From the NCBI RefSeq assembly GCF_004364645.1, contig NZ_SOAW01000001.1:806001-870000 (forward strand): 64,000 nt of DNA. Reading direction: 5' to 3'. Shown in pieces: positions 1 to 64,000 of the stretch (within the stretch, counting starts at the first letter, position 1; each line of letters opens with the position of its first letter). Position numbers and translations under genes: made by a program. Under the pieces are notes generated by a model. That model was not told the origin of the DNA, made no database searches, and was given only the letters and a program-made list of their open reading frames with translations. Origin of the DNA: Naumannella halotolerans (GTDB lineage: Bacteria; Actinomycetota; Actinomycetes; Propionibacteriales; Propionibacteriaceae).

Positions 1-662
1 GGGTCGGGCCCGAGGCGTCCGCGAGCACCGGCACGGAGCCCGAACCACCCCTGGACGAGCTGTCGCGATTGGCCCGGACCGCCGTGGGCCTGGCCGGGCG
101 TTCGGCGCTCGACCTGGGCAGGCGTGCCGGCCGGATCGCCTTCGCCCCGGCCCGTTCGCGGTGGGGACGGGTGAGCAGCCGCGGGGTGATCGACCTCGCC
201 GCCTCCCGGGTCGGCCTGGGCGGGTCCTATGCCGAGGTGCACGAAGGTCGTCGGCGCTGGGGTGGTCGCCCCGGGAAGCCGCGAGGCGGTGACGGGCGGA
301 GTTGGCCGATCGGGATCGAGTCGCCCCTGTGGCTGATCGGCGCGCTGGCCGGGGTGCAGACGGCCGATCCCGCCGTCGACGCCGATGGTGCGGCTCGCTA
401 CGCGGTGTCGGTCGATCTCGCGGCTGCCTCGGCTGCCTACGCCGAGGGCCTGCCCAGCCCGCAGGTGGATCGCTACGAGCAGCTCCTGGCGCTGCCGTTC
501 CGGCTCTGGACCGACGATGGCGGGCGCCTGCAGCGGGTGCGCTATGTCGACACTTGGGCCATCTACGACCTGTACCTCAGCGATTGGGGGATCGATCTGT
601 CCGGGTACGACTGGAGCGTGCTGCCCGAAGGCGGTGGCGTGCCCTTCGTCTCCCGCGGCTGA
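1..662 (+). CDS. Unknown protein, 5' end outside window
   Basis: The reading frame is open from base 3 to a TGA at 660-662, with no stop before a possible TTG at 69. The gene therefore probably begins upstream of the window, and about 219 residues are visible. The visible part is Ala/Gly/Arg-rich at first, then has a more folded-looking C-terminus with several Trp, Tyr and Asp residues (for example VDTWAIYDLYLSDWG) before the stop. There is no signal peptide or membrane segment in the visible part. I do not recognise the family. A region rich in short motifs such as LPFRLWTDDGGRLQRVRYVD suggests a small soluble enzyme or binding domain, but no function can be assigned. It is followed by about 110 bp of spacer and then tRNA-Gln. 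Confidence 0.6.
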   Translation, partial: VGPEASASTGTEPEPPLDELSRLARTAVGLAGRSALDLGRRAGRIAFAPARSRWGRVSSRGVIDLAASRVGLGGSYAEVHEGRRRWGGRPGKPRGGDGRSWPIGIESPLWLIGALAGVQTADPAVDADGAARYAVSVDLAAASAAYAEGLPSPQVDRYEQLLALPFRLWTDDGGRLQRVRYVDTWAIYDLYLSDWGIDLSGYDWSVLPEGGGVPFVSRG

Positions 663-770
663 ACCGCGTAGCGACGGGATGATCCGATTTGTTCCCCGGC
701 GCCGGATCGAGTAACGTTTCTCGACGTTGCCGAGGCACTTGTGCGAAGGCAGCGAGCCTGTTCAGGCAGG

Positions 771-842
771 TGGGGTATGGGGTAATTGGCAGCCCGACTG
801 GTTCTGGTCCAGTTAGTCTAGGTTCGAGTCCTAGTACCCCAG
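771..842 (+). tRNA. tRNA-Gln (anticodon CTG)
   Basis: A 72-nt cloverleaf can be drawn. The acceptor stem TGGGGTA (771-777) pairs with TACCCCA (835-841), with discriminator G842. The anticodon stem ACTGG/CCAGT encloses the loop TTCTGGT, giving anticodon CTG. The T arm contains GGTTCGAGTCC. No CCA is encoded. It sits 80 bp upstream of tRNA-Glu in the same direction and may be co-transcribed with it. Confidence 0.95.
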
Positions 843-922
843 CGAAGCCCAGTGCGAAGTTGATCCGATTCGGATTCTTCCACTAGGCTCTGCTGGTCAC
901 TCCGCAAGGAGTGGATGCGCTT

Positions 923-995
923 GGCCCCGTTGTGTAGCGGCCTAGCACGCCGCCCTCTCAAGGCGGTAGCGCGGGTTCGAATCCCGTCGGGGCTA
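923..995 (+). tRNA. tRNA-Glu (anticodon CTC), island insertion target
   Basis: Acceptor GGCCCCG (923-929) pairs with CGGGGCT (988-994), including one G-U pair; the discriminator is A995. The anticodon stem CCGCC/GGCGG encloses CTCTCAA, giving anticodon CTC. The T arm GCGGG-TTCGAAT-CCCGT is intact. No CCA is encoded. The gene is complete, but its last 41 bases plus two more form the left copy of a 43-bp direct repeat whose second copy lies at 8879-8921. The 3' half of the functional gene is thus shared with the inserted island. Confidence 0.95.
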
Positions 996-997
996 CA
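955..997. repeat. Left attachment-site repeat (attL-like), 43 bp
   Basis: The 43 bases from the anticodon loop of tRNA-Glu through its 3' end are repeated exactly, in the same orientation, at 8879-8921. The base before the repeat and the bases after it differ between the copies. This is the usual trace of site-specific integration of an element into a tRNA 3' end, with the element restoring the gene. Which copy derives from the chromosome cannot be told from identity alone. Confidence 0.9.
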
Positions 998-1000
998 AAC

Positions 1001-1032
1001 CCGAAACCCCCTGGTCAGCCAGGGGGTTTCGG
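1001..1032. terminator. Hairpin terminator just inside the island
   Basis: A perfect 14-bp stem CCGAAACCCCCTGG / CCAGGGGGTTTCGG surrounds a TCAG loop, starting five bases after the tRNA-Glu gene. It can end the tRNA transcript now that the original downstream sequence has been displaced to beyond 8921. It appears to have arrived with the island. Confidence 0.7.
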
Positions 1033-1070
1033 CGTTTCCGGGGGCAGAGCTCGCAGGCTCCGAAATCGGC

Positions 1071-1092
1071 TGGGGCAACACTGGGGCAACAT
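1071..1092. repeat. 22-bp island end repeat, left copy
   Basis: Two copies of TGGGGCAACA separated by one C and followed by T. The same 22 bases recur at 8739-8760 in the same orientation near the other end of the island. The rest of 998-1284 shows no gene. Possible roles are integrase arm-type sites or remnants of a once duplicated coding end; neither can be proven here. Confidence 0.8.
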
Positions 1093-1284
1093 TTGACGCC
1101 GAAGTCGCCCGGATGGGCGGTAGTTCGGACCCCTGATGCGGGAGGGTGCAACAGCGAACGCGCGGCGGGAAGGGCTGCACGCGTCATGGCGCTGTCTGCC
1201 GTAGGAGTGTCGGTGTCCTTGGCTACAGTCGTCTCGTCGCTCGGCCCCGACCTAGGGCCTGATCTCGCCAAGAGGAGGACTGTC

Positions 1285-3255
1285 TTGCCGCAAAGCTCCA
1301 TCAACCACGCCCGCATCGTCGCGCTCATCTGGAACATCGCCGACGACGTGCTCCGTGACTTGTATGTCCGCGGCAAGTACCGCGACGTGATCCTGCCGTT
1401 CACGGTCCTGCGCCGACTCGACAGCGTCCTCGCACCGACGCGCGACGCCGTCAGGTCTATGAAGAAGATTCTGGACGACGCAGGGATCGCCGACCAGGAC
1501 GCCCCGCTCCGCGACGCGGCCAAGCAGGACTTCTACAACACCTCGGGCTTCTCGCTGCAGGATCTGCGCCACACGTCCAACGCGACCCGGCTGCGGCAGA
1601 ACTTCGAGGCGTACCTGGACGGCTTCTCGCCGAACGTGCAGGAGATCATCGACAACTTCGAGCTGCGCAACCAGCTTCCCCGCCTGACCAAGGCGGACGC
1701 GCTCGGCTCGCTGATCGAGAAGTTCCTCGCACCCGACCTCGACCTCTCGCCTGCGGGCATCGACAACCATGGGATGGGCACGGTCTTCGAGGAGCTCGTG
1801 CGCCGGTTCAACGAGGAGAACAACGAAGAGGCCGGCGAGCACTGGACGCCGCGCGACGCCGTCCGACTCATGACCCGGCTCATGTTCGAGCCGATCGCCG
1901 AAGCGATCCCCTCGGGCACCTACCGCCTGTACGACGGCGCGATGGGCACCGGAGGCATGCTGACCGTCGCTGAGGAGACGCTCCACCACCTGACGGAGCC
2001 CTCAGGCAAGAAGGTCTCCACCCACCTGTACGGGCAGGAGATCAACGCCGAAACGTACGCGATCGCGAAGGCAGACCTCATCCTCAAGGGCGATGGCCGG
2101 GCAGCGGACAACATCATCGGTGGACCGGAGTACTCCACGTTGTCGAACGACGCCTTCGCCGGGCAGGAGTTCGACTTCATGCTCTCCAACCCGCCCTACG
2201 GCAAGAGCTGGAAGACCGACCAGGACCGGCTCGGCGGCGCGAAGAAGATCATCGACCCTCGGTTCGTCGTCACCCACGACGGCGACAGCGACTACTCCCT
2301 CGTGACCCGCAGCAGCGACGGGCAACTGATGTTCCTTGCGAACCTGATCTCGAAGATGAAGCAGGGCACCGAGCTGGGGTCTCGGATAGCGTCGGTCCAC
2401 AACGGGTCGTCGTTGTTCACGGGCGACGCAGGCCAGGGGGAGAGCAACATCCGCCGCTGGATCATCGAGAACGACTGGCTCGAGGCGATCGTCGCACTGC
2501 CGCTGAAGATGTTCTACAACACGGGCATCGCGACCTACGTGTGGGTGCTCACCAATCGAAAGGAGGAGCGCCGCAAGGGCAAGGTGCAGCTCATCGACGC
2601 CACCGGTTGGTCCACGCCGTTGCGCAAGAACCTGGGGGAGAAGGGCGTCGAGGTCAGCCCTGCCGATGCAGACAGGGTGCTCGAGGCGCTCAAGGCCTTC
2701 GACCAGTACGAGGACACCGACCGTTCCAAGGTCTTCGACGGGGCGGACTTCGGCTACCACAAGATCACTGTCGAGCGGCCTCTCCGGATCGCGGGGGCCG
2801 ATCCCCAACGCGTCTACACGGCCAAGGAGATCAAGCAGCTCAAGGAGGAAGGTGTCCGCGACGAGACAGCTCCCGCCGTGATCCGGAAGGCACTGCCGTA
2901 CGCCGCCGCGCCGGACCCGTTGCACGGGCGCTACGAGGCAACGATCGATGGCCGCGTGCGGGTCGTGGAGTATGAGCCCGACACTGAGCTGCGCGACACC
3001 GAGCAAGTACCGCTCACCGAACCCGCCGGTGACTGTGCCGACGGCATCGAAGCGTTCTTCCGCCGCGAGGTGCTGCTCTACGCACCGGATGCCTGGATCG
3101 ATAACTCCAAGACCAAGGTCGGCTACGAAATCTCCTTCACCCGCCACTTCTATCAGCCAGCACCGATGCGCACGCTAGAGGAGATCCAAGCCGACATCCG
3201 CGCGCTCGAAGCCGAGACCGACGATCTGATCACCGAGATCGCGGGTGAAATCTGA
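1285..3255 (+). CDS. hsdM: Type I restriction-modification DNA methyltransferase subunit HsdM
   Basis: The product (656 aa) is the N6-adenine methyltransferase subunit of a type I system. It transfers methyl from SAM to adenine in the site chosen by HsdS and is needed for both modification and restriction complexes. The N-terminal HsdM helical domain covers about residues 5-170. The SAM-binding motif YDGAMGTGGM is at 216-225 and the catalytic NPPY at 302-305. The end (EEIQADIRALEAETDDL) looks like the coiled coil that docks on HsdS. TTG at 1285 is chosen because GAGGAGG lies six bases before it and the family N-terminus (INHARIVALIWNIADDVLRD) follows; the frame itself stays open further upstream. 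hsdS starts in the stop codon (ATGA). The length is normal for the larger HsdM class. Confidence 0.95.
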   Translation: MPQSSINHARIVALIWNIADDVLRDLYVRGKYRDVILPFTVLRRLDSVLAPTRDAVRSMKKILDDAGIADQDAPLRDAAKQDFYNTSGFSLQDLRHTSNATRLRQNFEAYLDGFSPNVQEIIDNFELRNQLPRLTKADALGSLIEKFLAPDLDLSPAGIDNHGMGTVFEELVRRFNEENNEEAGEHWTPRDAVRLMTRLMFEPIAEAIPSGTYRLYDGAMGTGGMLTVAEETLHHLTEPSGKKVSTHLYGQEINAETYAIAKADLILKGDGRAADNIIGGPEYSTLSNDAFAGQEFDFMLSNPPYGKSWKTDQDRLGGAKKIIDPRFVVTHDGDSDYSLVTRSSDGQLMFLANLISKMKQGTELGSRIASVHNGSSLFTGDAGQGESNIRRWIIENDWLEAIVALPLKMFYNTGIATYVWVLTNRKEERRKGKVQLIDATGWSTPLRKNLGEKGVEVSPADADRVLEALKAFDQYEDTDRSKVFDGADFGYHKITVERPLRIAGADPQRVYTAKEIKQLKEEGVRDETAPAVIRKALPYAAAPDPLHGRYEATIDGRVRVVEYEPDTELRDTEQVPLTEPAGDCADGIEAFFRREVLLYAPDAWIDNSKTKVGYEISFTRHFYQPAPMRTLEEIQADIRALEAETDDLITEIAGEI

Positions 3256-4607
3256 TGTTCAACGATCTTCCACGCTATGAGGGCTACACGGAGAGCGCGG
3301 TAGCGTGGGCACCTCCGCTGCCGCAGCATTGGCTGGTCGAACGAGGAAAGTCATTGTTCCGTCGTGTGCAGCGAGCGCCAGATGAGTCCGATGGTGTGGT
3401 TACGTGCTTTCGTGACGGCGTAGTCACTCTTCGCAGCCGTCGTCGTACCACTGGGTTCACCGAGTCTTTGAAGGAGATCGGATACCAAGGGATTCGACGC
3501 GGTGATCTTGTGATTCACGCGATGGATGCATTCGCGGGAGCAGTCGGTGTCTCTGATAGTGATGGCAAGGGGACACCCGTGTACAGCGTCTGCGTGCCGC
3601 GACGCGAAGCCAACCCGTACTACTTCGCGGCTGTGGTGCGTGAAATGGCAAGAACCTCGTGGATTCACTCGTTGGCGAAGGGCGTTCGCGAACGATCGAC
3701 GGACTTCCGTTTCGATGCTTTCGCTGTGCAACCGCTGCCTGTTCCGCCGCCAGCAGAGCAGGCAGCGATCGTGAAGTACCTCGCCCACGCGAACGCCCGC
3801 ATCGACAAGGCCATCGCCGCAAAGCGCCGTCTTGCCGCATTGCTGCGCGAGGAAGAAAAAGTCGTCAGCCAGGATATGTTCGCTGCTCTAGATGCGCCGA
3901 TTGTTCGAGCAAAGGACGTTTGTCTACGCATCATCGACTGTAAGAATCGAACGCCAGAGTATGTGGCCGACGGCAGGTTTCATGTGATTCGGACTTCGTG
4001 TATCAGGTCGGGGAAGTTCTCGATGGAGGGAAGCTACCCTACGGACGAGCAAAACTTCCGCGTGTGGACTCAGCGAGGAGTCCCGGAATTCGGTGATGTC
4101 TTCTTCACGCGTGAAGCTCCCGCAGGAGAGGCTGCTCTGGTGCCAGAGGCTATTGACGTTTGCCTCGGTCAGCGGATGATGCTGTATCGGCCCGACCCCG
4201 CCAAGATTCGCTCTGAATACTTCATGCACGCGATCTACGACGAACCTGCTCGTGGGTTCATAAACGTGGCAACAAACGGCAGTACCGTTGGACATCTTCG
4301 CGTGGGAGATGTTGGCGCGATTCCGGTACGTGTCCCAGAGCTATCGGTGCAGGACCAGGTGCTCCAGAAACTTCGCGATGTGGCCACTTCGACAACGCGC
4401 GCCGTGGAAAGAGCCCTGCAAGAAGTACGTCTTCTCCAGGAGTTCCGCACGCGCCTGGTCGCTGATGTTGTTACAGGCCAGGTCGACGTTCGTGCCGTTG
4501 CTGCGTCCTTGCCTGACGCTCCGATCGACGGCGCAGTCCCAGAACTGGGAGACGGACTTGAGGATGTGCTGGACGAAGGTGAGGGGGAGCGTCTTGCATC
4601 TCAATGA
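3255..4607 (+). CDS. hsdS: Type I restriction-modification specificity subunit HsdS
   Basis: The product (450 aa) recognises the bipartite DNA target for the HsdM/HsdR complex. Two target-recognition domains are visible, at about residues 10-160 and 225-360. Each is followed by a conserved helical spacer: the first contains PLPVPPPAEQAAIVKYLAHA and the second IPVRVPELSVQDQVLQKLRD. Both show the PxPPxxEQ-like and long amphipathic helix pattern typical of HsdS. The ATG overlaps the hsdM stop by one base. The gene is noticeably poorer in GC than the surrounding core genes, as expected for the fast-exchanging subunit. The DNA sequence recognised cannot be predicted from reading alone. The frame is intact, so the subunit should be functional. 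Confidence 0.92.
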   Translation: MFNDLPRYEGYTESAVAWAPPLPQHWLVERGKSLFRRVQRAPDESDGVVTCFRDGVVTLRSRRRTTGFTESLKEIGYQGIRRGDLVIHAMDAFAGAVGVSDSDGKGTPVYSVCVPRREANPYYFAAVVREMARTSWIHSLAKGVRERSTDFRFDAFAVQPLPVPPPAEQAAIVKYLAHANARIDKAIAAKRRLAALLREEEKVVSQDMFAALDAPIVRAKDVCLRIIDCKNRTPEYVADGRFHVIRTSCIRSGKFSMEGSYPTDEQNFRVWTQRGVPEFGDVFFTREAPAGEAALVPEAIDVCLGQRMMLYRPDPAKIRSEYFMHAIYDEPARGFINVATNGSTVGHLRVGDVGAIPVRVPELSVQDQVLQKLRDVATSTTRAVERALQEVRLLQEFRTRLVADVVTGQVDVRAVAASLPDAPIDGAVPELGDGLEDVLDEGEGERLASQ

Positions 4608-7524
4608 AGAGAGCTTGGAAAGGCTGATCGTCGATCAGATGGTCGCTGGCGGTTGGGCTGAAGGTGCGCCAAGCGACTACATGGCTTCCTATGCGATCGA
4701 TCTCGGACACTTCACCGCGTTCGCAGAGCAGACGCAGCCCGACTTGACCGAAGCACTCAGTCTCGATGCCGAGGGCCCTACGCGCCACAAATTTCTTTCT
4801 CGCTTGCAAGGTGAGATCACGCGGCGCGGAGTCGTTCATGTGTTGCGTAACGGGGTTGACCACCACGGTCACCATATTGACCTGTACTACCCGACACCTG
4901 CACCGGGTAACGCTAAGGCTGCGGAGATGTTCGAGGCGAACCGCTTCGTCATCACTCGGCAGGTCCACCACAGCGTGACGAACACGGGTGACGCGGTAGA
5001 CCTCGTAGCATTCGTAAACGGCCTGCCGGTGTTCACATTCGAGTTGAAGAACAACATCACGAAGCAGACGGTTGATGACGCCGTGCAGCAGTACCAGCGT
5101 GATCGTGACCCTCGCGAGCCGCTGTTTGCCTTCGGGCGGACGATCGCTCACTTCGCAGTCGACGACCAGCGTGCCCGCTTCTGTACCGAACTCAAGGGCA
5201 CGTCGTCGTGGTTCCTGCCGTTCGACCAGGGCTTCAACGATGGCGCAGGAAATCCTCCCAACTCTGACGGTGTGATGACCGACTACCTGTGGCGGCGCGT
5301 ACTGTCGCCGCACAGCCTCGCCGGGATTATCGAGAACTACGCTCAGATCGTCGTCGAGAAGAACCAGAAGACGGGCAAGAAGAAGTCGAAGGCGATCTTC
5401 CCCCGCTACCACCAGCTCGACGTCGTGCGGCGATTGCTCGGCGATGTCGAGGCTAACGGTGCCGGTCGTCGGTACCTGATCCAGCACTCCGCGGGCAGCG
5501 GCAAGTCGAACTCGATCGCGTGGCTCACCCACCAGCTCACTGAGACGACCCACGAGGGCCGGGTCGCGTTCGACTCGATCATCGTCGTGACCGATCGCAT
5601 CATCCTCGACGATCAGCTCACCCAGACCATCAAGGCGTTCCTCCAAGTCGGGTCAACGGTGGTCCACGCCGACAAGTCCGGAGACCTGCGGCGCGCGATC
5701 ACCGCTGGCAAGAAGATCATCGTCACGACGGTGCAGAAGTTCCCCTACATCCTGGATGACATCGGGGCTGACCACCGCGACCGGACCTTCGCGATTGTGA
5801 TCGATGAGGCGCACTCCTCCCAGGGGTCCAAGACCTCGGCGGCCGTTTCGCGGGCGCTCGCAGGCATGGACGCGGAGGACGAGGACACCGTCGAAGACCG
5901 GATCAACCAAATCATCGAGGGCAAGAAGTTGCTGCCAAACGCCAGCTATTTCGCCTTCACGGCGACGCCGAAGAACAAGACGCTTGAGATGTTCGGCGAG
6001 CCGGTCCCGAATCCTGACGGCAGCACCGGCTTCCGTCCGTTCCACTCGTACACGATGAAGCAGGCCATCCAGGAGGGCTTCATCGTCGACGTGCTGGCCA
6101 ACTACACACCGGTTGGCAGCTACTACAAGCTCATGAAGACCGTGGAGGACGACCCCGAGTTCGACGCCAAGCGCGCATCGAAGAAGTTGCGCGCCTACGT
6201 CGAGGGCAACGAGCACGCGATCGCCCAGAAGGCCGACATCATGGTCGACCACTTCCTCGCCCAGGTCGTCGCCAAGCGCAAGATCGGCGGTCAGGCGCGC
6301 GCGATGGTCGTCACGTCCTCGATTGCGCGCTGCATCCAGTACTTCCACGCGATCCGCGACGCGTTGGCCGCTCGGAAGAGCCCGTACCGTGCCGTGGTCG
6401 CGTTCTCCGGTGAGCACGAGTACAAGGGCATGAAGGTCACGGAGGCCAGCCTCAACGGCTTCCCCTCCAACGCGATCGCTGAGCAGGTCAAGACCGACCC
6501 GCACCGGATCCTGGTCGTCGCCAACAAGTTCCAGACCGGCTACGACGAACCGCTGCTGCACACGATGTACGTGGACAAGATGCTCTCCGGTGTCATGGCA
6601 GTGCAGACGCTGTCCCGGCTCAACCGGGCCCACCCGGCCAAGCACGACACCTTCGTGCTCGACTTCGCCAACGATGCCGACGACGTCCAGGGGGCGTTCG
6701 AGCCCTACTACCGCACCACCCTCCTCGCCGAGGAGACCGATGCGAACAAGCTGCACGACCTCATCAACGACCTCGACTCCTTCGCCGTCTACACGCCCGA
6801 GCACATCGATGAGTTCGTCAGGCGCTACCTGGCGGGGGAGCCGCGCGATCGTCTGGACCCGCTCCTCGACGTCTGCGTGGCGGAGTACATCGAAATGCCC
6901 GACGAGGACGACCAGGTCCGGTTCAAGGGCAGCGCCAAGGCCTTCCTACGCACGTACAACTTCCTCTCCACAGTCCTGCCGTACGGCAGCGCCGAGTGGG
7001 AGAAGCGGTCGATCTTCCTCGACCACCTGGTGCCCAAGCTCCCGGCACCCAAGGATGAGGACCTGGCCGCCGGCATCCTCGAGAACATCGACCTGGAGTC
7101 CTACCGCGCTGAGAAGCTCAACGCGATGAAGATCGTGCTCGACGACGAGGACGGCTCTTTGACGCCCGTGCCTGCCAGCAGTGGCGGCCACCGGCTGGAC
7201 CCTGAGCTCGAACGGCTCTCGGCCATCGTCCGCAGCTTCAACGACCACTTCGGCAACATCGAATGGAACGACGCCGACCGGGTCGAGCGCTTCATCACCG
7301 AAGAGATCCCGCGTCTGGTCTCAGAGGATGAGGCCTACCGCAACGCGCAGGCGAACGACGATCCCGTGAACGCTCGGGTCGAGAGTGACCGTGCCCTGAG
7401 TCAGGTGATGCTGCGCCTCATCGCCGACGACACTCAGCTGTTCAAGGAGTTCCAGGACAACAGCAGTTTCAAGCACTGGCTTGCCGAAGCCGTGTTCAAC
7501 GCGACCTACAGGAAGGGTGCGTGA
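4594..7524 (+). CDS. hsdR: Type I restriction endonuclease subunit HsdR
   Basis: The product (976 aa from TTG 4594) is the ATP-driven translocase and nuclease of the system. The N-terminal nuclease core has D136 and E150-L-K152 (PVFTFELKN), a PD-(D/E)xK arrangement. The SF2 motor has Walker A SAGSGKS (299-305), DEAH (404-407), FAFTATP and the motif VI region QTLSRLNRAHP. A helical C-terminal part follows. TTG 4594 is preferred because GAGGGGGAG precedes it and the conserved start HLNEESLERLIVDQM follows; a GTG at 4579 is an alternative. It overlaps hsdS by 14 bp, so the three hsd genes form one translationally coupled operon. All key motifs are present, so the enzyme should be active. Confidence 0.95.
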   Translation: MHLNEESLERLIVDQMVAGGWAEGAPSDYMASYAIDLGHFTAFAEQTQPDLTEALSLDAEGPTRHKFLSRLQGEITRRGVVHVLRNGVDHHGHHIDLYYPTPAPGNAKAAEMFEANRFVITRQVHHSVTNTGDAVDLVAFVNGLPVFTFELKNNITKQTVDDAVQQYQRDRDPREPLFAFGRTIAHFAVDDQRARFCTELKGTSSWFLPFDQGFNDGAGNPPNSDGVMTDYLWRRVLSPHSLAGIIENYAQIVVEKNQKTGKKKSKAIFPRYHQLDVVRRLLGDVEANGAGRRYLIQHSAGSGKSNSIAWLTHQLTETTHEGRVAFDSIIVVTDRIILDDQLTQTIKAFLQVGSTVVHADKSGDLRRAITAGKKIIVTTVQKFPYILDDIGADHRDRTFAIVIDEAHSSQGSKTSAAVSRALAGMDAEDEDTVEDRINQIIEGKKLLPNASYFAFTATPKNKTLEMFGEPVPNPDGSTGFRPFHSYTMKQAIQEGFIVDVLANYTPVGSYYKLMKTVEDDPEFDAKRASKKLRAYVEGNEHAIAQKADIMVDHFLAQVVAKRKIGGQARAMVVTSSIARCIQYFHAIRDALAARKSPYRAVVAFSGEHEYKGMKVTEASLNGFPSNAIAEQVKTDPHRILVVANKFQTGYDEPLLHTMYVDKMLSGVMAVQTLSRLNRAHPAKHDTFVLDFANDADDVQGAFEPYYRTTLLAEETDANKLHDLINDLDSFAVYTPEHIDEFVRRYLAGEPRDRLDPLLDVCVAEYIEMPDEDDQVRFKGSAKAFLRTYNFLSTVLPYGSAEWEKRSIFLDHLVPKLPAPKDEDLAAGILENIDLESYRAEKLNAMKIVLDDEDGSLTPVPASSGGHRLDPELERLSAIVRSFNDHFGNIEWNDADRVERFITEEIPRLVSEDEAYRNAQANDDPVNARVESDRALSQVMLRLIADDTQLFKEFQDNSSFKHWLAEAVFNATYRKGA

Positions 7525-7542
7525 GCTCCCTCGGGGGCAGCC

Positions 7543-8538
7543 TCAGACCCGCTTGCTCTGGAGATATGCGTTGTACTCAGATCGCACTTGGTCGTAGTAC
7601 CCGTCCTCGAGTTTGGCCATATGGTTCACGGCGTCGCCAGACCAGACATGAGTTGCGGCGTTGCCGTGCTTCCATGCCATGCGAGGATCATCTCGAAGGT
7701 GCTCCTTCCAACAGAGCGCTTGGTGGTCGCGAGAATTGAGCTCCCTACCTGCGCGTTTCGCGTTGACGCGTTGGAGCAACTCGGTGGCGCTGTAGGGGTG
7801 CGTCTGGTTGGGGTCAGCCTTCCTCACCACGACCTTCTCCCCGTCATTGGCCACGGCTACCTCGAGGTCGCGACTCGTCACAGTTTTCGTCGACCGGAGG
7901 TGGACGTCGTAGACGGATGCCACGCGCTGCATGTCGCCTCCGGCGGCTTGTGCTTCGTCGAGCAACCTGCGTAAGCCGTCGATGAACTCTCGCACCTCAG
8001 CGACTGCGGACTTGGATGGGTCGGCCTTCATGAACTGGATCGGCTCGGACGGGGTTCTTGCACCCAGGGGCAGCAGCTGCCATGTGATGGAGTCCGCGAG
8101 ATCCTTGTTGAACCGGTCGAGCATGTAGTCCCGGTAGTTGAGCACACTCGTCTGCATGAACGGGTAGACCATCTCTCCGAGGTCGGCCGCGTAGAGGTGT
8201 ACGGCACGGTTGCGGTATTCGACAAGGGCGCTCACGTTCGCGGCGACTGCGGTGCCATCGACACCAGGCGGGAAGAGGTTGTGGTTGAGGGCCTGCTTCA
8301 AGGCGTCCTCGACTGCCAGGGTCCGGTACGGCTGGCCGGTCTTCTTCCTGTAGAAGACGCGCTTCTTTGCCTGCTTCAGGGCAGCCTTCAATGCGAGTTC
8401 CCAGGCGTTCACGATGAGCACGACGGTGACCTCGTCGCGATACTCCATCCGCGGCTTGTTGTAGACCTCGATGGCCGACAGCATCGCTGAGAGCGAGTTG
8501 GCGACCAAGCGACGACTGGAGACGTAGGGCTGCGCCAT
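7543..8538 (-). CDS. DUF3644-like protein with HEPN-type RN-x3-H motif
   Basis: The product (331 aa) matches what I know of DUF3644, a family often found beside restriction systems. The N-terminal block SAIEVYNKPRMEYRDEVTVV is followed by INAWELALKA, as in that family. Within a helical stretch lies EYRNRAVHLY, in which R109-N110-x3-H114 fits the catalytic R-N-x3-H signature of HEPN ribonucleases. The C-terminal half is soluble, with THPYSATELLQRVN and a possible winged-helix-like part, and ends in YYDQVRSEYNAYLQ. ATG 8538 has GAGGTGA upstream. It is convergent with hsdR, with an 18-bp gap, so it is transcribed independently. No toxin/antitoxin partner gene is visible. A role in defence (abortive RNA cleavage) is inferred, not shown. 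Confidence 0.75.
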   Translation of the reverse strand: MAQPYVSSRRLVANSLSAMLSAIEVYNKPRMEYRDEVTVVLIVNAWELALKAALKQAKKRVFYRKKTGQPYRTLAVEDALKQALNHNLFPPGVDGTAVAANVSALVEYRNRAVHLYAADLGEMVYPFMQTSVLNYRDYMLDRFNKDLADSITWQLLPLGARTPSEPIQFMKADPSKSAVAEVREFIDGLRRLLDEAQAAGGDMQRVASVYDVHLRSTKTVTSRDLEVAVANDGEKVVVRKADPNQTHPYSATELLQRVNAKRAGRELNSRDHQALCWKEHLRDDPRMAWKHGNAATHVWSGDAVNHMAKLEDGYYDQVRSEYNAYLQSKRV

Positions 8539-8878
8539 GCTTCACCTCGGGCAGTTCGACGGGTAACCCGAGCGTAGACGTCGACGCCGACGAGGGAGCC
8601 GCATCCCCGTCACGCACTCCTCCAAGTACGGTGGCCGGGGACCGCCACTCGTGCAGAGCATGCACGTACTTGAGCGGGGGCCCACCCCAGCAGTCCGTGG
8701 CTGGGATGTCCGCGACGCGAGGTGCGGACGGCCCCGATTGGGGCAACACTGGGGCAACATGCGAGCTCAAAACGCTCATCTGGGCCCGTTGGTCCTCAAC
8801 AACGAGATCCCTTGGCGTACAGGGTGATTCAGTGATTCTCAACAGATCTCGACACCGTCGAATCTGGCGATTTTCGCA
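8539..8878. other. Non-coding right end of the island
   Basis: About 340 bp between the DUF3644-like start and the right att repeat. It must contain the promoter for the minus-strand gene and holds the second 22-bp repeat at 8739-8760. No convincing coding frame, RNA gene or integrase remnant is recognised. Confidence 0.5.
8739..8760. repeat. 22-bp island end repeat, right copy
   Basis: Exact copy of 1071-1092 in the same orientation (TGGGGCAACA twice, one C between). It lies 118 bp before the right att repeat, whereas the left copy lies 73 bp after the left one. Being inside both ends of the island links it to integration or excision rather than to the cargo genes. Confidence 0.8.
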
Positions 8879-8921
8879 CTCTCAAGGCGGTAGCGCGGGT
8901 TCGAATCCCGTCGGGGCTACA
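8879..8921. repeat. Right attachment-site repeat (attR-like), tRNA-Glu 3' fragment
   Basis: Exact 43-bp copy of 955-997. It contains the tRNA-Glu anticodon loop, variable region, T arm and 3' end, but the upstream bases do not form the acceptor 5' strand or D arm. It is therefore a fragment and not a second tRNA gene. It is followed directly by a strong hairpin (8928-8959), which is likely the original terminator of the tRNA gene. Confidence 0.9.
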
Positions 8922-8927
8922 GGTGAG

Positions 8928-8959
8928 ATCCCCGGTCAGAACATGTTCTGGCCGGGGAT
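8928..8959. terminator. Displaced tRNA-Glu terminator
   Basis: A continuous 32-base palindrome begins at ATCCCCGG and ends at CCGGGGAT, seven bases after the right att repeat, followed by TTCC. Before the insertion it would have lain directly behind tRNA-Glu. Confidence 0.65.
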
Positions 8960-9006
8960 TTCCTGCGTTCCCGGCGGGAGTCGATTCCGCGGCGAACGCT
9001 CGTGAG

Positions 9007-9111
9007 CGACCAAACAAACGTCACACTCGATTCCGCGGCCCCAGGGCAGATCGCGTGGCGGCAAACCGGAGCTCCGGGTGTTCGCGATCGAGTGTGACGT
9101 TTGTTTGGTCG
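9007..9111. repeat. 25-bp inverted repeats around a 55-bp core
   Basis: Arms 9007-9031 and 9087-9111 are perfect reverse complements (arm core CAAACAAACGTCACACTC), separated by 55 bp with no coding potential. The core contains a further small palindrome, CGGAGCTCCG. The whole unit of 105 bp sits between the displaced tRNA terminator and the end of ndgR. It could be a strong bidirectional terminator for ndgR, or a non-autonomous repetitive element (MITE or REP-like). The copy number in the genome would decide. Confidence 0.75.
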
Positions 9112-9152
9112 GGCAAGCGCTCCTGCCTGGTCGGGGACCGGGGGCGCCGCAC

Positions 9153-9872
9153 TCAGTCGTTGTTGCGGCGCAGCACCTCGGACAGCCGGTCGGCCGCAGC
9201 CACCACTGCCGGGGCGTGCATCCGGCCCGGTTGCCGGGTGAGGCGCTCCATCGGCCCGGAGACGCTGACCGCGGCGATCACCTTGCCGCTGGGGGAGCGG
9301 ACCGGCGCCGAGACCGAGGCCACGCCCGACTCCCGCTCGCCGATCGACTGCGCCCAGCCGCGGCGTCGGATGTTGGACAGTGCCGCAGCGGTGAACTTGG
9401 CATCGCGCAGCCCGCGCTGCATCCGTTCGGGTTCCTCCCAGGCGAGCAGCACCTGGGCGGCCGAGCCGGCCTGCATGGTCAGCTGTGATCCGACCGGGAC
9501 GGTGTCGCGCAGGCCGGAGCTGCGTTCGGCGGCGGCCACGCAGACCCGGGACTCGTTCTGCCGCCGGAAGAGCTGGGCGGATTCGCCGGTGATGTCGCGG
9601 AGCCGGGCCAGGACCGGTCCGGCGGTGGCCAGCAGTCGGTCCTCACCGGCGGCGGAGGCCAGTTCGGCCAGCCGCGGACCGAGTACGAACCGTCCCTGCA
9701 GATCCCGGCCCACCAGCCGGTGGTGCTCCAGGGCGACGGCCAGGCGATGCGCCGTCGGCCGGGCCAGTCCGGTGGCGGTGACCAGGCCTGCCAAGGTGGT
9801 CGGACCGGATTCCAGAGCCGTCAGCACAACGGCCGCTTTGTCGAGAACGCCGACCCCGCTAGTGTTGTCCAT
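9153..9872 (-). CDS. ndgR: IclR-family regulator NdgR
   Basis: The product (239 aa) closely resembles the streptomycete NdgR/LtbR regulator, which controls leuCD and amino-acid-dependent growth. The start MDNTSGVGVLDKAAVVLTAL is the family N-terminus; a longer frame to 9923 is ignored for that reason. The winged helix-turn-helix is at about residues 10-75 (LAGLVTATGLARPTAHRLAV). The IclR effector-binding domain follows, with GRFVLGPRLAELASAAGEDR, SVSAPVRSPSG and VIAAVSVSGP. It is divergent from leuC across 173 bp, as in other actinobacteria, which supports control of leuCD by a shared intergenic operator. No clear Shine-Dalgarno precedes the ATG, so the mRNA may be leaderless. Confidence 0.93.
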   Translation of the reverse strand: MDNTSGVGVLDKAAVVLTALESGPTTLAGLVTATGLARPTAHRLAVALEHHRLVGRDLQGRFVLGPRLAELASAAGEDRLLATAGPVLARLRDITGESAQLFRRQNESRVCVAAAERSSGLRDTVPVGSQLTMQAGSAAQVLLAWEEPERMQRGLRDAKFTAAALSNIRRRGWAQSIGERESGVASVSAPVRSPSGKVIAAVSVSGPMERLTRQPGRMHAPAVVAAADRLSEVLRRNND

Positions 9873-10045
9873 GTGCTGATACTGCCGTCTCGGATGCTGG
9901 AATGCAAGTGATACGGTGAGCACGGATCCCGAGGGGTGTTCCCCTCACGAACGGTCGGCCCGGTGGTCGATCGATGGACAGGACGGTACGCCGATCCCGG
10001 TCATGAGGACATCGTGGTCGGTCACCGAGAAGTGGAGAAGGACTG
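9873..10045. promoter_or_regulatory. Divergent ndgR/leuC control region
   Basis: 173 bp between the two start codons. The leuC side has a possible -10 (GATACG near 9912) giving a leader of about 120 nt with a hairpin, GAGGGG-TGTT-CCCCTC, near 9935. GAGAAGGA precedes the leuC ATG. By analogy with NdgR/LtbR the operator should lie here, but no operator sequence was identified with certainty. Confidence 0.5.
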
Positions 10046-11461
10046 ATGGGACGCACACTGAGTGAGAAGGTCTGGGACGACCATGTCGTCCGTTCCGTAC
10101 CGGGTGAACCGGACCTCCTCTTCATCGACCTGCACCTGGTGCACGAGGTCACCAGCCCCCAGGCCTTCGACGGGCTCCGGCAGGAGGGCCGCAAGGTCCG
10201 TCGGCCCGACCTGACGCTGGCCACCGAGGACCACAACACGCCGACCCTGAACATCAACCTGCCGATCAAGGACCCGACCTCGCGGACCCAGGTCGACACC
10301 CTGCGGAAGAACGCCGCGGAGTTCGGCGTCCGGATCCACAGCCTCGGCGATCCCGACCAGGGAGTGGTGCACATCATCGGGCCGTGGCTGGGGTTGACCC
10401 AGCCGGGGATGACCGTCGTCTGCGGGGACTCCCACACCTCCACCCACGGCGCCTTCGGTGCTCTCGCCTTCGGTATCGGCACCTCCGAGGTGGAGCACGT
10501 ACTGGCGACCCAGACGCTGCCGCAGGCCAAGCCCAAGACCATGGCGGTCAACGTGGTCGGTGAACTGGCCGAGGGGGTCACCGCCAAGGATCTGGTGCTG
10601 GCACTGATCAGCCAGGTCGGTACCGGCGGCGGCCAGGGGTACGTCGTGGAGTACCGCGGTCCGGCGATCGAGAAGTTGTCGATGGAGGGTCGGATGACCA
10701 TCTGCAACATGAGCATCGAATGGGGGGCCAAGGCCGGCATGATCGCCCCCGACGAGACCACCTTCGCCTACCTGGAGGGGCGCCAGCACGCGCCGAAGGG
10801 TGAGCAGTGGGAGGCGGCCAAGGACTACTGGCGCACGCTGCGCACCGATGACGATGCGGTCTTCGACGCCGAGGTCGAGCTCGATGTCAGCGAGTTGTCA
10901 CCGTTCGTCACCTGGGGAACCAATCCGGGACAGGGCATCGCGCTGAACGATGTCGTGCCCGATCCGGCCGACTTCGCCGACGAGAGCGAGCGGACGGCCG
11001 CCGAGCGGGCACTGGAGTACATGGGGCTGAGCGCCGGTACGCCGCTGCGGGAGATCGCCGTGGACACCGTCTTCGTCGGCTCCTGCACCAATGGTCGGAT
11101 GGAGGACCTGCGGTTGGCCGCCTCGGTGATCGAGGGACGCAAGGTCGCCGATGGGGTGCGCATGCTGATCGTCCCCGGGTCGGCCCGGGTACGGCTGCAG
11201 GCCGAGGCCGAGGGTCTGGACGCGATCTTCCTCGAAGCCGGTGCCGAATGGCGGGCGGCCGGCTGCTCGATGTGTCTGGGTATGAATCCCGACCAGTTGT
11301 CCCCGGGGGAACGCGCGGCATCGACCTCCAACCGCAACTTCGAGGGAAGACAGGGCAAGGGCGGGCGTACCCACCTGGTCTCACCGGCCGTCGCCGCAGC
11401 CACCGCGGTGCTGGGACACCTCGCCGGACCGGCCGATCTTCCTCAGCCCTCGCTGGTCTGA
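10046..11461 (+). CDS. leuC: 3-isopropylmalate dehydratase large subunit
   Basis: The product (471 aa) is the catalytic [4Fe-4S] subunit of isopropylmalate isomerase, which converts 2- to 3-isopropylmalate in leucine synthesis together with LeuD. Aconitase-family signatures are clear: [20 protein letters not shown], then GSCTNGR with C347, and [11 protein letters not shown] with C407 and C410, the three cluster ligands. The start has GAGAAGGA eight bases upstream. leuD follows 33 bp later, forming an operon. The length is typical of the family and all ligands are present. Confidence 0.97.
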
Positions 11462-11494
11462 GCGGCCCTCGATCCACGACGAAGGAAAACGATC

Positions 11495-12100
11495 ATGGAA
11501 GCTTTCACCACCCACACAGGGACTGCAGTGCCGCTGCGCCGCAGCAATGTCGACACCGACCAGATCATCCCGGCCGTCTACCTGAAGCGGGTGACCCGGA
11601 CCGGGTTCGCCGACGGTCTGTTCTCGGCCTGGCGATCCGATCCCAGCTTCGTGCTCAACCGTCCCGAACATGCCGGCGCGACGATCTTGATCCCCGGTCC
11701 CGACTTCGGCACCGGATCGTCTCGTGAGCACGCGGTCTGGGCATTGATGGACTACGGGTTCAAGGTGGTCATCGGATCCCGTTTCGGCGACATCTTCCGC
11801 AACAACTCCGGCAAGGCCGGTCTGCTGATCGCGGTGATCCCCGAAGCCGATGTGCACAAGTTGCAGGAACTGATCGAGGGCGATCCCTCCCTGGAGGTCG
11901 AGGTCGACCTGGAACAGCGGACGATCACCGTGGCCGGCTGGACCATCACCTTCGAGATCGACGACTACACCCGCTGGCGGTTGCTCGAGGGGCTCGACGA
12001 TGTCGCACTGACACTGCGTCATGCCGACGACATCTCTGCCTACGAAGAGAAACGGCTGCCTTTCAAGCCGACGACCCAGCCGGTTCCCAGCTCCTCCTGA
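11495..12100 (+). CDS. leuD: 3-isopropylmalate dehydratase small subunit
   Basis: The product (201 aa) is the swivelling small subunit that completes isopropylmalate isomerase with LeuC. Family motifs include [16 protein letters not shown] near the start, [16 protein letters not shown] and [25 protein letters not shown] precedes the ATG. It is the last gene of the leuCD operon; a stem-loop at 12132-12164 follows. Size and motifs are normal. Confidence 0.97.
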
Positions 12101-12131
12101 GGCGCCGGTCCGGGGCGGTGTGCCCTTGCCG

Positions 12132-12164
12132 GATTCCCCGACAGTTCAACGACTGCGGGGAATC
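12132..12164 (+). terminator. Terminator after leuCD
   Basis: GATTCCCCG (12132-12140) pairs with CGGGGAATC (12156-12164), extended inward by CAG/CTG-like pairing. It lies 31 bp after the leuD stop. There is no strong T run, as is common in this GC range. Confidence 0.6.
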
Positions 12165-12279
12165 TGGCATGTCGTCGTTGTCAGGGCTGCCCGGCTTGTC
12201 TAGCGTATGAGCAGCATTCGTACCTCGAATGCTCCGAAACCCTTTTCCTGACAGGGTCCGTTCGACTGAGAAGGACAAC

Positions 12280-12864
12280 GTGAACAAGGCTGAACTGATC
12301 GAAGCACTGGCGCCGCATTTCGACGGCAACAAGGCCGAAGCGGGTCGTGCGCTCAACGCCGTGATCGAAACCATCACCTTCTCCACAGCTCGGGACGGCC
12401 GCGTGTCGATCACCGGCTTCGGAGTCTTCGAGAAGATTCGTCGTCCTTCACGGATGGTCCGGAACCCGCGTACCGGTGAGCGCAAGCGAGCCAAGGCCAC
12501 CAACATTGCGCGCTTCCGTCCCGGGTCGGAACTGAAGGCCTACGTCACTGGCGAGAAGAAGCCGCCGCGCGCGACCAGGAAGTCGACCGCAGCCAAGGCC
12601 GAGGCAGCACCGGCGAAGAAGACCACCGCCACCAAGGCACCGGCGAAGAAGACGGCCACGAAGGCCGCGGCAGTGAAGGCTCCGGCGGAGACCGCCGCGA
12701 AGAAGACCACCGCGAGCAAGGCGTCGGCGAAGAAGACCACCGCCAGCAAGGCACCGGCGAAGAAGACGACCGCCAGCAAGGCGCCGGCGAAGAAGACCAC
12801 CGCGAAGAAGACCACCGCGAAGAAGACGACGGCCAAGAAGGCGACGCGCAAGAGCAGTCGCTGA
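12280..12864 (+). CDS. hup: HU nucleoid protein with Lys/Ala-rich tail
   Basis: The product (194 aa from GTG 12280; GAGAAGGA upstream) bends and compacts DNA. Residues 1-90 are a standard HU fold, with the DNA-binding arm around RRPSRMVRNPRTGE and the conserved FRPGSELK. Residues 91-194 form a tail built from repeats of AKKTTASKAPAKK type, rich in Lys, Ala and Thr, as in mycobacterial HupB/Hlp and Streptomyces HupS. Such tails modulate DNA compaction and are modified in mycobacteria. The tail is encoded by an imperfect tandem repeat of about 12600-12845, which could vary in length between strains. It is monocistronic, between two terminator-like hairpins. Confidence 0.95.
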   Translation: MNKAELIEALAPHFDGNKAEAGRALNAVIETITFSTARDGRVSITGFGVFEKIRRPSRMVRNPRTGERKRAKATNIARFRPGSELKAYVTGEKKPPRATRKSTAAKAEAAPAKKTTATKAPAKKTATKAAAVKAPAETAAKKTTASKASAKKTTASKAPAKKTTASKAPAKKTTAKKTTAKKTTAKKATRKSSR

Positions 12865-12935
12865 ACTCCCGACCTCGGTCAAGATCAACGTCGACGGTGA
12901 TCGACGACGAGGTCTGATCAGCGATGTGGACGACG

Positions 12936-12963
12936 ACGGGTGGGTCCGAGCGGGCCCACCCGT
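12936..12963. terminator. Bidirectional terminator between hup and cofC
   Basis: ACGGGTGGGTCC (12936-12947) pairs with GGGCCCACCCGT (12952-12963), with one G-U pair and a four-base loop. It lies between convergent genes and can serve both. Confidence 0.7.
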
Positions 12964-12969
12964 TGTCGG

Positions 12970-13626
12970 TCAATGATGATCAACATCGCGCAACAGGGCT
13001 TCGGTGCGTGTTCCCAGGCCCATCCCGGCAGCCCGCCGCAGATCATCCAGGGTGTCCACGTCCAAGCGGGCATCCGGCCAATTCTCCGGCGCCGGATCGG
13101 CCGCACCCGAGCGCAGGTGATTGTCGGCCGAACGTCCCTCGAACCGGGGATCCAGGTCGCGCGGCCCGCGCAGCGCGCGGGCCAGCAGCATGGTGGTACC
13201 GAATCCGGCGGCATCGCGCAGGAACAAGCGACGTTGCTGCGGCAGTGCTCCGACGAACTGATCGACACTCGCCGAACGCAGTGCCGGGAGATCGGCGACC
13301 GATGCCAGCACCTCGGTGATGCCGTGATCGAGGAGATGAGCGGCCCCGGCGGTGAATGCCGCGTTCAGGTCCCGCCCCGGATCCGGCACCAACTGCGCGC
13401 TGCCCACCGGGGGCAGACCGTCACCGACGACCACCACCACCGGGATCACCGCCTGCAGTGCCGTCACGGTGTCGACCAGCATCGACCAGGCCAGTTCGCG
13501 GCGGAACCCGACCTCGGCGTCGATCCTGCTCTTGGCCAGATGCAGCGACTTCAGCGCAACCACGGCACCCAATGGACGCCGGACCTGGCCGGCTGTTCGG
13601 TCGGACAACGGACTCGGATCGGGCAC
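12970..13626 (-). CDS. cofC: 2-phospholactate/phosphoenolpyruvate guanylyltransferase (F420 biosynthesis)
   Basis: The product (218 aa) fits CofC/FbiD, which condenses GTP with phosphoenolpyruvate or 2-phospholactate to start the coenzyme F420 side chain. Nucleotidyltransferase features are AVVALKSLHLAKSRI near residue 20, VVVVVGDG and VPDPGRDLNAAF, then VLASVADLPALR and the GFGTTMLLARA loop. The C-terminus has LDVDTLDDLRRAAGMGLGTRT. It is divergent from plsC. Presence of this gene implies that the organism makes F420; the other F420 genes are not in this window. It could in principle be another MobA-like transferase, but the motif order favours CofC. Confidence 0.88.
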   Translation of the reverse strand: MPDPSPLSDRTAGQVRRPLGAVVALKSLHLAKSRIDAEVGFRRELAWSMLVDTVTALQAVIPVVVVVGDGLPPVGSAQLVPDPGRDLNAAFTAGAAHLLDHGITEVLASVADLPALRSASVDQFVGALPQQRRLFLRDAAGFGTTMLLARALRGPRDLDPRFEGRSADNHLRSGAADPAPENWPDARLDVDTLDDLRRAAGMGLGTRTEALLRDVDHH

Positions 13627-13691
13627 CGAACGATCTTGCCACGCCGGGCCCTACAGTGGAGCCAGTGCACGAACCGAAGGGACCGGCCCGG

Positions 13692-14486
13692 ATGAGCGAA
13701 CCGAGGTTGGCTGTTGCCGACCCAGCAGCCCTGCCGATACGTGCGGTGAATTCCGAGCCCGCCGAAGTCGGTCTGCGGGTCACCGTGACCGCGCTGGCCG
13801 CGATCATGAGGCGGATCACCCGCAGGGACTGGCGGGACCGGAAGAAGGTGCCGCGAACCGGGCCGGCGATCTTCGTGGTCAACCACATCTCGAACATCGA
13901 TCCGCTGGTCTACGGCCACTACATCGCCTGGGCGGGCCGGTGGCCGCGCTTTCTTGCCAAGGCATCGATCTTCCGTACCCCGGTCGTCGGCTGGGTGGCC
14001 CGTGCCTGCGGCCAGATCAAGGTGGACCGCGACCGGGCCGACGGCGGTGGTGCGATGGCCGAGGCCGCAGCCGCCCTGGCCGCGGGTGGTTCGGTCTCCA
14101 TCTACCCCGAAGGAACGATCACCTTCGATCCCGATGGCTGGCCGATGAACGGTCGTACCGGCGCTGCCCGACTCGCCCTGGAGACCGGTGCACCGCTGAT
14201 TCCGGTCGCCCAATGGGGTGCCCAGGACATCCTCGGGGGCAAGAAGCTCACCTTCCCCAGGTTCTTCCCGCCGCGTACCGTCCACGTGATCACCGGTGAC
14301 CCGGTGGACATCGATGATCTTCGCGGTGAACCGCCGACGGCCGGAACCTTGTTGTTGATCACCGACCGGATCATGGATTCCCTGACCGCACTGGTCGGCG
14401 ACCTCCGGCAGGAGCTTCCCCCCCGTGGGCGGTGGGATCCGCGACTGCGACGTCGGGTGGTCCGCCGACACCGGGAGGAACGCTGA
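13692..14486 (+). CDS. plsC: 1-acyl-sn-glycerol-3-phosphate acyltransferase
   Basis: The product (264 aa) adds an acyl chain to lysophosphatidic acid in phospholipid synthesis. It has H65-ISNI-D70 (the HX4D catalytic motif), the RWPRFLAKASIF region, YPEGT around P139-E140-G141, and PLIPVAQWGAQ. ATG 13692 is chosen because AAGGGA lies nine bases before it; GTGs at 13656 and 13665 are alternatives. Its stop overlaps the gpsA start by one base, linking two steps of phosphatidic acid formation in one operon with ddl behind. It has no strong membrane segment, so it is probably a peripheral membrane enzyme. Confidence 0.93.
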   Translation: MSEPRLAVADPAALPIRAVNSEPAEVGLRVTVTALAAIMRRITRRDWRDRKKVPRTGPAIFVVNHISNIDPLVYGHYIAWAGRWPRFLAKASIFRTPVVGWVARACGQIKVDRDRADGGGAMAEAAAALAAGGSVSIYPEGTITFDPDGWPMNGRTGAARLALETGAPLIPVAQWGAQDILGGKKLTFPRFFPPRTVHVITGDPVDIDDLRGEPPTAGTLLLITDRIMDSLTALVGDLRQELPPRGRWDPRLRRRVVRRHREER

Positions 14487-15469
14487 TGCGGGTGGCAGTT
14501 CTGGGGGCCGGGGCCTTCGGTACGGTCCTCTCCCTGGTCTTCGCCGACGCCGGCCATGAGGTCCGGTTGTGCGGTCGGCGAGCCGACCAGGCCGATGAGA
14601 TCAACGAGCGGCGCACGAACGAGCGCTACCTGCCCGGGATCGAGCTGCCGCCGATCCTGGCCACCACCGACCAGCAACTGGCCACCGACGGGGTGGAGGT
14701 GGTCGTCCTGGCGGTGCCGGCGCAGACCATGCGGGAGAACCTGCAGCACTGGCAACTTCCTGCGGAGGCGTTGATCGTCTCCGCGGCCAAGGGACTGGAG
14801 GCCGAGACCGGTGCCCGGATGAGCGAACTGATGCTCGATGCCGGCATCGATGCCGAACGGCTGGCCGTGATCGCCGGCCCCAACCTGGCCCGGGAGATCG
14901 GAGCCCGGATGCCCACCGCTGCGGTGGTCGCCGCGTACTCGAACGAGACCGCGGTACGGGTACAGCGTTCCCTGCACTCGCCATACTTCCGGCCGTACAC
15001 GAATCTGGACGTCGTCGGTTGTGAGTTGGCCGGTGCAGCGAAGAACCCGATCGCCCTGGCCGTCGGCATGATCATCGGGCGTGGTCTGGGGGACAACCTG
15101 CTGGGAACGGTGATGAGTCGCGGGCTGGCCGAGGCAACCCGGTTGGGGGAGGCCCTGGGTGCCGATCCGCACACCTTCGCCGGACTGGCCGGGACCGGTG
15201 ATCTGGTCGCCACCTGTTACTCGCCGCTGTCACGCAACCGCAGTTTCGGCGAACGCCTGGGCCGGGGGATGCCCGTCGCCGAGGCGCTGGCCGCGAGCTC
15301 CGGTGTGGTCGAGGCGATCCCGACCTCCGGGTCGTTGGCGGCGCTGGCCGATGAGGTCGGTGTCGAACTGCCGATCATCTCCCGGATCGCCCCGGTGATC
15401 GAGGGTCAGATCAGCCCGGACGAGGCGCTGGATGCCTTGATGTCCCGGCAGGTGAAACCCGAACGATGA
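14486..15469 (+). CDS. gpsA: Glycerol-3-phosphate dehydrogenase [NAD(P)+]
   Basis: The product (327 aa) reduces dihydroxyacetone phosphate to sn-glycerol-3-phosphate, the backbone for phospholipids. The Rossmann motif is G7-A-G9-A-F-G12. Downstream motifs are SAAKGLEAETG, GPNLAREI, the catalytic-region stretch GAAKNPIALAVGMIIGRGLG and LAGTGDLVATCYS. GGGAGGA precedes ATG 14486, which overlaps the plsC stop. The length is typical. Confidence 0.96.
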   Translation: MRVAVLGAGAFGTVLSLVFADAGHEVRLCGRRADQADEINERRTNERYLPGIELPPILATTDQQLATDGVEVVVLAVPAQTMRENLQHWQLPAEALIVSAAKGLEAETGARMSELMLDAGIDAERLAVIAGPNLAREIGARMPTAAVVAAYSNETAVRVQRSLHSPYFRPYTNLDVVGCELAGAAKNPIALAVGMIIGRGLGDNLLGTVMSRGLAEATRLGEALGADPHTFAGLAGTGDLVATCYSPLSRNRSFGERLGRGMPVAEALAASSGVVEAIPTSGSLAALADEVGVELPIISRIAPVIEGQISPDEALDALMSRQVKPER

Positions 15470-15493
15470 CCGATTTCGGCTAGGGTCGCCAGC

Positions 15494-16624
15494 GTGAATC
15501 AGCCCCATCCAGACACTGCCCGACACGACAGTGGTCGACCGCTCCGGGTCGGTCTGATCTTCGGCGGCACCAGTTCCGAGCACGGTGTCTCCTGTCTCGG
15601 CGCCGCCGCCGTCGCCCAGGCGATCGACTCCACGAAGTATGAGCTGGTGGGTGTCGGGATCACCCGCCGTGGCCGCTGGCAACGGGTCGGGTCCGACGAC
15701 CTGCGCGGGTTGCAGATCCGCGACTCCGTGCTGCCCGAGTTGCCCGAGGGCGGTGGCCCGGAGGTGGTCCTGCGAGGGACCGGCCAGGGCCCCGTCCTGT
15801 GGACCGAAGCGGGGGAGGAACCGCTGGACGTGGCGTTCCTCATGTTGCACGGGCCCGGTGGTGAGGACGGCGCGATCCAGGGCTTCTGCGAGAGCATCGG
15901 GTTGCGCTACACCGGCTCGGGGGTCGCCGCCAGTGCGGTCGGCATGGACAAACACCTGATGAAACTGTTGTTCGACTCCGCCGGTATCCCGATCGGCCCG
16001 TACGTCGCGATCACCCCCGACCGGTGGGGTGCCGATCCCGAGGAATGCCTGCGGCAGGTGTCGGGCCTGGAGTTCCCGGTCTTCGTCAAACCCGCCCGCG
16101 CGGGCTCCAGCCAGGGGATCACCCGGGTGAGCGAACCGGCTGGGTTGCGGGCGGCGATCGAGGTGGCCCGCGAACATGACCCGAAGGTGGTCGTCGAACA
16201 GGGTTTCGTCGGCGCCCGGGAGATCGAGTGCGGTGTGTTCGACAGCGGTAACGGTCCGCAGGTCTCGGTGCTCGGTGAGGTCGTGATGCACGGCAAGGAC
16301 GGGTTCTACGACTACGAGTCGAAGTACACCCCCGGTGACGAGGTGAGCATCGTCGTCCCCACCCGTGTCGATGCCGGTGTCGAGGAGCGGATCCGCGGAC
16401 TGGCCGCCGAGGTGTTCGCCGTCCTCGGTTGTGAGGGCCACGCGCGGGTCGACTGCTTCCTGACCGCCGACGACCAGGTGATGATCAACGAGATCAACAC
16501 CCTGCCCGGTTTCACCGCCACCTCGATGTTCCCGCAGGTGTGGCAGGCCAGCGGGATCGACTTCACCGCCCAGATCACCCGGCTGCTGGAGTGTGCGATG
16601 AGCCGGTCGGTCGGACTGCGCTGA
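15494..16624 (+). CDS. ddl: D-alanine--D-alanine ligase
   Basis: The product (376 aa) joins two D-alanines for peptidoglycan precursors using ATP. Features are LIFGGTSSEHGVSCLGAAAV at the N-terminus, MLHGPGGEDGAIQG, the ATP-grasp region FPVFVKPARAGSSQGI, and the metal-binding end VMINEINTLPGFTATSMFP. GTG 15494 starts 24 bp after gpsA, so it is likely co-transcribed with it. Its neighbourhood of envelope-precursor genes (plsC-gpsA-ddl) is common in actinobacteria. It is complete, with no missing signatures. Confidence 0.96.
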   Translation: MNQPHPDTARHDSGRPLRVGLIFGGTSSEHGVSCLGAAAVAQAIDSTKYELVGVGITRRGRWQRVGSDDLRGLQIRDSVLPELPEGGGPEVVLRGTGQGPVLWTEAGEEPLDVAFLMLHGPGGEDGAIQGFCESIGLRYTGSGVAASAVGMDKHLMKLLFDSAGIPIGPYVAITPDRWGADPEECLRQVSGLEFPVFVKPARAGSSQGITRVSEPAGLRAAIEVAREHDPKVVVEQGFVGAREIECGVFDSGNGPQVSVLGEVVMHGKDGFYDYESKYTPGDEVSIVVPTRVDAGVEERIRGLAAEVFAVLGCEGHARVDCFLTADDQVMINEINTLPGFTATSMFPQVWQASGIDFTAQITRLLECAMSRSVGLR

Positions 16625-16628
16625 GGTC

Positions 16629-17105
16629 CTACACGCAGGGCTGGACGTTCTCGTCGTGGTCGTTGATCGTCTGCGCGAGATCGACCAGGGCATCTGCCTC
16701 GGGGGAGTGCTCGGACGGCACACTGACCTGCACCGGCACCGTGCGCCCGAGGGTGGTGAAGACCCAACCGGGTTCGGCCTCCTCGGCGTACCAGCCGACG
16801 CCGTTGACCTCGAAGCACTGCGCGTCGGGACCGGCCGATGCCGGGAGTTCGGCGCCGCAGGTGAGGACGATCGCCGGTTTGCCCCAGGCTGCCGTCCAGC
16901 GGCCCGGCTCGGTGTCCCGACGGGGCTGACCGTCGACGGTCTCGGGCAACTCGGACATCACCTTCGCGCAGGTCTCGGCGGCTTCGGCCGACAGCTCGGG
17001 ATCAGCGGCCTGGACGGCGCCCGAACATCCGGTCAGGGCCAGCAGCCCGCCTAGCGCGGGCAGCGCGTACCGGCGCAGGCGCAGCGCGGGGGCGGACGGG
17101 GTCAT
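16629..17105 (-). CDS. DUF3515 family lipoprotein
   Basis: The product (158 aa) begins with a basic signal peptide and the lipobox LTGC, the lipidated cysteine being C27. The mature part has four further cysteines (ETCAKV, LTCGAE, AQCFEV and the C-terminal QPCV) and the family-typical WTAAWGKPAIVLTCG. The ddl-DUF3515-Lrp-thiL neighbourhood is conserved in actinobacteria. The function is unknown; it is exported and membrane anchored. It is convergent with ddl, with only 4 bp between the stops. Confidence 0.85.
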   Translation of the reverse strand: MTPSAPALRLRRYALPALGGLLALTGCSGAVQAADPELSAEAAETCAKVMSELPETVDGQPRRDTEPGRWTAAWGKPAIVLTCGAELPASAGPDAQCFEVNGVGWYAEEAEPGWVFTTLGRTVPVQVSVPSEHSPEADALVDLAQTINDHDENVQPCV

Positions 17106-17138
17106 CGAGATGGCGGCCGGTCGTTCAACCGTGGCCGA

Positions 17139-17375
17139 TCAGAGCTTCACCACGGGACAGGTGACGGTACGGGTGATGTCCTCGACCGTCTGCACCTTGG
17201 CCACCACCATGGTGCCGAGCTCGTCGAGATCGGCGGCCTCGGCACGGACGATCACGTCATAGGGGCCGGTGACGTCCTCGGCCAGCACGACACCGGGAAT
17301 CTGGCGGATCGTCTCGGCCACGGTGGCGGCCTTGCCCACCGTCGTCTGCACCAGCACATAGGCTTGGACCGTCAT
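17139..17375 (-). CDS. Stand-alone Lrp/AsnC ligand-binding (RAM) domain protein
   Basis: The product (78 aa) has only the regulation-of-amino-acid-metabolism fold: MTVQAYVLVQTTVGKA, IPGVVLAEDVTGPYDVIVRA and VQTVEDITRTVTCPVV. There is no helix-turn-helix, so it cannot bind DNA itself; it may bind amino acids and pair with a full Lrp protein. The start at 17375 is preferred over 17387 because GGAGG lies six bases before it. It lies upstream of the DUF3515 gene on the same strand and may be co-transcribed with it. Confidence 0.85.
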   Translation of the reverse strand: MTVQAYVLVQTTVGKAATVAETIRQIPGVVLAEDVTGPYDVIVRAEAADLDELGTMVVAKVQTVEDITRTVTCPVVKL

Positions 17376-17485
17376 CTGAACCTCCATCTCGTCACCGCCG
17401 GATGGCTCCGGGACACCGGGCCACCGTGTTGCAGCGCCGGCCCGGTCGATGTCGCCGACGCGAACGCCACGCTACCGTGTGGGAC

Positions 17486-18487
17486 GTGAGCGCCGACAAT
17501 TCCGCCCAGGGTGGCAATGGTCCGTCGATCGCCGAGACCGGGGAGTTCGGCCTGATCCGGCAGATCACCGGGCACGGTGCCACCACGGCCTCCGGCGAAC
17601 CGGTCGTGGTTCCGGAGGTGCTCCAGGGGCCCGGGGACGACTGCGCGGTGCTGCAGTTCTCCGGACCGGTGGTGAGCACCACCGATGCGCTGGTCGAAGG
17701 GGTGCATTTCCGGCGCGACTGGTCGAGCGCCACCGAGGTCGGGCGGAAGGCCGCTGCGGTGAACCTGGCCGATGTCGAAGCGATGGGCGCCCGGCCGATC
17801 GCCTTGTTGGTCGCCTTCGCCGCACCCAGCGACCTCCCGCTGAAATGGGCCACCGACTGCTCCGACGGGCTGCGGACCGAAGCCTCCGAGGCGGGAGCCG
17901 TGGTGGTCGGTGGGGACGTCACCCGGAGCGCGGAGGTGATGATCAGCGTCACCGCCCTGGGTGAGCTGGCCGGTCCGCCGGTGCTGCGCTCGGGGGCGCA
18001 ACCGGGGCAGGTGATTGCGATCCGTGGACTGCTCGGCTGGGCGGCGGCCGGGCTGGTGGTGCTGAGTCGTGGGTTCCGCTCACCACGAGCGGTGGTCGAG
18101 GCACAGAAGGTGCCGCGGGTTCCCTACGGCGCCGGTGTCCAGGCCGCGGCGGCCGGCGCCGGGGCGATGATCGATGTCTCCGACGGCCTGCTGGCCGACC
18201 TGGGTCACATCGCCCGCGCCTCCCAGGTGGTCTGCAATGTCGACAGCGAGGCCCTGCCCGTACCCGAATCGTTGCAGGCCGTCTCCTCGGCGACCGGCAT
18301 CTCACCCCAGCGGCTGCTGCTCACCGGAGGTGAGGACCACAGTCTGGTCGCCACCTTCGATCCGGGCCGGGTGCCGGCGGAGTGGCAGGTGATCGGGACG
18401 GTGGGGGAGCGGACCAGTGAGCCCGGGGTACGAGTCGACGGCGCCGTCTGGGAAGGTGCCCAGGGCTACCAGCACTTCCGTCAATGA
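17486..18487 (+). CDS. thiL: Thiamine-monophosphate kinase
   Basis: The product (333 aa) phosphorylates thiamine monophosphate to the active diphosphate. Family motifs are GEFGLIRQIT, GPGDDCAVL, STTDALVEGVHFRRDW, VNLADVEAMGA, GGDVTRS and the C-terminal-domain start MIDVSDGLLADLGHIA, with TGGEDHSLVATF. GTG 17486 is chosen by fit to the family N-terminus; GTG 17477 is possible. There is no strong ribosome-binding site. It is divergent from the Lrp-domain gene. Confidence 0.93.
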   Translation: MSADNSAQGGNGPSIAETGEFGLIRQITGHGATTASGEPVVVPEVLQGPGDDCAVLQFSGPVVSTTDALVEGVHFRRDWSSATEVGRKAAAVNLADVEAMGARPIALLVAFAAPSDLPLKWATDCSDGLRTEASEAGAVVVGGDVTRSAEVMISVTALGELAGPPVLRSGAQPGQVIAIRGLLGWAAAGLVVLSRGFRSPRAVVEAQKVPRVPYGAGVQAAAAGAGAMIDVSDGLLADLGHIARASQVVCNVDSEALPVPESLQAVSSATGISPQRLLLTGGEDHSLVATFDPGRVPAEWQVIGTVGERTSEPGVRVDGAVWEGAQGYQHFRQ

Positions 18488-18639
18488 TCGGGCGTCGCTG
18501 AATCGGGCGTCGCTGAAATCGGGTACCGGTGACCGGGCCTCGACGATCGGGGTCGCAGCGGCCGGCCCGTCGATGAGCCGAGGCCGCGAGTCGGCGTGGG
18601 AGGGCTGCAAAGGCGCCCACTGCTGGCTAGGCTGAGCCC

Positions 18640-21405
<2,766 letters not shown>

Positions 21406-21556
21406 GACGCGCGAGTCCTCGGTCGGCCTGCGGCGTGCCCACCCCTGCTGCCGCCTCCTCGGCGGATCTGGGTGACTTCGATCGGCGTCCGGCAGTTCGT
21501 CGCGGTGCCGCCGGGGAAGTAGCCTTGTGACGTTCCGACCGGCTGGAGGCCGTTGC

Positions 21557-21625
21557 ATGTCTGGAGCCCGCTGTATGTCTGGAGGCGGAGGCCGCTGTAT
21601 GTCTGGAGGATTGTGTCGCAACTGA
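21557..21625 (+). CDS. Possible 22-aa Cys-containing leader peptide before rimO
   Basis: ATG 21557 opens a short frame of 22 codons, [22 protein letters not shown], ending at TGA 21623-21625, 13 bp inside rimO. It is built from a triplicated unit (TATGTCTGGAG at 21557, 21575 and 21599), so three ATGs in the same frame are possible starts. Three cysteine codons sit at regular spacing. Translational coupling to rimO, or cysteine-responsive control as in mycobacterial leader peptides, is possible. There is no good ribosome-binding site before the first ATG, although GGCTGGAGG lies just upstream. This is an inference only. Confidence 0.3.
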
Positions 21626-23091
21626 CATCGGTGCACCTGGTGACCCTGGGATGCGCCCGCAACGAGGTGGACTCCGAGGAACTGGCGGGCCGGCTGGAGG
21701 CCGGTGGTTTCCAACTGGTCGACGATCCCGAGTCCGCCGATGCGGTGATGGTCAACACCTGCGGATTCATCGAGGCGGCGAAGAAGGATTCGGTGGACAC
21801 GCTGCTGGCGGCCGCCGATCTGAAGGACAACGGGTCGGCCAAGGCCGTCGTGGCGGTCGGCTGCATGGCCGAGCGGTACGGCAACGAGCTGGAGTCGGCG
21901 CTGCCGGAGGCCGATGCGGTGCTCGGTTTCGACGACTACTCCTCGATCGCCGAACGGCTGCAGTCGATCCTCTCCGGTGGCAAGCACACCGCCCACGTAC
22001 CCCGTGACCGGCGCACGCTGTTGCCGCTGGCCCCGGCCGAACGCCAGGCCGCCCGGAGCGCTGCCCTCCCCGGCCACGGTGACCTGCCGTTGATCGACGC
22101 GCCGGAGCTGGCCGAGGCGTTCACCATCGCCGCGCCCGATCTGCCGATCGGTGCCGCGCCCGACTCGGGTCCGCGGGCGATCCGTCGCCGACTCGGATCC
22201 GGTCCGATGGCGCCGCTGAAGCTGGCCTCGGGATGTGACCGGCGCTGCACCTTCTGTGCGATCCCCGCCTTCCGCGGTTCCTACCTGTCACGGCGTCCGG
22301 CCGAGGTTATCGCCGAGGCGCAATGGTTGGCCGAGCAGGGGGTGAAGGAACTCTTCCTGGTCAGCGAGAACACCAGTTCCTACGGCAAGGACCTTGGCGA
22401 CATCCGGGCGCTGGACCGGCTGCTGCCCGAACTGGGCAAGGTGGACGGGATCGAGCGGATCCGCTTGTCCTATCTGCAGCCTGCCGAGACCCGGCCGGCG
22501 CTGATCGAGGCGGTCGCCGCGACGGAGAAGGTCGTGCCCTACTTCGACCTCTCCTTCCAGCACGCCTCCGCTGCGGTGCTGCGGCGGATGCGACGCTTCG
22601 GTGATGCCGAATCCTTCCTCGGGCTGTTGGACGTGATCCGTGAGCGGTTGCCCGCGGCCGGTATCCGGTCCAACTTCATCGTCGGCTTCCCCGGGGAGAC
22701 CGAGGACGACCTGCAGGTGTTGGCCGACTTCCTGAGCGAGGCCCGGCTGGATGCGATCGGTGTCTTCGGCTACTCCGACGAGGAGGGGACGGCCGCAGTG
22801 GAGCTCGACGGTCATGTCGACGCCGACGAGATCGACTCCCGACGCGCCCGGCTGGTCGACCTGGCTGAGGCACTGATCGAACAACGGGCCGAGGACCGGA
22901 TCGGGGAGATCGTGAACGTACTGGTCGAGGAGATCGAGGACGGCACACCGGTCGGGCGCGCCGACCATCAGGGCCCGGAGGTCGATGGTCAGACCTCGAT
23001 CGTCCGCGGCCGGGCAGCGGTCGGTGAGCTGGTGCGCTGCCGGGTGCTGGCCACCGAGGGTGCCGACCTGGCTGCGGAGGTGATCCGGTGA
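21613..23091 (+). CDS. rimO: Ribosomal protein S12 methylthiotransferase RimO
   Basis: The product (492 aa) is a radical-SAM enzyme that methylthiolates Asp of ribosomal protein S12. The N-terminal UPF0004 domain begins [18 protein letters not shown] with C14. The radical-SAM motif CDRRCTFC has C208, C212 and C215, and GSYLSRRP follows. A TRAM domain forms the C-terminus. Between the first two domains lies a 70-residue Pro/Ala-rich insertion, usual in actinobacterial RimO. GTG 21613 is chosen by family length and GGAGG close by, though the spacing of 3 nt is short. pgsA begins in the last codons (GTGA overlap). Confidence 0.93.
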
Positions 23092-23693
23092 ACACGCCTC
23101 GCCCGACCTCGTGGAATCTGCCGAATGCGCTGACCGTCCTGCGTACCCTGCTGGTCCCGCTCCTCGGCTGGATGTTGATCGCCCATCCCGATCAGCCGGG
23201 ATGGCGACTGGCGACCACCGGTCTGTTCCTGGCAGCCATGCTGACCGATCTCATCGATGGGCATCTGGCGCGCAAGTACGACCTGATCACCAGCTTTGGC
23301 AAGCTGATGGATCCGATCGCCGACAAGGCGATGACCGGGATGGCCCTGATCGGCCTGAGCGTGACCGGTGAACTGCCGTGGTGGATCACGGTGATCATCC
23401 TGGTCCGTGAATGGGGGATCACCCTGATGCGGTTCGTGGTCATCCGCTACGGCGTGATCTCGGCCAACCGGGGTGGCAAGACCAAGACTGTGCTGCAGAC
23501 GGTGGCGATCGTGCTCTTCCTGCTGCCGCTGCCCTCGCTGGGTAGCCCGTTCTCCTTGGTCATGGTGCCCGACGCGATCGGTTGGATCGCCATGATCGGG
23601 GCCCTGATCCTGACCGTGCTGACCGGTCTGGACTATTTGCGCGAGGCGTGGAAACTGGTCCGGTCGACCGATCGCGACCGCGACCTCGCCTGA
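23088..23693 (+). CDS. pgsA: CDP-diacylglycerol--glycerol-3-phosphate 3-phosphatidyltransferase
   Basis: The product (201 aa) makes phosphatidylglycerol phosphate in the inner membrane. The CDP-alcohol phosphatase signature D54-x2-D57-G-x2-A61-R62-x8-G71-x3-D75-x3-D79 is complete. Four to six hydrophobic segments are visible, for example [15 protein letters not shown] and [19 protein letters not shown] 23088 overlaps the rimO stop by four bases. The rimO-pgsA-cinA-clgR order is conserved in actinobacteria. Confidence 0.94.
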
Positions 23694-23705
23694 GCAGGAG
23701 ACAGT

Positions 23706-24221
23706 ATGTGGCCCGATCCTTCACTGGCCGAGGAACTCGTCGCAGAGCTTCGTCAGCGCGGGCGCACCCTGGCCACCTGCGAATCCCTGACCGGTGGGCT
23801 GCTCGGCGCCACCATCACCGCCGTGCCCGGGGCTTCGGCCGTCTACCGCGGGGGGCTGATCACCTACGCCACCGATCTGAAGCACAGCCTGGCAGGTGTC
23901 GAACAAGCCGTCCTGGACAGTGACGGGGCCGTCGCGCAGCGGACCGCCGTGCAGATGGCCCGAGGTGCCGCCCGGCGCTGTGGCGCCGACTACGGGGTGG
24001 CGCTGACCGGTGTCGCAGGTCCGGAGCAGCAGGAGGGCAAACCCGCCGGTACGGTCCACTGCGGGATCTGCGGCGCGGGTGTCATCGATGGCGGATTGCT
24101 GGACATCCCCGCCGAGGCCGTTCGCTCCGGCCGCTCAGCGGTCCGGATCCATGCGGTGGAGCTGGCGATCTCGGCGTTGCTGGGCACCCTGCGTGATCGC
24201 GACAACCGCTCGGGTGGCTGA
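23706..24221 (+). CDS. pncC: CinA C-terminal family nicotinamide-nucleotide amidase
   Basis: The product (171 aa) is the stand-alone CinA C-terminal domain, which deamidates NMN to nicotinate mononucleotide in pyridine nucleotide salvage. Motifs are TLATCESLTGGLLGATIT, VPGASAVYRGGLITYAT, ALTGVAGPEQQEGKPAGTVH and a closing helix. The CinA N-terminal COG1058 domain is absent, as is common in this phylum. It starts 12 bp after pgsA with CAGGAGA upstream. Confidence 0.9.
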   Translation: MWPDPSLAEELVAELRQRGRTLATCESLTGGLLGATITAVPGASAVYRGGLITYATDLKHSLAGVEQAVLDSDGAVAQRTAVQMARGAARRCGADYGVALTGVAGPEQQEGKPAGTVHCGICGAGVIDGGLLDIPAEAVRSGRSAVRIHAVELAISALLGTLRDRDNRSGG

Positions 24222-24295
24222 GCGCCGACCATCCGTGCAGCAACACGTTTCGGACCACGCCCGCGCGATTGGGCACGGGCGGGTAGAGTCGAGAC

Positions 24296-24610
24296 ATGGT
24301 GGAGGTGGACCTGAGACCGGCACTGCTGCGTGAAGCCGTGGGTGAGACCCTGCGGGAGACCCGGACGGAGCAGGGTCGAACCCTGCGGGAGGTTTCAGCC
24401 GATGCGCGGGTGAGCCTCGGTTACCTGTCCGAAGTCGAACGCGGGCAGAAGGAAGCATCATCGGAACTGCTGGCCTCGATCTGCGAATCCCTGGGCGTGC
24501 CGCTGTCGTCGGTACTGCGGACGGTCAGCGACAAGGTGGCCAACACCGAACCGGTGAAGAAGCTGACCATCACTCCGAAGCCCTTGGACACCCAGGCCTA
24601 CGCCGCCTGA
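24296..24610 (+). CDS. clgR: XRE-family regulator, ClgR-like
   Basis: The product (104 aa) has one helix-turn-helix: [31 protein letters not shown]. The flanking residues match ClgR, the activator of clp protease and other stress genes in actinobacteria. The position after pgsA-cinA is the usual one for clgR. The C-terminus ends DTQAYAA; a terminal Ala-Ala is the kind of end used by Clp proteases, and ClgR is a known Clp substrate in other species. It is slightly short but complete. Confidence 0.88.
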
Positions 24611-24772
24611 CTCCTTCGATCCTGGCCTGGGTGACCGGGCCAGTTTCGGTCCCGGCAGAGCTGACCAGGCCGGTCCGATCCTGGCGGATGACCACGCCGT
24701 TTCGATCCTGGCGTAGGTCGATGATCAGGGCCAGCCAGGGTCATGTGGTGAGCCGGTACCCCTGCGACGGAT

Positions 24773-27700
24773 TCAGCCCTCACTCGGGCGCAACCGCAGC
24801 CCCTGGGGCGTGAGCCGGAAGCCGTGGCCGGTCAGGGCTTCGGCCAGTGGATGCGGATCGAAGACCGACGCCGCGTCGATCCGCTCCACCAGCACCGTGC
24901 CGAGCCAGTTCCGGCCGATCGCGGCTGCCAGTGCACCGGCCGCCCGCTGCAGGCTGTCGCGGTCGTCGGTGAACGTCAGCAGACTCCGTCCGCCGCGCTC
25001 GACGAACAGGACCAGGCGGCCCTCGTCGAGGACCACCAGGGCGCCGGGTTTGCGCCCCGGCCGATGCCCGGTCCGGTCGGGCCAGCCGAGCGCCGCGCCG
25101 TAGGGGTTGGCAGGGTCCGTGGCAGCCAGGACCTGGGTGCCGACCTGCTGGTCGGTGTGGTCGCGCAGCCGGTCGACCGCACCGGGCAAGGCGAACTGGG
25201 CCGCTCCCAGTCCGTCGATCAGGTAACCGCGCCGACACTGCCCCTGTTCCTCCAGCACCGACAGCCCGCGATAGGCAGCAGCGAATCCACCCTCGGTGTC
25301 CTCGGCCTGGACCGCGCCGCGGGTCAACACCGCATGCCGATCGAGCAGGGCGAGCAGCAGGGCGGTGAACTGGGCGTTCGGTGCGGCCGCAGGCGCCCCC
25401 ACTGCCGACCAGCGGCCTGCCGTGACCGGTGAGGACAGCCTGGCCACCCGCGCGGCCCGGACGGCGCTCAAGGTGGCCCGCCGACCGCTGGCCGTGCGGG
25501 CGGGTTTGCCGCGACGGCTGCCGGCCGAGGACAACAGCGCCCGGGCCGGGCCGAAGGTGTCGCTGCGGACCAGACCCGCCCAGACCAACTGCCACAACGC
25601 CGTCGCATGGTCGCTACGACCGGCGTCGCCGACCAACAGATCCTCGAAGAACCACCCGCCGCCGGCCTGCAACCGCTGCAGCATCTCTGCAGCCAGTGGT
25701 GTCGGCGGGTCCCGGTGGGGCCGGGGCAGGTCCAGACCGGACACGCCGAGCCGAATCCACCCGTCGTGTTCGCCGATGGCGCCATCACCCAGCCAGGTCA
25801 CCTCGCCGGAGGCCAGCAGCTCGTCCAACATCGCCGGGGAGTAGTCGCGCACCCGCGAGGGCAACAAGGTGGTCTCCACACTCGACAGGGGTACGGCCAC
25901 ACCGGCGAGTTGTTCGATCGCGCTCAGCAGACCGTCGACGCCGTACAACCCTGGTTCGGGACCGATGTTGTGCCAGGCGGGGAGGAAGCGGGCGTAGGTG
26001 CTCGGTTCGACCGGTTCGATGCCGTCACGCAACTTCGCCAGCATCCGTCGCCGGATCAGGCCGAGGATGCGATGGTGGCACCACTGCTCGGATGCACCGT
26101 CGACGAACCGCGCCTCGACCAGGGTGCCTGAAGCGGTGAGCGTCTGCAGTCGGTGCCTCACCGTTGCCTCGCCCAGCCCGTACCGTTCGGCCAGCTGCCC
26201 GGCGGTGAACGGTCCGTGGGTGAGCGCCCAACGCAGGACCAGGGCGGTCACCGGATCCTCGGCCGGAGGGGGCGGCGAGCCGAAACCGGGAGGTGTCGGA
26301 ACCCCCAGTGCCTCGCGGAGCAGGCCGAGGTCCTCGGCCACCGCGAGCCGGCGGCGGCCGTTGATCAACAGCTCGGCGACCCGTCGGCTGGCCAGCAGCT
26401 CGGCCAGCCACGGCTCGGGATCGGGTTCGGTGCGGGCGGTGAGCTCCTCGCGGCTGTAGGGCCCGGCGCTGCGCAGCAGGTCGAAGAGCTGCTCGACGGT
26501 GGTGGCGTGTCGTTCGGGGCTGAGCGACTGCAGATCGGCCTCGACCCCCTCGATCACCGACGGGTCGAGGAGCTCGGAGACCGCATCCTTGCCGAGCAGC
26601 TCGGCGAGCAGGCCGAGATCCAGGCTGAGGGCGGCATTGCGCCGCTCGTTCAGCGGCAGATCGCCGGTGTAGACGAACTCGCCGAGGTAGCCGAACAACA
26701 GCGATCGTGCGTAGGGCGACGGTTGCGGTGTCTCGACCTCGGTGACCGATATCGACCTGCCGGCGAGCTGCCGATGGATCTCGGTCAGGCCGGCCAGGTC
26801 GAAGACATCGCTGAGACACTCCCGCATCGTCTCCAACATGATCGGGAAATCGGCGTGCCGGGACGCGACGCTCAGCAACTGCGCCGCGCGCATCCGCTGC
26901 TGCCACAGGGGAGAGCGGGAACTGGGTGAGCGCCGCGGGAGCAACAGCGCACGTGCCGCGCACTCACGGAAACGAGCAGCGAACAGAGCCGAATCGGCGA
27001 CCTGGGAGGTCACCAGTTCCTCCACCTCGTCGGCCTCGACCATGATCAGCTCGGCGGTCGGCGGGGGAGCGTCGGTGTCCGGGATCTGCAGCACGATGCC
27101 GTCGTCACTGGCATGGGCGTTGACCTCGATGCCCAGCCGCTCGCGGGCCCGCGCCTCGATGATCATGGCCCACGGGCTGAGCACCGCCGTACCGAACGGG
27201 GCATGCAGGCAGACCCGCCAGTCACCGAGCTCGTCCCGGAAGCGTTCGAAGATCAACTGCTTGTCGGTGGGCAGGCCGGCGGTCGCGGCACGTTGCTCGG
27301 CCAGATAGTCGAGCACCCCGCGAATCGCATTCGGGTCCAGACCTGCATCGGCCAACCGTTCCCGGGATTCGGGTTCGGCCAGCGAACTCAGCTCCCGGGT
27401 GAAGGCGCCCAGGGCCAGCCCCAGCTCGAGCGGGCGTCCGGGGTTGTCGCCACGCCAGAACGGCAGCTTCCCGGGCTGTCCGGGCGCGGGGGAGACCTGC
27501 ACCTGGTCGTGGGTGATCTCCTCGATCCGCCAGCTGGTCGTACCGAGGGTGAAGACGTCACCGACCCGGGATTCGTAGACCATCTCCTCGTCCAGCTCGC
27601 CGACGCGCCGGCCCGGGCCACGTCTGCCCCCGGTACCGGCGTCCTCACCGCCGACGAGGAAGACCCCGAACAATCCGCGATCGGGGATGGTTCCGCCGGA

Positions 27701-29293
27701 GATCACCGCCAGCCGCTGGCTCCCGGGCCGGCCGCTGAGCAGGTTCTGCTGTCGATCCCAGGTGATCCGCGGACGCAGTTCCCGGAACTCCTCCGACGGA
27801 TAGCGGCCGGCCAGCATGTCCAGCACCGCTTCGAAGATCGCCCGGCTCAGGCGGGCGTAGGGGGTCGCCGCGCGCACCAGGGCGAACAGCTCGTCGACGC
27901 CGATCGGCTCCATGGCGGTGATCGCGACGATCTGCTGGGCGAGGACGTCCAGTGGATTCTCCAGCCGCGGGACCTCCTCGATCCGGCCTTCCCTCATCCG
28001 CTGCACGACCACCGCGGTCTCCAGCAGATCACCGCGATTGGTGGGATAGAAGGTGCCGTGGCTCACCGCGCCCACATCGTGCCCGGCCCGGCCGACCCGC
28101 TGCAGACCGCTGGCGACCGACGGCGGTGATGAGGCCTGGATCACCTGATCGACCGAGCCCATGTCGATACCGAGTTCCAGACTGGAGGTGGCGACCACAC
28201 AGGGCAGGGTGCCGGCCTTCAGCGCAGCCTCGACCTGTTCGCGCTGCTCCCGGGAGACCGAACCGTGATGCGAGCGGGCGATCACGGCCGCAGGCTGCAC
28301 CCCGGCCGATTTGCCTGCCTGGGCGGCGATCTCGGCCGGCGCCCCGTCCTCGGTGCCCAGTCCGAGTTCCTCGGAATGCAGTTCGTTCAATCGGCTGGTC
28401 ATCCGTTCGGCCTGCCGGCGGGAGTTGGTGAAGACGATCGTCGATCGGGCAGCCATCACCTGGTCCAGCACCCGACGCTCGATGTGCGGCCAGATCGAGC
28501 GTGAGGGTTCGGCGTCCTCACCCGGTGGTGCCGACAGATCGGTCATGTCCTCCACCGGTACGACCACGTCCAGCTGCCACTGCTTCCCGCTGGGTGGCTG
28601 GACGATCTCGGTCGGGCGCCTCGGCGCGCTGCCGGTGAGGAAGCCCGCCACCCGCTCGGGCGGGCGTACCGTGGCCGAAAGCCCGATCCGCTGCGGATCG
28701 CCGCCGCTCAGGTGGGCCAGCCGCTCCAGACTCAAGGCCAGGTGGGCACCCCGTTTGGTGCCGGCCAGGGCATGCACCTCGTCGATGATCACGGTGTCCA
28801 CACCCCGCAGCGTCCCCCGGGCCGCCGAGGTCAGGATCAGGTGCAGCGACTCCGGGGTGGTGATCAGGATGTCGGGGGGATTGCGGGCCAGTTTGCGTCG
28901 TTCGGCAGCCGAGGTGTCACCGGAACGAACCCCCACGCGCAGATCGGCGATCTCGATGCCCAGCTGATCGGCGGACTGGGCGATGCCCTGCAGCGGCGCA
29001 CGCAGATTGCGGTCGACATCGACGGCCAGGGCCTTCAGCGGGGAGACGTAGAGCACCCTCGTGGTGGCCGGCTCCGGACGTGGCTCGCCGCTGAGCCGGT
29101 CGATGGCCGAGAGGAAGGCTGCCAGGGTCTTGCCGGATCCGGTCGGGGCCACGACCAGGGTGTGATGACCCTTGCCGATCGCCTCCCAGGCCTGTGCCTG
29201 GGCCGGCGTGGGGGCGGAGAAGACACGAGTGAACCAGTTGCGGGTGGGCGTAGCGAACCCGGCCAGCGGGTCCGAATTCGTGGCAACGGTCAT
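24773..29293 (-). CDS. lhr: Lhr-type superfamily 2 DNA helicase
   Basis: The product (1506 aa from ATG 29293) is a large helicase of the Lhr family, involved in DNA repair in mycobacteria. Walker A is APTGSGKT (49-56) and the DEAH-box equivalent is D171-E-V-H174; SATVRPPERV, VFTNSRRQAE and QRVGRAGHDVG form the helicase core. The Lhr-core winged helix and a long C-terminal domain of about 600 residues follow, typical of bacterial full-length Lhr. The frame is open further upstream (to 30388), but that part opposes another gene and lacks family similarity. No ribosome-binding site is evident. About 160 bp between clgR and this stop contain only short repeats of CGATCCTGGC. Confidence 0.95.
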   Translation of the reverse strand: MTVATNSDPLAGFATPTRNWFTRVFSAPTPAQAQAWEAIGKGHHTLVVAPTGSGKTLAAFLSAIDRLSGEPRPEPATTRVLYVSPLKALAVDVDRNLRAPLQGIAQSADQLGIEIADLRVGVRSGDTSAAERRKLARNPPDILITTPESLHLILTSAARGTLRGVDTVIIDEVHALAGTKRGAHLALSLERLAHLSGGDPQRIGLSATVRPPERVAGFLTGSAPRRPTEIVQPPSGKQWQLDVVVPVEDMTDLSAPPGEDAEPSRSIWPHIERRVLDQVMAARSTIVFTNSRRQAERMTSRLNELHSEELGLGTEDGAPAEIAAQAGKSAGVQPAAVIARSHHGSVSREQREQVEAALKAGTLPCVVATSSLELGIDMGSVDQVIQASSPPSVASGLQRVGRAGHDVGAVSHGTFYPTNRGDLLETAVVVQRMREGRIEEVPRLENPLDVLAQQIVAITAMEPIGVDELFALVRAATPYARLSRAIFEAVLDMLAGRYPSEEFRELRPRITWDRQQNLLSGRPGSQRLAVISGGTIPDRGLFGVFLVGGEDAGTGGRRGPGRRVGELDEEMVYESRVGDVFTLGTTSWRIEEITHDQVQVSPAPGQPGKLPFWRGDNPGRPLELGLALGAFTRELSSLAEPESRERLADAGLDPNAIRGVLDYLAEQRAATAGLPTDKQLIFERFRDELGDWRVCLHAPFGTAVLSPWAMIIEARARERLGIEVNAHASDDGIVLQIPDTDAPPPTAELIMVEADEVEELVTSQVADSALFAARFRECAARALLLPRRSPSSRSPLWQQRMRAAQLLSVASRHADFPIMLETMRECLSDVFDLAGLTEIHRQLAGRSISVTEVETPQPSPYARSLLFGYLGEFVYTGDLPLNERRNAALSLDLGLLAELLGKDAVSELLDPSVIEGVEADLQSLSPERHATTVEQLFDLLRSAGPYSREELTARTEPDPEPWLAELLASRRVAELLINGRRRLAVAEDLGLLREALGVPTPPGFGSPPPPAEDPVTALVLRWALTHGPFTAGQLAERYGLGEATVRHRLQTLTASGTLVEARFVDGASEQWCHHRILGLIRRRMLAKLRDGIEPVEPSTYARFLPAWHNIGPEPGLYGVDGLLSAIEQLAGVAVPLSSVETTLLPSRVRDYSPAMLDELLASGEVTWLGDGAIGEHDGWIRLGVSGLDLPRPHRDPPTPLAAEMLQRLQAGGGWFFEDLLVGDAGRSDHATALWQLVWAGLVRSDTFGPARALLSSAGSRRGKPARTASGRRATLSAVRAARVARLSSPVTAGRWSAVGAPAAAPNAQFTALLLALLDRHAVLTRGAVQAEDTEGGFAAAYRGLSVLEEQGQCRRGYLIDGLGAAQFALPGAVDRLRDHTDQQVGTQVLAATDPANPYGAALGWPDRTGHRPGRKPGALVVLDEGRLVLFVERGGRSLLTFTDDRDSLQRAAGALAAAIGRNWLGTVLVERIDAASVFDPHPLAEALTGHGFRLTPQGLRLRPSEG

Positions 29294-29476
29294 GTACAGA
29301 TGCTGCCACGTACCGCCGACAACCCGGCCGGGGGAGTTTCCCGCCGGGTGATCGAGCGGACCGGATCGGGCCCGGATCGGCACCGGCCTGCCCGGGCCGA
29401 CCGGGCAGGGTCGATCCTTCGTCTCGTTCGTGCAGATTGTCCACCGGACAATGGCTGGGTGCAGCAAGATGTGCCC

Positions 29477-30814
29477 ATGAGCGAATCGCTGTCCCCACGT
29501 CTGGCCGAGCAGGGTGTGCAGGCCCTGATCGGCACGGTCTGGAATCCCAACGGGTTGATCCTTGCCAAATCGGTGCCGGTACGCCGTGCCGACAGCTTCG
29601 CGGGGACCGGATTGGGTGCCTCCCCGACCTGGTTCGGCTTCACCATCGACCAGGGCGGGATCGCCGAGGACGCCTCCATCTCCGCGGTGGGGGACAACCG
29701 GATCCGGATCGACGCCGATGCGGTACGGGTGCTCCCTGGCGGACTGGCCTGGGCACCGGCAGGGTTCTACGACCAGAACGGTGACCCGGTGCCGCAGTGC
29801 GGTCGGGGCACCCTGCAACGCGTGGTGGCCGAGCTGGCCGAGAGCGGGCTGAGCGCCAAGGTCGGCCACGAACTGGAGTTCCAGCTCTTCGCCGCCGACG
29901 GCAGCCCGCTGCCGAGGCAGGGCTGGGCGCCGTACTCGCTGTCGGGGATGCTGGCCCACGAGGACTTCCTGCACGCCCTGTACGCCGAGGCCGATGCGGT
30001 CGGGCTGCCGATCGAGCAGGTGCATCCGGAGTTCGCGATGCGGCAGTTCGAGCTCTCCCTCGCACCGGCTGATCCGGTCTCGGCCGCCGACACGGTGGTG
30101 CTGGCCCGGTTGGTCGTCCAGCGGGTGGCCCACCAGTGCGGGTACAGCGTCTCCTTCTCGCCCAAGCCGTATGCCGCCGAGGCCGGGAACGGGGCGCATC
30201 AGCACTTCTCCTTGACCCGCGACGGTGTGCCGTTGTTCTCCGGCGGGAACGAGGTGCGCGGGCTCACCGCGCAGGGGGCGAGCGCGATCGGCCGGGTGGT
30301 GGAACTGCTCGGTCCGTTGCAGGCGGTGATCGCCGGTTCGGTGCTCTCGACGGTACGGATGACGCCGAACAGCTGGGCCGGTGCGCATGCCGGCTGGGGG
30401 CTGGAGAATCGCGAGGTGGCCGTGCGGTTGATCGGTGCGACCGCTGCCAATCCGTCCGGTGCGAATGTGGAGGTGAAGATCATCGACCCCGCATCGTCTG
30501 CCTACATCGCCTCGGCAGCGGTGCTGGCGACCATGCTGGACGGGATCCTCAGCGGAACCTCGTTGGTCGCCGAGGCCGACCGCGACCCGAACCAGATGAG
30601 TCCCGAGGAACGTCGGGCGGCCGGGATCGCGGTGCTCAGCAATGACCAGAATGCGGCTCTGGACGCCCTCGATGCCAGCACCGACCTACGCCGGTTGCTG
30701 GGGGATGTCCTGGTCGATGTGATCGTTGCCGGGCGAAGGCATGAAGCAGCGCTCTACGGTGACTGGGAGGTCGAACGACTGGCCGAACGGTTCCGGTTCG
30801 CCTGGGGGTTCTGA
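29477..30814 (+). CDS. Glutamine-synthetase-like enzyme
   Basis: The product (445 aa) has the glutamine synthetase fold. The N-terminal beta-grasp region includes PTWFGFTIDQG, and the catalytic domain has KVGHELEFQLF, EQVHPEFAMRQFELSL, GNGAHQHFSLT, WGLENREVAVR and VEVKIIDPASSAYIASAA. Compared with true GlnA, the usual NSYKRLVPG and R-x-PD stretches are altered (NSWAGAHAGWG; VEVKIIDP). This suggests ligation of an amine other than ammonia, or a different acid. It is followed after 2 bp by an amidohydrolase gene, and together they mirror the two halves of fungal FluG. ATG 29477 is chosen; GTG 29459 is in frame. The substrate is unknown. Confidence 0.85.
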   Translation: MSESLSPRLAEQGVQALIGTVWNPNGLILAKSVPVRRADSFAGTGLGASPTWFGFTIDQGGIAEDASISAVGDNRIRIDADAVRVLPGGLAWAPAGFYDQNGDPVPQCGRGTLQRVVAELAESGLSAKVGHELEFQLFAADGSPLPRQGWAPYSLSGMLAHEDFLHALYAEADAVGLPIEQVHPEFAMRQFELSLAPADPVSAADTVVLARLVVQRVAHQCGYSVSFSPKPYAAEAGNGAHQHFSLTRDGVPLFSGGNEVRGLTAQGASAIGRVVELLGPLQAVIAGSVLSTVRMTPNSWAGAHAGWGLENREVAVRLIGATAANPSGANVEVKIIDPASSAYIASAAVLATMLDGILSGTSLVAEADRDPNQMSPEERRAAGIAVLSNDQNAALDALDASTDLRRLLGDVLVDVIVAGRRHEAALYGDWEVERLAERFRFAWGF

Positions 30815-30816
30815 GC

Positions 30817-31944
30817 GTGATCGATGAGCTGGTCGAACAGCTCCGGGATCGGCCGTTGATCGATCACCATGTGCACGGGGCCTGGTTGAGCGACGGGGAT
30901 CGATCGAGATTCGAGAATGCGCTGAACGAGGGATCCACCGATCCCTTGCCGGGTTGGGATTCGGGCTTCGACAACCAGCTCGGCTTCGCCATCCGGGCTC
31001 ACTGTGCACCGGTGCTGGACCTCGAACCCCACGCCGCGGCCGACGCCTATTGGCAGCGGCGGACCTCCCTGGGAGAGGCCGAGGTGGCGCGACGATTCCT
31101 CTCGGCTGCAGGCGTCTCGGACTGGTTGGTCGACACCGGGTTCCCGGGGGAGACCTGCGAGCCGGAGGAGCTGGCGGCCCTCAGCGGTGCCCATGATCAT
31201 CGGGTGATCCGGCTGGAATCGCTGGCCGAGCAGGCGATCGCCGACAGCGCGAACTACGCCGAGGCGTTCCCTGCGTTGCTGGAGGCAACGATCACCCAGG
31301 AGCAGGCCGTCGGGATGAAGACGGTGGCGGCCTACCGTACCGGCTTCGATCTGGACTGGTCCGAACCTGCTGCTGGATCGGTCGTCGAAGCCGCCGCCCG
31401 CTGGCGGGATTCCGGCGGTCGTCGACTGACCGATCCGGTGTTGATCAACTTCGGCATTCGTTCAGCGCTGGCGCTGCAGAAGCGCCGAGGTGGTCTGCCG
31501 CTGCAGTTCCACGTCGGTTTCGGGGATCGGGACGAGGATCTGCACCGTACCGATCCGCTGCTGCTGTTGCCGCTGTTGCGGGAGTTCGCCGATGCCTCGA
31601 TCTGCCTGCTGCACTGCTATCCGTTCGAGCGTCAGGCGGGTTATCTCGCCCAGGCCTTCGCCGGGGTGTACCTCGATGTCGGTCTGGCGATCAATTACCT
31701 GGGAGCACGCAGCCCCTCGCTGATCGCCCGCAGCCTGGAGGTGGCGCCGTTCGGCAAGCTGCTCTACTCCTCCGATGCCTACGGGCCGGCCGAATTGCAC
31801 CTGCTCGGGGCACATTTGTGGCGCTCAGGTACCGCGCAGGTGCTGTCGCACTTCGTCGAGCGTGGTGAGTGGTCGACTACCGATGCCCTCCGGGTCGCCG
31901 GGATGATCGGGTCGGAGAACGCTCGGCGGCTCTACCGTCTCTGA
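30817..31944 (+). CDS. Amidohydrolase family protein (FluG N-terminal-like)
   Basis: The product (375 aa) is a TIM-barrel metal-dependent hydrolase. Metal and catalytic residues are visible: H18-V-H20 in DHHVHG, K in GMKTVAAYR, H in LQFHVGFGD, H in LLHCYPF, and D in YSSDAYGPAE. Its GTG lies 2 bp after the upstream glutamine-synthetase-like gene, so the two are co-translated. The pair may make and break an amide bond in one pathway (for example gamma-glutamyl amines). The substrate is not known. Confidence 0.85.
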   Translation: MIDELVEQLRDRPLIDHHVHGAWLSDGDRSRFENALNEGSTDPLPGWDSGFDNQLGFAIRAHCAPVLDLEPHAAADAYWQRRTSLGEAEVARRFLSAAGVSDWLVDTGFPGETCEPEELAALSGAHDHRVIRLESLAEQAIADSANYAEAFPALLEATITQEQAVGMKTVAAYRTGFDLDWSEPAAGSVVEAAARWRDSGGRRLTDPVLINFGIRSALALQKRRGGLPLQFHVGFGDRDEDLHRTDPLLLLPLLREFADASICLLHCYPFERQAGYLAQAFAGVYLDVGLAINYLGARSPSLIARSLEVAPFGKLLYSSDAYGPAELHLLGAHLWRSGTAQVLSHFVERGEWSTTDALRVAGMIGSENARRLYRL

Positions 31945-31989
31945 GCGCAGCGCGCCCGTTCCGCGGTTCCTGCACTCACCATGGCAGGC

Positions 31990-33733
<1,744 letters not shown>

Positions 33734-33737
<4 letters not shown>

Positions 33738-34345
33738 CGCGCCACCTCCACGCTGCCGAGTCGTTCCAGGTACTTGGCGATCACGTCCACCTCGACATTG
33801 AGTTGATCATCGACAGCCAGTCCGCCGAGGTTGGTGGCGGCCAGGGTGGTCGGGATCAACGAGATCTCGAACCAGTCCTGCGCCGGCTCGGTGGAGATCG
33901 CCGAGATCGTCAACGAGACACCGTTCAGTGCCACCGATCCCTTCTCGGCCAGATAGCGGCTCAGTCGATGCGGTGCGCGCAGCCGTACCACGGTCCATTT
34001 CTCGGCCGGGGTGATCGACTCGACCTCGACCACGCCGTCGATGTGGCCTTGGACGATATGGCCGCCGAATCGACCGCTGCTGGGCATGGCCCGTTCCAGA
34101 TTGACCCGGCTGCCGGGTACGAGAGACCCCAGTGTGCTGCGGTGCAGGGTCTCGGCCATCACGTCCGCGCTGAACCAGCCACTGCCATGGGCGGTGACGG
34201 TCAGACACACCCCGTCCACGGCGATCGAGTCGCCGTGGGAGGCATCGGAGGTGACCTGTGGGCCTGAGACCGTGAGCGTGGCAGCGTCCTGGGCGTGGTC
34301 GACGGCCCGGACCTCGCCGAGCTCTTCGATGATGCCGGTGAACAT
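33734..34345 (-). CDS. ribE: Riboflavin synthase alpha chain
   Basis: The product (203 aa) dismutates two lumazines to riboflavin. Two repeated lumazine-binding domains are visible. The first starts at [15 protein letters not shown] with DGVCLTVTA, and the second contains [17 protein letters not shown] and [11 protein letters not shown]. The start at 34345 is the family start; the open frame to 34423 lies inside the regulatory leader. It is the first gene behind the FMN riboswitch. Confidence 0.95.
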
Positions 34346-34346
34346 T

Positions 34347-34408
34347 CCTGTGCTCCTGTCCTCGTGTCCCGGCCGGTCGACCGGAACAGGCCCCGAGGCG
34401 AGCACAGG
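34347..34408 (-). promoter_or_regulatory. Shine-Dalgarno sequestering stem before ribE
   Basis: On the minus strand CCTGTGCTC (34408-34400) is complementary to GAGCACAGG (34355-34347), which overlaps the AGGAG ribosome-binding site of ribE. The 44-base loop contains its own CGGTCGACCG hairpin. It lies 20 bases after the riboswitch aptamer, so it is a good candidate for the expression platform. Confidence 0.6.
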
Positions 34409-34428
34409 GGACCACAGGTCCACTGCGC

Positions 34429-34577
<149 letters not shown>

Positions 34578-34651
34578 ATCACGAAGATTACCACCGGCGT
34601 CTGCGACACAGCAGCTGCTTCCCATTGGCCGGGACATCCGTGCGGGCGGTG

Positions 34652-35659
34652 TCAGCCTCGGCAAAGGGTCAGCAGCAGGTCGGCTCCGAGCGTGATCACC
34701 GACTCGAGGGCGAAGTCGTGCCGATCGGCCAGCGTGGTCACGGCGGGAGCCTCGATCGCGGATCTGCCGGCACCGAGAAGGGTCGGTGCCAGGTAGGCCT
34801 CGACCCGGTCCACCAACCCGGCGGTGAGGAATGCACCGAGCAGTTGCGGGCCCCCCTCGACCTGCACATTGGCGGCGTCGCCGCAGGCCCGAAGTGCCTC
34901 TGCGGGGTCGTGCGACCGTACCTGCACGTAACGGCCGCCGGGTCCCCGCAGTCTGGCGGTGGCCGGGATCTCACGTCGACCGACGACGACCCGCCCGGGT
35001 TGGCGTTCGGTCAGCTCGCCGGTCGGTGTGCGGGAGGTCAGTGCCGGGTCGTCGGCCAGGGCGGTGCCGGTGCCGACGATGATCGCGTCCAGTTCCGCGC
35101 GTACCCGATGGCTGTGTTCACGGGCCTGTGGTCCGGTGATCCACTGACTGCTGCCGTCCGGAGCGGCGACCCTGCCGTCCAGGCTGGTGGCCAGTTTGGC
35201 CGTCACGTACGGGCGACCCGTGCGGGTGCGGAACAGCCATTCCCGCAGCGGGCCGTCGGCGACCTGCTCGGTGCCGCTGACCGAGACCTCGACCCCGGCG
35301 GCGGCCAGGTCGGCTGCGCCACCGGCGGCGACCGGATTCGGGTCGGCGACGGCATAGACCAGGTTCCGCACGCCGGCCGCCAGCAGCGCCTGTGTGCAGG
35401 GGCCGGTCCGGCCGGTGTGGGCACACGGTTCGAGAGTGACCACCGCGGTGCCACCCCGGGCACGCTCACCGGCCTCCCGCAGGGCCACCACCTCGGCATG
35501 CGGACCACCGGCGGCCTGGGTGTGACCGACCCCGACCAGGCTCTGATCGGCGTCGAGGATCACCGCGCCGACCGGGGGATTGGGGCGGGAAAGCCCTCGT
35601 GCTGCACGACTGGCCGAGACAGCCAGGTCCATCGCCTCGGGGATTGCCATGGTGGACAT
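34652..35659 (-). CDS. ribD: Bifunctional riboflavin deaminase/reductase RibD
   Basis: The product (335 aa) carries out the second and third steps of riboflavin synthesis. The N-terminal deaminase has zinc ligands H54-A-E56 and C79/C88 (EPCAHTGRTGPC). The C-terminal reductase has RPYVTAKLATSLDGRVAA and NVQVEGGPQLLGAFL. The ATG at 35659 or the one nine bases later (MAIPEAMD) may be used. It is divergent from DUF3046 with 55 bp between starts. The riboswitch follows its stop by 75 bp, so ribD itself may escape FMN control or be read with a separate promoter. Confidence 0.95.
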   Translation of the reverse strand: MSTMAIPEAMDLAVSASRAARGLSRPNPPVGAVILDADQSLVGVGHTQAAGGPHAEVVALREAGERARGGTAVVTLEPCAHTGRTGPCTQALLAAGVRNLVYAVADPNPVAAGGAADLAAAGVEVSVSGTEQVADGPLREWLFRTRTGRPYVTAKLATSLDGRVAAPDGSSQWITGPQAREHSHRVRAELDAIIVGTGTALADDPALTSRTPTGELTERQPGRVVVGRREIPATARLRGPGGRYVQVRSHDPAEALRACGDAANVQVEGGPQLLGAFLTAGLVDRVEAYLAPTLLGAGRSAIEAPAVTTLADRHDFALESVITLGADLLLTLCRG

Positions 35660-35714
35660 GCTGGGCAGGCTACTGCGCCGACGGGGCGGGTCTGCCGGGC
35701 ACTACGATGGACCG

Positions 35715-35906
35715 GTGCGTGAGACCGAGTTGTGGGAACGGCTGGACAAACATCTCGGGCCGGCCTACAGCCGGGTCTGGGCCGAGCAGAACGTCCTTCC
35801 CGGACTGGGGCGGACCGTCCGGGAGGCGATTGCCGACGGAGTCTCGTTCAAACGGATCTGGCTGGCGGTGTGGGAGGCATTGGAACTGCCCGCTGCCGAA
35901 CGCTGA
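35715..35906 (+). CDS. DUF3046 family small protein
   Basis: The product (63 aa) begins VRETELWERLDKHLGPAYS and has the family pattern LGRTVREAIADGVSFKRIWLAVWEAL. The family is found directly upstream of recA in most actinobacteria. It is a small soluble protein of unknown function. GTG 35715 matches the family start. Confidence 0.88.
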   Translation: MRETELWERLDKHLGPAYSRVWAEQNVLPGLGRTVREAIADGVSFKRIWLAVWEALELPAAER

Positions 35907-35985
35907 CGGCCGTGTACGTCCGGAGTCGTACGGGCTCCTGGGACGGTGGTGTTGTCGATCCGTGACCGGCGTGTCAGCTTTCTTT

Positions 35986-35999
35986 CGAACACCTGTTCG
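35986..35999. promoter_or_regulatory. SOS (LexA) box of recA
   Basis: CGAACACCTGTTCG is a perfect match to the actinobacterial LexA box CGAAC-N4-GTTCG. It lies 155 bp upstream of the recA start, in the 247-bp gap after DUF3046. Confidence 0.93.
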
Positions 36000-36153
36000 C
36001 CTAGTTTTCCACTGAGGCCGGGTGACGGCCGGTTCTCCACAGATCCGGCCGACGCGGACGCAGTGTCAGTCGCCCTCCCTATTGTCACAGGTGATGACGA
36101 AGAACAATCCACGTTCGGCGAAGGCCGCGCAGCGAGCAGAAGGAGGGGCCAGG

Positions 36154-37200
36154 ATGGCCGTTGCAGATCGCGAGAAGGCGCTGGAGACGGCGCTCGCCCA
36201 GATCGAGAAGGCCCACGGCAAGGGTTCGGTGATGCGCCTGGGTGAGGAGACCCGGGCACCGGTGGAGACCATTCCGACCGGATCCATCGCCTTGGACATC
36301 GCTCTCGGGATCGGCGGTCTGCCGCGCGGCCGGGTGGTCGAGATCTACGGCCCGGAGTCGTCGGGCAAGACGACGGTGGCGCTGCATGCCATCGCCAACG
36401 CCCAGGCCGGCGGCGGTGTCTGTGCCTTCATCGATGCCGAGCACGCACTCGACCCGGAGTATGCCAAGAAGCTCGGGGTCGACACCGATGCCCTGTTGGT
36501 CTCCCAGCCCGACAACGGTGAGCAGGCCCTGGAGATCGCCGACATGTTGGTCCGTTCCGGTGCGCTGGACCTGATCGTGATCGACTCCGTCGCCGCGCTG
36601 ACCCCGCGGGCCGAGATCGAGGGCGAGATGGGTGACAGCCACGTCGGTCTGCAGGCCCGGTTGATGAGCCAGGCGCTGCGGAAGATGACCGGTGCACTGA
36701 GTGGTGCCGGGACGACCGCGATCTTCATCAACCAGTTGCGCGAGAAGATCGGTGTGATGTTCGGCTCGCCGGAGACCACCACCGGTGGTCGTGCGCTGAA
36801 GTTCTACTCCTCGGTGCGACTCGATGTCCGTCGGATCGAGACCCTGAAGGACGGCACCGACATGGTCGGCAACCGCACCCGGGTGAAGGTGGTCAAGAAC
36901 AAGGTGGCACCGCCGTTCAAGCAGGCCGAGTTCGACATCCTCTACGGTCAGGGCATCAGCCGCGAGGGCAGCCTGATCGACATGGGTGTGGAGCATGCGT
37001 TGGTCCGCAAGGCCGGTGCATGGTTCACCTACGAGGGGGACCAGCTCGGACAGGGCAAGGAGAATGCCCGGACCTACCTGAAGAGCAATCCCGATGTGGC
37101 CAATGAGTTGGAGAAGCGGATCAAGGAGAAGCTTGGCATCGGCCCGCAGGTCGATGTGCCGGCTGGCGTCGACCCGGTCACCGGTGAGGTGGCCTTCTGA
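36154..37200 (+). CDS. recA: Recombinase RecA
   Basis: The product (348 aa) forms filaments on single-stranded DNA, exchanges strands and triggers LexA self-cleavage. Walker A is GPESSGKT (66-73); [31 protein letters not shown] and [13 protein letters not shown] follow. The start at 36154 is chosen because AGGAGGGG precedes it and the family N-terminus [14 protein letters not shown] follows; the frame is open to 36022. It is followed by recX 32 bp later. Confidence 0.98.
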
Positions 37201-37232
37201 GCGGCCGGACCGGCTCGAGGAGCTGAAGGACT

Positions 37233-38093
37233 GTGTCGAAGTACTCGTCTCGGCGGGGGAGCGGCGTGAACGACGCCGACTCCTCCGCCGATGCGGTTGA
37301 TCAGGTACGCCAGTGGCTCGCCCAGCGTGGCAAACTCCCTGCCGACGCGACAGCGCCCACCGATCAGTCGCGGACCGCCGATCAGGCTCGGCCGGTCGCC
37401 TCGGCGCGCCCCGCCGATGCGGCGGCGCCCGGCGGTTCGATGGCGCACCCCGGGGAGCCGGCTGCCGTCGACCAGCAGGCATCCTCGGCGGGGGCCGGTG
37501 ATCGTTCATCGCAGGGGTCTGGTGCCGCCGGCACTCACCAGCCCGGCCGTCGACCTCGGCGAGGCCGTCGGACACAGAAGCGTGTGAGCGCCGAGGAGAC
37601 CGGCCCGCTGTTCAGCTCCGACAGCGAGGCCGAGGAGGAGGCCCGGACCATCGTGCTGCGGCAACTCACCGGCCAGGCCCGGACCAGAGCGGAGTTGGAG
37701 AAGAAGCTCGCCGACAAGGAGATCCCGGCGGACACGGCGAAGCAGGTCCTCGACCGGTTCACCGACGTCGGGTTGATCAACGATTCGGAGTTCGCCCGCT
37801 CGTGGGTGGAGTCCCGACAGCAGCGGCGCAATCTGTCCCGCACCGCGCTGCGCCAGGAACTGCGTCGCAAGGGTGTCGACCCCGAGATCATCGGTGACGC
37901 GGTCGGCATCGTCGAGACCGATGACGAATATGTCGCCGCGCTGGATCTGGCCCAGCGGAAGGTGCGCACCATGGGTGGGCTGGTGCCCGAGACCCGGAAG
38001 CGTCGTCTGGTCGGCGCGCTGGCCAGGCGCGGCTTCAGCTCCTCGATCGTCTACCGGGTGCTGGATGAGGTGCTCGACGCAGAGCCCGAGTGA
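37233..38093 (+). CDS. recX: Regulatory protein RecX
   Basis: The product (286 aa, or 275 from GTG 37266) modulates RecA filaments. The N-terminal 120 residues are low-complexity (Ala, Gly, Arg, Ser). The three-helix RecX repeats follow: ARTIVLRQLTGQARTRAELE, VLDRFTDVGLINDSEFARSW and SRTALRQELRRKGVDPEIIG, and the last ends in GFSSSIVYRVLDEVL. It is longer than E. coli RecX because of the N-terminal extension. It is co-transcribed with recA. Confidence 0.92.
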   Translation: MSKYSSRRGSGVNDADSSADAVDQVRQWLAQRGKLPADATAPTDQSRTADQARPVASARPADAAAPGGSMAHPGEPAAVDQQASSAGAGDRSSQGSGAAGTHQPGRRPRRGRRTQKRVSAEETGPLFSSDSEAEEEARTIVLRQLTGQARTRAELEKKLADKEIPADTAKQVLDRFTDVGLINDSEFARSWVESRQQRRNLSRTALRQELRRKGVDPEIIGDAVGIVETDDEYVAALDLAQRKVRTMGGLVPETRKRRLVGALARRGFSSSIVYRVLDEVLDAEPE

Positions 38094-38098
38094 GAGCT

Positions 38099-38162
38099 CC
38101 CCCGATCAGCACCCCCCGATCAGCACCCCCCGATCAGCACCATGGAGCCTTGCTGATCGGGG
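38099..38162. repeat. Triplicated 5' arm of the recX/gluD terminator
   Basis: A 14-bp unit (CCCCCGATCAGCAC type, GATCAGCA at 38104, 38118 and 38132) occurs three times. GCTGATCGGGG at 38152-38162 can pair with each, the nearest arm being 38128-38138. It sits between the convergent recX and gluD stops, so it serves as a terminator in both directions with alternative stems. Confidence 0.75.
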
Positions 38163-38168
38163 CTCGGG

Positions 38169-39035
38169 TCAGCGTGCCGGATCCGCGACAACACCCGCCG
38201 CGGGGGCGATCGGTCCGGCGGTCGGGCTGCGTCGACCGCGGCTCAGCCGCTTCTGGATCAACTGGGCGATGCTGGTGAGCGCGAAGTTCAACACGATCAT
38301 GATTGCGGCAGCGACCAGGAACGACGCGACCAGGTTGCCCTGGACGGTGGCGAAGATCCGCATGCTCTGCAGCAGTTCCTGGTAGGTGATGATGTAGCCC
38401 AGCGCGGTGTCCTTCAAGATCACCACCAACTGGTTCAGCAGTGCCGGCAACATCGATGCGATCGCCTGCGGCAGCAGCACCGAACGCAGTACCTGGCCCT
38501 CGGTCAGCCCCACCATCAGCCCGGCCTCGCGCTGTCCGCGCGGCAGGGAGTGGACGCCGGACCGTACCAGTTCGGCGATCACGGTGGAGTTGTAGAACAC
38601 CAGGCCCAGGACCACACCGGCCATCGGCAGGTAGACACCCTGCAGAATGCCCAGCGGCCCGAGCATGCTGTAGAAGAAGACCATCAGCACCAGCACCGGC
38701 ACACTGCGGAAGAACTCGACGAAGATCCCGCAGGGAACCGAGATCGCCCGGAGTTGGGACAGCCGGCCCATGCCGAGCAGTACCCCGAAGATCAACGACA
38801 GCACCACGGCCAGCAGCGCTGCCTGCAAGGTGTTCAACAGTCCGGGGAGCACGTAGTAGACCCAGGTGTCGGACTCGGCGAACGGCGCCCACTTGCTCGG
38901 GCCGAGCTGGGAACGCATCAACCACAGCAGACTGGCCACGACCGCCACGGCCAGCACGACCGCGACCACGCCGAGGACGACATTGATCACCCGGCCCTTG
39001 GGGCCCGGCTCGTCGAAGAGAACGGGGCGGCTCAT
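38169..39035 (-). CDS. gluD: Glutamate-type ABC transporter permease GluD
   Basis: The product (288 aa) is an inner-membrane permease with five or six helices and a periplasmic N-terminal loop (about residues 40-60). The HisM-type pattern is ETWVYYVLPGLLNTLQAALL-like, then EFFRSVPVLVLMVFFYS and the cytoplasmic EAA loop REAGLMVGLTEGQVLRSVLLPQ. It overlaps the gluC stop by four bases and is the last gene of the operon. The substrate is glutamate by homology; other polar amino acids are possible. Confidence 0.88.
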   Translation of the reverse strand: MSRPVLFDEPGPKGRVINVVLGVVAVVLAVAVVASLLWLMRSQLGPSKWAPFAESDTWVYYVLPGLLNTLQAALLAVVLSLIFGVLLGMGRLSQLRAISVPCGIFVEFFRSVPVLVLMVFFYSMLGPLGILQGVYLPMAGVVLGLVFYNSTVIAELVRSGVHSLPRGQREAGLMVGLTEGQVLRSVLLPQAIASMLPALLNQLVVILKDTALGYIITYQELLQSMRIFATVQGNLVASFLVAAAIMIVLNFALTSIAQLIQKRLSRGRRSPTAGPIAPAAGVVADPAR

Positions 39036-39715
39036 CGGCGTACCGCCAATCGCTGGGAGAGGCTGGTGAACAGGTAGCCGACCGGCAGCGTGAGGATCAC
39101 GAAGCCGACCGCGATGATCAGGAAGCTGACGATGCCCAGGTCGGGCCGGAACTCGATCATGCCTGCCAGCGACACCGACGGACCGGCGACACCGATCGCG
39201 GCGGCGACGGTGGTGTTCTTGATCAGGGCGACCATGGCATTGCCCAGCGGAGCCAGGGCGCCGCGCAGGGCCTGGGGCAGGATCACCTGCACCAGTGAGG
39301 GGACGAAGGACAGGCCGATCGCTCGCGCGGCCTCGGCCTGGCCGAGGTCGACGGTGTTCACACCCGAGCGCAGGGCCTCGCAGATGTAGGCCGCGTGATA
39401 CAGGGTGAGACCGAGCCAGGCCCAGAAGAAGATGTTCCAGGCCAGCGGGGCCATCCGTCCCAACGGATAGACCGGCACGGTGATCGCGATACCGACGTAG
39501 AGCAGCACGACCAGGAAGGTCAGCGGGGTGTTGCGGAAGAGGAAGATGTAGATCGACCCGATGGCACGCATCGCCGAGGACGGTGACACCCGCATGACGG
39601 CGATCACCAGGCCGAGGATCGACGATCCGATGATCGTGGTGACCGCCAGTTGGATGGTCACCCAGAAGGCTTGAAGGACATCGAACCTTGTCAGAACCTC
39701 GATGAGGTCGTCCAT
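39032..39715 (-). CDS. gluC: Glutamate-type ABC transporter permease GluC
   Basis: The product (227 aa) is the second permease. Helices are visible from QAFWVTIQLAVTTIIGSSIL onward, with the EAA loop QAEAARAIGLSFVPSLVQVILPQAL and FLFRNTPLTFLVVLLYVG. It pairs with GluD to form the channel. It is translated from 39715, 89 bp after gluB, with a strong hairpin in between. Confidence 0.88.
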   Translation of the reverse strand: MDDLIEVLTRFDVLQAFWVTIQLAVTTIIGSSILGLVIAVMRVSPSSAMRAIGSIYIFLFRNTPLTFLVVLLYVGIAITVPVYPLGRMAPLAWNIFFWAWLGLTLYHAAYICEALRSGVNTVDLGQAEAARAIGLSFVPSLVQVILPQALRGALAPLGNAMVALIKNTTVAAAIGVAGPSVSLAGMIEFRPDLGIVSFLIIAVGFVILTLPVGYLFTSLSQRLAVRR

Positions 39716-39734
39716 CTATCCATCCCTAGGTCAT

Positions 39735-39774
39735 GGCTGCGGGCTGCGACCGAGCCGGGTCGCAACCCGCAGCC
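39735..39774 (-). other. Intercistronic hairpin between gluB and gluC
   Basis: GGCTGCGGG (39735-39743) pairs with CCCGCAGCC (39766-39774), and GCGACC with GGTCGC inside. Such hairpins behind binding-protein genes usually stabilise or attenuate mRNA, so the binding protein is made in excess over the permeases. Confidence 0.6.
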
Positions 39775-39804
39775 GAGTTGGTGTGGGTCAGAGCCGCCGA
39801 CGGC

Positions 39805-40659
39805 TCAGACGCAGGGCTCGAACTCGGTGGGCGGGTTGAACTCCGGGTTCGGGGTGAAGCCGGACTGGCCCACCGTCTCGTCCAGAGCCGTCTGCCAGGC
39901 GCCGGAATCGATCATGCTGGTGATCGCATCGTCGATCCTGGTGCAGAGCTCGGTGTCGCCCTTCTTGATGCCGACGCCGTAACGCTCCTCGCTGAACGGC
40001 TGGCCGACGACCTTCAGCTGACCCTCGTACTGCGGCTGGGCGGCGAAACCGGCCAGGATCACGTCGTCGGTGGTCACCGCATCGACGCCACCGGCAGCCA
40101 GCTGGGTGACACAGGTTGCGTAGTCGGGGAACTCCTGCAGTTCGATCTCGGTGCCGTACTCCTCCTGCACGTTCTCTGCCGAGGTGGAGCCGGAGACCGA
40201 GCACAGACGCTTGCCCGGCAACGACTCCGGGCCGGTGATGCTGGTGTCATCGGCCCGGACCAGCAGGTCCTGGCCGGCGACGAAGTACGGCCCGGCGAAG
40301 GAGACGCGCTCCTGGCGTGCCTCGGTGATCGAATAGGTCGCGAAGATCATGTCCACCTGACCGTTCTCGATTAGGTCCTCACGCTGAGCCGACGGGGCGG
40401 ACACGAACTCCACATCGCTGTAGCCGAGTTCATTGGCCACGTACTGGGCGACCTCGACATCGAATCCGGTGAACTCCGCACCCTCCTGCAGGCCCAGACC
40501 CGGCTGGTCGAACTTGATGCCGATACGGATCGACTCGCCGCCGCTGTCACCGCCGGTGTCACCGCCCGGGGCCTGACCGGCCTGGTTCGCGCAGGCGCTC
40601 ATCGCCAGCACCAGTGCAGAGGTCGCAGCCGCGACGCCCGCGAGTTTCGTGATCTTCAT
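39805..40659 (-). CDS. gluB: Glutamate-type ABC transporter substrate-binding lipoprotein
   Basis: The product (284 aa) starts with a signal peptide and lipobox MSAC, the lipidated Cys being C23, followed by a Gly/Ser linker. The SBP_bac_3 fold shows IRIGIKFDQPGLGLQEG, FTGFDVEVAQYVANELGY and VDMIFATYSITEARQERVSF. It binds the amino acid outside the membrane. The family is associated with polar amino acids; glutamate is inferred from the gluABCD-like order. Confidence 0.9.
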   Translation of the reverse strand: MKITKLAGVAAATSALVLAMSACANQAGQAPGGDTGGDSGGESIRIGIKFDQPGLGLQEGAEFTGFDVEVAQYVANELGYSDVEFVSAPSAQREDLIENGQVDMIFATYSITEARQERVSFAGPYFVAGQDLLVRADDTSITGPESLPGKRLCSVSGSTSAENVQEEYGTEIELQEFPDYATCVTQLAAGGVDAVTTDDVILAGFAAQPQYEGQLKVVGQPFSEERYGVGIKKGDTELCTRIDDAITSMIDSGAWQTALDETVGQSGFTPNPEFNPPTEFEPCV

Positions 40660-40756
40660 TGGTCTCCTCCGTGGATTCCTGGGTAGGGGATCGATGTGGA
40701 TTGTCGGGTGGGTTCGGTGGGGATGCGAGCCCGAGATGGACGGACTCGCAGAGTTG

Positions 40757-41521
40757 TCAGTGGGAGAGGATCTTCCCGAGGAAGTCCTTCGCCCGGGAAG
40801 ATTTCGGATTGGTGAAGAACGATTCCGGATCGCTCTCCTCGACGATCTGACCGTCGGCCATGAAGACCACCCGGTTGGCGGCCTTGCGGGCGAAACCCAT
40901 CTCGTGGGTGACCACGACCATGGTCATACCGCCCTTGGCGAGGTCGACCATGACGTCCAGCACCTCGTTCACCATCTCCGGGTCCAGCGCCGAGGTGGGC
41001 TCGTCGAACAAGATCACCTTCGGGTCCATCGCCAGCGCCCGGGCGATCGCCACCCGCTGCTGCTGGCCACCGGACAACTGGGCGGGAAGCTTCGAGGCCT
41101 GCGAGTCGATGCCGACCCGGCGCAACAGTTCCATCGCCCGCTCCCGGGCAGCGGCCGGCTTCTGCTTGCGTACCTTGATCGGCCCGAGGGTGACGTTGTC
41201 CAGGATCGTCTTGTGGGCGAACAGGTTGAACGACTGGAACACCATGCCCACATCGGCGCGAAGCTTCGCCAGGGCCTTGCCCTCGGCGGGCAAGTCCTTG
41301 CCGTCGACGGTGATCCGGCCGTCGTCGATGGTCTCCAGCCGGTTGATCGCCCGGCACAGGGTCGACTTGCCCGAACCCGAGGGGCCGATCACGACGACCA
41401 CCTCACCCCGGTTGATGGTCAGATTGATGTTCTGCAGTACGTGCAGCTCGCCGAAGTGCTTGTTCACATCTTCGAGCACGACGAGCGGTTCGCCGGCTAC
41501 ATGGTCGGGCTCGGAGGTCAT
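40757..41521 (-). CDS. gluA: Glutamate-type ABC transporter ATPase
   Basis: The product (254 aa) powers uptake. Walker A is GPSGSGKST (46-54); the signature [19 protein letters not shown], Walker [15 protein letters not shown] and the switch [19 protein letters not shown] are complete. The start at 41521 is chosen because conserved ATPase sequence begins there; the frame continues to 41635. It is the first gene of gluABCD and is divergent from miaB. Confidence 0.93.
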
Positions 41522-41613
41522 GCGCCTGACGATAGGGCAGGAGTTCGGGACCTTGGGCGGCAAAACGGTTGAGATTCGATTACGTTCCGTCGGCGGCGTA
41601 CGATTTTCCCGCC

Positions 41614-43146
41614 ATGACGAACACCGCCACCGCATCCCCGCAGCTCACCGGCGACCAGCCGCATCGCACCTATCAGGTGCGTACCTACGGCTGCCAGATG
41701 AACGTGCACGATTCGGAGCGGATCGGTGGCCTGCTCGAGCAGGCAGGTTATGCCCCGGCGGCCGAGGGTGACGACGCCGATGTGGTGGTCTTCAACACCT
41801 GTGCGGTACGGGAGAACGCCGACAACCGGCTCTACGGCAATCTCGGACACCTGCTGCCGACCAAACAGGCACGACCCGGGATGCAGATCGCCGTCGGTGG
41901 ATGCCTGGCCCAGAAGGACCGGGAGACGATCACCAGGAAGGCGCCGTGGGTCGACGTGGTGTTCGGCACCCACAACGTCGGCTCGCTGCCGGTGCTGCTG
42001 GAGCGCGCCCGGATCGCCGAGGAGTCGCAGGTCGAGATCGTCGAGGCGTTGCAGACCTTCCCGTCCAACCTGCCCACCCGCCGCGATTCGGCCTACGCGG
42101 CCTGGGTCTCGATCAGCGTCGGCTGCAACAACACCTGCACCTTCTGCATCGTGCCCGCACTGCGCGGCAAGGAGACCGACCGGCGCCCCGGTGAGATCCT
42201 CGCCGAGATCGAGGCACTGGTCGCCGAAGGGGTGCAGGAGATCACCCTGCTGGGACAGAACGTCAACGCCTACGGTGTCGAGTTCGGTGACCGACAGGCA
42301 TTCGCGAAACTGCTGCGGGCCTGTGGTGGGATCGACGGCCTGGAGCGGGTGCGTTTCACCTCCCCGCATCCGAAGGACTTCACCTCCGACGTGATCGCGG
42401 CCATGGCCGAGACCCCGAACGTGATGCCGCAGTTGCACATGCCCCTGCAATCGGGTTCCTCGGCGGTGCTGAAGGCGATGCGTCGCTCGTACCGGCAGGA
42501 GAAGTTCCTGCGGATCATCGACGAGGTACGCCAGGCGATGCCGCAGGCAGCGATCACGACCGACATCATCGTCGGATTCCCCGGGGAGACCGATGCGGAT
42601 TTCGAGGAGACGATGAAGGTCGCCGAGGCGGCGCGGTTCTCCTCGGCCTTCACCTTCCAGTACTCCAAGCGGCCCGGTACGCCGGCGGCCACGATGGACA
42701 ACCAGGTGCCGAAGGCTGTGGTGCAGGAACGTTACGAACGACTGGTCGCCCGGCTGGACGAGATCGCCTGGGAGGAGAACAAGCGACTGCTCGGCCAGCA
42801 GGTCGAGGTGATGTTCGCCGACGGTGAGGGACGCAAGGACGCCGCCACCGATCGGATGTCGGGCCGGGCCCGGGACAACCGGCTGGTGCACGTCGCCGTA
42901 CCGGCCGATCCGGGGCTTCGCCCGCGGCCCGGTGACATCGCCCTGGCCACCGTCACCCATGCCGCGCCGCACCATCTGACCGCCGACGGCGAGTTCAGCG
43001 GGCTTCGGCGGACCCGTGGTGGCGACGCCTGGCAGGCCCGCACCGAGCAGCCGGCGACCAGTCGTGCGGTCGGCCTCGGTATGCCCGGTCTCGGCAAGCC
43101 GGCCGCGGCTCCGGCCCCGACCGGCCCCGGCTGCCAGACCTGCTGA
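41614..43146 (+). CDS. miaB: tRNA-2-methylthio-N6-isopentenyladenosine synthase MiaB
   Basis: The product (510 aa) methylthiolates i6A37 in tRNAs. The UPF0004 domain has [14 protein letters not shown] and [17 protein letters not shown]. The radical-SAM motif CNNTCTFC has C171, C175 and C178. Then [29 protein letters not shown] and a TRAM domain follow. A short Ala/Pro-rich tail ends in CQTC. It fits with miaA, which lies 2 kb downstream. Confidence 0.95.
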
Positions 43147-43231
43147 ACAGCGTCGGCGTCCAGGGATCGGTCGGACCGCCCCCTGACCGCTGCGGATGCC
43201 GGTGACCCGATGCCGGGCCAGACTGCAGCGC

Positions 43232-44764
43232 ATGGGAAACGACTACTGGGAGCATCGACGCCTGCGCCGAGACATCGAGTCGGTGCAGGCCGAGGCCGAG
43301 GCGGCGAACAGCCGCGCGTTGCACCTGCGCAGCGAGCTGTCCCAGCTCCGGGGCAGCCTCGAACAGCGGATCACCGCCATCGGCAGGGCATTCGACGCCT
43401 ATGTCGAGCTCGGCGATCTTCGCGAGCAACTGGCCGCGTTCCCCGACACCACCACAGCCAGACAGCAGGCGGCACGCGCCGTGCTCGCACTGGCCGACCG
43501 GCGCACCCCCGAGCCGCTCGACCACGGCGACGGTGACTACTGGCTGACCTATGCCACCAACGCGCTGATCGCCCGATCCACCGGAGCTGTCGACGCCGAG
43601 GGTGAACGACGGGCGACCGACCTCGGCGGAGCCGAGTTCGAGCTCTACTGGGTGGCCGCCTGCGGCGGGGCCGGTCTGGGTGAACATGTCGGCGAACGGT
43701 TGTCGGCCGCACTGGCCGGTGACGGTGAGTTCAGCGCCACCCAGCGCACCATCTTCGAGCACCTGCTGCTGGGTGGTTACGGCCGATCCGTACCGATCGA
43801 GACCCTGCGGGCGAACATCGCCGGGGAGTCACCGCAACTGTGGCGGGACTGGATCATCGGGCTTGCCGACACCGATGAGGGACGATTGGGGAGGTTGCAG
43901 CAGCTCGCCGATCCCGGACAGCGGCTGACCGAGGCGGCGAAACCACAGGTACGTCGGTTCGGAGCGCCGAACGCGACGGTCGGGGAACTGGACCCGGCTG
44001 CGGTCGTCGATCGGTTGCAGCGGGCGTGCGCCGAACTGATCTCCAACGGGTTCGGCGAGGAGGCCCCGATCCTGATGCGGATCCGGGAACTGCGCTGGAC
44101 CGTCGAGCACCCCGACCAGTCGCCCGACGACCGGCAGGTGGAGCGGTTCGCGGTCGGGCCGCTGCTCCGTACCGCACTGACCTCGCCGCGAACCGACCCG
44201 TGGATCCGTGCCCAACTGGTGCACATCGCCGACGACCGGATCGCCGCCTGGATGGAGTCGGTGGCAGCGTCGCCCGATCCGCAACCGTCGAGCATCCGGT
44301 TGAACCGTGGTGGGTCGGTGACGGTCACCGCAGCGGGCGCCGACCCTGCCGAACTGGCGACCGCGCGCCGACGACTGGCCGAGTCGGTGCCCCGGTCGCG
44401 GCGATGGCCGCTGATTGCGATCGGTGTACTGCTGGTCGGCGCGGTGCTGTGCTTCGCGCTCGATCTGGTCGCCCTGGCCGTCGTCCTGCTGCTGGCGCTT
44501 GCCGGGGTCGGAGTCCAGGCGGTGCTGGCCGAGCGGGCCCGCCGGCAGAGCGCCGAGCAGATCAGCGTGGTGATCGGCGAACTGGACCCGCTGATCGCCG
44601 AGAGCGTGGACAAGTGCCGGGCCCAGGATGCGGCGGAGATCGAGCAGCGGCGACGTACCGGCGAGTTGCTCGAGAAGCTGCGTCCGGTGTTCGGTGAGCG
44701 CGGGGAGTCCGGTGTGGGTGGGGAGTCCGGCGTCGGCGCGCGGACCGGATCCTCCCGGGTGTGA
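43232..44764 (+). CDS. Unknown protein with N-terminal coiled coil and C-terminal membrane hairpin
   Basis: The product is 510 aa. Residues about 10-60 form a coiled coil (RRDIESVQAEAEAANSRALH and following). The middle is a helical, mainly acidic region with no recognised motif. Two membrane helices (about 393-435; LIAIGVLLVGAVLCFALD and [20 protein letters not shown]) precede a short charged tail. The start at 43232 (MGNDYWEHRRLRRD) is preferred over 43196 by its sharper amphipathic N-terminus. It lies between miaB and a terminator, which matches a family often found near miaB in actinobacteria, but I cannot name it. Confidence 0.7.
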   Translation: MGNDYWEHRRLRRDIESVQAEAEAANSRALHLRSELSQLRGSLEQRITAIGRAFDAYVELGDLREQLAAFPDTTTARQQAARAVLALADRRTPEPLDHGDGDYWLTYATNALIARSTGAVDAEGERRATDLGGAEFELYWVAACGGAGLGEHVGERLSAALAGDGEFSATQRTIFEHLLLGGYGRSVPIETLRANIAGESPQLWRDWIIGLADTDEGRLGRLQQLADPGQRLTEAAKPQVRRFGAPNATVGELDPAAVVDRLQRACAELISNGFGEEAPILMRIRELRWTVEHPDQSPDDRQVERFAVGPLLRTALTSPRTDPWIRAQLVHIADDRIAAWMESVAASPDPQPSSIRLNRGGSVTVTAAGADPAELATARRRLAESVPRSRRWPLIAIGVLLVGAVLCFALDLVALAVVLLLALAGVGVQAVLAERARRQSAEQISVVIGELDPLIAESVDKCRAQDAAEIEQRRRTGELLEKLRPVFGERGESGVGGESGVGARTGSSRV

Positions 44765-44868
44765 GCGTCAGGCAGGCGCGAGCGCCCGGGTCGGAGTGCT
44801 TGGGTGTGAGTGCCTGGAGTGGGAGTGGCTCGGGTGTGGGCACTAGGGGGTGAGTGTCAGGACATGAG

Positions 44869-44898
44869 AAGGGGTGCCGGGAGATCCCGGCACCCCTT
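44869..44898. terminator. Bidirectional terminator
   Basis: AAGGGGTGCCGGG (44869-44881) pairs with CCCGGCACCCCTT (44886-44898), a perfect 13-bp stem. It ends both the preceding plus-strand gene and the convergent small gene at 44919. Upstream, 44765-44860 holds only GTGAG-rich short repeats. Confidence 0.85.
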
Positions 44899-44918
44899 CG
44901 ATCAAACCCTGGTCGGTC

Positions 44919-45113
44919 TCACTCCGGCTTCGGCTCACCCTCGCCCGGCTGTCCGCCGAACTGATCCTTGGCGAAGTCCTGGGCCTGGTCCACCTGGCCC
45001 TCGTACTTGCTGCCGGTCTTCTGATCGACAGCGTCGCCGGCCTGGTCAATGCCCTGGTCGACCTTGTCGCTGTGCTCGGAAGCCAGATCCTTGGCCTTGT
45101 CGAAGATTCCCAT
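44919..45113 (-). CDS. Rv0909/MT0933-like antitoxin family protein
   Basis: The product (64 aa) is an acidic, mostly helical protein: MGIFDKAKDLASEHSDKVDQ, then GIDQAGDAVDQKTGSKYEGQ, then a Gly/Pro/Glu tail. The pattern matches the MT0933 antitoxin family, although the proven role in mycobacteria is limited. GGAAGGAA precedes the ATG. No toxin gene is next to it: the neighbours are miaA and an unknown membrane protein. It may therefore be an orphan or a general stress protein. Confidence 0.75.
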   Translation of the reverse strand: MGIFDKAKDLASEHSDKVDQGIDQAGDAVDQKTGSKYEGQVDQAQDFAKDQFGGQPGEGEPKPE

Positions 45114-45229
45114 CGTGGATTTCCTTCCGTTGGGTCCCGCCGCCCGTTCAGGCGGCGGTCTACCATGATGTCGTCTCGGCGGGCCGGTGCAAAGTGCCTT
45201 CGCCCGTTTTCGGAAAGGGATGGTTACTC

Positions 45230-46168
45230 GTGGGTCACCTGCGTCCGCCGCTGTGGGTCCTCAATGGCGCCACGGCCAGCGGAAAGAGCGGTCTGGCCAT
45301 CGAATTGGCACAGCGGCTCGCGGCTGCGGGACAACCGGCAGAAATCGTGAATGCCGACTCGATGCTGGTCTACCGCGGGATGGACATCGGTACGGCCAAA
45401 CCGACCGCGGACGAGCGCGCGGCCGTACCGCATCATCTGATCGACATCCACGACATCGAAGAACCGGCCGCAGTCGCCGACTTCCAGCAGCGCGCCCGGC
45501 AGGTGATCGAGTCCTGCCGCAGCCGTGGGGTGCTGCCGATCCTCGCCGGCGGGTCGGCACTGTACGTCCGGGCGATCATCGACGAGTTCGACTTCCCCGG
45601 CGCCGACCCGCAGGTACGGGCCCGCTGGGAGGAGGTCCTGGCCGAGCGTGGACCCGAGCACCTGCATGCCGAACTGGGCCGCCGTGCACCGCAGGCGGCC
45701 GCCCGGATCCTGCCCGGGAACGGCCGGCGGCTGGTCCGGGCGCTGGAGATCCACGAACTGACCGGCCAGGTCACCGCTGCGTTGCCGGAGCCGACCTATG
45801 CCCTCGACGCAGTCCGGCAGATCGGGATCGAGATCGAGCGGGACGCCCTGGATGCCCGGATCGAGGCGCGGGTCGAGCAGATGTGGGACCAGGGGTTCGT
45901 CGGGGAGGTCGAGGGCCTGGCGGCGCGTGGTCTTGCCGACACGCCCACCGCGGGCAAGGCGCTGGGATACCGCCAGGTGCTGGCGTACCTGCGTGGTGAC
46001 CTGACCGAACGCCAGGCGAGCGAACGTACCGTCTCGGCGACCCGGCGATTCTCCCGCAAACAGTTCGGCTGGTTCCGTCGCGACCTGAGAATTCGCTGGT
46101 ATCCGGCCCTCGATCCGCGATTGGCCGACCGAGTGTTGGCCGATGCGCAAGACTGGACGCATGCGTAA
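45230..46168 (+). CDS. miaA: tRNA dimethylallyltransferase MiaA
   Basis: The product (312 aa) adds an isopentenyl group to A37 of tRNAs, the substrate for MiaB. The P-loop is GATASGKS (13-20) in place of the usual GPTASGKS. DSMLVYRGMDIGTAKP, VPHHLIDI, AGGSALYVRAI and ALGYRQVLAYLRGD are typical. GTG 45230 is chosen by fit to the family; AAAGGGA is about ten bases upstream. dapF begins 8 bp before the stop. Confidence 0.95.
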   Translation: MGHLRPPLWVLNGATASGKSGLAIELAQRLAAAGQPAEIVNADSMLVYRGMDIGTAKPTADERAAVPHHLIDIHDIEEPAAVADFQQRARQVIESCRSRGVLPILAGGSALYVRAIIDEFDFPGADPQVRARWEEVLAERGPEHLHAELGRRAPQAAARILPGNGRRLVRALEIHELTGQVTAALPEPTYALDAVRQIGIEIERDALDARIEARVEQMWDQGFVGEVEGLAARGLADTPTAGKALGYRQVLAYLRGDLTERQASERTVSATRRFSRKQFGWFRRDLRIRWYPALDPRLADRVLADAQDWTHA

Positions 46169-46988
46169 CTGGCCATTCGCCAAAGGACACGGCACGCACA
46201 ACGACTTCGTCATCATCAACGATCGGCACGGGATGTACGATCCCGACTCCGCCGACGTGCGTTTCCTCTGCGACCGGCACGGGGGCATCGGTGGCGACGG
46301 CGTGTTGCGTGTGGTCCGGGCCCGCTACGTCAAGGACTGGGACGGCGACCCGGATCTGTGGTTCATGGACTACCGCAATGCCGACGGTTCGATCGCCGAG
46401 ATGTGCGGCAACGGGGTACGGGTGTTCGCCCGCTACCTGGTCGAGGAGGGGCTCGCCATGGGGGAGTCGCTGCCCATCGCCACCCGCGCCGGTCTGCGTA
46501 CCGCTCGTTTCGTGCACCAGGACCAGGTCGCGGTCGAGATGGGACCGGTCGTCGTCAGGGACGCCGGGGTGAAGGTGGAGTTGGCCGGGGAACGCTGGCC
46601 GGCGCTGAGTGTCGACGTCGGCAATCCGCATGCCGTGGTCGAGGTCAGTGATCTGTCGACCCTCGACTTCTACTTCGCGCCGACCTGGTTCCCGTCGGAG
46701 GCCTTTCCCGAGGGCGTGAACGTCGAATTCGTCCGTTCGGTCGGCCCCGGCCACATCGCCATGCGGGTCTTCGAGCGGGGGGTCGGGGAGACCCAGTCGT
46801 GTGGCACCGGCACCGTGGCCGCAGCGGCCGCGGCGGCTCAGCGCGACGGCACCGGGATCACCCATTGGCGGGTGGACGTGCCCGGTGGGACGGTGCGGGT
46901 GGATCTTCGCCCCGATGGGTCCACCTTGACCGGCCCTGCCGTGATCGTCGCTCGGGGCGAGGTCTTCCTCCCCAATCAGTTCGACTGA
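46161..46988 (+). CDS. dapF: Diaminopimelate epimerase
   Basis: The product (275 aa) isomerises LL-DAP to meso-DAP for lysine and peptidoglycan. Catalytic cysteines are C82 (MCGNGVR) and C214 (SCGTGTV). The start at 46161 (MRNWPFAKGHGTHND) is chosen by family fit; ATG 46143 is possible. It overlaps miaA by 8 bp. The stop lies inside an 18-bp tandem repeat that continues downstream. Confidence 0.96.
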   Translation: MRNWPFAKGHGTHNDFVIINDRHGMYDPDSADVRFLCDRHGGIGGDGVLRVVRARYVKDWDGDPDLWFMDYRNADGSIAEMCGNGVRVFARYLVEEGLAMGESLPIATRAGLRTARFVHQDQVAVEMGPVVVRDAGVKVELAGERWPALSVDVGNPHAVVEVSDLSTLDFYFAPTWFPSEAFPEGVNVEFVRSVGPGHIAMRVFERGVGETQSCGTGTVAAAAAAAQRDGTGITHWRVDVPGGTVRVDLRPDGSTLTGPAVIVARGEVFLPNQFD

Positions 46989-47068
46989 CTCCGGCTGTTC
47001 GACTGACTCCGGCTGTTCGACTGACTCCGGCTGTTCGACTGACTCCGGCTGTTCGACTGACTCCGGCC
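46981..47068. repeat. 18-bp minisatellite starting in the dapF stop
   Basis: The unit TCGACTGACTCCGGCTGT is present in four full copies and a partial fifth. The first copy includes the last codon and stop of dapF. No spacers occur, so it is a simple tandem repeat, probably length-variable. Confidence 0.9.
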
Positions 47069-47383
47069 GCTGATCAGGTCGGCCGACATCCGATGCTGAG
47101 GTCTGGCTGCTGAGTTTCTGGGCATATCTGGTCGGTATTCGGTCACTGCTGCCGTATTTGGCAGCGATGGCCGAATAGCTACCCCAAATGCCGTGGGCCT
47201 TGGTTTGGGAGCTTGGTGCGGCGAGCGGGCACGGGCCTTGATGCGGCGAGCGGGCACGGGCCTCGGTGCGGGGGCTGGTCGCTCGGGCGGCCGCTAGTCC
47301 GTGGCCCCGCGGCAATCGAAGTCGTGTGATCCGGGCGGAAATCGCTGGTCGGTCTTGGAGGCGTGTGGGATTCTTGATCGAAG
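46989..47383. other. dapF-hflX intergenic region
   Basis: About 395 bp without a gene. It contains most of the 18-bp minisatellite, a more AT-rich part (about 47100-47205) that may hold the hflX promoter, and a direct repeat of 22 bp at 47217-47238 and 47242-47263. A long minus-strand frame through the region reads the repeat as SRSQSN units and is not a real gene. Confidence 0.6.
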
Positions 47384-48928
47384 ATGATGAACTTTGCTGC
47401 ACATGTGACCGATGACGACCGTCGCGCCGATGCACGGCTCGACCCGGCCGATACCGAGCCCGCCGATGCGCTGCTCGACGACAGTGCCGGGACCGATGAC
47501 TACGACAGCGTCGGGACCGATGACCACGACATCGCCGGGTCCGCTGACTACGACGGTGACCAGTTCGACCGGGAGGACCGGCATTCGCTGCGCCGCGTGG
47601 TCGGTATGTCCACCGAACTCGACGACATCACCGAGGTCGAGTATCGGCAACTGCTGCTCGAACGTGTCGTCCTGGTCAGTGTCTGGACCTCCGGCAGCCA
47701 GGTCGACGCCGACAATGCGATGGCCGAGTTGAAGTTGCTGGCCGAGACCGCGGGCTCCCAGGTCCTCGAAGGGCTGGTCCAACGACGCTCCAAGCCCGAC
47801 GCCGCCACCTACATCGGCAGCGGCAAGGTGGCCGAGCTGCAGGAGGTGGTGGCCGCCACCGGCGCGGACACCGTGATCTGTGACGGTGAACTGAGCCCGG
47901 CCCAGCTCCGCAACCTGGAGGACCGGGTCAAGGTGAAGGTGATCGACCGGACGATGCTGATCCTGGACATCTTCGCCCAGCACGCGAAGAGCGTGGAGGG
48001 CAAGACCCAGGTCGAGCTGGCCCAGCTGAACTATCTCAAGCAGCGACTGCGTGGCTGGGGCGGGAACCTGTCCCGGCAGGTCGGTGGCCGTTCCTCCGGC
48101 GGTGTCGGTGTCGGTGGTCGAGGCCCCGGTGAGACGAAGCTGGAGACCGACCGTCGACGGATCAACCACCGGATCAGCCAGCTCCGGGCGAAGCTGCGCG
48201 AGATGGATGTCTCCCGGGCCACCAAGCGGGCCGAACGCGAACGCAATCGGGTGCCCTCGGTGGCCATCGTGGGCTACACCAATGCCGGCAAGTCCAGTTT
48301 GTTGAACCGGCTGACCGGTGCGGGCGTCCTGGTCGAGGATGCGCTGTTCGCGACCCTGGACCCGACCACCCGCCGCTCGGAGACCGACGACAGTCGGGTG
48401 TTCACGCTGACCGACACCGTCGGATTCGTCCGGCACCTGCCGCACGACCTGGTCGAGGCCTTCGCCTCCACCCTGGAGGAGTCGGCCAGTGCCGACCTGC
48501 TGCTGCACGTGGTCGACGGTTCCGACCCCGACCCGTTCGGTCAGATCAGCGCGGTGCGTACCGTGCTCTCCGACATCGGTGCGGCCACCCTGCCGGAACT
48601 GTTGGTGATCAACAAGACCGATGCCGCGGATCCGCAGACGCTGACCGCGCTGCGGACCGCGCACCCCGACGCGGTCTTCGTCTCCGCCCGCACCGGGGCT
48701 GGTGTCGAGGAGTTGCGCGAGCGGCTCTGGGCCGGGTTGCCCCGCCCCGAGATCGAGCTGTCGGCGCTGCTGCCCTACGAGCGTGGCGATCTGCTGAACA
48801 AGGTGCACCAGAGCGGCGAGCTGCTCCAGACCGAGCACACCGGTGAGGGCACGCGGGTCCGCGCCCGGGTGCATCCGGACCTGGCAGCCGAACTGGCCGA
48901 CTACCGGACCGACGGTACGGCCGGCTGA
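47384..48928 (+). CDS. hflX: Ribosome-associated GTPase HflX
   Basis: The product (514 aa) splits stalled ribosomes in other bacteria. The N-terminal part of about 75 residues is acidic with repeats of the GTDD-Y/H-D type. The HflX domain then shows VVLVSVWTSGSQVDADNAMAEL, and RRSKPDAATYIGSGKVAEL, followed by GWGGNLSRQVGGRSSGGVG-like sequence. The G domain has GYTNAGKS (297-304), ATLDPTTRR and NKTD. Its length is usual for actinobacterial HflX. Confidence 0.94.
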   Translation: MMNFAAHVTDDDRRADARLDPADTEPADALLDDSAGTDDYDSVGTDDHDIAGSADYDGDQFDREDRHSLRRVVGMSTELDDITEVEYRQLLLERVVLVSVWTSGSQVDADNAMAELKLLAETAGSQVLEGLVQRRSKPDAATYIGSGKVAELQEVVAATGADTVICDGELSPAQLRNLEDRVKVKVIDRTMLILDIFAQHAKSVEGKTQVELAQLNYLKQRLRGWGGNLSRQVGGRSSGGVGVGGRGPGETKLETDRRRINHRISQLRAKLREMDVSRATKRAERERNRVPSVAIVGYTNAGKSSLLNRLTGAGVLVEDALFATLDPTTRRSETDDSRVFTLTDTVGFVRHLPHDLVEAFASTLEESASADLLLHVVDGSDPDPFGQISAVRTVLSDIGAATLPELLVINKTDAADPQTLTALRTAHPDAVFVSARTGAGVEELRERLWAGLPRPEIELSALLPYERGDLLNKVHQSGELLQTEHTGEGTRVRARVHPDLAAELADYRTDGTAG

Positions 48929-49011
48929 CGGCCGTCCTACGCCCAGGGGGTTTGTCCACAGTCGGCGCGCGCCGCAGCGATTCCCGGCCACGCGTCGCCT
49001 AGTCTTGTTCG

Positions 49012-51024
49012 GTGACCGGGGAGCCTGAGATCGCTGAACGCGCGCTGGAGATTCTCGACTCCGCCGTGGCCCGGATCGACGGTCGTGCCCGGGCCGGGCA
49101 GCGGCAGATGGTCGAGGCGGTCGCCGAAAGCCTCGACAGCGGACAGCACCTGCTGATCCAGGCCGGGACCGGAACCGGCAAGTCGCTCGGCTATCTCGCC
49201 CCGGTACTCGCCCACCTGACTGAGCACCCCGACCGCAGGATCGTCATCGCCACTGCCACCTTGGCGCTGCAGGCGCAGCTGGCCAAGGCCGACATCCCGG
49301 CGGCGGTGGAAGCGGCATCGAAGGTGTCCGGCCGCACACCGCGCCACGCGATCCTCAAGGGGCGCTCGAACTACGCCTGCCTGCTGCGGGCACGTGACGG
49401 TGGCACGGGGGATCAGACCGCGCTGTTCTCCGCCGCCGACCTGAGTGCGACCATCCCGCCGAAGGAGGCACCCAGTGAGCTGGGGGCGGAGGTGCTGGCG
49501 CTGCGGGAATGGGTCGAGGAACAGGCCGAGGTGGCGGGCCTGGCCGACCGTGACGATGCACCGAGTCACACCCAACGTGGTTGGGCACAGGTCTCGGTAC
49601 CGGTCCGTGAGTGCCTGGGGGCGCAGCGCTGTCCCTACGGTGAGGAATGTTTCGTCGAACGCTCCCGCGAACAGGCCAGGCAGTCGCAACTGGTCGTCAC
49701 CAACCATGCGCTGCTGGCGATCAACGCGATGCACGGCGGGACAGCCCTGCCCGAACACGACCAGTTGATCATCGACGAGGCCCATGAGCTGACTTCCCGG
49801 ATCACCTCGGCGGCCTCGGCAGAGCTCTCGCCGACGCTGATCGAGCGGGTCGGCCGGAGGGTCGACAGCTACCTCGACGACGATCTGGCCGCTGACCTGA
49901 TCGACACCGGGGAGGCGCTTCGCTCCGCGCTGGACCAGGCTCGGCCGGGGAGGGTGCTGAACGACAACGAGGCGGTGCCGATCGCCGCCGGTCAGGTACG
50001 CGACCTCGCGCGACAGGCGATGACGGCCATGTCGAAGGAGAAGGATCCCGATCCCGAACGGCGACAGGCGGCGGCGGCTGTCGCCGAGGTCTACGACATC
50101 GCCGAGCGGATTGCCGCGGTGGCCGATGCCGATGTCGTCTGGGTGACCGATTCCGAACGGTTCGGTCGCGATGTCCGCGTCGCCCCACTGTCGGTCGCCG
50201 GACTGCTCCGCTCGAAGGTGCTCTCCGAACACACCACCGTGCTGACCTCGGCGACCCTGAAACTCGGTGACAGCTACACCGCGATGGCCGGTTCGGTCGG
50301 GCTGGCTGCCGACGAACGAGGAGAGCGGCCCGGGGACGGGCTGTGGCGGGGGATCGACGTCGGTTCCCCCTTCGACTACTCGCGACAGGGCATCCTCTAC
50401 ACCGCCACCGATCTGCCGGCGCCGAGTAGGGAGGGGATCAGCCCCGCGTCCCTGGCCGAGGTGGCCGAGCTGGTCTGGGCGGCCGGTGGTCGTACCCTCG
50501 GGCTCTTCGCCTCCCAGCGTTCTGCCGAGGCAGCCGCGGTCCATGTGCGCAAGCAGTTGCCCGATTTCAGCATCCTTTGTCAGGGCGATGCCCACCTGGG
50601 CGAGCTGACCTCACGCTTCGCCGCCGAACCGCAGACCTCGCTGTTCGGCACCTTGTCGTTGTGGCAGGGGATCGACGTGCCCGGGGACACCTGCCAACTG
50701 GTGATCATCGAGAAGCTGCCGTTCCCGCGGCCGGACGACCCGCTGATGCAGGCGCGGCAGCAGGCGGTTTCGGAGAACGGTGGGAACGGGTTCATGAGTG
50801 TCGCCGCCACCCAAGCCGCTCTGCTGCTGGCCCAGGGTGCGGGCCGGTTGATCCGACGGGTGAGCGATCGCGGAGTGGTGGCGGTGTTGGACCCGCGGTT
50901 GGTGACCGCCAGGTACGGGTCGTTCCTGCGGTCGTCGATGCCGCCGATGTGGTCGACCAGGGACCGGGAGACGGTGATCAACGCGCTGCGTCGGCTGGCT
51001 GCGGCATCGGAGCAGGCTGCCTGA
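49012..51024 (+). CDS. dinG: DinG/XPD-type ATP-dependent helicase
   Basis: The product (670 aa) unwinds DNA (5'-3'). Walker A is AGTGTGKS (51-58), DEAH is at 255-258, and four cysteines that can bind a 4Fe-4S cluster are C123, C201, C207 and C213. The later motifs LFGTLSLWQGIDVPG and QGAGRLIRRVSDRG are complete. The GTG start has no strong ribosome-binding site. No LexA box is seen upstream. Confidence 0.9.
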   Translation: MTGEPEIAERALEILDSAVARIDGRARAGQRQMVEAVAESLDSGQHLLIQAGTGTGKSLGYLAPVLAHLTEHPDRRIVIATATLALQAQLAKADIPAAVEAASKVSGRTPRHAILKGRSNYACLLRARDGGTGDQTALFSAADLSATIPPKEAPSELGAEVLALREWVEEQAEVAGLADRDDAPSHTQRGWAQVSVPVRECLGAQRCPYGEECFVERSREQARQSQLVVTNHALLAINAMHGGTALPEHDQLIIDEAHELTSRITSAASAELSPTLIERVGRRVDSYLDDDLAADLIDTGEALRSALDQARPGRVLNDNEAVPIAAGQVRDLARQAMTAMSKEKDPDPERRQAAAAVAEVYDIAERIAAVADADVVWVTDSERFGRDVRVAPLSVAGLLRSKVLSEHTTVLTSATLKLGDSYTAMAGSVGLAADERGERPGDGLWRGIDVGSPFDYSRQGILYTATDLPAPSREGISPASLAEVAELVWAAGGRTLGLFASQRSAEAAAVHVRKQLPDFSILCQGDAHLGELTSRFAAEPQTSLFGTLSLWQGIDVPGDTCQLVIIEKLPFPRPDDPLMQARQQAVSENGGNGFMSVAATQAALLLAQGAGRLIRRVSDRGVVAVLDPRLVTARYGSFLRSSMPPMWSTRDRETVINALRRLAAASEQAA

Positions 51025-51079
51025 GTCTCCCGGCTGGAGTATCCCTGCGGGGGCGTCCCCGAGCGCCGGGAAAGCCGCC

Positions 51080-52036
51080 TCAATCCGGCCGCTGTCGCTC
51101 GGCTGACCGTAGCCGGCGCAACATCCGGGCATCGGCGAAGCCGACCTGCCGGGCGGCACTGTCGATGGAGACTCCTCGGGCGATCAGGCTCTGGGCATGT
51201 TCCAGCCTCAGCGTCTGTTGGTAACGCAGTGGGGTGGTGCCGGTGGCAGCCACGAACGCCCGGGTCAGCGTTCGCTCGCTGGTCGCTTCGGCACTGGCCA
51301 GAATCCGCAGGGGCAGTGTTCGGTCCAATTCGTACTCGATCCGATCCTGTACGCGGTGCACGAGATCATCCATGTGGTTGCGATGGATCAGCAGCGGGCT
51401 CAGTTGTGGGTCTCGGCCATTCCGCCGGGTGTAGACCACCATGTCGCGCGCGGCTGCTGCGGCGACCGACGGGCCATGAGCAACAGCGACCAGGTGGAGC
51501 GCAAGATCGATTCCACTGGCAATGCCGGCAGAGGTGATCACCCGATCATCGACGGTGAAGAGCACGTCGCGTACTACCTCTGCCGATGGATGGGTCCGTG
51601 CGAGCTCATCCTGCAGCTCGTGGTGGGTGGTGCATCGACGGTGATCGAGAAGTCCCGCCTGTCCGAGATCGAAGGCGCCGGAGCAAACACTGGCTATGGT
51701 CCCACCTGATCGGTGGTGCTCCCGAAGTCTGACCAACGCCTCGGCTGAAAGGGCAGCGGGGTTGGTGGTTCTGGCCGCCGTGGCTCGACCCGGAACGATG
51801 ATCAGGTCCGCGGCACCCAAGGGCGGCCATTCATCGGTGGCCGCAAGATCGACTCCCTGGTCGGATCTGACCGTCGGGGAGCTGGCGACGTGCACCACCC
51901 GGTAGTCCGCACCGGCAGCGTTGGCCGACTGGAAGACCTGGGCCGGCCCGGCTAGATCAAGCAACACGAGCCCGGGCGTCAGGACGAACACGACTGTGAT
52001 GGTCGCTGGCGCTCCCTTCAGGAGCTGGTCAGTCAC
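51080..52036 (-). CDS. GlxA-type regulator (DJ-1/PfpI plus AraC HTH)
   Basis: The product (318 aa) has an N-terminal DJ-1/PfpI domain (TVVFVLTPGLVLLDLAGPAQ, IIVPGRATAA and SVCSGAFDLGQAGLLDHRR), which normally senses a small molecule. The C-terminal AraC helix-turn-helix is at about 215-315 (SERTLTRAFVAATGTTPLRY and QVGFADARMLRR). It overlaps the upstream isochorismatase gene by 8 bp and may regulate or be regulated with it. The target and ligand are unknown. Confidence 0.88.
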   Translation of the reverse strand: MTDQLLKGAPATITVVFVLTPGLVLLDLAGPAQVFQSANAAGADYRVVHVASSPTVRSDQGVDLAATDEWPPLGAADLIIVPGRATAARTTNPAALSAEALVRLREHHRSGGTIASVCSGAFDLGQAGLLDHRRCTTHHELQDELARTHPSAEVVRDVLFTVDDRVITSAGIASGIDLALHLVAVAHGPSVAAAAARDMVVYTRRNGRDPQLSPLLIHRNHMDDLVHRVQDRIEYELDRTLPLRILASAEATSERTLTRAFVAATGTTPLRYQQTLRLEHAQSLIARGVSIDSAARQVGFADARMLRRLRSAERQRPD

Positions 52037-52604
52037 CGTGCTCCAGTCGCAACAGGTCCTCGGTGTTCAGTACCTCGGCAAATCCTCGTTGCTGCAGGAT
52101 TGCACCGGTCCTTCGGATCAGTTCCGTTCGGCCCACGATGCCGTACCGGTCGTCGACCAAATCGGAGGTGGTCGTTGCATCGAGGACGAAGGTGACTTCA
52201 AACCCGAGGTCGGAAGCCAACCTGGCCGTCGTTTCACAGCACTGTTCGGTCCGGACACCGGTGATCACCAATCGGCGGATTCCCCGTTGAACCAGCAACT
52301 GTTGTAGGCACGTTGTGGTGAACGAGTTGACCGAGGTCTTGGTCACCTGAGGCTCAGCGGAAGCCGGCCCGAGTTCGGTCACGACCTGGACGAACCCGCG
52401 GGCCGGGTCGAAGACCGTTCCCGAGTTCGGTTCGGAGTGGGTGATCCACACGATCAGGTCAGCGCGGACACGCGCCCAGTCCACCACTCTGGAGATGTTC
52501 GCCAAGGTCTCCTCCGGGCACATGGCCCTCCATTCGGATCTCCTCTGGCGAAACGACTCCTGAACGTCGATGACCAGTAGGGCAGTGTCTGTGCGATGGT
52601 TCAC
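52029..52604 (-). CDS. Isochorismatase-like cysteine hydrolase
   Basis: The product (191 aa) has D13 (ALLVIDVQ), K89 (VTKTSVNSF) and C122 (GVRTEQCCETTAR), the triad of the family. Members hydrolyse isochorismate, nicotinamide or other amides; the substrate is not evident. The overlap with the GlxA-like gene suggests a two-gene operon. ATG 52604 is followed by a conserved start (ALLVIDVQESF). Confidence 0.85.
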   Translation of the reverse strand: MNHRTDTALLVIDVQESFRQRRSEWRAMCPEETLANISRVVDWARVRADLIVWITHSEPNSGTVFDPARGFVQVVTELGPASAEPQVTKTSVNSFTTTCLQQLLVQRGIRRLVITGVRTEQCCETTARLASDLGFEVTFVLDATTTSDLVDDRYGIVGRTELIRRTGAILQQRGFAEVLNTEDLLRLEHGD

Positions 52605-52778
52605 CCGTCCATCATCGGTCGCCCACGCCCACCCTGCCAGTCACCCCCAAGTCACGATGCGGAACGATCCGGTCATCAGGACGGAGGGGGTAAACGACTG
52701 ACTGTCCGCTCGGAGACCACCTGGTTGCCGGTACGGACCCTCGGCACACGCCGCAGTAGACGCTGCGGACGGTCCGGC

Positions 52779-53507
52779 TCAGACCCGGCGCAGCACGGCG
52801 ACGACCTTGCCGAGGATCGAGGCATGGGTGCCGTCGATCGGCTCGTAGGCCGGATTGTGCGGCATCAGCCAGACCTTGCCGTCACGGCGTTTGAAGGTCT
52901 TCACCGTGGCCTCGTCGTCGAGCAGTGCGGCCACGATGTCGCCGTTGACCGCATCGGGCTGCTGGCGGACGGCGACGAAGTCCCCGTCACAGATCGCCGC
53001 ATCGATCATCGAGTCACCGGAGACCTGCAGCAGGAACAGGGTTCCCTCGCCGACCAGTTGACGGGGCAGTGGGAACACGTCCTCGACGCGTTCCTCGGCC
53101 AGGATCGGCCCGCCGGCCGCGATCCGGCCGACGATCGGTACCGAGACCGGCTCCGGCATCGCGTCAGCGATCCCGGTCACGTCCAGTTCCTCGGCATCGG
53201 TGCCGGGCAGCAGCACCTCGAGCGCCCGGGGACGGTTCGGGTCCCGCCGCAGGAAGCCCTTGTTCTCCAGCACCTTCAGCTGATGCGCCACCGACGAGGA
53301 TGAGGCCAGGCCGACTGCCTGTCCCATCTCCCGGATGCTCGGCGGGTATCCGCGTCGGGTGACCGACTCCTGGACGACCTCGAGAATCTTCCGCTGCCGC
53401 GGGGTGAGGCCGTCGGCGTCGAGCTGCCCGTCCGGATCGGTGCCGAGTTGGTCGGCGATCGCTGCCGAGGTCGGTCGTCCCGCGCGCCGGGAGGTGGAGC
53501 CTGCCAT
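52779..53507 (-). CDS. lexA: LexA repressor
   Basis: The product (242 aa) represses the SOS genes until RecA triggers self-cleavage. The N-terminal winged helix is about 35-100 ([20 protein letters not shown] and [20 protein letters not shown]). The cleavage site A131-G132 lies in VGRIAAGGP. The catalytic Ser is S166 (GDSMID) and the catalytic Lys is K203. The start at 53507 is the family start; the frame extends to 53546. A near-perfect LexA box lies 33 bp upstream. Confidence 0.97.
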
Positions 53508-53539
53508 GTCCCGAAGGCTAGGACACCTGAAGCCGGATT

Positions 53540-53553
53540 CAAACAACTGTTCG
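53540..53553. promoter_or_regulatory. LexA box of lexA
   Basis: CGAACAGTTGTTTG on the minus strand differs from CGAAC-N4-GTTCG at one position. It lies 33 bp upstream of the lexA start, consistent with autoregulation. Confidence 0.8.
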
Positions 53554-53831
53554 AGCGTGTCGAGGAGATTGCCTCAGATCGTCGACCTCCCGGGGCGGTG
53601 GACGAGCTGGCCGAGGAGCAGCCCGATCTGCAGCAGAACCGGATCCCGGGTCGGCAACGGTGTGTGGACGGTGTCACCCTCGGGTCCCTCCATGACGGGT
53701 CGCGGCCCGCGGGGAGCCGGCGCCGACCGCCACCATCAGGGCCGGTGACACCGGGGGTCTGGAACGAGTGTCAGAGCTCGGTGTTTGAGTGTGCTCGTGC
53801 TCGACCGAGAGGTCGGACAGAAGACATGTTT

Positions 53832-53845
53832 CGAACATTTGTGCG
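53832..53845. promoter_or_regulatory. Weak SOS-like box
   Basis: CGAACATTTGTGCG has one mismatch from the LexA consensus and lies within a longer imperfect palindrome (GACATG to ...ATGTC). It may act with the perfect box at 53888-53901. The 53554-53831 stretch holds no recognised gene. Confidence 0.55.
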
Positions 53846-53887
53846 AAATGTCCTTGCTCTTGTCGGCGGGGACGGCTAGAAATGTAT

Positions 53888-53901
53888 CGAACAGATGTTC
53901 G
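53888..53901. promoter_or_regulatory. Perfect SOS box of the gene at 53957
   Basis: CGAACAGATGTTCG matches CGAAC-N4-GTTCG exactly. It lies 55 bp upstream of the ATG of the SOS-induced membrane protein. Confidence 0.92.
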
Positions 53902-53956
53902 AGTCCGGTCGGGTGATTGGAATCAACCGCACGGACCACTTCCCACGGAGGTCATC

Positions 53957-54514
53957 ATGGCAGCCAGCATTCTCGAGATTCCGTCGTCCGACGTGCTCCT
54001 CACCCGTCCCCGTCGGACTGCTCCCGACCTTCGGGTGGTCGAACTCGCTGACCGGGTGCAGGGAGGGGAGTTCAACCAGCTGATGCGCATTCCGCTGGCC
54101 GACCTGATGCGCGGCAATCCGTGCCCCGAGGCATCGCTGCCCAGTTCGGATCGGCGGGACGTCACGGCTGCCGGTACGTCCAAGGGTGTGTCGACAGCTG
54201 TTGCCGAGCAGACGGTCGGTGGGCCGTCGGTGCGGACCGCCGTCTCACCGTCCGCCCCGGTGACGCCGCGTCCGGTACGTCGGCGCCGCCGGTCCGGGCC
54301 GCATGCGCGACCGGTCGTCCGGGCACCGAAGGTGTCGGCGCGCGGCTGCACGGTCGGTCCGTCCGTTGCTGCCGTCAGCAGCAGCGGATGGCAGTTGACC
54401 GTCCGTGGACAGGTGCTGGTGATGGGTCTGATCGGGTTGATCGTCCTGGTCGCGATGGTCTGCATCGGGATGACCATCGGGGAGATCCTCACCTCTCCGG
54501 CCTACCTGCGCTGA
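53957..54514 (+). CDS. SOS-boxed small membrane protein (ChiZ/DivS position)
   Basis: The product (185 aa) has a low-complexity Ser/Thr/Arg/Pro region and one membrane helix at about 152-174 (VLVMGLIGLIVLVAMVCIGM) near the C-terminus. No LysM or hydrolase motif is visible. The gene is divergent from lexA and lies toward nrdR, exactly where ChiZ (mycobacteria) and DivS (corynebacteria) lie. Two LexA boxes precede it and GGAGG precedes the ATG. It may delay division after DNA damage; this is inferred from position and regulation. Confidence 0.75.
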   Translation: MAASILEIPSSDVLLTRPRRTAPDLRVVELADRVQGGEFNQLMRIPLADLMRGNPCPEASLPSSDRRDVTAAGTSKGVSTAVAEQTVGGPSVRTAVSPSAPVTPRPVRRRRRSGPHARPVVRAPKVSARGCTVGPSVAAVSSSGWQLTVRGQVLVMGLIGLIVLVAMVCIGMTIGEILTSPAYLR

Positions 54515-54744
54515 GCCGCGGTGGGTCCTCGTCCTGCGGTCGGCTGCGGTCTGCCGCGCGCGAGGCCACGAGGCTAATGGATGCTGGATGCGCGTCCCAC
54601 CACGTCGGCCGTGGGCGAGCGGCGCGACTGCCCATGCCGATGACTCGCCGACAACGAGGAGTCCGCATGGTAGTGAGGAGTCCGCGTGGCGGTGAAGAGT
54701 CAGTGCGCGCCGAGAGAGGGACGCCGCCGCAGTGAATGAGCGCC

Positions 54745-54778
54745 AGCGAGGCCGCGACCCATTGGTCACGGCCTCGCT
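54745..54778. terminator. Terminator after the SOS membrane protein
   Basis: AGCGAGGCCGCGACC (54745-54759) pairs with GGTCACGGCCTCGCT (54764-54778), with one mismatch and a CATT-like loop, followed by CGTTTC. It can serve both convergent genes. Between 54515 and 54744 only a short imperfect repeat, GAGGAGTCCGC, is seen. Confidence 0.75.
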
Positions 54779-54805
54779 CGTTTCGGTACTTGCTGCCGAA
54801 TCAGG

Positions 54806-56269
54806 TCACCGGTCGAACCGGGCACCCTCGGGCTTCGAGTTCAGCGCCCAGAGGATGATCAGGACGATCGGCCCGAGGCCGCAGAGGAAGATCCCGATGT
54901 GGAGAAGCTGCCACAGACCGCTCAGGTTCGCATCATGGAGTCGGCGAGCACCGACGCCCAAGGTCGTCACCACCGCGCCTAGGTACAGCAGGGAGCTGAC
55001 GAAGGTGGGCCATCCCGATGCCGAGTATCCGCCGTCAAGGGACACCGATCCGGTGCTGCTGCCGATGATCGAGATGAGGATCCCGAGCACCCAGTAGGCA
55101 CCCCAGACAGCCAGGGCCACCCACCAGAACTCGCTGCGGCTGGCACGGCCGTCGAAGACGAACATCTTCTTCGTCCAGCGGCTCAGCGCGTCACCGAAGC
55201 CGATGCCGTACCACGGCTTGCTCAGGTCCTGCGGATCACCGGCAGGCTGCCCGGCAGCGGCGCCGTAGGCGGCGGGATAACCGCCGTAGCCGGCATTCGG
55301 GTCCTGTCGATAGCTGCCCGGTGCGCCATAGGCCGGTTCACCGTAGTTCTGTTGCTGGCCGTAGTCGCCCTGGCCGTAGGCCTGTTGCTGGCCGTAGTCG
55401 CCCTGGCCGTAGGCCTGTTGCTGGCCGTAGTCGCCCTGGCCGTAGTTCTGTTGCTGGCCGTAGTCGCCCTGGCCGTAGTTCTGTTGCTGGCCGTAGTCGC
55501 TCTGGCCGTAGTTCTGTTGCTGGCCGTAGTCGCTCTGGCCGTAGCTCTGTTGCTGGCCGTAATCGCCCTGACCATAGGTCGGTTGCTGGCCACCATCATC
55601 CTGGCCGGGCTGACCGAAGCTGCTCGGGTCCGACTGTCCATAGCTGGATGATCCGTACGCACCCGCTCCGCTCTCGGGTTGACCGGCCGAGCCGGGGCTG
55701 GACTGGTCCTGGCCGTAGGAGGGCGAGCCGTAGCTGGGGGTTCCGTAACCGGGGGTCTGTTCGGGTTGACCGGCCGAGCCGGGGCTGGACCGGTCCTGAC
55801 CGTAGGAGGGCGAGCCGTAGCTGGGGGTTCCGTAACCGGGGGTCTGCTCGGGTTGACCAGCCGAGCCGGGGCTGGACTGGTCCTGACCGTAGGAGGACGA
55901 GCCGTAGCTGGGGGCCCCGTAGCCGGGGGTCTGTTCGGGCTGACCGTAGCTGGGGGAGCCGTAACCGGGGGTTTGTTCGGGTTGGCCGTAGCTGGGGGAG
56001 CCGTAGCCCTGCTGGCTGCTGTCCGCGCTGCCATAGCTGGGGGAGCCGTAACCGGGGGTCTGTTCGGGCTGGCCATAGCTCGGCGCGCCACCCTGTTCCT
56101 GCTGGGGTGATCCGTACCCTTGACCGAGGGTCTGATCCTGGTCGCTGTTGCCGTACCCACCCGATGGTGGTCCGTACGCCGGCGACTGACCGTAGGCCCC
56201 CGGCGGCGTCTGGTCGCCCTCGTTCTGTTCGGGATTCTCGGCCCGGTCGTCCGGGTTCTGCGTGCTCAT
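54806..56269 (-). CDS. DUF805 protein with long Tyr/Gly/Gln-rich repeat region
   Basis: The product (487 aa) has two parts. Residues 1-345 are low-complexity. Units of about 29 aa ([19 protein letters not shown] type) come first, then about seven units of 11 aa ([11 protein letters not shown] type). Residues 350-487 are a DUF805 domain with [30 protein letters not shown] and three membrane helices, ending [15 protein letters not shown]805 is of unknown function. The composition of the first part resembles eukaryotic FUS-like disordered regions. The gene is encoded opposite to the SOS gene and to DUF2752. Confidence 0.85.
55340..56110. repeat. Coding tandem repeats in the DUF805 gene
   Basis: About seven copies of a 33-bp unit at 55340-55590 encode YGQ-x-DYGQQQ, and three copies of an 87-bp unit at about 55675-55945 encode the [14 protein letters not shown] block. 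Copies differ by single bases, so length may vary between strains. Confidence 0.8.
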
Positions 56270-56338
56270 CTCGCTCCTATGGATTGGGCTAGCCGGAGTC
56301 TAGGGGTTCGTGGTTCCACCTGTCAGGACCATACTGGG

Positions 56339-56770
56339 GTGGTGTTCACCCACCAGCGAACCGTCGCCGGGCGCCCGGAGCATGTCCTGCTTGCCCGGCG
56401 CGGGCTGACCCAGCTGGCGGTGTTCGGTGCCGTCGGGGTCGGTCTGAGCGCGGTCTACGCCGCTTTCGGGGTCGGGATTCCGTGCTGGTTCAAACTCCTG
56501 ACGGGCTGGGAATGCCCATTCTGTGGCGCGACCCGCATGGGTGCGGCCCTCCTGGAGTTCGATCTGACCGGGGCATTCGCCTGGAATCCGCTGGTCTTCG
56601 TCGGCCTGATCGCGCTCGGGTTGCTGGGGCTGGTCTGGTTGATCGAATTGCGCCGACCACTGCCTCGCCCTCCGGGTTGGTCTGGGTTGCGTCGGCAACT
56701 CAGCAGGTACGGGCCGGCACTCATCGCTGCCGTACTGGTCGGTTACACACTGGTCCGCAACCTGACCTAG
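56339..56770 (+). CDS. DUF2752 membrane protein
   Basis: The product (143 aa) has four hydrophobic segments and the family motif [16 protein letters not shown] followed by F-x-WNPLVF. The two Cys are likely metal or redox linked. The function is unknown; the family is found in many envelopes. GTG 56339 or 56342 may start it. CATACT just upstream suggests a very short or absent leader. It lies between the DUF805 gene and nrdR. Confidence 0.75.
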
Positions 56771-56832
56771 AATCCGCCCGGACGTCGCGCCCGCCCCGGG
56801 CGTGTCGTGACGCAGCACCCGAGGAGACGACG

Positions 56833-57285
56833 ATGCACTGTCCGTACTGCCAGTACCCCGATTCGCGGGTGCTGGACTCGCGGACCGCCGAGGACGGTGC
56901 CAGCATTCGTCGGCGGCGGCAGTGCCCCCACTGTGACCGACGGTTCAGTACCGTCGAGCAGATCCAGATCGGGGTACGCAAACGCTCCGGTGTGGTCGAA
57001 CCGTTCAACCGCGAGAAGGTCATCAGCGGAGTCCGCAAAGCCTGCAAGGGTCGGCCGGTCGACGAGGAGGACCTGGCTCGGCTGGGAGCGGCGGTGGAGG
57101 CTGCCCTGCGCGCATCCGGGCAGGCCGAGGTGAAGGCCGACGACGTCGGCCTGGCGATCCTCGGTCCCTTGCGAGATCTCGACCAGGTCGCCTATCTGCG
57201 ATTCGCCAGCGTCTACCGGCAGTTCGACTCCGTGGACGACTTCGCCGCCGAGATCGAGACACTGCGGGCCCCGGCAGACGACTGA
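56833..57285 (+). CDS. nrdR: Transcriptional repressor NrdR
   Basis: The product (150 aa) represses ribonucleotide reductase genes. The zinc ribbon has C3, C6, C31 and C34. The ATP-cone covers residues about 45-135 ([20 protein letters not shown] and [13 protein letters not shown]). GAGGAGAC precedes the ATG. The lexA-nrdR neighbourhood is conserved in actinobacteria. Confidence 0.96.
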
Positions 57286-57331
57286 GCCGATCGCAGGCAT
57301 CGGCCCCGAGCGCCTGCCGGGCCCGTCCAGG

Positions 57332-57841
57332 TCAGTCCTCGGTGGTGCCCGCCGGGCGGCGCCCCAACTCCTCGTCCAGCCGCAACAGGCCCGGGCCGTC
57401 GTCGTTGTTCATCTCGATCCGCCCGATGATCTCCCGGACCGTCGCCTCCTCCTCGATCTGCTCGGCCAGGAACCAGTCGAGCAGCGGGCGCGAATCCAGG
57501 TCACCGGCGTCGGCACACAGACGGCACAGATTCCGGATCGACTCCGAGACCTTCTCCTCGTGGGCGACGGCTGCCTTGAAGACGTCCAGCACCGAGTTGA
57601 CGTCCAGCTTCGGCGCGGACACCGCCCCGATCTGCGGATGGTTGTCCCGGTCGGCGACGTGGTCGATGAACTTGTTGGCGTGGACGATCTCCTCGTCCGC
57701 CTGGTGGCGCAACCAGGCAGCCATCCCGGGCAGGTCCCGGATCTCCAGCTCGATCGCCATCTGCCGGTAGGCGATGGATGCCTCGAACTCGAGGGTGATC
57801 TGGTCGTTGAAGGCCTCGGTGAGGGCCGGCGTCAGCTTCAT
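57332..57841 (-). CDS. Bacterial ferritin
   Basis: The product (169 aa) stores iron. Ferroxidase ligands are E18 (EFEAS region), E51-x-x-H54 and the helices KAAVAHEEKVSES and FLAEQIEEEATVREI. The short C-terminal tail is Arg/Pro/Gly-rich. No heme-binding Met pattern is visible, so it is non-heme ferritin type (Ftn). Start 57841 is the family start; there is no strong ribosome-binding site. Confidence 0.92.
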   Translation of the reverse strand: MKLTPALTEAFNDQITLEFEASIAYRQMAIELEIRDLPGMAAWLRHQADEEIVHANKFIDHVADRDNHPQIGAVSAPKLDVNSVLDVFKAAVAHEEKVSESIRNLCRLCADAGDLDSRPLLDWFLAEQIEEEATVREIIGRIEMNNDDGPGLLRLDEELGRRPAGTTED

Positions 57842-57959
57842 GGAGCCAACGCTACCCTGACCAATCCCCGCGCGGCAGGGTCGCAGCAGGCCGTTCCGCG
57901 CAGCAGTGCCGGGTACCGGTCCGGACAGCTTGGCGCCGACGGTGAGTACGCTGCGGTCC

Positions 57960-58982
57960 ATGGTCGACGACGCCACCGCTGGAACCTCCCGGGCCACTGC
58001 CGGCCGGGGTGATCGAACCCTTTCCGGGGCCGGGACGCGCGCGCCGGCCGGAGGGCGGGCCCGGCTACCGGGTGTACAGACCGATTCGATCCGGATCGTC
58101 GAGGTGTCGGCCCGCGACGGGCTGCAGATCGAACCGACGATCGTTCCCACCCAGACCAAGGTGGACATGATCGGTCAGTTGGCCGCCGCCGGTCTGCGCA
58201 CCATCGAGGCGACCTCTTTCGTCTCGCCGAAGTGGGTGCCGCAGTTGGCCGATGCGGCTCAGGTCCTGGCCCAGCTCGAGCCGGTCGCGCAATCCGGGGT
58301 CGATCTTCCCGTACTCGTACCGAACCAGCGCGGTCTCGATCGGGCGCTGGCCGCGGGAGCGCGGAGCATCGCGGTGTTCGCCTCCGCCACCGAATCCTTC
58401 GCCCAGCGCAACTGGAACTCCGATCTGGCCGGAGTGCTGGCCATGGCGAGCCCGGTGATCACCGAGGCCAAGCGCCGAGGCCTTCCGGTCCGGGGCTACC
58501 TCTCGATGTGCTGGGGTGACCCCTGGGAGGGGCCGACGGATCCGGCCCGGGTGGCCGAACTGGCCGCGCAGCTGATCCGGCTCGGCTGTGACGAGGTCAG
58601 CCTCGGGGACACCATCGGGGTGGCGACGGCCGGGGTGGTGGTCCGGTTGGTACGGGCGGTGGTCGAGGCCGGGGTCGAGGTGGACCGGATCGCGCTGCAC
58701 TTCCACGACACCTACGGTCAGGCCGTGTCGAATGTGCAAGCCGGCCTCGGTGAGCAGGTACGTACCTTCGACGCCTCCGCCGGGGGTCTCGGAGGCTGTC
58801 CGTACGCCCAATCGGCCACGGGCAATCTGGCCACCGAGGACCTCGTCTGGTTCTGCGACGGCCTGGGTCTGCGGACAGGTGTCGACCTGGATCGGCTGGT
58901 CAGGCTCAGCGAGCAGCTGGCAGGCGTTCTCGGCCGTCCCTCGCCCTCGGCGGTGGTTCGGGCACTGGCCGGTGCCGACTGA
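57960..58982 (+). CDS. mvaB: Hydroxymethylglutaryl-CoA lyase
   Basis: The product (340 aa) splits HMG-CoA to acetyl-CoA and acetoacetate, in leucine catabolism. It has RIVEVSARDGLQIEP, ATSFVSPKWVPQLAD, ALHFHDTYGQAVSNVQ and the Cys-loop GGLGGCPYAQSATGN. A long N-terminal extension of about 35 residues precedes the conserved start; ATG 57960 is the best visible start. It is divergent from the ferritin gene. Confidence 0.9.
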   Translation: MVDDATAGTSRATAGRGDRTLSGAGTRAPAGGRARLPGVQTDSIRIVEVSARDGLQIEPTIVPTQTKVDMIGQLAAAGLRTIEATSFVSPKWVPQLADAAQVLAQLEPVAQSGVDLPVLVPNQRGLDRALAAGARSIAVFASATESFAQRNWNSDLAGVLAMASPVITEAKRRGLPVRGYLSMCWGDPWEGPTDPARVAELAAQLIRLGCDEVSLGDTIGVATAGVVVRLVRAVVEAGVEVDRIALHFHDTYGQAVSNVQAGLGEQVRTFDASAGGLGGCPYAQSATGNLATEDLVWFCDGLGLRTGVDLDRLVRLSEQLAGVLGRPSPSAVVRALAGAD

Positions 58983-59068
58983 GCGGCGGTGTCGATGCGC
59001 AGAAACCTGTGCTCTTTCCGCCGCCGCGGGTGGCAGCGTTTCGCCGACGAGTGCGCTAGGTTCGACGC

Positions 59069-59986
59069 GTGGGCGACTATGACGATTTCGATCTCGATCG
59101 CAGCACCCAACAATCCTGGGACGCGTTCACCGATCGGCTTGCCGAGGTGATCTCGATGATCGACGACACCGCTGATCTGGTGATCAGCAGTGTGGCGGTC
59201 AATGACGCCGACGAGGTCCCCTTCGTCCGCTTCCACTCACTCGACCGCGACACGGTCCGGGCCGAGGCGGCAAGCAATGCGCTGCTGGGTGAACACTTCC
59301 AGCTCACGCCTGCCGAACTGGCCGCCATGGAGGAGCTCGGGTGGCGCCCGCCGAGCAGCGACGGCCAGAATCCCACGGCGAACTTCTGGGTGGAGATGGA
59401 GCAGGAGCGGTCGCGGCAGTTGGCCGAGGTCTCCGTCGCTGCGCTGCGTGATGTCTACGGCATCATGCATCCGGTCTTCCTCGCCCCCGATCAGCTCGCC
59501 GAGATCCTCACCCCGCGACGTGAGCTCGGCGGGAGCACCGAATTCGACCTCGAGGACGTGGTGGCGATCGTCCCGGTGAACTTCGAGCACCTCGACGACA
59601 TGGTCGCCGAGGAACTCGAGGACATGTTCGGGCACCCCCCGGTGCGCGACTCCGAGGGCGACTTCGCGATCCGCATCGGCTCGACCATGCTCTTCCTGCG
59701 TGCCTCGGACAACGCCCGGGAGGTGAAGCTCTTCGCCTCCGTCGTCCACGACGTGGAGGGCCGCTCGCGGGCGATGGAAGTCCTGAACGACCTGAACACC
59801 GAAGCGCGCGGAGTGAAGTTCATCCTGATCCGGGACCGGGTCTTCGCCACCATGACCGTGCTGGCACATCCCTTCGTCCGGGCCCATCTGCAGCAGGCAG
59901 TGCGCCACCTCGGTTCGGTGGCCGACAGCCTGGACACCGAACTGGCGACCAAGTTGCGCGGTCGCACCACCTTCGAAGAGTCATAG
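59069..59986 (+). CDS. YbjN/TY-chaperone-like protein
   Basis: The product (305 aa) has two halves that resemble the YbjN/T3SS-chaperone (TY-chap) fold. The first has VPFVRFHSLDRDTVRAEAA and WVEMEQERSRQLAEVS, and the second has FAIRIGSTMLFLRAS and VKLFASVVHDVEGRSRAMEV. It is soluble and probably a protein-binding chaperone; the partner is unknown. The GTG is followed by GDYDDFDLD. The usp gene starts 9 bp downstream, so the two may form an operon. Confidence 0.75.
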   Translation: MGDYDDFDLDRSTQQSWDAFTDRLAEVISMIDDTADLVISSVAVNDADEVPFVRFHSLDRDTVRAEAASNALLGEHFQLTPAELAAMEELGWRPPSSDGQNPTANFWVEMEQERSRQLAEVSVAALRDVYGIMHPVFLAPDQLAEILTPRRELGGSTEFDLEDVVAIVPVNFEHLDDMVAEELEDMFGHPPVRDSEGDFAIRIGSTMLFLRASDNAREVKLFASVVHDVEGRSRAMEVLNDLNTEARGVKFILIRDRVFATMTVLAHPFVRAHLQQAVRHLGSVADSLDTELATKLRGRTTFEES

Positions 59987-59995
59987 GAGCCAGCC

Positions 59996-60922
59996 ATGCC
60001 CACCGAGTCGACCCCGGACAGGTCCCGGACCGGTGACGACGAGATCGTCAACGGCGCGGTGGTGGTCGGCGTGGACGGCTCCGAGGACAGCCTGCGGGCG
60101 GTCATGTACGCACTGCGCGAGGCCCGTCTGTGGGACCGTGAGCTGTTGATCGTGCATGCCGTCGACGACTCGATCCTGGTCGGGGCCTGGGGAGTGAGTT
60201 ACGACCCGAGCGTGCTCGCCGAGGCAGGTACGGAGGTGGTCGAGCACTCCCGGGACTACGCCATCGAGCACGGTATGCCCGCCGACCGGGTGCGCTCGGA
60301 GGTGTTCCTCGGCAACCCGTCGGTGGTGATGGCCCGCCTCAGCGAGAACGCCTGGACAGTGGTCGTCGGCCGACGGGCCAAGAGCGGTCTGGAACGGTTG
60401 TTCGTCGGCTCCACCAGTGTCAGCCTGGCCAGCGCCTCGCAGTGTCCGATGATCATGGTCTCGGCCGCCACCAACCCGTCGAGGACCGGGGACAAGCACT
60501 TGGTGGGCGTCGGCATCGACAACACCGAACGCTCCCGCGAGGCACTTGCCTACGCCTTCACCGAGGCAGTGCGACGCAAGGCCGGGGTGCTCGCGGTGCA
60601 TGCCTTCGAGGTGTCGCGACCGTTCTTCGCCGATGAGGCGCAGGTGGCGAAACGGGCCGCGGAACAGACCGAATCGGCCCGCCGGGGTGCTGCGGAACTG
60701 TTGGCTCCGTTCCTCGAGCAATATCCCGAGGTGCCGGTCGAGGTACGGGTGGAACGCAGCCATCCGGTCGACGAGTTGCTCGCCCGTACCCGCGAGGTCG
60801 ACCTGCTGGTGCTGGGAGTCCAGGGCATCGGCGTTCCCGGGCTGTCGCCCGGCGGCACGATCCGGGCCGTGATGGCGCACGCCGAGGCGCCGCTGGCCCT
60901 GGTGCGGCACGCACGGCGCTGA
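59996..60922 (+). CDS. Tandem-domain universal stress protein
   Basis: The product (308 aa) has two Usp domains, at about 18-155 and 160-308. The first contains VVVGVDGSEDSLRAV and VVGRRAKSGLERLFVGSTS, the ATP-binding pattern. The second has VGIDNTERSREALAYAF and LGVQGIGVPGLSPGGT. The first domain fits ATP-binding types. It starts 9 bp after the TY-chaperone-like gene with AGGAGCC. Confidence 0.9.
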   Translation: MPTESTPDRSRTGDDEIVNGAVVVGVDGSEDSLRAVMYALREARLWDRELLIVHAVDDSILVGAWGVSYDPSVLAEAGTEVVEHSRDYAIEHGMPADRVRSEVFLGNPSVVMARLSENAWTVVVGRRAKSGLERLFVGSTSVSLASASQCPMIMVSAATNPSRTGDKHLVGVGIDNTERSREALAYAFTEAVRRKAGVLAVHAFEVSRPFFADEAQVAKRAAEQTESARRGAAELLAPFLEQYPEVPVEVRVERSHPVDELLARTREVDLLVLGVQGIGVPGLSPGGTIRAVMAHAEAPLALVRHARR

Positions 60923-60995
60923 ACCTCCTCAGCCGACGGACCCACCGCAGCCGGATCGTCGGCGTGCGGGCCGCAGCGCGTACGCTGGGCGGGTC

Positions 60996-63900
60996 ATGAG
61001 CACCACCCCCGAGACCCCGCTGTTGACCCCGGACCCGCAGCTGCCGGTCAGCGCCAGGGCAGGCGACATCGCCCACGCCCTGCAGACCCATCAGGTGCTG
61101 GTGATCGCCGGGGAGACCGGTTCGGGCAAGACCACGCAGCTGCCGAAGATCTGCCTGGCGGCCGGCCGGCGCAACATCGCCCACACCCAGCCACGGCGGA
61201 TCGCGGCCCGATCGGTCGCCGAGCGGGTCGCGGCCGAGACCCGTACCGAGTTGGGGGATCTGGTCGGGTATCAGGTGCGATTCCAGCGGCGGGCAGGCCG
61301 CAACACCCGGTTGAAGATCATGACCGATGGTGTCCTGCTGGCCGAGATCACCCATGATCGTGATCTTCGTGCCTACGACACGATCATCATCGACGAGGCA
61401 CACGAACGCAGCCTGAACATCGACTTCCTGCTCGGATACCTGAAGCAGTTGCTGCCCCGGCGACCGGAGCTGCGGGTGATCATCACCTCGGCCACGATCG
61501 ACACCCAGCGCTTCTCCGCGCATTTCGACGATGCGCCGGTGATCGAGGTCCCCGGGCGGACGTACCCGGTGGAGATCCGGTACCGGCCCCCGGAGGTCAC
61601 CGACGGTGAGGTCGACCCGATCGCCGCGATCGGCGATGCGGTCACCGAGCTGTCCACCGAGGGTGACGGCGACATCCTGATCTTCCTCTCCGGCGAACGC
61701 GAGATCCGCGACACCGCCGAGGCGTTGACCGCGATGAAACTGCCGCGGACCGAGGTGCTGCCGCTGTTCTCCCGCCTGTCGGCGGCCGAACAGCACAAGA
61801 TCTTCTCCGCGCACAGCGGCCGCCGGATCGTCCTGGCCACGAACATCGCCGAGACCTCCCTGACCGTTCCCGGGATCAAGTACGTGATCGACCCGGGGAC
61901 GGCCCGGATCTCGCGCTACTCGACCCGGACCAAGGTCCAGCGCCTACCGATCGAACCGATCTCCCAGGCCTCGGCCAACCAGCGCGCCGGGCGCAGCGGA
62001 CGGACCAGTCCGGGCATCTGCATCCGGCTCTACAGTGCCGAGGACTTCGACTCCCGACCGGAGTTCACCGAACCGGAGATGTTGCGCACCAACCTGGCGT
62101 CGGTGATCTTGAAGATGGCCGATGCCGGGCTGGGGGAGATCTCCTCCTTCCCGTTCGTCGAGGCCCCGGACAGCCGAGCGATCGGCGACGGTCTGCGCCT
62201 GCTGCACGAACTCGGTGCCCTGCGGGACAAACCGGGACGCTCGACGGTCAGACTGTCCGAGATCGGCCGCCGATTGGCCAGGATGCCGATCGACCCGCGG
62301 CTCGGCCGGATGCTGTTGGCCGCCGATCGTGGCGGCTGCCTGCGTGAGGTGCTGATCATCGTGGCGGGACTGTCCATCGTCGACCCCCGGGAGCGGCCGA
62401 CCGAGGAGCGGGCCCGGGCCGATGAACTCCATCGCCGGTTCTGGACCCCCGATGCCGATGCCGAGGGGGCCGACGGGCCACGCAGTGACTTCCTCGCCTG
62501 GGTGTATCTGTGGGAGTACCTGCAGCGGCGCCAGGGATCGCTGTCGGGCAACGGTTTTCGGCGGATGTGTCGCGACGAGTTCCTGCACTTCCTGCGGATC
62601 CGGGAGTGGCAGGACCTGCACGGTCAGCTGAAACAGATCTGCTCCGAGCTCGGACTGACCCTGAACTCGCGGCCCGCTGCCCCCGATGAGGTGCACGCAG
62701 CCCTGCTCAGCGGTCTGCTCTCGCAGATCGGCCTGGCCGAGGTCGCCGAACGCAAACCCGCGCGGGGAAGGCGTCCCGGACTGCAGGAGTACCTGGGCAC
62801 GCGAGGGGCGAAGTTCGCGATCAATCCCGGTTCGGCACTGGCCCGGACGCCTCCCGAGCTGGTGATGGCGGCCGAGCTGGTGGAGACCGGGCGGCTGTGG
62901 GCGCGCACCGTCGCCGCAGTCAGCGCCGACCAGATCGAGACAGTCGGGGCACATCTGCTCACCCGTACCCACTCCGAGCCCTACTTCTCCACCCGCAGTG
63001 GTGCGGTGCTGGCCCGGGAACGGGTCAGCCTGCTGGGCGTGCCGATCCGCAACGACCGGATGGTTCCCTACGGCAAGATCAACACCGCCGAGGCCAGGGA
63101 GATCTTCATCCGTGCCGGTCTGGTCGAGGAACAACTGCGTACCCGCCTCGACTTCTTCGAGCACAACCGGGCCGTGCGCGCCGAGGCCGAGGAACTCGCC
63201 ACCAGGTTGCGGCGCCCGGAGCTGATCGACGACGAGGTGATCTTCGGGCTCTACGACCGCAGACTCGGTCAGGAGGTGACCTCCCTGGGCCATCTGCAGA
63301 CCTGGCTGAAGAAGGCCGACGACCCGGAGGCGTTGCACTTCGAGCTGGCCGATCTGGTCGATGACCAGTCCGACGGTCTGGCCCAGTTCCCCTCCGACTG
63401 GCAGGTCGACGATCTCGAACTGCCCATCGCCTATGTCTTCGAACCCGGTGCCGGTCATGACGGGGTGACCGTCGACGTACCGCTGACCGTTCTCCACCGG
63501 CTCTCACCCGATCCGTTCGGTTGGCAGGTCCCGGGGCTCCGCCAGGAACTCGCGGTGGCCATGATCAAGAGCTTGCCGAAGCCCCTGCGGACCAACTTCG
63601 TACCCGCTCCCGATCATGCTCGCCGCGCCCTGACCGAGATCGAGAGCCTGCGGCTCGACCCGTCGACGTGCTCCTTCGCCTCGGCCATGGCGCGGGCCCT
63701 GACCCGGCTGGCGGCACCGGTCGGTGCCGCCGACTTCGACCCCGACCGGATCCCGGACCGGTTGCGGATCCGGTTCCGGGTGCTCGACCCCGACGGCACC
63801 GAGGTGGCCGTCGGGGAGGACCTGGTGGCACTGCAACGCCAGTTGGGCACCACCGCTGGGGAATCGTTGACCGCCGAGTTGAGCGATACCGCCGAGTCGC

Positions 63901-64000
63901 TGGTGACAGGGCAGAACACCTGGACCTTCGAGCCGATCCCGACCGAGGTGAGCAAGGGGGAGGCGCACGGTTTCCCCGGATTGGTCGACGAGGGCCCGAC
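60996..64000 (+). CDS. hrpA: ATP-dependent RNA helicase HrpA, 3' end outside window
   Basis: The frame is open from ATG 60996 to the window end, giving 1001 visible residues of about 1280 expected. Walker A GETGSGKTT is at 39-47, and DEAH is at D133-E-A-H136. Then TSATIDTQRFSAHF, FLSGEREIRD, TNIAETSLTVPGI and the motif VI QRAGRSGR are complete. The HA2/OB region and the HrpA-specific C-terminus follow. HrpA remodels RNA and rescues stalled ribosomes in E. coli. The gene begins 73 bp after usp. Only its end is missing. Confidence 0.95.
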   Translation, partial: MSTTPETPLLTPDPQLPVSARAGDIAHALQTHQVLVIAGETGSGKTTQLPKICLAAGRRNIAHTQPRRIAARSVAERVAAETRTELGDLVGYQVRFQRRAGRNTRLKIMTDGVLLAEITHDRDLRAYDTIIIDEAHERSLNIDFLLGYLKQLLPRRPELRVIITSATIDTQRFSAHFDDAPVIEVPGRTYPVEIRYRPPEVTDGEVDPIAAIGDAVTELSTEGDGDILIFLSGEREIRDTAEALTAMKLPRTEVLPLFSRLSAAEQHKIFSAHSGRRIVLATNIAETSLTVPGIKYVIDPGTARISRYSTRTKVQRLPIEPISQASANQRAGRSGRTSPGICIRLYSAEDFDSRPEFTEPEMLRTNLASVILKMADAGLGEISSFPFVEAPDSRAIGDGLRLLHELGALRDKPGRSTVRLSEIGRRLARMPIDPRLGRMLLAADRGGCLREVLIIVAGLSIVDPRERPTEERARADELHRRFWTPDADAEGADGPRSDFLAWVYLWEYLQRRQGSLSGNGFRRMCRDEFLHFLRIREWQDLHGQLKQICSELGLTLNSRPAAPDEVHAALLSGLLSQIGLAEVAERKPARGRRPGLQEYLGTRGAKFAINPGSALARTPPELVMAAELVETGRLWARTVAAVSADQIETVGAHLLTRTHSEPYFSTRSGAVLARERVSLLGVPIRNDRMVPYGKINTAEAREIFIRAGLVEEQLRTRLDFFEHNRAVRAEAEELATRLRRPELIDDEVIFGLYDRRLGQEVTSLGHLQTWLKKADDPEALHFELADLVDDQSDGLAQFPSDWQVDDLELPIAYVFEPGAGHDGVTVDVPLTVLHRLSPDPFGWQVPGLRQELAVAMIKSLPKPLRTNFVPAPDHARRALTEIESLRLDPSTCSFASAMARALTRLAAPVGAADFDPDRIPDRLRIRFRVLDPDGTEVAVGEDLVALQRQLGTTAGESLTAELSDTAESLVTGQNTWTFEPIPTEVSKGEAHGFPGLVDEGP

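Follow-up and report, generated by a model that had tools for sequence, protein, structure and literature searches.

A predicted HEPN ribonuclease of the DUF3644 family beside a type I restriction-modification system on a tRNA-Glu island of Naumannella halotolerans

A gene for a candidate RNA-cutting enzyme lying next to a type I restriction-modification (R-M) system raises the question of whether the ribonuclease guards restriction, in the manner of PrrC and RloC, or shares a mobile defense island with it as a separate system. The window analyzed here, a stretch of 64,000 nucleotides from Naumannella halotolerans, contains such an arrangement, which the original prediction had compared to PrrC and RloC. 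On the basis of its fold, its motif conservation, its island and a census of partners in other genomes, each established by computation, the gene is a predicted RNA-cutting anti-phage gene of the known DUF3644 family, with the following features:

7543..8538 (-), DUF3644 / PDC-S19 HEPN protein, 331 aa
8101..8517 (-), HEPN helical domain, residues ~8-146 (AlphaFold2 pLDDT mostly >85; VIA-align Z 8-11.5)
8197..8214 (-), R109-N-R-A-V-H114, predicted active site of the RNase; together with Y116 it reads R-x4-H-x-Y
7546..7812 (-), C-terminal domain, residues ~243-331, PF18740, winged-helix-like in the model

The DUF3644-like protein with R109-N110-x3-H114 that had been described from the sequence is found exactly in this open reading frame, and its family is confirmed by a Pfam match to PF12358 (DUF3644) over residues 10-191 (E=3e-40, 138 bits against a gathering cut-off of 27.6). 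PF18740 (EC042_2821) matches residues 242-309 above the Pfam cut-off (E=2e-10), and the PADLOC profile PDC-S19 covers residues 7-325, nearly the full length (E=6.4e-100). DUF3644 is among the new HEPN families of Anantharaman et al. 2013 (PMC3710099), and PADLOC lists the family as the candidate PDC-S19; the window gene therefore belongs to an already known kind. Among the papers searched, a single one names DUF3644, none names PDC-S19, and no functional test of the DUF3644 family was found. The EC042_2821 family, which overlaps DUF3644, was described as a catalytic family that has fusions to wHTH, REase and ZnR domains and is located in R-M operons (PMC3710099). No structural difference was seen between the window protein and this DUF3644 / EC042_2821 / PDC-S19 family, with which it shares the Pfam and PADLOC profiles, the catalytic motif and a restriction context; the window gene is convergent with hsdMSR and outside the operon rather than within it.

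The model obtained from AlphaFold2 with the window protein and 42 relatives as input has a mean pLDDT of 83.6, and its residues 4-149 superpose on HEPN structures in VIA-align, including 2hsb (Z 11.5, rmsd 3.1, 123 aligned), HepT 6m6u (Z 11.3, rmsd 2.5, 116 aligned) and the sacsin HEPN domain (Z 9.5). Helical bundles can yield middling Z scores; the top of the list is nonetheless uniformly HEPN or HEPN-like, consisting of HEPN or HEPN-like nucleotidyltransferase-associated chains at Z 8.1-11.5, with unrelated folds appearing from Z 7.2 down. Foldseek E-values for the model were by themselves not significant, a Foldseek comparison with viral models was uninformative, and a search of solved-structure sequences with the window protein alone as query found no relative. 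When the DUF3644 family profile was compared with solved structures, HepT HEPN toxins were the best match, a weak one (E ~0.08), in which the R-N-x3-H-x-Y of the family falls exactly on HepT's own motif. Because of the VIA-align result, this weak profile match and the motif conservation described below, we assign the N-terminal part of the modeled protein as a HEPN bundle, and the fold anticipated in the original prediction is borne out, the best solved matches all being HEPN. HepT of the MntA-HepT pair (PDB 5yep, 6m6u) has the same fold (Z 10.6-11.3) and the same R-x4-H-x-Y motif, but the window locus has hsdR as neighbor in place of an MNT antitoxin gene, and the window protein has an extra C-terminal domain.

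Variation of R109 or H114 across the family would speak against a ribonuclease. Both residues are invariant (119/119) in distinct homologs drawn from actinobacterial genomes, plasmids, prophages and satellites and extending down to ~17-20% identity; the motif is therefore not a chance match. Position 110 is N in 96 of the 119 sequences and D in the other 23, and Y116 is the minority state across the family (23/119). In an alignment of 26 diverse homologs, the invariant residues are limited to N27, A52, R109 and H114.

The C-terminal 117 residues, predicted alone, adopt a helix-helix-strand-strand-helix-helix arrangement. Structural matches to this domain are weak, with a best Z of 5.1; MerR-type DNA-binding domains figure among them at Z 4-5, which falls short of what a claim of family membership would need, and we describe the modeled domain as winged-helix-like with moderate confidence. 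PF18740 is not detected in three homologs (L045, L059 and L060) that retain the HEPN part, as would be expected of a constant effector with a variable sensor.

The gene lies in the following surroundings:

923..996 (+), tRNA-Glu(CTC), island integration site
951..997 (+), attL, left copy of a 47-bp direct repeat
1071..1092 (+), left-hand 22-bp direct repeat made of two tandem 11-mers, possible integrase arm site
1285..3255 (+), hsdM, start codon TTG 1285 inferred
3255..4607 (+), hsdS
4579..7524 (+), hsdR, approximate start, transcribed toward the DUF3644 gene
8739..8760 (+), right-hand 22-bp direct repeat, identical to the left one, possible integrase arm site
8875..8921 (+), attR, right 47-bp copy, 98% identical, partial tRNA-Glu

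The convergence with an intact hsdMSR is upheld: hsdM, hsdS and hsdR each match their own family, with the main motifs intact (DGAMGTGGML and NPPY in HsdM; FELK, AGSGKS and DEAH in HsdR), and the stop codons of hsdR and the DUF3644 gene are 18 bp apart, which places the candidate RNase behind the hsd operon and not within it, as originally stated. The promoter of its own that the gene had also been given followed from its orientation and gains no backing here; a sigma-70 pattern scan for it gave no site, a result that says little in a high-GC genome.

The 47-bp repeat is a copy of the tRNA-Glu 3' end and is present in single copy in the sister genome. At this site a second genome of the genus, from a sister species (G394), lacks the inserted segment: a single tRNA-Glu precedes a transporter gene, after which come the same IclR gene and leuCD. 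The segment 997-8921 is therefore most plausibly an integrated island. The recognized cargo of this 7.9-kb island consists of hsdMSR and the DUF3644 gene only, and its GC content is 62%, compared with 69% for the right flank. No integrase was found inside 997-8921, and such an island may need an integrase in trans; as a clue to its source, the 22-bp repeat was sought elsewhere and was absent from 198 genomes of the family and from viral contigs. Just beyond attR lies a 34-nt inverted repeat (8998-9031 / 9087-9120, 88% complementary, 55 nt apart).

If the RNase were tied to the adjacent type I system, relatives of the gene should tend to lie near hsdR. Surveys with PF12358 found the family in 11/394 genomes of the class, 12/396 of the phylum, 29/391 of the order and 14/297 of a second order. 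Neighbors within a 10-kb radius were counted at 64 DUF3644 loci, the window excluded, against Poisson expectations from gene density in the same genomes, with observed counts read by hand and genome sizes rounded. An N6-methylase (PF02384) lies within 10 kb at 8 of the 64 loci against 0.9 expected (P ~5e-6), a modest enrichment that sustains the predicted link with R-M systems in other genomes. HSDR_N, by comparison, occurs within 10 kb at 3 of 64 loci against 0.39 expected (P ~0.007), one of the three (G1319) being fragmentary, and no hsdR was detected within 10 kb at any of ~20 loci whose proteins are 40-76% identical to the window protein; the association with hsdR is thus a weak excess that does not extend to the closer relatives. 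These have type III, IIG-like or EcoRI-like restriction neighbors, where present.

Across the family, the partners identified by PADLOC scans of neighboring genes, BLAST and inspection of neighbors are varied. They include type I systems, with DUF3644 next to or inside hsd operons (L060, PADLOC; L187, BLAST); type III (L052, L219 and L194) and type IIG-like systems (L059, L197, L218 and L222), both from the PADLOC scans; Hma with SduA (L204, PADLOC, with a matching gene layout at L205); Shedu (L202) and Qat (L041), again from the PADLOC scans; an SNF2/DpdE-like helicase (L057); and an EcoRI-like system (L036), an EcoRI-like methylase adjoining the DUF3644 gene on a Dietzia plasmid. One genome (G844; L199, L205 and L207) has four DUF3644 matches, at least one of them in the Hma-plus-SduA layout (L205). 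A 76%-identical homolog (L051 / L163, G398) carries an interrupting stop codon, which shows that the gene is open to decay. Restriction neighbors are lacking for most members, and among plasmid records HsdR relatives occur in 761 and DUF3644 relatives in only 3. Given the varied partners and the lack of hsdR beside the closer relatives, the restriction link is real but loose and reaches beyond type I systems, and general clustering of defense genes could explain part of it.

These counts bear directly on a guard of the PrrC or RloC kind, in which the RNase would be restrained by, or would sense, the type I R-M complex and would fire when a phage blocks restriction. A PrrC-like back-up role has been proposed for R-M-linked HEPN proteins in general (PMC3710099), and PrrC and RloC are likewise HEPN-type RNases near restriction genes (PMC3710099). 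The HEPN fold, the invariant R and H, the convergent arrangement with intact hsdMSR genes on a single mobile island, and the enrichment near N6-methylases and, more weakly, near hsdR, with two members next to or inside hsd operons, all agree with this view. A specific tie to the type I system is not supported. PrrC and RloC carry an ABC-ATPase, whereas the window protein has no ATPase domain (its sole NTPase-like Pfam match, CbiA, is far under the cut-off); the PrrC gene lies in the restriction operon, whereas the window gene is outside the hsd operon and not co-transcribed with it; and the closer relatives lack a nearby hsdR, the family's partners are of unrelated restriction types, and most members have none at all. 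We regard a guard of this type as unlikely.

Members of the family are also carried by mobile elements of other kinds. A scan of viral contigs with a streptococcal satellite protein as query gave 77 loci, with the open reading frame present in 76, and an integrase lies within 1.5 kb of the DUF3644 gene in 49 of these 76 contigs, mostly on the same strand, in a redundant set in which many contigs are near-identical and the independent cases therefore fewer. Neither the window protein nor the L057 protein, used as query in the same kind of scan, found relatives. The carriers comprise streptococcal satellites and staphylococcal, listerial and corynebacterial phages, those with annotation being Javan satellites, Corynebacterium phage Poushou and Staphylococcus phage StB20-like.

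The integrase-adjacent slot in prophages and satellites is shared with Tha, an int-adjacent gene of S. aureus prophages that encodes a HEPN RNase with the motif R265-NSIM-H270 (PMC11087260). A minor tail protein switches Tha on, whereupon RNA is degraded non-specifically and growth stops; the H270A change abolishes protection, and Tha works without R-M genes (PMC11087260). Like Tha-1 and Tha-2, the window protein is predicted to be a single-gene HEPN RNase with R-N-x3-H. Among one-gene HEPN defenses that act without R-M genes, Tha has the most testing behind it and serves as the precedent. The two differ in that the HEPN domain of Tha is C-terminal to an unassigned N-terminal part, whereas that of the window protein is N-terminal, and no inhibitor like Ith of the Tha system was identified for the window gene. 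An hhalign comparison of DUF3644 with Tha-1 gave no significant profile match (probability 2.5%), with the R/H pair aligned to R265 and H270.

We favor a self-contained abortive-infection RNase because the predicted site is invariant, the C-terminal domain varies, the gene occurs free-standing, and Tha offers a precedent. We think it probable that the protein is a free-standing dimeric HEPN endoribonuclease that serves as an abortive-infection effector independently of HsdR. R109 and H114 would form the RNase site at the dimer cleft of the N-terminal bundle, and the winged-helix-like C-terminal domain, which differs among subfamilies, would most likely keep the RNase silent and most likely sense an infection cue, such as a phage protein, phage DNA or cleaved DNA. 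Once triggered, the enzyme would cut host and phage RNA and stop growth ahead of phage release. The dimer, the RNase activity, the trigger and the independence from HsdMSR we infer from this combined evidence; the RNase would act as a second defense layer beside hsdMSR on the shared mobile tRNA-Glu island. The enrichment near restriction genes counts against a wholly free-standing model, since some coupling to restriction may exist. Weighing on the same side are the weak matches behind the winged-helix assignment and, for the comparison with Tha, the reversed domain order and the lack of a significant profile match.

In a broader reading, DUF3644 would be a portable RNase module whose winged-helix-like domain detects a cue shared by many types of restriction, such as phage DNA that is cut or unmodified, and which backs type I, IIG, III and Hma systems and also acts alone in prophages; we hold this broader role to be unlikely. 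It is very unlikely that the gene belongs to an addiction module in which the RNase prevents loss of the island and the antitoxin is an hsd protein or an unrecognized small gene. Its place on a small mobile island that has no integrase of its own would suit that arrangement, but no antitoxin-like gene, MNT or other, was recognized alongside, and there is no constant partner in prophages and satellites. A non-catalytic RNA- or DNA-binding HEPN regulator, for which there are parallels in HEPN families without the motif, such as MtlR, thought to be non-catalytic RNA binders (PMC3710099), and for which the weak likeness of the C-terminal domain to DNA-binding winged helices might also speak, is rendered highly improbable by the invariance of the R and H. 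An RNase-DNase fusion, with a restriction-endonuclease fold at the C terminus as the label in PMC3710099 and the Pfam name suggest, has the slightest chance of all, as no such fold was among the matches listed, the modeled 117-residue domain has no visible PD-(D/E)XK core, and alignments of the window's clade contain no conserved D...(D/E)xK set. The Pfam name "Restriction Endonuclease-like" for PF18740 (window 7546-7812) is ill-suited to the winged-helix-like model.

In conclusion, the DUF3644 family and the hypothesis that R-M-linked HEPN RNases back up restriction were published in 2013 (PMC3710099), and the reading favored here is of a self-contained RNase that shares a mobile island with hsdMSR. 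The integrase-side slot and the enrichment beside several restriction types make the case for asking whether these proteins guard restriction or share mobile defense islands with it, and the 7.9-kb island provides a compact natural pair for the question of guard or cohabitant.
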